Shown: positions 1 through 21,008 of the stretch, in pieces
How the letters are laid out: every line of letters starts with the position of its first letter
Position numbering within the stretch: the first letter of the stretch is position 1
DNA from: a virus
IMG/VR virus record: IMGVR_UViG_3300042691_003558
Coordinates: 1 to 21,008 of that record
DNA: 21,008 nt
Direction: 5' to 3' (one strand)
Position numbers and translations under genes: made by a program
The notes under the pieces: model-generated
Seen by the model: only the letters and a program-made list of their open reading frames with translations
Database searches by the model: none
What the model was told of the DNA's origin: nothing

Positions 1-1039
1 CGGCGGCACTAACTTTGTCAACCGCATCATCAACGGAGATATGCGGATTGACCAGAGGAACGCTGGGGCGGCGGTGACGGTTGATGGTGCGTCCGTTTAT
101 ACGCTTGACCGCTGGAGAGCTACCGATGTGACGAGCGGGGCGTTTACGGTTCAGCAGTCATCTGTTGCGCCTTCCGGGTTCAATAACTCATCGCTGATCA
201 CGGTAACAAGCGCGGCGGGTAGCTACGCCTCTACAGATCAAGCTGACTTTATTCAGCGTATTGAGGGGTTCAACATTGCAGATTTTGCATACGGCACGGC
301 AAGCGCGACCCCGACCACCTTGTCGTTCTGGGTTCGCTCTAGCGTCACAGGTAGCTTTGGCGGTGCGCTGCAAAACAATAATGAAAACTACTCATTTCCT
401 TTTTTGTTTACGATTTCTGCTGCGAACACATGGGAATACAAAACCATCGCAGTGTCTTCGGCCACAGCAGGTACGTGGGTGACGAATAACGGACTAGGTC
501 TTGTTGTTCGATTTTCGCTTGCAGCGGGAAGCTCTCGTCTTGGTACTGCTGGTGCGTGGGCTGCCGCCGACCATCGTGGAGCTACAGGACAAACCAACTT
601 ACTGTCCACAAGCGGAGCCACCTTCTACCTGACGGGTGTGCAACTCGAAGCCGGGGCAGTCGCCACGCCTTTTGAGCGCAGACCTTATGGGACAGAACTT
701 CAGCTTGCACAGCGTTATTACTTAAGATATGGAACGACCACCACCGACTCACCTATGACAACAACTGGAGCGGCATCTAACACCACAGTGGCATACCCTA
801 TTGCAAACTTTCCAGTGACAATGAGGGCAGCACCAACACTTAGCAGGAATGGTTGTTATTTATACAACCCCGCACTAGGGGGAACAAACTTAACAAATCT
901 AACATTGTCTGCGGCAAACACAAGCTACGCAATGCTGGCTGCTACTGTCGCAAGCGGATTGACAAGTCAAAACACGTATTTTGTTTCTTCCTCTGCTGCT
1001 AACCCATCGCACTTTATAGATTTTTCTGCGGAGCTGTAA
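1..1039 (+). CDS. Tail fibre / receptor-binding protein, C-terminal part (cut by left edge)
   Basis: The reading frame is open to the left edge, starting with the complete codon at base 2, so the ATG at 41 is internal and the true start lies outside the window. About 345 residues are visible. The first visible residues, followed by an INGDMRIDQRN motif and then YTLDRW, are a signature seen in many phage tail fibre and tail-spike carbohydrate-binding regions. A jelly-roll-like middle has FWVRSS and WEYKTIAV segments. Near two thirds of the way comes GVQLEAGAVATPFERRPYG, then ELQLAQRYYLRYG, which in related phage proteins marks the end of the binding domain and the start of a Ser/Thr/Ala-rich tip. 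Role: host-surface recognition, inferred from these motifs. Base composition is uneven: 70 of the first 120 bases are G or C, and the 3' end is more AT-rich, as expected of a mosaic host-range gene. Confidence 0.8.
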   Translation, partial: GGTNFVNRIINGDMRIDQRNAGAAVTVDGASVYTLDRWRATDVTSGAFTVQQSSVAPSGFNNSSLITVTSAAGSYASTDQADFIQRIEGFNIADFAYGTASATPTTLSFWVRSSVTGSFGGALQNNNENYSFPFLFTISAANTWEYKTIAVSSATAGTWVTNNGLGLVVRFSLAAGSSRLGTAGAWAAADHRGATGQTNLLSTSGATFYLTGVQLEAGAVATPFERRPYGTELQLAQRYYLRYGTTTTDSPMTTTGAASNTTVAYPIANFPVTMRAAPTLSRNGCYLYNPALGGTNLTNLTLSAANTSYAMLAATVASGLTSQNTYFVSSSAANPSHFIDFSAEL

Positions 1040-1201
1040 ATGTATCGATACATCAACAATTTTCAAGGGCAGACCGCTGGGGTGCAACGGTTGTCTGACA
1101 TGGCAAGCATCCCCTTCGACCCCGCCAACACAGATTTTCAGGAATACCAACGCTGGCTGGCCGAGGGCAACACCCCTGAACCGGCTGAGACACAGGAGTG
1201 A
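1040..1201 (+). CDS. Small tail-fibre-companion protein, 53 aa
   Basis: This ORF begins with an ATG directly after the TAA stop of the fibre gene and ends in TGA five bases before the next ATG. The product is 53 residues. It carries [20 protein letters not shown] followed by an acidic NTPEPAE tail, a pattern common in short proteins encoded straight after phage tail fibre genes, where they are often annotated as hypothetical or as possible fibre-assembly partners. No signal peptide or membrane segment is seen. It is probably translated by reinitiation after the fibre gene, since no strong Shine-Dalgarno sequence is visible. Its function is not established; an accessory role in fibre folding or attachment is inferred from position only. 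Confidence 0.7.
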
Positions 1202-1205
1202 GTAA

Positions 1206-1436
1206 ATGGCTGACCATGAGATTGACCCCGTGAAGTACGGAGCCATGTGGCAGCGCGTCAACGACTACGAGCGTCGGTTCGAGGTCATTGACAAGAAGCT
1301 GGACAAGATGGAAGGCCAGATTGAAGAGCTACTCGCCCTTGCCAACAAGGGCCGTGGTGGGTTCTGGATGGGCATGACCATCGCCAGTTCAGTAGGTGCT
1401 TTTGCAGCATGGATGATTGCTCAAATTAAAGGCTAA
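1206..1436 (+). CDS. Coiled-coil plus C-terminal membrane helix protein (XhlA/holin-associated type), 76 aa
   Basis: A purine-rich AGGAG precedes the ATG at good spacing. The 76-residue product has a charged heptad-like coiled coil over residues about 12-48 (motifs VNDYERRFEVIDKKLDKMEG and EELLAL), then a single hydrophobic segment near the C-terminus (about 53-73, GGFWMGMTIASSVGAFAAWM). This architecture matches small phage proteins of the haemolysin XhlA or holin-accessory type. It opens the lysis cassette and is followed by other membrane proteins. It is G+C-richer than the genes after 1440 and so may have travelled with the fibre module. It could equally be a membrane-anchored protein with another role; the assignment rests on architecture and context. 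Confidence 0.6.
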   Translation: MADHEIDPVKYGAMWQRVNDYERRFEVIDKKLDKMEGQIEELLALANKGRGGFWMGMTIASSVGAFAAWMIAQIKG

Positions 1437-1464
1437 ATAATGCTTGCAGAACTTGCTAATCAAT

Positions 1465-1469
1465 GGAGG
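1465..1469 (+). promoter_or_regulatory. Shine-Dalgarno that sets the start at 1477
   Basis: GGAGG lies seven bases before an ATG at 1477. The frame is also open from a TTG at 1444, but that codon has no ribosome binding site at proper spacing, so the downstream ATG is the likely start. Confidence 0.75.
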
Positions 1470-1476
1470 GCTACCT

Positions 1477-1923
1477 ATGTTACTGGAGTTAGCAGCTTGT
1501 AATGCAGCCTTCTCGGTTATCAAGGAGGCTGTAAGTAATTCTGGTGATATAATGAATGCTGGACAGGCCTTGTTCCAGTACTTTGATAATAAGGCGGTAA
1601 TCCAGAAGAAAGCCAGTAGCAAAGGTGGCTCTGATAGAGGTGATCTTGAAGAGTTCATGGCGTTAGAGCAACTCAAGAAACAAGAAGAAGAACTACGTGA
1701 AATGATGATCTACCAAGGCCGAGCAGGTCTGTGGACAGATTGGCTAAAGTTCCAGCTAGAGGCTAAGAAGAAGCGTGAAGAAGCAGAGCGTCAGAAGTTT
1801 TTAAAGAAGCAAAGAATCATCGACAGGATTAAGGACACAGCTATGATTATCCTTGTTATTGTCTTGTTGGGTGGTTTAGGTCTTATTATTGGTGGAGCTA
1901 TTTGGTATTCAAGGAGCGTATGA
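1477..1923 (+). CDS. Tail-anchored coiled-coil phage protein of unknown function, 148 aa
   Basis: The start at 1477 is chosen because of GGAGG at 1465-1469. The N-terminal third (LAACNAAFSVIKEAV...AGQALFQYFD) is helical. The middle and C-terminal portion is a strongly charged coiled coil (MALEQLKKQEEELREMM; EAKKKREEAERQKFLKKQR). A long hydrophobic helix, MIILVIVLLGGLGLIIGG, follows at about residues 122-139, close to the C-terminus. Lys/Arg residues just before this helix predict, by the positive-inside rule, a cytoplasmic coiled coil with a C-terminal anchor. Similar proteins occur in many marine T7-like phages without known function. It is not a classic i-spanin, which has its membrane helix at the N-terminus. 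The stop overlaps the next start (ATGA), so it is translationally coupled to the lipoprotein gene. A role in lysis or membrane remodelling is inferred from context. Confidence 0.65.
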   Translation: MLLELAACNAAFSVIKEAVSNSGDIMNAGQALFQYFDNKAVIQKKASSKGGSDRGDLEEFMALEQLKKQEEELREMMIYQGRAGLWTDWLKFQLEAKKKREEAERQKFLKKQRIIDRIKDTAMIILVIVLLGGLGLIIGGAIWYSRSV

Positions 1924-2093
1924 AAACAATACTTCTATTAGGCTTGTTGGCCTTGGTTGGGTGTCAAGACAGGTATCGCTATCCGTGTCAAGACCCTGCT
2001 AACTACTCCTCTCCTTCGTGTCAGCCTCCTGCTTGTGAAGCTGATGGAACCTGTACCAAATACTTATTGAAAGAACCTCAGAATGAAAACTGA
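1920..2093 (+). CDS. Small Cys/Pro-rich lipoprotein, 57 aa (o-spanin-like candidate)
   Basis: The ATG at 1920 overlaps the previous stop as ATGA and has AAGGAG upstream. An ATT-type upstream extension of the frame lacks support. The product starts MKTILLLGLLALVGC, a complete lipoprotein signal peptide with lipobox LVGC and the lipid-modified Cys at residue 15. The mature part of about 43 residues holds four further Cys (residues 23, 34, 39, 45) and many Pro, and ends in a charged tail. Small proline-rich lipoproteins in phage lysis cassettes are commonly outer-membrane spanin subunits (Rz1 type); the four extra cysteines suggest two disulfides in the periplasm. The classic Rz/Rz1 embedded arrangement is absent, so the spanin call is only a hypothesis. 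Secretion and lipidation are well supported. Confidence 0.7.
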   Translation: MKTILLLGLLALVGCQDRYRYPCQDPANYSSPSCQPPACEADGTCTKYLLKEPQNEN

Positions 2094-2337
2094 TTATGAT
2101 GCTCTGCTTCGCTTTATCATTGGTGTAACCTTGTCACTTACTCTGGCTGGTATCGTTGGAGTAGTTTTGTTTAGTTTGGTCTTTGTGACCCAGCCGATGA
2201 CAGCTATGGCTCCCAACGATGAGGCTTTCTTTGCCCTCATTACGCCTCTGGCTACGTTTATCACTGGTTCCTTGGGTACGCTATTGGCGATGAACAAGAA
2301 GCCCCCAGAAGCCCCTAAAGAAGAAGGTACAGAATGA
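2083..2337 (+). CDS. Two-helix membrane protein, holin-like, 84 aa
   Basis: The ATG lies inside the end of the lipoprotein gene (11-base overlap) with AAAGAACC/AGAATG upstream, indicating coupled translation. The product has a short charged N-terminus, a hydrophobic helix at about residues 10-36 (FIIGVTLSLTLAGIVGVVLF), a short Pro/Asp-containing loop (TAMAPNDE), a second hydrophobic helix at about 48-69, and a hydrophilic Lys/Glu/Pro C-terminal tail. Two helices, small size, charged C-terminus and position in front of another holin-like gene and an endolysin all fit a class II holin or a holin partner/antiholin. The function is inferred from architecture; no family motif proves it. Confidence 0.6.
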   Translation: MKTDYDALLRFIIGVTLSLTLAGIVGVVLFSLVFVTQPMTAMAPNDEAFFALITPLATFITGSLGTLLAMNKKPPEAPKEEGTE

Positions 2338-2747
2338 TTCCATTAGCAGGACTCCTAGAGATTGGCGGTAAGCTGGTAGACAAACTAATTCCTGATCCTG
2401 AAGCTAAAGCTCGGGCACAGTTGGAGTTGGCTAAGCTTGCTCAAGACGGTGAGTTGGCTAAGATTGCCAATGACACCAAGCTGTATGAGACAGAGCAAAA
2501 CAACCTCTCAGCACGGCATACTGCTGACATGGCCTCTGACTCATGGCTCAGTAAGAATATCCGTCCTATGACCCTTGTAGCCATCTTCGTGGGCTACTTT
2601 GTGTTTGCAATGATGAGTGCCTTTGACCTTGAAGCTAATGAAGCTTATGTGACGTTGCTTGGTCAGTGGGGTATGTTGGTTATGTCTTTCTACTTTGGTG
2701 GTCGTACCTTAGAGAAGATTATTGATATGAAGGCTAAGAAACCATGA
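2334..2747 (+). CDS. Holin of the 3-TM / gene-transfer-release type, 137 aa
   Basis: The start overlaps the previous stop as ATGA. The N-terminal half is amphipathic and charged (KLVDKLIPDPEAKARAQLEL, then a Lys/Glu-rich helix and SARHTADMASDSWLSKNIRP). The C-terminal half has two clear hydrophobic segments (about residues 77-95, MTLVAIFVGYFVFAMMSAF, and 107-124, LLGQWGMLVMSFYFGGR), then a basic tail EKIIDMKAKKP. The WLSKNIRPMT...FYFGGRTLEKI pattern is characteristic of phage holins of the GTA_holin_3TM type (established family knowledge). Such proteins permeabilise the inner membrane to release or activate the endolysin. The gene overlaps the endolysin gene by four bases, the usual holin-endolysin order. 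Confidence 0.78.
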   Translation: MIPLAGLLEIGGKLVDKLIPDPEAKARAQLELAKLAQDGELAKIANDTKLYETEQNNLSARHTADMASDSWLSKNIRPMTLVAIFVGYFVFAMMSAFDLEANEAYVTLLGQWGMLVMSFYFGGRTLEKIIDMKAKKP

Positions 2748-3202
2748 AACTATCTACAAACTTCTCTGTTGCTGAACTCTCTAAGTCTGAGGCTGCTACC
2801 CGACAAGGTTTGGACAACACCCCTAGCATGGAGGTGATTGACAGCCTTCAAGCACTGGTGGATAACGTCTTGCAACCTTTGCGTGACAAACTTGGCCCTA
2901 TCGTTGTGACCTCTGGCTATCGTAGTCCTGCGGTTAATAAGGCCATTGGTGGTTCTGCTACCTCTGACCACTGCAAAGGCCAAGCTGCTGATATTGAAGT
3001 GTTGAATATGGATAACAAGGCACTGGCTGAGTACATTCGTGACAACATGAAGTTTACACAGCTTATCCTTGAATTCTACCGTAAGGGTGTGGCAGATAGT
3101 GGATGGGTTCATGTGTCTTACGATGCTAAGAATCTGAAGAACCAAGTCCTGACAGCAGTCAAGGTTGACAGTAAGACTGTTTATCACAACGGTATTCAAT
3201 AA
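2744..3202 (+). CDS. Endolysin: M15 family zinc D-Ala-D-Ala carboxy/endopeptidase
   Basis: 152 residues, starting in an ATGA overlap with the holin. The N-terminus (NFSVAELSKSEAATRQGLDN) matches the opening of the Peptidase_M15_3 family. The zinc site is visible: SDHCKGQAADIEV gives His76 and Asp83, and WVHVSY gives His123, matching the SxHxxGxAxD ... WxH pattern of M15 enzymes. VVTSGYRSPAVN (about 54-65) is the usual preceding strand-turn. The enzyme hydrolyses peptide cross-links or stem peptides of peptidoglycan. There is no signal peptide, so release depends on the holin encoded immediately upstream. The size is typical for the family and the domain appears complete. Confidence 0.9.
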   Translation: MKLSTNFSVAELSKSEAATRQGLDNTPSMEVIDSLQALVDNVLQPLRDKLGPIVVTSGYRSPAVNKAIGGSATSDHCKGQAADIEVLNMDNKALAEYIRDNMKFTQLILEFYRKGVADSGWVHVSYDAKNLKNQVLTAVKVDSKTVYHNGIQ

Positions 3203-3210
3203 GAGGTCTT

Positions 3211-3999
3211 ATGGAACAACAAGATTCATTTCAAGCTGCTATTGATTATCTAATAGCAAACAGGAAGAAGCCTGTCTTCACTAACAGAGGCTTGTTCACT
3301 GAACCTGCCCAAGAGACTAAGCCTAGCGTGGTGAATGGTCTGTTTGGTGACGAATACATCAAGCGTAACCAAGGAGGTGGTGAGAGCAGCTTTGAGCAAC
3401 CGTTCACTGGTAACCCCTTCTCCTCTCCTAGAAACGGTTTGTCTTCTCTGACTGACGCAGCCCGTTATCGAGACCTAGCATCTGGTATCAGGAATAATTC
3501 TAATGCTGTTGGCGGGGTTACTAGCTTGTTGACAGGTAATCCTGTGGTGGGTGTCCTAGCTCGTTATGGCCTTCCTAAAGTGTTTGATTACTTGGGTGAT
3601 CGCGCTTATAATCAGTATGGACAAGAGATGCAACAAATTGGTGGTGAGTTGTTTAACCCTACCAATCCTAACCTTGCTGCTCTCGCTTATAACGACCCTA
3701 ACTACGATTCTTATCGTAGTGACTTCCCTGCTGGTGGTGTGACTTACGCTCCCGGTTCTCCAGCTACTTTCTACAACGATCCTAACTACGATGCTTATCG
3801 TAGTGACGTTAACGTAGCTGTTGGTGGGCCTATTAACACCTCTCTTATTCAAGGTACGTCCTTCGACGGTGGTCAACCGGGGGTAGGTATTGACAGTGGT
3901 AACTTTGACTTCGGCGGTGGTTATGGTACTTCCTTCGATGGCGGTAGTTCTTACTCCAACCAAGACCAAGCAGACCGTGACGTAGGCAACATGAGCTAA
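3211..3999 (+). CDS. Gly/Asn/Tyr-rich protein with internal repeats, probable virion component, 262 aa
   Basis: AGAGG precedes the ATG. I do not recognise the family. The N-terminal third is polar; a hydrophobic stretch around residues 97-125 (NAVGGVTSLLTGNPVVGVLA) is followed by a low-complexity Gly/Asn/Tyr/Ser-rich C-terminus. Two repeats are visible in the protein: NDPNYDSYRSD and NDPNYDAYRSD, 28 residues apart, and GTSFDGG occurs twice. The DNA under the first pair is 31/33 identical between copies. Composition and position between the endolysin and tail genes suggest a structural or fibre-associated protein, but nothing in the sequence proves it. There are no catalytic motifs and no signal peptide. 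Confidence 0.6.
   Translation: MEQQDSFQAAIDYLIANRKKPVFTNRGLFTEPAQETKPSVVNGLFGDEYIKRNQGGGESSFEQPFTGNPFSSPRNGLSSLTDAARYRDLASGIRNNSNAVGGVTSLLTGNPVVGVLARYGLPKVFDYLGDRAYNQYGQEMQQIGGELFNPTNPNLAALAYNDPNYDSYRSDFPAGGVTYAPGSPATFYNDPNYDAYRSDVNVAVGGPINTSLIQGTSFDGGQPGVGIDSGNFDFGGGYGTSFDGGSSYSNQDQADRDVGNMS
3691..3807 (+). repeat. Two direct repeats (33 bp), each containing an 8-bp inverted repeat
   Basis: Copies at 3691-3723 and 3775-3807 differ at 2 of 33 positions and are 84 bases (28 codons) apart, in frame. Each contains a perfect 8-bp inverted repeat ACTACGAT/ATCGTAGT with a 4-base loop (3701-3720 loop TCTT; 3785-3804 loop GCTT). The repeat lies inside the coding region and encodes NYDSYRS/NYDAYRS. 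Confidence 0.85.
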
Positions 4000-4005
4000 A
4001 CCACC

Positions 4006-4356
4006 ATGAAACACTCCATCGGGATAGACATCCCTGCCAACACACTTACTGAGATGTTCACTGTCCCTAATGGCTATGTGGCTGATGTGAGTATGGTGTT
4101 TGTAACCAACAACGGTACAGGCAACAAACACGTATCAGTTTACTGGCAGCATGAGCATGACTCTAATCACAAGATATACATCCTGAAGGAAGCTACTGTT
4201 AACGCTAAGACTTATGTGCAGTTCACCAACGGTTCTGTTGTCTTTAAGTCTGGTGACTCAATGAAGGTATTGACTGAGGCTGGAGCCACGGTAGCTGTAA
4301 TTGTTACCTTTGACCTACGTAAAGAGCCTCCTTTGTATACCTTCCCTAACGAATAA
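4006..4356 (+). CDS. Small beta-rich phage protein of unknown function, 116 aa
   Basis: It begins six bases after the previous stop, with a weak CCACC leader. The product looks like a single beta-sandwich domain, with alternating strands such as TEMFTVPNGYVADVSMVFVT, HVSVYWQHEH, TYVQFTNGSVVFKSGDSMKV and ATVAVIVTFDL. Proteins with this pattern (MFTVPxGY...V.V.W.....I...Y....G.VVF..GD...V) are common near the tail genes of marine podoviruses and are generally listed as hypothetical or minor structural proteins. Decoration or tail-accessory function is a guess from context. The length appears complete; there is no signal peptide or membrane segment. Confidence 0.65.
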   Translation: MKHSIGIDIPANTLTEMFTVPNGYVADVSMVFVTNNGTGNKHVSVYWQHEHDSNHKIYILKEATVNAKTYVQFTNGSVVFKSGDSMKVLTEAGATVAVIVTFDLRKEPPLYTFPNE

Positions 4357-4370
4357 GGAAAGAGAACAGC

Positions 4371-5033
4371 ATGACCTATCTACAACTTGTTAACATGGTG
4401 TTGCGTAGGCTTCGTGAGAACGAGGTTACCACACTTCAGGGCGCGGCCCGACAAAACACATATCCTCGGCTGGTAGGGGATTTCATCAACGATGCCAAGC
4501 GGATGGTTGAACAAGCATGGGACTGGTCTTCTTTGCGTACCACTCAGACAGTGACCACTCAGGCTAATGTCTTTAACTATGTACTGACTGGCTCTAACAA
4601 CCGCTTTGAGGTCTTGAACGTCCTGAACGACACCTCTAACTGGTTTATGCACTATCAGACTGCCTCTTGGTTTGACCAAGCCTATTTGTTGGATGGGTCT
4701 GTTAATACTGGCAGCCCTGCCTACTACAGCTTCAACGGTGTAGACGCTAACGGAGACACTCAGGTGGATGTCTACCCTAAGCCTGACGGTGTGTATACCC
4801 TTCGGTTTAACGTGGTACAGCGCCGCCCTGACCTTTCTGCGGATACCGACACGGTTATCGTCCCCTACCGCCCTATCGTCCTTCTAGCTCAGGCTATGGC
4901 GATTGAGGAGCGAGGTGAAGACGGAGGTAACGCAAGTCAGTGGGCATACCAACAAGCACAAGCAGCACTGAGCGATGAGATTGCTCTTGACTCAGCCCGA
5001 CACCCTGAAGAATTGATTTGGCGTGAAGTATGA
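4371..5033 (+). CDS. Tail tubular protein A / head-tail adaptor (T7 gp11-like)
   Basis: TAAGGA at the previous stop provides the ribosome site. The 220-residue product opens with MTYLQLVNMVLRRLRENEV, followed by FINDAKRMVEQAWDWSSL and RFEVLNVLND, the pattern of T7 gp11 / P22 gp4-type adaptor proteins (T7 gp11 is about 196 residues). These form a dodecameric ring under the portal to which the nozzle binds. The C-terminal helix RPIVLLAQAMAIEERGEDGG plus the Ala/Gln-rich AYQQAQAALSDEIALDSARH is also typical. The stop overlaps the next start (ATGA), and the partner gene is the nozzle, matching the gp11-gp12 order of T7-like phages. Confidence 0.88.
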   Translation: MTYLQLVNMVLRRLRENEVTTLQGAARQNTYPRLVGDFINDAKRMVEQAWDWSSLRTTQTVTTQANVFNYVLTGSNNRFEVLNVLNDTSNWFMHYQTASWFDQAYLLDGSVNTGSPAYYSFNGVDANGDTQVDVYPKPDGVYTLRFNVVQRRPDLSADTDTVIVPYRPIVLLAQAMAIEERGEDGGNASQWAYQQAQAALSDEIALDSARHPEELIWREV

Positions 5034-6571
5034 AACAATTACAAAGCATCTCTGTGGTAGCTCCGGGCTTCTCCGGGTTGAACACACAAGACAGCAGTGT
5101 CTCCCTGCCTAACAGCTTCTCGCTGGCTGCTGATAATTGTGTCATTGATAAATATGGTCGTCTAGGGGCACGTAAGGGCTGGACGATGCAGACAACAGAC
5201 GGTGATGATGAACTTGAAGGAGAGAGTATTCAATTTCTTCATGAGCACACCAATGCTGACAACACATTGACCGTCCTTAGTGGTGGTAATAATAAAATAT
5301 TTAAAAATGGTGTGTCTGGGGTATTGACAGATGTGACCCCAATGAGTTATACTATTACTGCTAACTATTGGAAAGCAGCAACTATCAACGATGTTGCTTT
5401 GATTGTTCAAGAAGACCATCCACCTTTGATTTATTCTGAGGCAGCAAGCCCAGAGTGTCAAGAGCTAACCGATTACAAGGTTCATACTCCTTCCTATGCG
5501 TCTAGCTACCCTAACGATGTTTTAGCTGCTTATGGACGGTTCTGGGTGCACGATGGATCGACTGTCTACTGGTCTACCGATATTGCAGATACCAACTTTC
5601 CTGCCTTTGCAGGGGGAACCAGCGGTACTCTGAACATTGCCTCTGTCTTGCCTAAGAACGTAGACCGTATTGTGGCTCTGGCAGCACACAATGATTTCTT
5701 GATTATCTTCTGTGAGTATAACACGGTTATCTACAATGGGGCTATCAACCCTATCAGTGACTCCTTTGCTCTGGCAGATGTGATTGACGGTGTTGGTTGT
5801 CTTGCTCGGGATTCAGTTCAGCATACAGGCACTGACCTGTTGTTCCTGTCCCACGAAGGTGTGCGGAGCTTGGGTCGAGTGGTTCAAGAGAAGTCCCTGC
5901 CTCAGCGTGATTTGACCCGTAATGTCCGAGATGACCTTTCTGGTTATGTAACTGCTGAAACTGACTACAACAGCATCAAGAGTGTGTACTCTGAGAAAGA
6001 AGCCTTCTATCTCTTGTCTTTCCCTTCCCTGAGTACTGTGTACTGTTTGGATATGCGAAGAGCATTGGATGATGGTTCTGCAAGGGTAACACGGTGGGTG
6101 AGTCATGCAATTACTGCTTTTACCCGCACCCGTGACCAATCGGTCTATCTAGGTAAACCAGACGGTATCGGTAAATATTCAGGGTATCAGGACAGAGGTG
6201 TGTCGTACCGTATGCGGTATGCCAGTACCCACATTGACTTCCAAGACAGCACCATGACTAAGGTTCTTAAACGAATCAATGCTGTGGTGATTGGGGGTAA
6301 GGGACAACCTTTCACGATTCGCTCGGGTACAGATTATGGTGGTGCTAACTTCTTCTACGATTTGGAAATCCAAGACTCAGGCTTACTGGCATGGGGAATT
6401 GGTGAATGGGGTGTTAATGAGTGGAGTGCAGGTATCAACGTGGAGAAAGTCCACACCCCTGCGAATGGCTCTGGTAAGACCATTCAAATCTTCTTTGAAG
6501 CAACCATCAATGGAGCAGAATTGAGTGTTCAACGACTAGACCTGTTCGTTAAGACGGGAAGGATTAATTAA
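5030..6571 (+). CDS. Tail tubular protein B / tail nozzle (T7 gp12- or P22 gp10-like)
   Basis: 513 residues, beginning in an ATGA overlap with the adaptor gene. The N-terminal SVVAPGFSGLNTQDSSVSLP and DNCVIDKYGRLGARKGW are hallmark segments of podovirus tail nozzle proteins. The rest is beta-propeller-like, with repeats such as YGRFWVHDGSTVYWSTD, DFLIIFCEYNTVIYNG and DLLFLSHEGVRSLGR. It is shorter than T7 gp12 (794) and closer to P22 gp10 (about 470). It forms the hexameric tip of the short tail that carries the fibres and conducts DNA. The C-terminal segment LQRLDLFVKTGRIN-like (residues about 500-513) completes the fold. No truncation is seen. Confidence 0.88.
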   Translation: MKQLQSISVVAPGFSGLNTQDSSVSLPNSFSLAADNCVIDKYGRLGARKGWTMQTTDGDDELEGESIQFLHEHTNADNTLTVLSGGNNKIFKNGVSGVLTDVTPMSYTITANYWKAATINDVALIVQEDHPPLIYSEAASPECQELTDYKVHTPSYASSYPNDVLAAYGRFWVHDGSTVYWSTDIADTNFPAFAGGTSGTLNIASVLPKNVDRIVALAAHNDFLIIFCEYNTVIYNGAINPISDSFALADVIDGVGCLARDSVQHTGTDLLFLSHEGVRSLGRVVQEKSLPQRDLTRNVRDDLSGYVTAETDYNSIKSVYSEKEAFYLLSFPSLSTVYCLDMRRALDDGSARVTRWVSHAITAFTRTRDQSVYLGKPDGIGKYSGYQDRGVSYRMRYASTHIDFQDSTMTKVLKRINAVVIGGKGQPFTIRSGTDYGGANFFYDLEIQDSGLLAWGIGEWGVNEWSAGINVEKVHTPANGSGKTIQIFFEATINGAELSVQRLDLFVKTGRIN

Positions 6572-6771
6572 TGGCAAACTATACACCTATCACTGACTTT
6601 GCTGCAAAAGATTCACTCCTGCCGGGAGATGCTGAAAAGATTGCACGTGGTTCTGACATCACCGATGAGCTTAATGCCATTGCAACAGCGATTGCAACCA
6701 AAGCTAACACAGCCTCACCTACGTTCACAGGGACTATTGATGGTCTGTCGGTGGACTGTGGTTCATACTAA
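6571..6771 (+). CDS. Small fibre-like virion protein, 66 aa
   Basis: The start overlaps the nozzle stop as TAATG, with AAGGA upstream. The product has an N-terminal helical part (ITDFAAKDSLLPGDAEKIAR) and a C-terminal KANTASPTFTGTIDG segment. The ANTASPTFTGT phrase is the repeat unit found in many phage tail fibres and collar/whisker proteins. At 66 residues it holds only one such unit, so it could be a small tail-tip or collar protein or a fibre adaptor placed next to the nozzle. The final residues VDCGSY contain a single Cys. Function is inferred from motif and position. Confidence 0.6.
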   Translation: MANYTPITDFAAKDSLLPGDAEKIARGSDITDELNAIATAIATKANTASPTFTGTIDGLSVDCGSY

Positions 6772-6782
6772 AGGATAAGACA

Positions 6783-7568
6783 ATGGCAGAACAATCAGGT
6801 TCTTTTTGGGGCGACCTAGCTCAAGCAGGTGCTGGTTTTTACTCGGCTAATGCAGCACGAGATGCAGCTAGAGAGGCTGCTCAAGCTCAGAACCAGTTAG
6901 GACAGCAATTAGCTTCCTATGCTGAGTTTAAGCCCTACAGCGTGACCTCTGGTTTTGGTACTGGCTACTTTGATACCAATAAGGGCACGGCTGGCTATGA
7001 GATTGATCCTCTCTTGGCTAGGTATCGTGACCAACTGTACTCTATGGGTGCAGGTGCTATCGACCAAGCAGCTATCGATCCTAACGTAGCTGCTCAACGA
7101 TTCTTGTCTCAACAGCAAGGTTTGTTGGCTCCTACCCGTCAGGCTGAGGACATCGCTCTTCGACAGCAGCAGCTTGGTCGTGGACGTATCGGCTTGGGTC
7201 TGAGCACTCAAGCTATGGGCGCAGGTAACGCAGGTGGTTATGTTAACCCTGAGCAATACCAACGTGACTTGGCTCGTAGCCGTGCTGACGCTGAACTGGC
7301 TACCCGTGCCTATGACTACGGTCAATCTGAAGTTGATCGCTTCTTGGGTCGGGGTACTGGTCTGTTCACTCAGGGCTTCGGTGTTGAAGAACTGGGTATG
7401 AAGCCTCTGGGCTTTGGTGCTGATCTAGGTAAGGCAGGTTCTACTGCTGGTGCAAACCAAGCTCAAGGTCTTTTGGCTACAGGTCAAGCAGCAATTAATG
7501 CTAACCGTAGTGGTCAACTGGCTAAGGCCAATATGTATCAGCAAATCCCCGGAATGTTTAGTCGATAA
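6783..7568 (+). CDS. Internal virion / ejection protein 1 (putative), 261 aa
   Basis: AAAGGATAAGACA precedes the ATG. The N-terminus has a short Gly/Ala hydrophobic patch (FWGDLAQAGAGFYSANAA) leading into an Ala/Gln-rich helix (RDAAREAAQAQNQLGQQLAS), then a Gly/Gln-rich remainder with long helical stretches (DIALRQQQLGRGRIGLGL). No enzyme motif is present. It is the first and smallest of three consecutive large Ala/Gln-rich genes downstream of the tail nozzle. In T7-like and other podoviruses this position is held by internal core proteins (gp14, gp15, gp16) that are ejected and span the envelope during infection. By order and composition it would correspond to the gp14-like member. This is inference from synteny, not from recognised homology. 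Confidence 0.6.
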   Translation: MAEQSGSFWGDLAQAGAGFYSANAARDAAREAAQAQNQLGQQLASYAEFKPYSVTSGFGTGYFDTNKGTAGYEIDPLLARYRDQLYSMGAGAIDQAAIDPNVAAQRFLSQQQGLLAPTRQAEDIALRQQQLGRGRIGLGLSTQAMGAGNAGGYVNPEQYQRDLARSRADAELATRAYDYGQSEVDRFLGRGTGLFTQGFGVEELGMKPLGFGADLGKAGSTAGANQAQGLLATGQAAINANRSGQLAKANMYQQIPGMFSR

Positions 7569-7579
7569 GGAATATCAGC

Positions 7580-8755
7580 ATGGAAGACACTACTTCATTG
7601 TTTAATTATCGTAACCCCCGGAGCATGATGGCTGACCGTTTTGCTGCTCAACGGCAAGCTCCTTCTGGTAGTTTGGATGAGATGACTGTCCAGCTAGGGG
7701 GTAATGCTGGTTCGTTGATTGGTAATGCCTTGTTTGGTGGTCGTACCTCTGCTATGGCAGAACAGGCGGTGCTTAACGAAGCAATCAAAGAGTCTGAGGT
7801 TGCTGAAGACCCTGATGAGCGTTTGTCTCTCTTTGCCAATGCTTTACGTAAGCGTGGCTTGGAAGGATATGCTCAGAAAGTAGATGCTCAGTTGCAGGGT
7901 CGTATTAAGGCCCGTACAGACGCTCAGACTGCTCAGGCTAAGGCTATAGAACAACAACAACGATTGGCTTCTTTGGCTCGTGTTGTGCAGCAGAAAACGG
8001 GTCTTAGCCCTGAAGAATCTTTGGCTTTAGCCCAAGACCCTGCTACTGTTCGTGAACTAATAAAAGTTGAAACTCAGGTTGTGGAAGCTAACGGGCGACA
8101 GGTACTTGTTAATAAGAACACAGGTGCGCCTATTCGTGATCTTGGTGCTGCTCCTGATAAACGTAATGTGACTAACGTACAAGTAGGCGGCCCTGATACT
8201 ACCAGTAAGGCTTTTGAGGTTGCTGATTCAAAGAGCTTAGGAACTCTCCGTGATGCCGCTTCTGCTGCTTCTGGGCAGCTTGGGTTCATTGCTCAGGCAC
8301 GGGAGCAAGTTCAAAGTGCCGCTGTTGCTGGTACAGGTGTTCCGACAGTTGTCCGTGGCCTAAACGCCTTTCTTGCGCCTTTGGGCATCAATGCAGACCA
8401 AGTTGCCAAGACTCGTAACCTTGAACAAGCATTGAACTCTATTATTGCTCAGGGTATTAAACAGTATGGTGCTAACCCATCGACTGCTGACTTGGAGTTT
8501 GCAAAACGAGCTTCTGCAAGCATCACTGATCCGAAGCAAGCTATTGCTGAAACTTTGGATTATCTGGAGAAACGGGCTAACGCCTTGATTAATAAAACGG
8601 ATGCTGCTGAGGCATATCTCCTAGAGAATAAGAACCTTGGTGGTTTTGAGAAGTTTTGGGCTAACCAGCAACAAAATCAAAACAACCCACCACAACAGCC
8701 GGGAACGAAGAAGACAAAGAGTGGCGTAAGCTACACAGTTGTTCCTCAAAATTAA
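7580..8755 (+). CDS. Internal virion / ejection protein 2 (putative), 391 aa
   Basis: TAAGGA at the previous stop acts as the ribosome site. The product is largely alpha-helical and rich in Ala, Gln and Lys: a coiled-coil run at about residues 100-135 (KARTDAQTAQAKAIEQQQRL), a segment VVEANGRQVLVNKNTGAPI (about 168-186), then ADSKSLGTLRDAASAASGQL and TRNLEQALNSIIAQGIKQYG followed by NPSTADLEFAKR. This last pattern recurs in many podovirus proteins annotated only as structural or internal virion. The C-terminus is Asn/Gln/Pro-rich low complexity (NQQQNQNNPPQQPG). There is no catalytic motif. The position as second of three points to an ejected core protein; function is inferred. Confidence 0.6.
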   Translation: MEDTTSLFNYRNPRSMMADRFAAQRQAPSGSLDEMTVQLGGNAGSLIGNALFGGRTSAMAEQAVLNEAIKESEVAEDPDERLSLFANALRKRGLEGYAQKVDAQLQGRIKARTDAQTAQAKAIEQQQRLASLARVVQQKTGLSPEESLALAQDPATVRELIKVETQVVEANGRQVLVNKNTGAPIRDLGAAPDKRNVTNVQVGGPDTTSKAFEVADSKSLGTLRDAASAASGQLGFIAQAREQVQSAAVAGTGVPTVVRGLNAFLAPLGINADQVAKTRNLEQALNSIIAQGIKQYGANPSTADLEFAKRASASITDPKQAIAETLDYLEKRANALINKTDAAEAYLLENKNLGGFEKFWANQQQNQNNPPQQPGTKKTKSGVSYTVVPQN

Positions 8756-8764
8756 GGAAAAGGT

Positions 8765-10702
8765 ATGAACTTCAAGTATGTTATCAATAACCAAGAGGTT
8801 CTTACCGACAGGGAGTTGACAGACGCAGAGATTGATGAAATCGCTGCTGATATAGGTGGAACCCCTCTTGCTGATAACCAATCAGAGGCTGAGACTCGGC
8901 GGCTTGCTTCTAAGAAAGAAGTTAAAACCACTACGAAGCCTTCTATGTCCTCTGTGGTAGACGCTGCTATGGACAGACAGAAACAATTTGAGACTCAGTT
9001 TCGTCAAGGGGCTGTAGAGAACCTCCCTGCTATTGCTGGTATTGGTCTCCCCGTGGCTGCTACTGCTATTTCCGGGCCTTTAGCACCTGTAGCCTTGGCA
9101 GGTCTTGGTATTATGGGAAGCATGGCAGGAGAAACCTCCCGTCAGCAACTACAAGGTGAAGACTTCAACATTAGCAAGATTGGACAAGAGGGTCTTCTGG
9201 GTGCTGTTGGCGAGGGGATCGGCAAGGCTCTACAAGTCGGTGTTCCTGCTGGTGTCCGTTCTATTAAGAACTTATTTGGTGTTGGTGACGCAGCTCCTCG
9301 TGCCGCTATTCCGTTAGCAGAGCGACAACTTGCACAAGAGACAGCACAAAGGCTAGGTGAGTCAATCCCTGCTTCTCGTGTTGGAGGCGAGGTAGCCCAG
9401 TTGTTTGAAGGCGTAAGTAGAGCAGGTGTCGGTCAAGGTTCCTTCACGGCAGCAGAGTCCCGTCTTGGTGATGCTTTAAACAAAGAGGTGCGTCGAATCA
9501 TTGACAACGTGACTTCTAATCCTATGTCTGATGTGGAGACAGGTCAAGCCCTGAAAACCACCTTAGAGTCTGCTGAAAAAGCAATCAAAGACACAGTGGC
9601 TCCTTTCTACAACACTGTTATTCCTACACGGGGACAAAACATCCCTGTGGATATGACAGCGTTGAGCAAAGAAGCAAAGGAAGCCTTGAATAAGTCTTTA
9701 GCCATGAGTCAATCAGGACGTACCCCTCTTGGTTTGGAAGCAGAAGATGTTGGTCTACTGAAGCAACTAGCAGACGTAAAATCTAATATGTCTTTTGCTG
9801 AGGCCCATGAGCTTCGTAGCACATTGTTGGCACAAAGCCGTAAGCTGGAAAGCAAGTATGGCCCTGATAATGATTTTAGTCGTTTGGTAAAAGGAGCGAT
9901 TAAAACTGTTAACAGCCAAATGGACACTGCTGCTGAGGCTTTTGACCCTGAGTTGAAGAGCTTGTATAAAGAGACTAGCAAACAATATCGGGAAGCTATG
10001 TCCACGTTGTTTGATAAGACTGTTGTACAGCTATTGAACAAGAATCCTGAAAAGGTAGGAGATGCGTTAGGCGCTAGTGGTAACGTCACAGAAGCTCTAA
10101 AGGTTCGACAGGCACTTGCCTTAGCTACTAAAAACAACGTAGCAGGGGTCAAGAAGCTAGAAGAAAACCTGCTTCGTGGTTATTTGCAACAAGTGACTAA
10201 AGGATTTGATGGGAACCTGAGCGACTTTGTGACACTAGGTGACAAGCTTCGTGATCCTAAGTTCAAACGAACTTTCAATGTCATGATGCAAATGAACCCC
10301 GATGTTCGAGGTAACGTGGAGAAACTAATCCGAACTGCACGGGTGGCTCAGGACACCAGCAAGCCTTCTATGCTTGGTGGCGGTTCGATCGCTGCTGCTA
10401 CTTTTTCAGCGGCTGCACTTCCTGCTTTCGTTGCGGGTGGCGGTGCTGATGTTGCTGCTGGTGCTGGTGTAAGTGCTTTGGCTGCTTTAGGTTTTAGTCA
10501 AGCTGTTATGGCAAGGGTTTTAACAAGCCCTTCGGCAACTAATACTTTGTTAGCTGCTGAAAGAGCTTTCCAATCAGGAAAATATGCCAAAGCTGCTGAG
10601 ATTATTCAAAACTCTCAGACTATACAACGTATCATCGGTCAGTCTTTAGCTCGTACAGAGCCTGTGGCGCAAGGTGTTGTAGGCATTAACCAAGGAGAAT
10701 AA
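8765..10702 (+). CDS. Internal virion / DNA-ejection protein 3 (putative), 645 aa
   Basis: AAGGAAAAGGT precedes the ATG. This is the largest gene in the window. The N-terminus contains ELTDAEIDEIAADIGG and a Ser/Thr/Lys linker, followed by a hydrophobic segment at about residues 88-122 (IAGIGLPVAATAISGPLAPV). A long helical middle carries many Glu/Lys/Gln heptads. A second Ala/Gly-rich hydrophobic region lies at about 537-585 (SIAAATFSAAALPAFVAGGG). Membrane-capable segments in a large virion protein fit a component that inserts into the host envelope during DNA delivery, analogous to T7 gp16 although shorter. No lytic transglycosylase Glu motif is recognised. It is followed by a tiny ORF and then the terminator, so it is the last large gene of the + strand transcript. 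Confidence 0.6.
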   Translation: MNFKYVINNQEVLTDRELTDAEIDEIAADIGGTPLADNQSEAETRRLASKKEVKTTTKPSMSSVVDAAMDRQKQFETQFRQGAVENLPAIAGIGLPVAATAISGPLAPVALAGLGIMGSMAGETSRQQLQGEDFNISKIGQEGLLGAVGEGIGKALQVGVPAGVRSIKNLFGVGDAAPRAAIPLAERQLAQETAQRLGESIPASRVGGEVAQLFEGVSRAGVGQGSFTAAESRLGDALNKEVRRIIDNVTSNPMSDVETGQALKTTLESAEKAIKDTVAPFYNTVIPTRGQNIPVDMTALSKEAKEALNKSLAMSQSGRTPLGLEAEDVGLLKQLADVKSNMSFAEAHELRSTLLAQSRKLESKYGPDNDFSRLVKGAIKTVNSQMDTAAEAFDPELKSLYKETSKQYREAMSTLFDKTVVQLLNKNPEKVGDALGASGNVTEALKVRQALALATKNNVAGVKKLEENLLRGYLQQVTKGFDGNLSDFVTLGDKLRDPKFKRTFNVMMQMNPDVRGNVEKLIRTARVAQDTSKPSMLGGGSIAAATFSAAALPAFVAGGGADVAAGAGVSALAALGFSQAVMARVLTSPSATNTLLAAERAFQSGKYAKAAEIIQNSQTIQRIIGQSLARTEPVAQGVVGINQGE

Positions 10703-10703
10703 T

Positions 10704-10757
10704 ATGCCCTGTGGAACTAAAAAGAAGGGTGGCAAGAAGCCACCAAAGAAGTACTAA
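10704..10757 (+). CDS. 17-aa Lys/Gly-rich mini-ORF
   Basis: An AAGGAG sits seven bases upstream of the ATG, immediately after the stop of the 645-aa gene. The ORF encodes MPCGTKKKGGKKPPKKY: 8 of 17 residues are Lys, with one Cys at position 3 and an aromatic C-terminus. The strong Shine-Dalgarno at correct spacing, and the location between a virion gene and the transcript terminator, make translation plausible. A small, highly basic peptide could bind DNA or RNA or be packaged in the virion; nothing in the sequence decides this. Tiny Lys/Gly-rich ORFs at the end of virion operons have been seen in other marine phages, but I cannot confirm homology here. Confidence 0.5.
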   Translation: MPCGTKKKGGKKPPKKY

Positions 10758-10774
10758 CCCAAGGTACAAATAGA

Positions 10775-10820
10775 AAAGCCCCGCAAGGTAGACTCATAAG
10801 GTCTACTTTGACGGGGCTTT
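10775..10820. terminator. Bidirectional intrinsic terminator between converging transcripts
   Basis: A perfect 9-bp outer stem AAAGCCCCG / CGGGGCTTT (10775-10783 and 10812-10820) encloses an inner stem AAGGTAGAC / GTCTACTTT (one G-T pair) around a short loop. T-rich DNA follows on both strands: TTT plus GTCGTTT on the + side, and TTTTCTA on the - side. It lies between the last + strand ORF (ends 10757) and the last - strand ORF (ends 10855), exactly where both transcripts should stop. Confidence 0.9.
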
Positions 10821-10823
10821 GTC

Positions 10824-10850
10824 GTTTCTACGTCAGAAACAATCGTTTCT
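10824..10850. repeat. Three-part GTTTCT/AGAAAC/GTTTCT hairpin set
   Basis: GTTTCT at 10824-10829, AGAAAC at 10835-10840 and GTTTCT at 10845-10850 can form either of two mutually exclusive 6-bp hairpins. The second lies just 3' of the stop of the - strand 52-aa gene. It may assist the neighbouring terminator on the - strand transcript or act as an RNA 3'-end barrier. Stems are short. Confidence 0.5.
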
Positions 10851-10854
10851 TATT

Positions 10855-11013
10855 TCAATACACGGTACTGAGAGTGAAGAAGCCAAGGTGAAGGCTGATG
10901 CAGTTACCAAGCACTCCTTCATCTGCCTTATCATTATCACTATCAACCACCAGTATTTCCTCATATTCCAGTCCGAAGACTAGACCTGTTTTCCAACTAA
11001 AATCAAAGATCAT
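10855..11013 (-). CDS. Small conserved phage protein, 52 aa
   Basis: On the - strand TAAGGAG sits upstream of the ATG, and the start overlaps the stop of the preceding gene as ATGA. The product begins MIFDFSWKTGLVFGLEYEEI, has an acidic middle (DSDNDKADE), and ends GNCISLHLGFFTLSTVY with a hydrophobic C-terminus. The pattern 'F.WKTGLVFGLE...GN.I.LHLG.F...' is a recurring tiny protein of T7-like and other phages with no known function. It is the last gene of the - strand transcript, directly before the terminator. There is no catalytic motif and only one Cys. Confidence 0.7.
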   Translation of the reverse strand: MIFDFSWKTGLVFGLEYEEILVVDSDNDKADEGVLGNCISLHLGFFTLSTVY

Positions 11014-11168
11014 ACACTCTCCTTAGTGGCTACTTGAGCCAAGAAATCTTGAATTTCAAACATCAAGTCGTACAGCTCAGAGTAGTCTGCTAAGAACAAA
11101 GGGACATTGGGGATGTCTGACATTGTATTAGCAATTTCCTCTAGCAGTCGTTCAGCTTCTTTTTCCAT
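11010..11168 (-). CDS. Small acidic protein of unknown function, 52 aa
   Basis: Two in-frame ATGs are present (first base at 11174 or 11168). AAAGGA abuts the first but is six bases from the second, so 11168 is preferred. The product is helical and acidic: EKEAERLLEEIANTMSDIPN, then a hydrophobic/aromatic run FLADYSELYDLMFEIQDFLA. I do not recognise a family. It is coupled to the 52-aa gene downstream by ATGA and lies just after nrdJ, separated by a hairpin. Nothing indicates its role. Confidence 0.6.
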   Translation of the reverse strand: MEKEAERLLEEIANTMSDIPNVPLFLADYSELYDLMFEIQDFLAQVATKESV

Positions 11169-11182
11169 AGTCATTCCTTTGT

Positions 11183-11204
11183 TAAGGTAATTTTTTTTAC
11201 CTTA
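11183..11204 (-). promoter_or_regulatory. 8-bp hairpin overlapping the nrdJ stop codon
   Basis: A perfect TAAGGTAA / TTACCTTA inverted repeat with a 6-base T loop (A6 on the transcript) includes the TAA stop of nrdJ at 11202-11204. It has no U tract after it, so it is not a classic terminator. It could be a processing or stability element, or could modulate translation of the following 52-aa gene, whose ribosome site starts just past the stem. Confidence 0.55.
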
Positions 11205-13121
11205 GCGAACTGGGCAAGCGCCTGTAGCACACTCAGCATCGTCCAGACCAATATCCAGCGAACTGATGCTGGTAATCAATCGGGTCTTAGCCACCAACTC
11301 GTCATACTGCTCTTTCGTAATCTCTTCCAGAGGAGCTTGTTTGAACCCATGCTCATTGTGCAGCAGGAACGACAAACTCTTATGGTTGGTCTTGTAGTTC
11401 TTCTTCAAGTATTTCTTGATCTCAGGCAACTCCTCCATACGATAGTACACAGTACAACTCACACTGTTATCACTCCACTCAGACTGCAACCACTTGATAG
11501 TCTCCAACTGGTCAAGAGCAGTCATGTCTTTAGCCAACACCGCATTGTCAGGGTGTCGGAAGGGGAAAGACACAACCATTGTTGAACGATCTTCTGAACC
11601 ATCAAAGTTCTGCTGATACTCCACAGGGTATCCATGATCTCGACAAGTCTGAACCAACGGGTGATTGGCACTGATACGAATACGACGAATCATGTATCGG
11701 GCATAGGCTGGATGACAACCCGGAGTCACACCGGGGAGCAACGACAGCGTACCAGAAGGCTTGACCGTGGTAATCTTAATCGACTCAGGGAAACCATTTT
11801 TAGCAGAATACTCCTTATCAAACTCACGCAACTGTGTATACACATCCTTCAACCATGTCTTCTGTTCCTCAGACGACTGCAAGACACCAGTGATACCGAT
11901 ACCCATACGCATATTCTTGTGGACAATCTCCTCAGTGACCTTCAGGTGGAAGGGCAGAGCCAGAGAGTGTTTGTTCACTCGGTACAGTAGTTTGGCTACA
12001 TCAGCCAGTTCTTCCTTACTTGTAATGTTCGGCAGGTAAATCTCTGCCAAGCAGCAAGTCTCTCCGTCTGCTAGGCTCTGTTCCGCACAAGGATTATATC
12101 CTTGAACCTCCGGGTCAGGGTATTGTGTCTCTCCCAAGCGTCCAACTTTGCGGGACAGCTTGAGATTGATGAGTCCATAAGGCTCTCCCTTACCTTCGTA
12201 ACCATCCCAGAAGAAATCATGTAAGTCTCCGATGTCGTGGCAGACGACTGAGTTATTAGACATTGCTCTCCACGAGGGAATATTACCCAAGTCCCATCGC
12301 TTCGCAAGTAGGTATTCAACATCGTCAGCATCTCCAATAGCAATCTGAGCACTACGGCGCACGTTACCTGCAACGACAACAGCACCGATAATGTTCATGA
12401 TGTCCAAGCAATCAACTGGACGGAGCCACTTACCTGCTCGTTTCTCCAGAATCTCGCCAATCTTACCGATACCCCACACCAAGTCCTCTGGGCCACTAGC
12501 AGTACCACCAAAGCCCTTGATAGGAGCGCCTTTAGAACGAATCAACTGTGTTGAGTAGCTGAACGTCTGCTTGCCACTCTTATGGGCTAGAAAGGCCGCT
12601 TTGAGCGTTTTGCCGAGTAGTGCCACCCAGCCCTCACGAGAGTCAGGAACAATAAAGTCAGCGTCAGCAGCATCAAGACGGGTAGGCCGAACAAAATTCT
12701 CATTGACAGGAGGAAGTTTCTCCACATTCTGCTTTTGAATATTGTAACCAACTCCAGACCCCAACATCAACAAATCCATTGCCCAAGTAAACGGCTCCAC
12801 GGGAGAGTTCACCACCTTAAATGCACAGTTCTGAAGGCTTGCCCCACCCAGTTTACCCACTGTGTCTGTACCCAACTGCCACAGGAATCGACCTGCAACA
12901 GTACCCTTCAACTCCAGCATATAACGCTTCAGACGCTGCTCTTCATCCAAGGTAAACCCACAGCCCAACTGCTTACGAGCACCTTCGACAACACGGTTGA
13001 TGGTGTCTTCAAACTCTTCGGTAGGGCTATCAGCATCATTCTCGTTCAAGCGGCGAGAATAGGTACGCTTGTAGGTCAGGTAACCAACGGAGCTGAACGG
13101 GGTAACAATTTCATTCGTCAT
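11202..13121 (-). CDS. nrdJ: Adenosylcobalamin-dependent (class II) ribonucleotide reductase
   Basis: This 639-aa protein reduces ribonucleotides to deoxyribonucleotides using a B12-derived radical, without oxygen or a second subunit. Landmarks match the monomeric RTPR type: LQNCAF gives the first redox Cys (C99); NPCAEQ gives Asn343, the radical Cys345 and Glu347; and ADGETC gives the partner Cys356, eleven residues later as in the Lactobacillus enzyme (C408/C419). VKPSGTLSLLPGVTPGCHP is the phosphate-binding loop. The C-terminus CATGACPVR carries the shuttle cysteine pair that reloads the active site. It is about 100 residues shorter than the Lactobacillus reference (739). AAAGGA precedes the ATG, which overlaps the stop region of the 54-aa gene. 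No thioredoxin gene is in the window, so a host or off-window reductant is implied. Confidence 0.93.
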   Translation of the reverse strand: MTNEIVTPFSSVGYLTYKRTYSRRLNENDADSPTEEFEDTINRVVEGARKQLGCGFTLDEEQRLKRYMLELKGTVAGRFLWQLGTDTVGKLGGASLQNCAFKVVNSPVEPFTWAMDLLMLGSGVGYNIQKQNVEKLPPVNENFVRPTRLDAADADFIVPDSREGWVALLGKTLKAAFLAHKSGKQTFSYSTQLIRSKGAPIKGFGGTASGPEDLVWGIGKIGEILEKRAGKWLRPVDCLDIMNIIGAVVVAGNVRRSAQIAIGDADDVEYLLAKRWDLGNIPSWRAMSNNSVVCHDIGDLHDFFWDGYEGKGEPYGLINLKLSRKVGRLGETQYPDPEVQGYNPCAEQSLADGETCCLAEIYLPNITSKEELADVAKLLYRVNKHSLALPFHLKVTEEIVHKNMRMGIGITGVLQSSEEQKTWLKDVYTQLREFDKEYSAKNGFPESIKITTVKPSGTLSLLPGVTPGCHPAYARYMIRRIRISANHPLVQTCRDHGYPVEYQQNFDGSEDRSTMVVSFPFRHPDNAVLAKDMTALDQLETIKWLQSEWSDNSVSCTVYYRMEELPEIKKYLKKNYKTNHKSLSFLLHNEHGFKQAPLEEITKEQYDELVAKTRLITSISSLDIGLDDAECATGACPVR

Positions 13122-13275
13122 TCAAATAATCCTTTAATTTATCTTGTTGTTCTTCAATCTCGTCACTGAACTTCTCCACGATGTCCTCGCTTCTAATGTT
13201 CAGTAACTCTATGAGCATAGTCTCTTCTACTTCACGAAGACGCTCCTTCAGTTCTGGGAAAGTGATCTCATTCAT
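13111..13275 (-). CDS. Small conserved acidic phage protein, 54 aa
   Basis: The ATG at 13275 overlaps the end of the upstream gene (stop at 13268-13270), and the ORF runs to 13111, overlapping the nrdJ start by 11 bases. The product is helical and acidic: NEITFPELKERLREVEETML, then IELLNIRSEDIVEKFSDEIE and a charged tail. The '..LLELLxIxSEDIVxxFxDxIE' pattern recurs as a short hypothetical protein in many T7-like and T4-like phages. Function is unknown. Overlaps on both sides show it belongs to the nucleotide-metabolism operon and is likely translated by coupling. Confidence 0.72.
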   Translation of the reverse strand: MNEITFPELKERLREVEETMLIELLNIRSEDIVEKFSDEIEEQQDKLKDYLNDE

Positions 13276-13696
13276 ATGCTTCAATCATCTTATCCAAATA
13301 CCAACGAGCCTTCTTCAGGTCTTCCACACCATTCTTGTCCATGAAGCGCATGAGGTATTGCATCATCTGCACATAGTCAGCATACTGCATTGCCCCACCT
13401 TTAGTAGGCATAGGAGCAGCCCACATCTTGTCTGCTAGTTTCTCAATCACATCTCGAACCTCAATGCCTTCTGCCTCAAAGAGCATATAGTGTCGTGGGC
13501 GGTTCACAGTGTCATAGTCTTTCTTACCAAAGGTTTCACGAAGAGCATCAGCAGGTCGCTTCCACACAGGACTATCATCCACATCTTTAAACACATCCTG
13601 ATGCACATACCGTGAGTTCATAAAGCAACCATTACAAGGATACTCTCGGTGGTCTTTGTACTGATAGAAGCACCCATCACAGTCATGATTTTTCAT
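13268..13696 (-). CDS. DUF3310 / T7 gp1.7-like nucleotide-kinase-type protein with N-terminal Cys motif
   Basis: 142 residues. The N-terminus holds two CxxC knuckles (C6, C9 and C21, C24), a zinc-ribbon-like element. The C-terminal part, VNRPRHYMLFEAEGIEVRDV ... QYLMRFMDKNG followed by DLKKARWYLDKMIE, is the DUF3310 signature (PF11753) shared with T7 gp1.7, which phosphorylates dTMP and dGMP despite lacking a P-loop. A role in dNTP supply suits its place beside nrdJ and two genes from thyX. The start lies 14 bases inside the metallophosphoesterase gene, with GGAGGGGAG upstream. The kinase activity is from established knowledge of gp1.7 only; many DUF3310 proteins remain untested. The Cys motif could aid nucleic acid binding or folding. 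Confidence 0.75.
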   Translation of the reverse strand: MKNHDCDGCFYQYKDHREYPCNGCFMNSRYVHQDVFKDVDDSPVWKRPADALRETFGKKDYDTVNRPRHYMLFEAEGIEVRDVIEKLADKMWAAPMPTKGGAMQYADYVQMMQYLMRFMDKNGVEDLKKARWYLDKMIEAYE

Positions 13697-14468
13697 CTTT
13701 CTTCTCCCCTCCGTATTTACGGCTTAAATACTCAATACTAAGGAACATCTCATCAAAGTGACCATCTTCAACCTCATTGAGCATTACAAGACCTCGCCAG
13801 TGTTTGTTCGACAACTGATCCATGTAATCCTCATCGTGAAGATAGTAACTCCCTGCGATGATACCACAGATTGACTTACCATCAGCTCTCTTACCATAAG
13901 CTACCTGCTTACCTTGCATATGCCCTGCAACACAACTCATGTGGAGCTTGTTAACCAAGACAGAGGCACTGGAAGCAGGACGACCCATTGCGCCAACAGG
14001 CCAGTAGTGGTTGAACCCCACACCATTAATGAACACTGGATGTAAGAACTCATGTACTTCCCAATCCTTCTCATATCCAAGGTCTTTGGTGCTGATAAGC
14101 CCCTCCAACATTGGGTTATTGTTCACCGCACGGTTGATACGATTCTCGTGATTACCTAGCGTCAGAATCATCCGAGGCTTGTAGACCTTCTCCTTGTTCC
14201 GTTTCAACCGATCCTGTTCATCCCGCAGAGGCTGTAGAAGAAGCTTCATAGCCTCTTTAACAGCCTCTACGTCCTTCTGGTAGCGTAAGCCTTCAAAGTA
14301 CTTAGAACCCTTGATGTCGTGTGTCGAGAGACTAGGCATATCAGCGAAGTCTCCTATGTTCACAACCACATCAGGTTTATAGTCTACGATAGCCTTACCC
14401 ACCCAAGTCAAGTGTTGGAGAGGAATACCCTCCTTCACCTGACAGTCTGGTATGACTAGGATTCTCAT
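13683..14468 (-). CDS. Calcineurin-like metallophosphoesterase
   Basis: 261 residues with the full metallophosphatase signature: PDCQ (D8, Q10), NIGDFAD (D40), LGNHENR (N106, H107), an intermediate His in GFNHYW (H154), and AGHMQGKQ (H183) before a terminal segment GIIAGSYYL. These residues bind two metal ions and hydrolyse phosphoesters. The first metal motif is DxQ rather than the usual DxH, a variant common in phage members. The substrate cannot be told from sequence: nuclease, nucleotidase and protein phosphatase activities all occur. It starts in an ATGA overlap with the 90-aa gene and is followed by the DUF3310 gene, so a part in nucleic-acid or nucleotide processing is likely. There is no signal peptide. 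Confidence 0.85.
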   Translation of the reverse strand: MRILVIPDCQVKEGIPLQHLTWVGKAIVDYKPDVVVNIGDFADMPSLSTHDIKGSKYFEGLRYQKDVEAVKEAMKLLLQPLRDEQDRLKRNKEKVYKPRMILTLGNHENRINRAVNNNPMLEGLISTKDLGYEKDWEVHEFLHPVFINGVGFNHYWPVGAMGRPASSASVLVNKLHMSCVAGHMQGKQVAYGKRADGKSICGIIAGSYYLHDEDYMDQLSNKHWRGLVMLNEVEDGHFDEMFLSIEYLSRKYGGEKKDEKS

Positions 14469-14737
14469 TGACCATAGCCTTCATCATCCCATTGCTTGAC
14501 TGCAACATCATCAAAGGTAGGGCGCTGTTCAATAGTCCATTGACCCCAAGCCATGCCACCAACAGCTACTTTCTCAAGGAGACTGTAACCATAGACACCA
14601 CCGAGGAAGTCTAGGTATTTGCACAGGTGGTCAGACCACACAGTATCGTCTGCAATCTCAAACTCTCGGATGGTTGTACCTTCTTCCAAGTGTTCAATCT
14701 TAAATGTAACCTTGTATTTGCCTTCATTCACGTTCAT
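14465..14737 (-). CDS. Phage protein of unknown function, 90 aa
   Basis: AAAGGATCAGGAA precedes the ATG. The product looks like a small alpha/beta protein: strands YKVTFKIEHLEEGTTIREFE, then DDTVWSDHLCKYLDFLGGVYG, and a Trp-rich end (MAWGQWTIEQRPTFDDVAVK). It has no recognisable catalytic motif and I cannot assign a family. It lies 21 bases after thyX and overlaps the metallophosphoesterase start (ATGA), so it is part of the same operon. A regulatory or accessory role in nucleotide metabolism is only a guess. Confidence 0.65.
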   Translation of the reverse strand: MNVNEGKYKVTFKIEHLEEGTTIREFEIADDTVWSDHLCKYLDFLGGVYGYSLLEKVAVGGMAWGQWTIEQRPTFDDVAVKQWDDEGYGQ

Positions 14738-14758
14738 TTCCTGATCCTTTAAAAATAT

Positions 14759-15433
14759 TTATTCACCATACTGCATTAATGCAACCCAAGACACTGGGTA
14801 AAGCTTCTTAGCCTCAGCGTCAATCATCCTTGCAATCTCCTGTGTTTCCTTCTGCGTGTGAGGGTCTAGCCGCAGCTTACACATCTTAGCAAAAGCAAAC
14901 AAGGTTCCACTCCAAATCCATTCAGTCATCGTGTTCTGAGGCAACACCATACGAGCTTGCTCAGGACATACACCATTCTTCATCAAGGTGTAATAAGCAT
15001 CTAAAGCATACTGTGTAGTCATCTTAGCAATCTCTACCTGAGAACCTTGATCGACAAGCAGACCGCCGCTGCCTTGCTTCACGTTCTCAGCAGATTGACG
15101 CCACCCTTCAGGGAAGTAGACTTCAGGTTCATCAGACACGTACCTACGACTAACCTCATTCCAAGGCAAGTATTCGTGCTTCACCAACTGACGAGCTACG
15201 AAGATTGGAGCCTTGACTCGGAAAGACATAAAGCAGTGATTGAAGGGACTCTTGTGCTTATGCTTTGCAAGATACTTAATCAGCTTGGCGTCCTTCTCAG
15301 GTAACTCCATGCAGATTGTATCTGTATCAGACCAAGAAGACTGCTTTGCGAATGACACCCTTGCTGCGTTAACAACACTGAGATCATCCCCACACCAGTC
15401 CAAGAGTTCTACACTTTGTTTAGCTGTCTTCAT
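14759..15433 (-). CDS. thyX: Flavin-dependent thymidylate synthase ThyX, variant motif
   Basis: 224 residues. The enzyme converts dUMP to dTMP using FAD/NADPH and methylene-tetrahydrofolate. The family core is present but altered: canonical RHRxxSxNExSxRY reads KHEYLPWNEVSRRY (K85, H86, E87, P90, N92, E93, S95, R97, Y98). Other family segments fit: KHKHKSPFNHC near residues 58-67, ARMVLPQNTMTEW, and the dUMP/folate region CKLRLDPHTQKETQEIA. KH-x-WNEVSRRY forms occur in other phage ThyX proteins, so it is probably active. The start overlaps the 60-aa gene by 14 bases and lacks a clear Shine-Dalgarno, implying coupled translation. It pairs with NrdJ for DNA precursor supply. Confidence 0.9.
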   Translation of the reverse strand: MKTAKQSVELLDWCGDDLSVVNAARVSFAKQSSWSDTDTICMELPEKDAKLIKYLAKHKHKSPFNHCFMSFRVKAPIFVARQLVKHEYLPWNEVSRRYVSDEPEVYFPEGWRQSAENVKQGSGGLLVDQGSQVEIAKMTTQYALDAYYTLMKNGVCPEQARMVLPQNTMTEWIWSGTLFAFAKMCKLRLDPHTQKETQEIARMIDAEAKKLYPVSWVALMQYGE

Positions 15434-15602
15434 TCTGTTTAATCACAAGGTTAGGGTCATACTTCTTAGCATCCTCAATAGCAGCTTCCAATGCCTTGAC
15501 GAGGCCCAAGCGAACAAAGGACATCACTTCTTCCTCTGTCATATCACTGATGCTGAAGTCTGCACTTCCGTCTTCATTCTCTCTAAACTGCTCAATTTTC
15601 AT
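15420..15602 (-). CDS. Small acidic protein, 60 aa
   Basis: A TTG start at 15614 would add four residues; the ATG at 15602 is preferred, with GGAA/TAAAG upstream. The product MKIEQFRENEDGSADFSISD then EEEVMSFVRLGLVKALEAAI is a short strand plus helix with many Glu/Asp. Small proteins with 'DGSADFSISDMTEEE..S.VRxGLVxALxxAI' appear in other phage nucleotide-metabolism clusters without function. Its first 11 bases overlap the upstream nuclease gene, and its last 14 overlap the thyX start. Confidence 0.65.
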   Translation of the reverse strand: MKIEQFRENEDGSADFSISDMTEEEVMSFVRLGLVKALEAAIEDAKKYDPNLVIKQNEDS

Positions 15603-15936
15603 CTTTATTTCCAATCAACTTAAAAAAGTAGTCTGCATCAACGATAGCCAAAGGCTTCGCTCCGTTCTGCTTCACCACCACCAAGGGCTGTCGTGTCCCA
15701 TGTGCTGCTGCCTGTTTGTAGAAGCTGTACACCCCCACCTTAGCCATGCTCTTGCACTCTATCTGGTATGGATACATCTTCCTAGCAGCAGGGGACAACT
15801 GCACATCCTCTCCTCCTGCACCCATAGACGTACTCTTGATGTCGTCAGGCTCTAGCTCTGGAGCATATTCCAACAGCTTGTCCCGAACCCATTGCTGGAG
15901 CAGTCTACCCTTCTGTTTAGCACTCTGTGGTGTCAT
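15592..15936 (-). CDS. PDDEXK-type nuclease, Holliday-junction-resolvase-like, 114 aa
   Basis: The product is 114 residues with the restriction-endonuclease-like core: an N-terminal helix (AKQKGRLLQQWVRDKLLEYA), then GGEDVQLSPAARK with Asp44, and YQIECKS with Glu60 and Lys62 (D...ExK). A following strand-helix is GVYSFYKQA...TRQPLVVVKQN. This layout fits small phage resolvases and related recombination endonucleases that cut branched DNA. It sits between the zincin and thyX within the replication operon and starts in an ATGA overlap with the zincin gene. Junction cleavage, concatemer debranching or host-DNA breakdown are all possible; the exact substrate is not shown by the sequence. Confidence 0.7.
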   Translation of the reverse strand: MTPQSAKQKGRLLQQWVRDKLLEYAPELEPDDIKSTSMGAGGEDVQLSPAARKMYPYQIECKSMAKVGVYSFYKQAAAHGTRQPLVVVKQNGAKPLAIVDADYFFKLIGNKDEN

Positions 15937-16259
15937 TTAACCCCCGATTGAGGACGAGACATCTTACTCTCGTTGTACTGATGCAAGAACGCCCCGAACG
16001 TATCAACATACTTCTCATCATGGTTATTCTCACCCATAGTGAACAGGATGGCGTGAACCAACTCGTGATAGAAAGTAGTCTCCTTTGACTGCTTCGAGAG
16101 TTCCTTACGGATACGGATTGTGTGTTCCTCTGGATAACACATCCCTTGGTCGTAGAACCCTTCAGTCTCAATCACCTTCCAGTAACAACCCGCTAGCTTG
16201 AAGGCACAGGGGATGTTTGGGGAAAGCTGTACATTTGACCCTTGTGTCGCCTTAACCAT
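15933..16259 (-). CDS. HExxH zincin (ImmA/IrrE- or SprT-like metalloprotease candidate), 108 aa
   Basis: 108 residues with the zinc protease core FYHELVHAILFTMG (HELVH at about 65-69) and a downstream acidic helix HDEKYVDTFGAFLHQ that may supply the third ligand. A strand IRIRKELSKQS precedes it, as in other phage zincins. The AGGACA upstream of the ATG is well spaced, so the start at 16259 is accepted even though it lies 67 bases inside the end of the exonuclease gene, in another frame. The substrate is unknown. Roles reported for related proteins include cleavage of repressors (ImmA/IrrE) or of DNA-protein cross-links (SprT); either is only a hypothesis here. The domain is small but appears whole. 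Confidence 0.7.
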   Translation of the reverse strand: MVKATQGSNVQLSPNIPCAFKLAGCYWKVIETEGFYDQGMCYPEEHTIRIRKELSKQSKETTFYHELVHAILFTMGENNHDEKYVDTFGAFLHQYNESKMSRPQSGVK

Positions 16260-16903
16260 AGAAGTTGTCCTGATTCAAGTAACCGTTCATGTGATACTCC
16301 CTTATCTTCGTATGCAGCCTTTACAGCCTCATACATCTCTAACTCGGTCTTGGCTTCTTTCAGTATCTTCTCTGCCTTCTTAGGCCCGATACCGTCTAAA
16401 CCCAAGATGTTATCTATTCTGTCCCCAGTTAATAGCTGAGTGTAGAAGCTACGGTATCCTTCTTCCTCCGTAACATAATACTTCTCATCCTTAACAGGGT
16501 TGTAGTGCCAGCCCACAAGCTGGTTAAGGTCTTTATCCACATGGACAATCCACCCACCGTCAACACTAGCCTCAGCCACTGCATCGTCAGCCTCGTCACC
16601 ATCAGTCATTACAGCCCCTAGACGCAACAAGTGTTCCCTGAGCACCTCATAGTGTGGAGGTCGCTCTAAGTCCTTCCTATTGCCCTTATAAGGCACTGTA
16701 GTGGCTAACTCATACCTGTAGTTGCCTTTGCCAGTGATCCAAGCCTTGTAGTCATCAGCCTTGAGCTTCTCGTACACAATATCAAACAGTAGCTTAGTGA
16801 GCCGACTCTTGGCGATCTCTTCGCTTGCTTCTCTATCTGCAAACCCGATTCGATACACCAAAAAGTCAGCATCAACCAGAGCCAGTTTAGGCTCTTCTGT
16901 CAT
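16193..16903 (-). CDS. 5'-3' exonuclease / flap endonuclease (T7 gp6-like)
   Basis: 236 residues. The PIN/FEN nuclease acidic clusters are in order: LVDADFLVYR (D11, D13), DGDEADDAVA (D103, E104, D106, D107), VDKDLNQLV (D123, D125) and TGDRIDNILGL (D161, D164). Then comes the helix-3-turn-helix DNA-binding segment GLDGIGPKKAEKIL (about 168-181). The enzyme degrades DNA 5'-3' and removes flaps or primers, and in T7 also digests host DNA. The start joins the SSB stop as TAATG, so it is coupled to SSB. The C-terminus, GQLLWLRRHKGQMYSF and a Ser/Pro tail, overlaps the zincin gene. Confidence 0.88.
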   Translation of the reverse strand: MTEEPKLALVDADFLVYRIGFADREASEEIAKSRLTKLLFDIVYEKLKADDYKAWITGKGNYRYELATTVPYKGNRKDLERPPHYEVLREHLLRLGAVMTDGDEADDAVAEASVDGGWIVHVDKDLNQLVGWHYNPVKDEKYYVTEEEGYRSFYTQLLTGDRIDNILGLDGIGPKKAEKILKEAKTELEMYEAVKAAYEDKGVSHERLLESGQLLWLRRHKGQMYSFPQTSPVPSS

Positions 16904-17322
16904 TACAGAACAGCGTCTTCCTCAGCCACCACAGCTTCAGGCTCATACTTCTTCAAGTCGGTGATGGTAATCGTCTTCAACGAAGGGGCGTTACCATGCT
17001 TACCAGAGAGCTTGTGAGTGTAGCTGGACACAAGAAACACACCACGAGTACCGTTACCGATGTCCTTGATGGCTACTTCCTTACCAGAATTGTCTTTAGG
17101 TTCAAACACAAACTTAGACTTGCAGACAATGTAGTCACCCATCTCAGGCTTGTTCTTCACCTTAACCCCGAGAGAGGTTAATGCTGCCACCGCACCTGCG
17201 CTGAGTTCTCCAATGGTCGCCTCGTACTTCACATTGTCGTCATTGAACTTGGTGTTAAACTCGTTCATCCAACGGCTCCAAAACAAAGTACCTTCAATCT
17301 TCACTGGTTTCAAATCGCTCAT
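16903..17322 (-). CDS. Single-stranded DNA-binding protein (gp2.5-type role), 139 aa
   Basis: AAAGGAAATTGAA precedes the ATG. The product is a small beta-rich protein: VKIEGTLFWSRWMNEFNTKF, KYEATIGELSAGAVAALTSL and MGDYIVCKSKFVFEPKDNSG fit an OB-fold SSB. The C-terminus is acidic (YEPEAVVAEEDAVL), typical of phage SSBs that dock other replication proteins through an acidic tail. It is shorter than T7 gp2.5 (232), so it may be a compact version. It sits directly behind the polymerase cluster, behind its own promoter, and before the exonuclease. The family match is judged by pattern and context, not by a search. Confidence 0.72.
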   Translation of the reverse strand: MSDLKPVKIEGTLFWSRWMNEFNTKFNDDNVKYEATIGELSAGAVAALTSLGVKVKNKPEMGDYIVCKSKFVFEPKDNSGKEVAIKDIGNGTRGVFLVSSYTHKLSGKHGNAPSLKTITITDLKKYEPEAVVAEEDAVL

Positions 17323-17355
17323 TTCAATTTCCTTTAAATTTCAATTTTAAGAATT

Positions 17356-17371
17356 GGGAGTCTTTCCTCCC
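17356..17371 (-). promoter_or_regulatory. Leader hairpin in the SSB 5' UTR
   Basis: A GGGAG / CTCCC 5-bp stem with a 6-base purine loop (GAAAGA on the transcript) begins a few bases after the expected start of transcription and about 35 bases before the SSB ATG. It may protect the 5' end or modulate translation. Confidence 0.45.
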
Positions 17372-17381
17372 TGCCATACTA

Positions 17382-17573
17382 TTAGTGTAACACACCCGAA
17401 TTGGGTTTGTCAAGCACTTTATTAATAATATCTTCCATTTGTACCTCAGTTTCTTTTAGACAACTAAGGAACACTGCATACGCCTCACCTACGGAGATTT
17501 CCCCTTCAAAGTCTACCTTCAAGGTGTCCTCCCCTACCTCAATGATAATCTTCCTCAGTGCGTCTGTCGCCAT
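17382..17573 (-). CDS. Small protein of unknown function, 63 aa
   Basis: AGGAAAATC precedes the ATG, which lies 19 bases inside the end of the polymerase palm gene. The product is MATDALRKIIIEVGEDTLKV then DFEGEISVGEAYAVFLSCLK, with a Glu-rich C-terminal helix, and looks like a small alpha/beta protein. I recognise no family. It is placed between polymerase and SSB and carries the -35 element of the SSB promoter in its last codons. Confidence 0.6.
   Translation of the reverse strand: MATDALRKIIIEVGEDTLKVDFEGEISVGEAYAVFLSCLKETEVQMEDIINKVLDKPNSGVLH
17384..17413 (-). promoter_or_regulatory. Sigma70-type promoter before SSB
   Basis: On the - strand a perfect -35 TTGACA (17408-17413), an 18-base spacer and -10 TACACT (17384-17389, 4 of 6) precede SSB. 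Transcription would start near 17377. It overlaps the last codons of the 63-aa gene. It is the clearest host-type promoter in the window, and would give SSB and the downstream genes a second transcript. Confidence 0.6.
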
Positions 17574-18460
17574 GATTTTCCTATCTTGTATTCACCATCC
17601 AAAGGACAGCGAAGGTTAAAGTGTTCCCCTGCTGCCCTGATAGCTACCACAGCCAGTTTCCCTACTGCTTCAGCATCATCAGGATGACATTCTATCTGCC
17701 ATTCGTCGTGAACATTTACCACAAACTTAGCACGTAGTTTGTTGCATCTAATGTCCTTCTCCAGCACCACCAAGGCTTGTTTCATGACCACCGCCCCTGC
17801 GCCTTGAAGTAGGCTATTGAGTGCCGAATGTTCGGAACGTACCCAAATCTTTCTACCATCAAGCCCCGGTACAAAGCCCTTACCCGCATACTTGGCAACC
17901 GTATCTCGTAGACGCTGGAGCGCGGGAGTCGCTCTAAGGAAGGCAGTGGTAAGTCTGCGACCCTCTTTAGCCGATCCACCAACAATAGAACCGATCTTGT
18001 CCGGCCCTGCACCATAGAGGAAGGCGTAGATAAACGTCTTCGCCTGATCCCTCGTTTGTAGACCAGCAGCTTTTTGGTTCTTCGTATGGACATCCGTTCC
18101 GTCCTTACTTGATCCCTCAACGACAGTCTTGACATAATCATCATCTTTCATGTAGTGAGCTAACATCCGTAGCTCAAGACCAGAGGCATCAGCCCCTACC
18201 AACACATAACCATCGTCCACAGTCCAGCACTCTCGACACTCAGGCCCATACAGTGACCCAGAGTTAGGAATCTGAGCCATGTTAGGACTACTGTGTGTCA
18301 TCCTGCCTGTCACTGCTCCATTGGTCATAACCCTGCCATGCACACGACCATCAGAACCTACACAGTCAAACCAAGACTTGATCTGAGAGATACGCTTTTG
18401 CAAGAGTAGGTAGTCTTTAATCAGTTCCGCTGTCTGCTTTAGCTCTTGTTTGTTTTTCAC
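17555..18460 (-). CDS. Family A DNA polymerase, C-terminal half (palm and fingers)
   Basis: 301 residues, starting at a GTG with a near-perfect AAGGAGG five bases upstream, so it is translated on its own. All polymerase motifs are present: VTGRMTHSSPNMAQIPN (about 50-66), motif A VGADASGLELRML (D91), motif B RDQAKTFIYAFLYG (R137, K141, Y145, Y149) and motif C VNVHDEWQIE (H251, D252, E253). The C-terminal GKSWRQTH ends in His, as in T7 gp5. The residue equivalent to E. coli Pol I position 762 is Tyr145, as in T7. It lacks the exonuclease and most of the thumb, which are encoded separately at 18740-19594. The first clear homology to whole polymerases begins at ELIKDYLLLQKR (about 12-23). The two halves must associate to work. 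Confidence 0.92.
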   Translation of the reverse strand: MKNKQELKQTAELIKDYLLLQKRISQIKSWFDCVGSDGRVHGRVMTNGAVTGRMTHSSPNMAQIPNSGSLYGPECRECWTVDDGYVLVGADASGLELRMLAHYMKDDDYVKTVVEGSSKDGTDVHTKNQKAAGLQTRDQAKTFIYAFLYGAGPDKIGSIVGGSAKEGRRLTTAFLRATPALQRLRDTVAKYAGKGFVPGLDGRKIWVRSEHSALNSLLQGAGAVVMKQALVVLEKDIRCNKLRAKFVVNVHDEWQIECHPDDAEAVGKLAVVAIRAAGEHFNLRCPLDGEYKIGKSWRQTH

Positions 18461-18743
18461 AGTACCCTCCTTCTTTCGAGTCTTTTGTTTTCATCCGAAA
18501 TACAGGCTCAAAACCATTAGGAGCGCCCTCTGGATATTCTTTTTTCCAGTAAAAGTGCCCAAGCCCTGTGTCGTAATAAGCGAAATGTTCGTATTCCACT
18601 TCACGATAAAGTTCTACCTCTAACCCTCTTAAAGCAGCCTCTGCTGCTCTTGAGGGAAGTGAGTATCCTTTAAGTTCAACAACAAGATTTTGAATATGTT
18701 TTAACATAGTGTTTATTTTTTGTTCTTGAATCTCTTTATTCAT
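18417..18743 (-). CDS. Uncharacterised 108-aa ORF between the two polymerase halves
   Basis: It begins in an ATGA overlap with the stop of the exonuclease/thumb gene (AAGGAG eight bases upstream) and ends 44 bases inside the palm gene in another frame. The N-terminus is helical (MNKEIQEQKINTMLKHIQNL, then VVELKGYSLPSRAAEAAL), the middle is aromatic and acidic (YREVEYEHFAYYDTGLGHFY, then WKKEYPEGAPNG), and the C-terminus is basic and polar. No HNH, GIY-YIG, LAGLIDADG or VSR motif is visible, so it does not look like a homing endonuclease. The first part is very AT-rich: 14 G/C in the 60 bases 18661-18720, against about half in the polymerase genes. It may be a remnant or a degenerate insert, or a co-factor bridging the polymerase halves. 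Confidence 0.65.
   Translation of the reverse strand: MNKEIQEQKINTMLKHIQNLVVELKGYSLPSRAAEAALRGLEVELYREVEYEHFAYYDTGLGHFYWKKEYPEGAPNGFEPVFRMKTKDSKEGGYCEKQTRAKADSGTD
18466..18472 (-). promoter_or_regulatory. Strong Shine-Dalgarno for the polymerase palm gene
   Basis: AAGGAGG on the - strand, five bases before the GTG at 18460, lies inside the 108-aa ORF. It decides the GTG start and shows that the polymerase half has its own translation start rather than depending on frameshifting or splicing. Confidence 0.8.
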
Positions 18744-19594
18744 TTGTCACACTCCTTAATAATTTCATCTAACACAGCCTCATCCACAATCACCTGACCC
18801 TTATCCGTATGCTTCTTAGGCCGCCAGCCAAGCTCCATCAGCTTTTCAGCGATTTGTTGTCTTGAACCGGGATTGAAAGTAACAACGGAGTCTTTGAGTC
18901 GCTTTCCAGTCTTTTCTGAGATTCGCTCAAGGGTGACTGGAGGCCACCTCTGCTGCATCTGCTCATAAATTCCGTCCAGCTTCCCTTGAATGTCAACCAA
19001 CAGATTTGTTGCATATACCTGATCCAGTTTAAAGCCATTCTTTTCCTGCTTCGAGATGATAGCAGCTACCTTGTGTTCTAACTCAACGGATTGAGTAGAA
19101 AACTCTTTCTCATTGAGTAATTTAACCAAGTGGTGATACAACACCTCTAGCACATCAACGTCCCTGACACAGTAATGATCCATCAATGCTTCGTGTGGCT
19201 CATCAAACTCCAGTAGCTTAGGTGTGTCCTTCTCGCTACGGTTAGTCATCCAAAGCCATACAGCTCGATAGTCAATCTTCTGTAGTCCAAGCCTTTCTCC
19301 CCATGCCTCTAGGCTGTGTCCGTTCTCTAGACTCGGATCTAGTAGGCGGCTTACAATCAGTGTATCGAATACCTGATTCCCATGAATCTTCGTATTCCAA
19401 AGCCTGTTCAACACTGGAAAATCGAAGTTGATGCCGTTGTGAGCGACTATCAACGTAGTGTCCTTTAAATACTCCACGAGGGGCTTTGCTTGTTTCCATA
19501 ACTTTGTCTCACCTGTGTCAATGTCTTTAGTCACCACCACCCAAATGTGGTCATGCTTCGTGTTGGTTTCAATATCCAAGAGGATACGTTTCAT
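18740..19594 (-). CDS. Family A DNA polymerase, N-terminal half (3'-5' exonuclease and part of thumb)
   Basis: 284 residues. The DnaQ-type proofreading site is intact: Exo I LLDIET (D7, E9), Exo II AHNGINFDFPVLNRL (D58) and Exo III HYCVRDVDVLE (Y141, D145). Then come thumb segments VELEHKVAAIISKQEKNGFK and FNPGSRQQIAEKLMELGW, with VIVDEAVLDEI near the end. It stops there, at the point where complete phage polymerases continue into the second thumb helix and the palm, which here start the separate gene at 18460. AAAGGATTGAG precedes the ATG. Together the two products add up to about 585 residues, a normal size for phage family A polymerases, so little is lost at the break. Confidence 0.92.
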   Translation of the reverse strand: MKRILLDIETNTKHDHIWVVVTKDIDTGETKLWKQAKPLVEYLKDTTLIVAHNGINFDFPVLNRLWNTKIHGNQVFDTLIVSRLLDPSLENGHSLEAWGERLGLQKIDYRAVWLWMTNRSEKDTPKLLEFDEPHEALMDHYCVRDVDVLEVLYHHLVKLLNEKEFSTQSVELEHKVAAIISKQEKNGFKLDQVYATNLLVDIQGKLDGIYEQMQQRWPPVTLERISEKTGKRLKDSVVTFNPGSRQQIAEKLMELGWRPKKHTDKGQVIVDEAVLDEIIKECDK

Positions 19595-19606
19595 CTCAAT
19601 CCTTTG

Positions 19607-19831
19607 TCACAGAGGTGCTTCTCCGTTCTTTATAAACACATGGTCAAACTCGTTGTTCTGATGCCACACATCAGAGGGTTCCTGTTCCTTCTCACAGATA
19701 CAGCGATCCACCCAGATAGGCTCAGAGGGGAAAGGCCAGCAGTCATTGATGACTGACAACTGAATCCGGAAGTCGTTACGACCTACCTCAATGCCTCTCT
19801 GATTCTCAAACTTCCAAATAGTTCCGTTCAT
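19607..19831 (-). CDS. Protein of unknown function, 74 aa
   Basis: GAGGAGTTTGACGT precedes the ATG, which overlaps the stop of the 58-aa gene. The product is polar with several Trp/Phe and two nearby Cys in WVDRCICEKEQE; segments include TIWKFENQRGIEVGRNDFRI and HQNNEFDHVFIKNGE. I do not recognise it. It lies 12 bases ahead of the polymerase exonuclease gene in the replication operon. Whether it affects replication is unknown. Confidence 0.6.
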   Translation of the reverse strand: MNGTIWKFENQRGIEVGRNDFRIQLSVINDCWPFPSEPIWVDRCICEKEQEPSDVWHQNNEFDHVFIKNGEAPL

Positions 19832-20004
19832 ACGTCAAACTCCTCATAGGACATAAACTCTTTCTGTCGCTGTGTATCCATCTCTGAGTAACTCTCAAAA
19901 TGGTTCTCACCGCAGCACTGGAAGCTGTGTTTAACATCATCACAGTAGCAGCAGTATTGGGTACTGTCGTTCATCAGTTCTTCGTGTCGTTCTTGCTCAG
20001 TCAT
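19828..20004 (-). CDS. Cys-rich small protein, probable zinc binder, 58 aa
   Basis: The ATG overlaps the helicase stop (ATGA), with AAAGGAAG upstream. The product has the cluster YCCYCDD followed by KHSFQCCGENHFESYSEMD: five Cys plus nearby His that could hold a zinc ion (CC-x-C ... CC-x3-H). Short proteins with the CCYCDD...CCGExHFxxYxEMD pattern are recurrent in T7-like phage genomes and have no assigned function. The C-terminus is polar and acidic. Position just after the helicase suggests a replication-linked role, but this is unproven. Confidence 0.7.
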   Translation of the reverse strand: MTEQERHEELMNDSTQYCCYCDDVKHSFQCCGENHFESYSEMDTQRQKEFMSYEEFDV

Positions 20005-21008
20005 AGCACTTCTTCCTTTTGTTCAATCATTCGACCTGTCATCTTATCATACTTCAGGCCACAGGCAGGGCCAGTGTAACCGTTGTAACGATTCTTGGCA
20101 ACAGCTACCTTGGTAGTGTGTCGCTCCTCTTCGTTCTCTGCCATGCTGTTACGCTCCAATGTTATCACAGCATCGCTCAGTTGTGCAATAGCACCTGATC
20201 CACGTAGTTGTGATAAAGAGACACTACCACCATCTTCGTGGCCTGAGTTGCCTTGTGGCCTACGGAGGTGAGACACACAGATCAAAGTCACTTCCAGCTC
20301 CTGTACCAGTGTACGGAGCTTGGTCATCATGTTGTCTATAGCTTTCCGTTCATCACCCACATCTTGACCAGATACAACAATGCTAATGTGATCCAAGAAT
20401 ACAACACGACAATCACACGCTTTAGCCATGTATCTGATCCGGTTGGCGATGTTGTCCACATCACTACTACCAAAATGGTCAAACAGATAAATACGATTGC
20501 TTCCAAGTGTAGCATCAAACGAATCCTTTAGTTCCTTTTCAGTCACAGGTGTGTCCGGGAGATGCAACAGTTTGTTTGCATGGAGACTCATAATACTCCG
20601 TGCTGTCTTACGTGTTGACTCTTCCAAAAACAACCCACCAATGTTCCATGTTGTCGTCTTGAGCAGGTGATACAGAATCTCCCGCAAGAACTGACTCTTA
20701 CCCAACCCGCTTCCGGCAGTAACCGTGATTAGCTCGGCAGGACGGAAACCATAAAGCAGCTTATTCAAGCCTTCCCACGGGTACTGTGCCTCTGCCACAG
20801 GTTCAGGTTTAATGACTTCCTCCCACAGCGAGGCAGCATTGATGATACCGTCAGGAATGTAGACCTCAGCCTTCCACCACTCGTTAACGAACTCCTTTGA
20901 AGCCCCTGCCTTGAGATAGTCACAGGCATCCTTAAAACCTGCCTTGTGCTGCACGATCTTGGCCTTCTGACCGAACACCTCAGCCACCTCTTTAGCAGCC
21001 TTCTTACC
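20001..21008 (-). CDS. T7 gp4-like primase-helicase, C-terminal part (cut by right edge)
   Basis: The reading frame is open to the right edge: GKKAAKE precedes a GTG at 20987 that is therefore unlikely to be the start. The first visible segment, GKKAAKEVAEVF...HKAGFKDACDYLKAG, matches the end of the TOPRIM primase domain. Then follows a helicase domain: Walker A TVTAGSGLGKSQF (P-loop), EESTRKTARS with the catalytic Glu, Walker B CRVVFLDHISIVVSG, the motif 3/4 region VTLICVSHLRRPQG, and the Gln/Arg-finger region VSLSQLRGSGAIAQLSDAVI. This is a RecA-like DnaB/gp4 hexameric helicase that unwinds DNA 5'-3' and, in the full protein, makes primers. The zinc-binding and catalytic primase parts lie beyond the edge. 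It overlaps the 58-aa gene by four bases. Confidence 0.93.
   Translation of the reverse strand, partial: GKKAAKEVAEVFGQKAKIVQHKAGFKDACDYLKAGASKEFVNEWWKAEVYIPDGIINAASLWEEVIKPEPVAEAQYPWEGLNKLLYGFRPAELITVTAGSGLGKSQFLREILYHLLKTTTWNIGGLFLEESTRKTARSIMSLHANKLLHLPDTPVTEKELKDSFDATLGSNRIYLFDHFGSSDVDNIANRIRYMAKACDCRVVFLDHISIVVSGQDVGDERKAIDNMMTKLRTLVQELEVTLICVSHLRRPQGNSGHEDGGSVSLSQLRGSGAIAQLSDAVITLERNSMAENEEERHTTKVAVAKNRYNGYTGPACGLKYDKMTGRMIEQKEEVL

Follow-up and report, generated by a model that had tools for sequence, protein, structure and literature searches.

How can a replicative DNA polymerase that is encoded as two separate open reading frames (ORFs) be a working enzyme, and what divided it? This question is raised by the window, a stretch of 21,008 nucleotides of virus DNA, for which an earlier note had described a family A DNA polymerase (PolA) split into two separately translated genes. 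The two halves are indeed present on the minus strand, with all their motifs, according to Pfam, PHROG and motif reading. The picture of a functional-looking split enzyme is favored by these motifs, by the ribosome-binding sites and by signs of purifying selection, but a third gene, of 108 aa, had been overlooked, and this insert is what splits the polymerase. The three ORFs are flanked by a helicase gene (20001-20987) and a 5′-3′ exonuclease gene (16193-16903), and the features of the locus, all on the minus strand, are as follows:

19600-19605, minus: Shine-Dalgarno-like AAAGGA of the exonuclease half, read directly
18740-19594, minus: exonuclease and proximal thumb half of PolA, 284 aa, chain 1
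18743-18769, minus: recoded tail of the exonuclease half, DEIIKECDK, kept among split alleles
18752-18758, minus: Shine-Dalgarno TAAGGAG of the cargo gene, within that tail
18417-18743, minus: cargo ORF inserted between the halves, 108 aa, without recognisable family
18466-18472, minus: Shine-Dalgarno AAGGAGG of the polymerase half, within the cargo gene
17555-18460, minus: distal thumb and palm/fingers half of PolA, 301 aa, GTG start, chain 2
18419-18460, minus: recoded head of the polymerase half, VKNKQELKQTAELI, kept among split alleles
18167-18190, minus: polymerase motif A, DASGLELR (residues 91-98 of the half)
18011-18052, minus: polymerase motif B, RDQAKTFIYAFLYG (residues 137-150)
17696-17710, minus: polymerase motif C, HDEWQ (residues 251-255)
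18417-18772, minus: 356-nt segment standing in place of 38 nt of the intact allele of a relative, L082 (positions 1-2236 and 2593-5046 of the window's reverse complement align to L082 at 96-97%)

The cargo ORF overlaps both neighbors: its ATG runs into the stop codon of the exonuclease half, and it shares its final 44 nt with the beginning of the polymerase half. A further ORF of 63 aa (17382-17573) shares 19 nt with the end of the polymerase half, and several relatives likewise have a small ORF after polA. The same module also holds, at 11202-13121 and 14759-15433, a ribonucleotide reductase with a B12-dependent insertion domain (Pfam) and a ThyX-like ORF.

The two halves and their translation

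The exonuclease half matches the RNase H/exonuclease model PF13482 (PF01612 falls slightly below the Pfam cut-off) and PHROG 17, DNA polymerase, at 6.6e-50. Its three motifs are DIET (residues 7-10), HNGINFD (52-58) and DHYCVRD (139-145), and D7, E9, D58, Y141 and D145 are invariant in the alignment of relatives. The polymerase half matches PF00476 at 3.5e-45 and, again, PHROG 17. It had been claimed that the halves together equal one normal phage PolA broken in the thumb, and both points agree with the alignment to T7 gp5 (chain 2ajq_A, full-length numbering), in which T7 residues 332-372 correspond to exonuclease-half residues 238-278 and T7 residues 380-703 to polymerase-half residues 8-300. 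As the first half reaches T7 residue 372 and the second resumes at 380, nothing is missing at the break, and the two make up one complete enzyme. When the intact L082 polymerase is modeled with AlphaFold (mean pLDDT 88.5), the break maps to residues 278-280, a loop that connects helices 272-277 and 281-305. The best PDB match of this model is T7 polymerase (1x9m, E=2e-41, TM 0.85 by query length), so that a T7-like fold is found through the intact relative. The locus also has the 3′-5′ exonuclease motifs I-III with their catalytic acidic residues and the polymerase motifs A, B and C that are expected of a T7-type family A polymerase. Two other characters of this type are missing. On the one hand, the thioredoxin-binding thumb loop is shortened, T7 residues 253 and 332 being bridged by only about 28 residues of the exonuclease half (209-238); the large loop of T7 polymerase is located in this part of the thumb. 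On the other hand, there is no single polypeptide, as two ORFs, a stop, a new start and a whole gene take its place.

The dN/dS values against L082 are 0.16 for the exonuclease half and 0.08 for the polymerase half, and the value against another intact relative, L081, is 0.07 for the exonuclease half, all from pairs that span the branch after the split plus other branches; these values indicate that both halves are under purifying selection. They are difficult to reconcile with a decaying pseudogene whose function has been taken over by a host or other polymerase, as is the retention of every catalytic residue. Although the window is only a 21-kb fragment of the phage, and a nearly identical contig (L099) carries a further frame-breaking deletion in its exonuclease half, long open frames are kept in every split allele despite wide divergence between lineages. 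In addition, the larger split contigs (42, 37, 28, 27 and 24 kb) have a single family A palm region each and, thus, no second polymerase of this family. We consequently regard decay as very unlikely.

Translation of the pieces would be initiated separately. The Shine-Dalgarno sites attributed to the halves in the earlier note, AAAGGA for the exonuclease half and AAGGAGG with a GTG start for the polymerase half, can both be read in the sequence, the latter five bases 5′ of the GTG. The ATG of the cargo has TAAGGAG eight bases upstream, encoded within the tail of the exonuclease half. This tail is recoded in all split alleles considered, where it reads DEIIKECDK, DEIIKECMK, DEIIKECSK, DQIIKECSQ, DQIIKECDK, DKIIKDCGENE, DRIVKECDG, DRLIKDCS, DRLIKDCL, DLIIKEN or EEIIERYSK (consensus approximately DxIIK[E/D]C), and it usually encodes the Shine-Dalgarno site of the cargo. 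The intact relatives have SELKYP, VALDFP, EGLDFP, SKLSYP or SKINIP at this position. Most heads of the polymerase halves of split alleles share K-x-E-L-K followed by A-x-L-I. Judging by sequence, such similar ends could reflect either one cassette that moved between lineages or convergence imposed by the needs of a ribosome-binding site and of a helix end. Among the split alleles examined beyond the window, a clear Shine-Dalgarno site is absent from most polymerase halves and, consequently, coupled re-initiation must be assumed there.

The junction and the empty site

The same junction is present in a second contig, L099, which is 99.7-99.9% identical to the window, and another, L026, continues the polymerase half at 99.9%. 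L099 lacks 175 nt within its exonuclease half (L099:5246-5248), which breaks the frame, and is otherwise nearly identical to the window; either assembly damage or a real defective copy may explain this deletion. The reverse situation, an empty site, is provided by L082, whose polymerase is unbroken and which matches the window at 96-97% identity to either side of the break, over about 4.7 kb, with 38 nt where the window has 356 nt (18417-18772). The polymerase is also intact in the close relatives L081, L001 and L002. The intact relatives differ in length just upstream of the break, which suggests that this region tolerates change.

The earlier note had held unbroken close relatives, coupled to an assembly error, to speak against its reading. 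Such relatives do exist, as just described, but an error is contradicted by the second assembly. In fact, an assembly or sequencing artefact, which might be suspected in a virus record derived from a metagenome and surrounded by unbroken relatives, would also have to account for ten further inserts at the same site and for the same cargo recovered twice in L023/L150, in L310/L312 and also in L055/L056, and we consider it next to impossible.

Searches of Pfam, PHROGs, INPHARED phages and IMG/VR recovered nothing similar to the cargo of the window except in a contig of the same phage, and the single-sequence structure model of this cargo has a pLDDT of 46. That it is a real protein, without relatives, is suggested by its ORF, its ribosome-binding site and its overlaps with both neighbors.

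One site, different inserts

A split T7-type PolA had been considered unusual. This now requires qualification, as at least 11 inserts are found at the same site in related phages and a split PolA has been published, though at another site (PMC10580990). The metagenome search for the same split that had been suggested shows that it recurs in related IMG/VR phages, where 11 different inserts occupy one site in 15 contigs, the window included; at least 10 are thus other than that of the window. They comprise three C5-methyltransferases, one PAPS reductase, two HNH endonucleases and five genes without assigned function:

Window and L099: 108 aa, orphan
L154: 75 aa
L137: 142 aa
L092: about 186 aa, PHROG 12600
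L023 and L150: about 242 aa
L309, L055 with L056, and L064: C5 cytosine methyltransferases
L310 with L312: PAPS reductase
L299 and L355: HNH-type endonucleases, L355 being assigned by its 39% identity to L299

The inserts of L309 and L310/L312 were found by the split-head pattern and are therefore a biased sample, while the others also surfaced in plain homology searches. Polymerase halves of the L155 type that lie at contig ends (L311, L331) lack their upstream side and were left uncounted. Most other hits to the tail pattern (such as L136, L139, L141-L148, L151 and L152) were dropped, as tblastn showed that they are not polymerase pairs, and the apparent splits of L126, L127-L130, L167, L173, L175 and L317 turned out to be an intron, large in-frame or unaligned stretches, or frameshifts. 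Elsewhere in the polA of close relatives, only frameshifts or a deletion interrupt the gene (L077, L317, L099); that of L077 (4127-5858), in the exonuclease part of an otherwise intact polA, is probably a sequencing error. The split-head pattern is not found in bacterial genomes.

The intact form is the majority, being observed in 113 of the 127 IMG/VR relatives that have both halves in our first set, while 9 of the 221 non-redundant complete pairs of the last set are split. As intact genes are the rule in the family, we infer that this state is ancestral. The flanks of the window, L154, L137, L299, L055 and L064 are 93-98% identical to intact relatives. For instance, at the nucleotide level the polymerase half of L064 is 98.1% identical to L234 and that of L154 96.2% to L157, and L299 is 98.0% identical to L305 in its exonuclease half and 98.5% identical to L306 in its polymerase half. 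The flanks of L092 are less similar to intact relatives (88.6 and 91.2%), and the sample holds no close intact relative of L023 and L310. On trees of either half, the nine split tips need nine changes, as many as shuffled labels do, although such counts do not separate gain from loss. On these comparisons of sequence, the splits are recent and scattered across lineages.

The inserts, which span about 220 to 840 nt, are almost wholly coding and unrelated in sequence. These properties bear on two explanations in which a full-length polymerase would still be made. In the first, the enzyme would be restored by splicing, the insert being an intron or another element that removes itself. Phage polA genes often carry introns (PMC10580990), and a group I intron occurs in this gene of a distant relative, L126. 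However, the Rfam search that detected the L126 intron, which thus served as a positive control, had no hit at the junctions of the window, L023, L055, L064 or L092. Coding, unrelated inserts as short as about 220 nt do not fit an intron well, and neither do the stop codon that the exonuclease half has of its own, within the conserved recoded residues, and the start codon of the polymerase half. Splicing has, therefore, only a slight probability. The intron of L126 (RF00028, 1262-1636) is followed by a 310-aa GIY-YIG-like ORF, the whole extending over L126:1262-2563, and its site differs from that of the split in the window.

The second explanation is that ribosomal frameshifting or bypassing, for which gene 60 of T4 is a precedent, fuses the halves during translation. 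Overlapping stop and start codons (ATGA) at the joints would be in keeping with such an event. By contrast, the relative frame of the halves is the same in some alleles and different in L154, L137, L023, L310 and L355, the insert lengths vary as described, and the polymerase half of the window has a strong Shine-Dalgarno site and a start codon of its own, which together make fusion extremely improbable.

A proposed passenger slot and its known counterparts

We think it probable, from the sequence evidence, that a T7-type PolA is made here as two chains from one operon, divided by a loop-inserted cassette in what would be a repeatedly reoccupied accessory slot. The overlaps and Shine-Dalgarno sites suggest that one transcript would be translated into a chain with the exonuclease and first part of the thumb, a small passenger, and a chain with the palm and fingers, and the two large chains would fold together non-covalently into a normal, presumably active, enzyme. 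Here we lean on precedents: the two parts of gp43 from Aeromonas phage 25 purify together and have activity, and NrdA of phage Aeh1 retains full activity although split (PMC2988022); by analogy, we infer that the halves of the window assemble. The empty-site allele points to insertion of a short cassette, at the loop between two thumb helices, as the cause of the split. This cassette consists of the recoded tail, doubling as the ribosome-binding site of the passenger, the passenger itself, and the recoded head with its own start. The same site has been taken repeatedly by different passengers (methyltransferases, PAPS reductase, HNH endonucleases, small unknowns), which suggests that it is an extra slot for accessory genes exchanged between replication genes.

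As for its origin, the first split was likely the work of a freestanding HNH homing endonuclease, which other genes later replaced. Uninterrupted alleles, as such an origin implies, are those of L082, L081, L001 and L002. The insert of the window has no nuclease or other family match in Pfam or PHROG, and an endonuclease is found at the split in the relatives L299 and L355, that is, in only two of the 11 inserts. We give even chances to the proposal that a mobile, cargo-swapping cassette is specific for this one PolA loop, its conserved ends traveling between phage lineages and delivering accessory genes, including DNA methyltransferases, without destroying the polymerase. Homologues of several cargo genes occur elsewhere around polA: those of the methyltransferases directly behind the intact gene in L010 and L009, those of the PAPS reductase upstream of it in L160 and L222, and fragments of the cargo of L154 and L137, also upstream, in L164. 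The slot thus seems to draw on accessory genes that already lie between the replication genes of these phages. The slot methyltransferases (L055:2937-3704; L064:4318-5004; the L309 cargo) have similar ends and different middles, at 45-59% identity, as if their target-recognition parts had been exchanged.

If correct, an essential replicative polymerase serves as a landing site, where one loop tolerates cutting and the gap carries accessory genes, some of them (several) expected to modify DNA. There would also be a naturally occurring set of two-chain polymerases, in most cases alongside a near-identical intact twin, in which the cost and mechanism of splitting are directly measurable, and a ready-made split site for a T7-type polymerase. 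Additionally, polymerase ORFs annotated as “truncated” in metagenomes may each represent one half of a functional enzyme.

Division of phage polymerases has precedents (T4-like gp43; PolA of MEP401/402), but a recurrent same-site cargo slot appears to be undescribed; within our incomplete coverage of the literature, no paper mentions a thumb-loop site that is repeatedly occupied by exchangeable cargo. In the OM43 phages MEP401 and MEP402 (Zobellviridae; OP830906, OP830907), PolA is split with a small ORF between the parts, as it is in most of their group of metagenomic relatives, and the authors left an intron open (PMC10580990). As in the window, a family A polymerase lies in two ORFs around a small ORF of no known function. 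However, their gene is broken immediately ahead of motif A (gp15 begins with MILNADAKALEW) instead of in the thumb loop, and the 77-aa cargo is another one; we therefore rejected these phages as examples of the same split. Gene 43 of Aeromonas phages 25 and 44RR also encodes a replicative polymerase as two chains with a mobile gene or spacer between them, but it is of family B, either a Seg endonuclease gene or an untranslated spacer takes the place of the cargo, and no cargo series has been reported there (PMC2988022). In nrdA/mobE of Aeh1, an essential gene is likewise cut by a gene insertion, its pieces cooperate, and overlapping or coupled translation has been discussed; by contrast, the enzyme is different and there is one cargo type, the freestanding homing endonuclease mobE (PMC2988022).

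Among cultured phages, Roseobacter phage CRP-5 (MK613347) has its polymerase divided near the same thumb position, into gp12 and gp13. Unlike in the window, no gene is inserted, and the two ORFs, which are in different frames, have 35 nt in common (L133:3866-3900); a split gene, a real frameshift or a sequencing error are all possible. The closest isolate relatives are Pelagibacter phages HTVC103P and HTVC104P, 58% identical in the polymerase half and 38-39% in the exonuclease half, in which the polymerase is unbroken as far as the match shows, the regions corresponding to the halves lying 15 nt apart in one gene.
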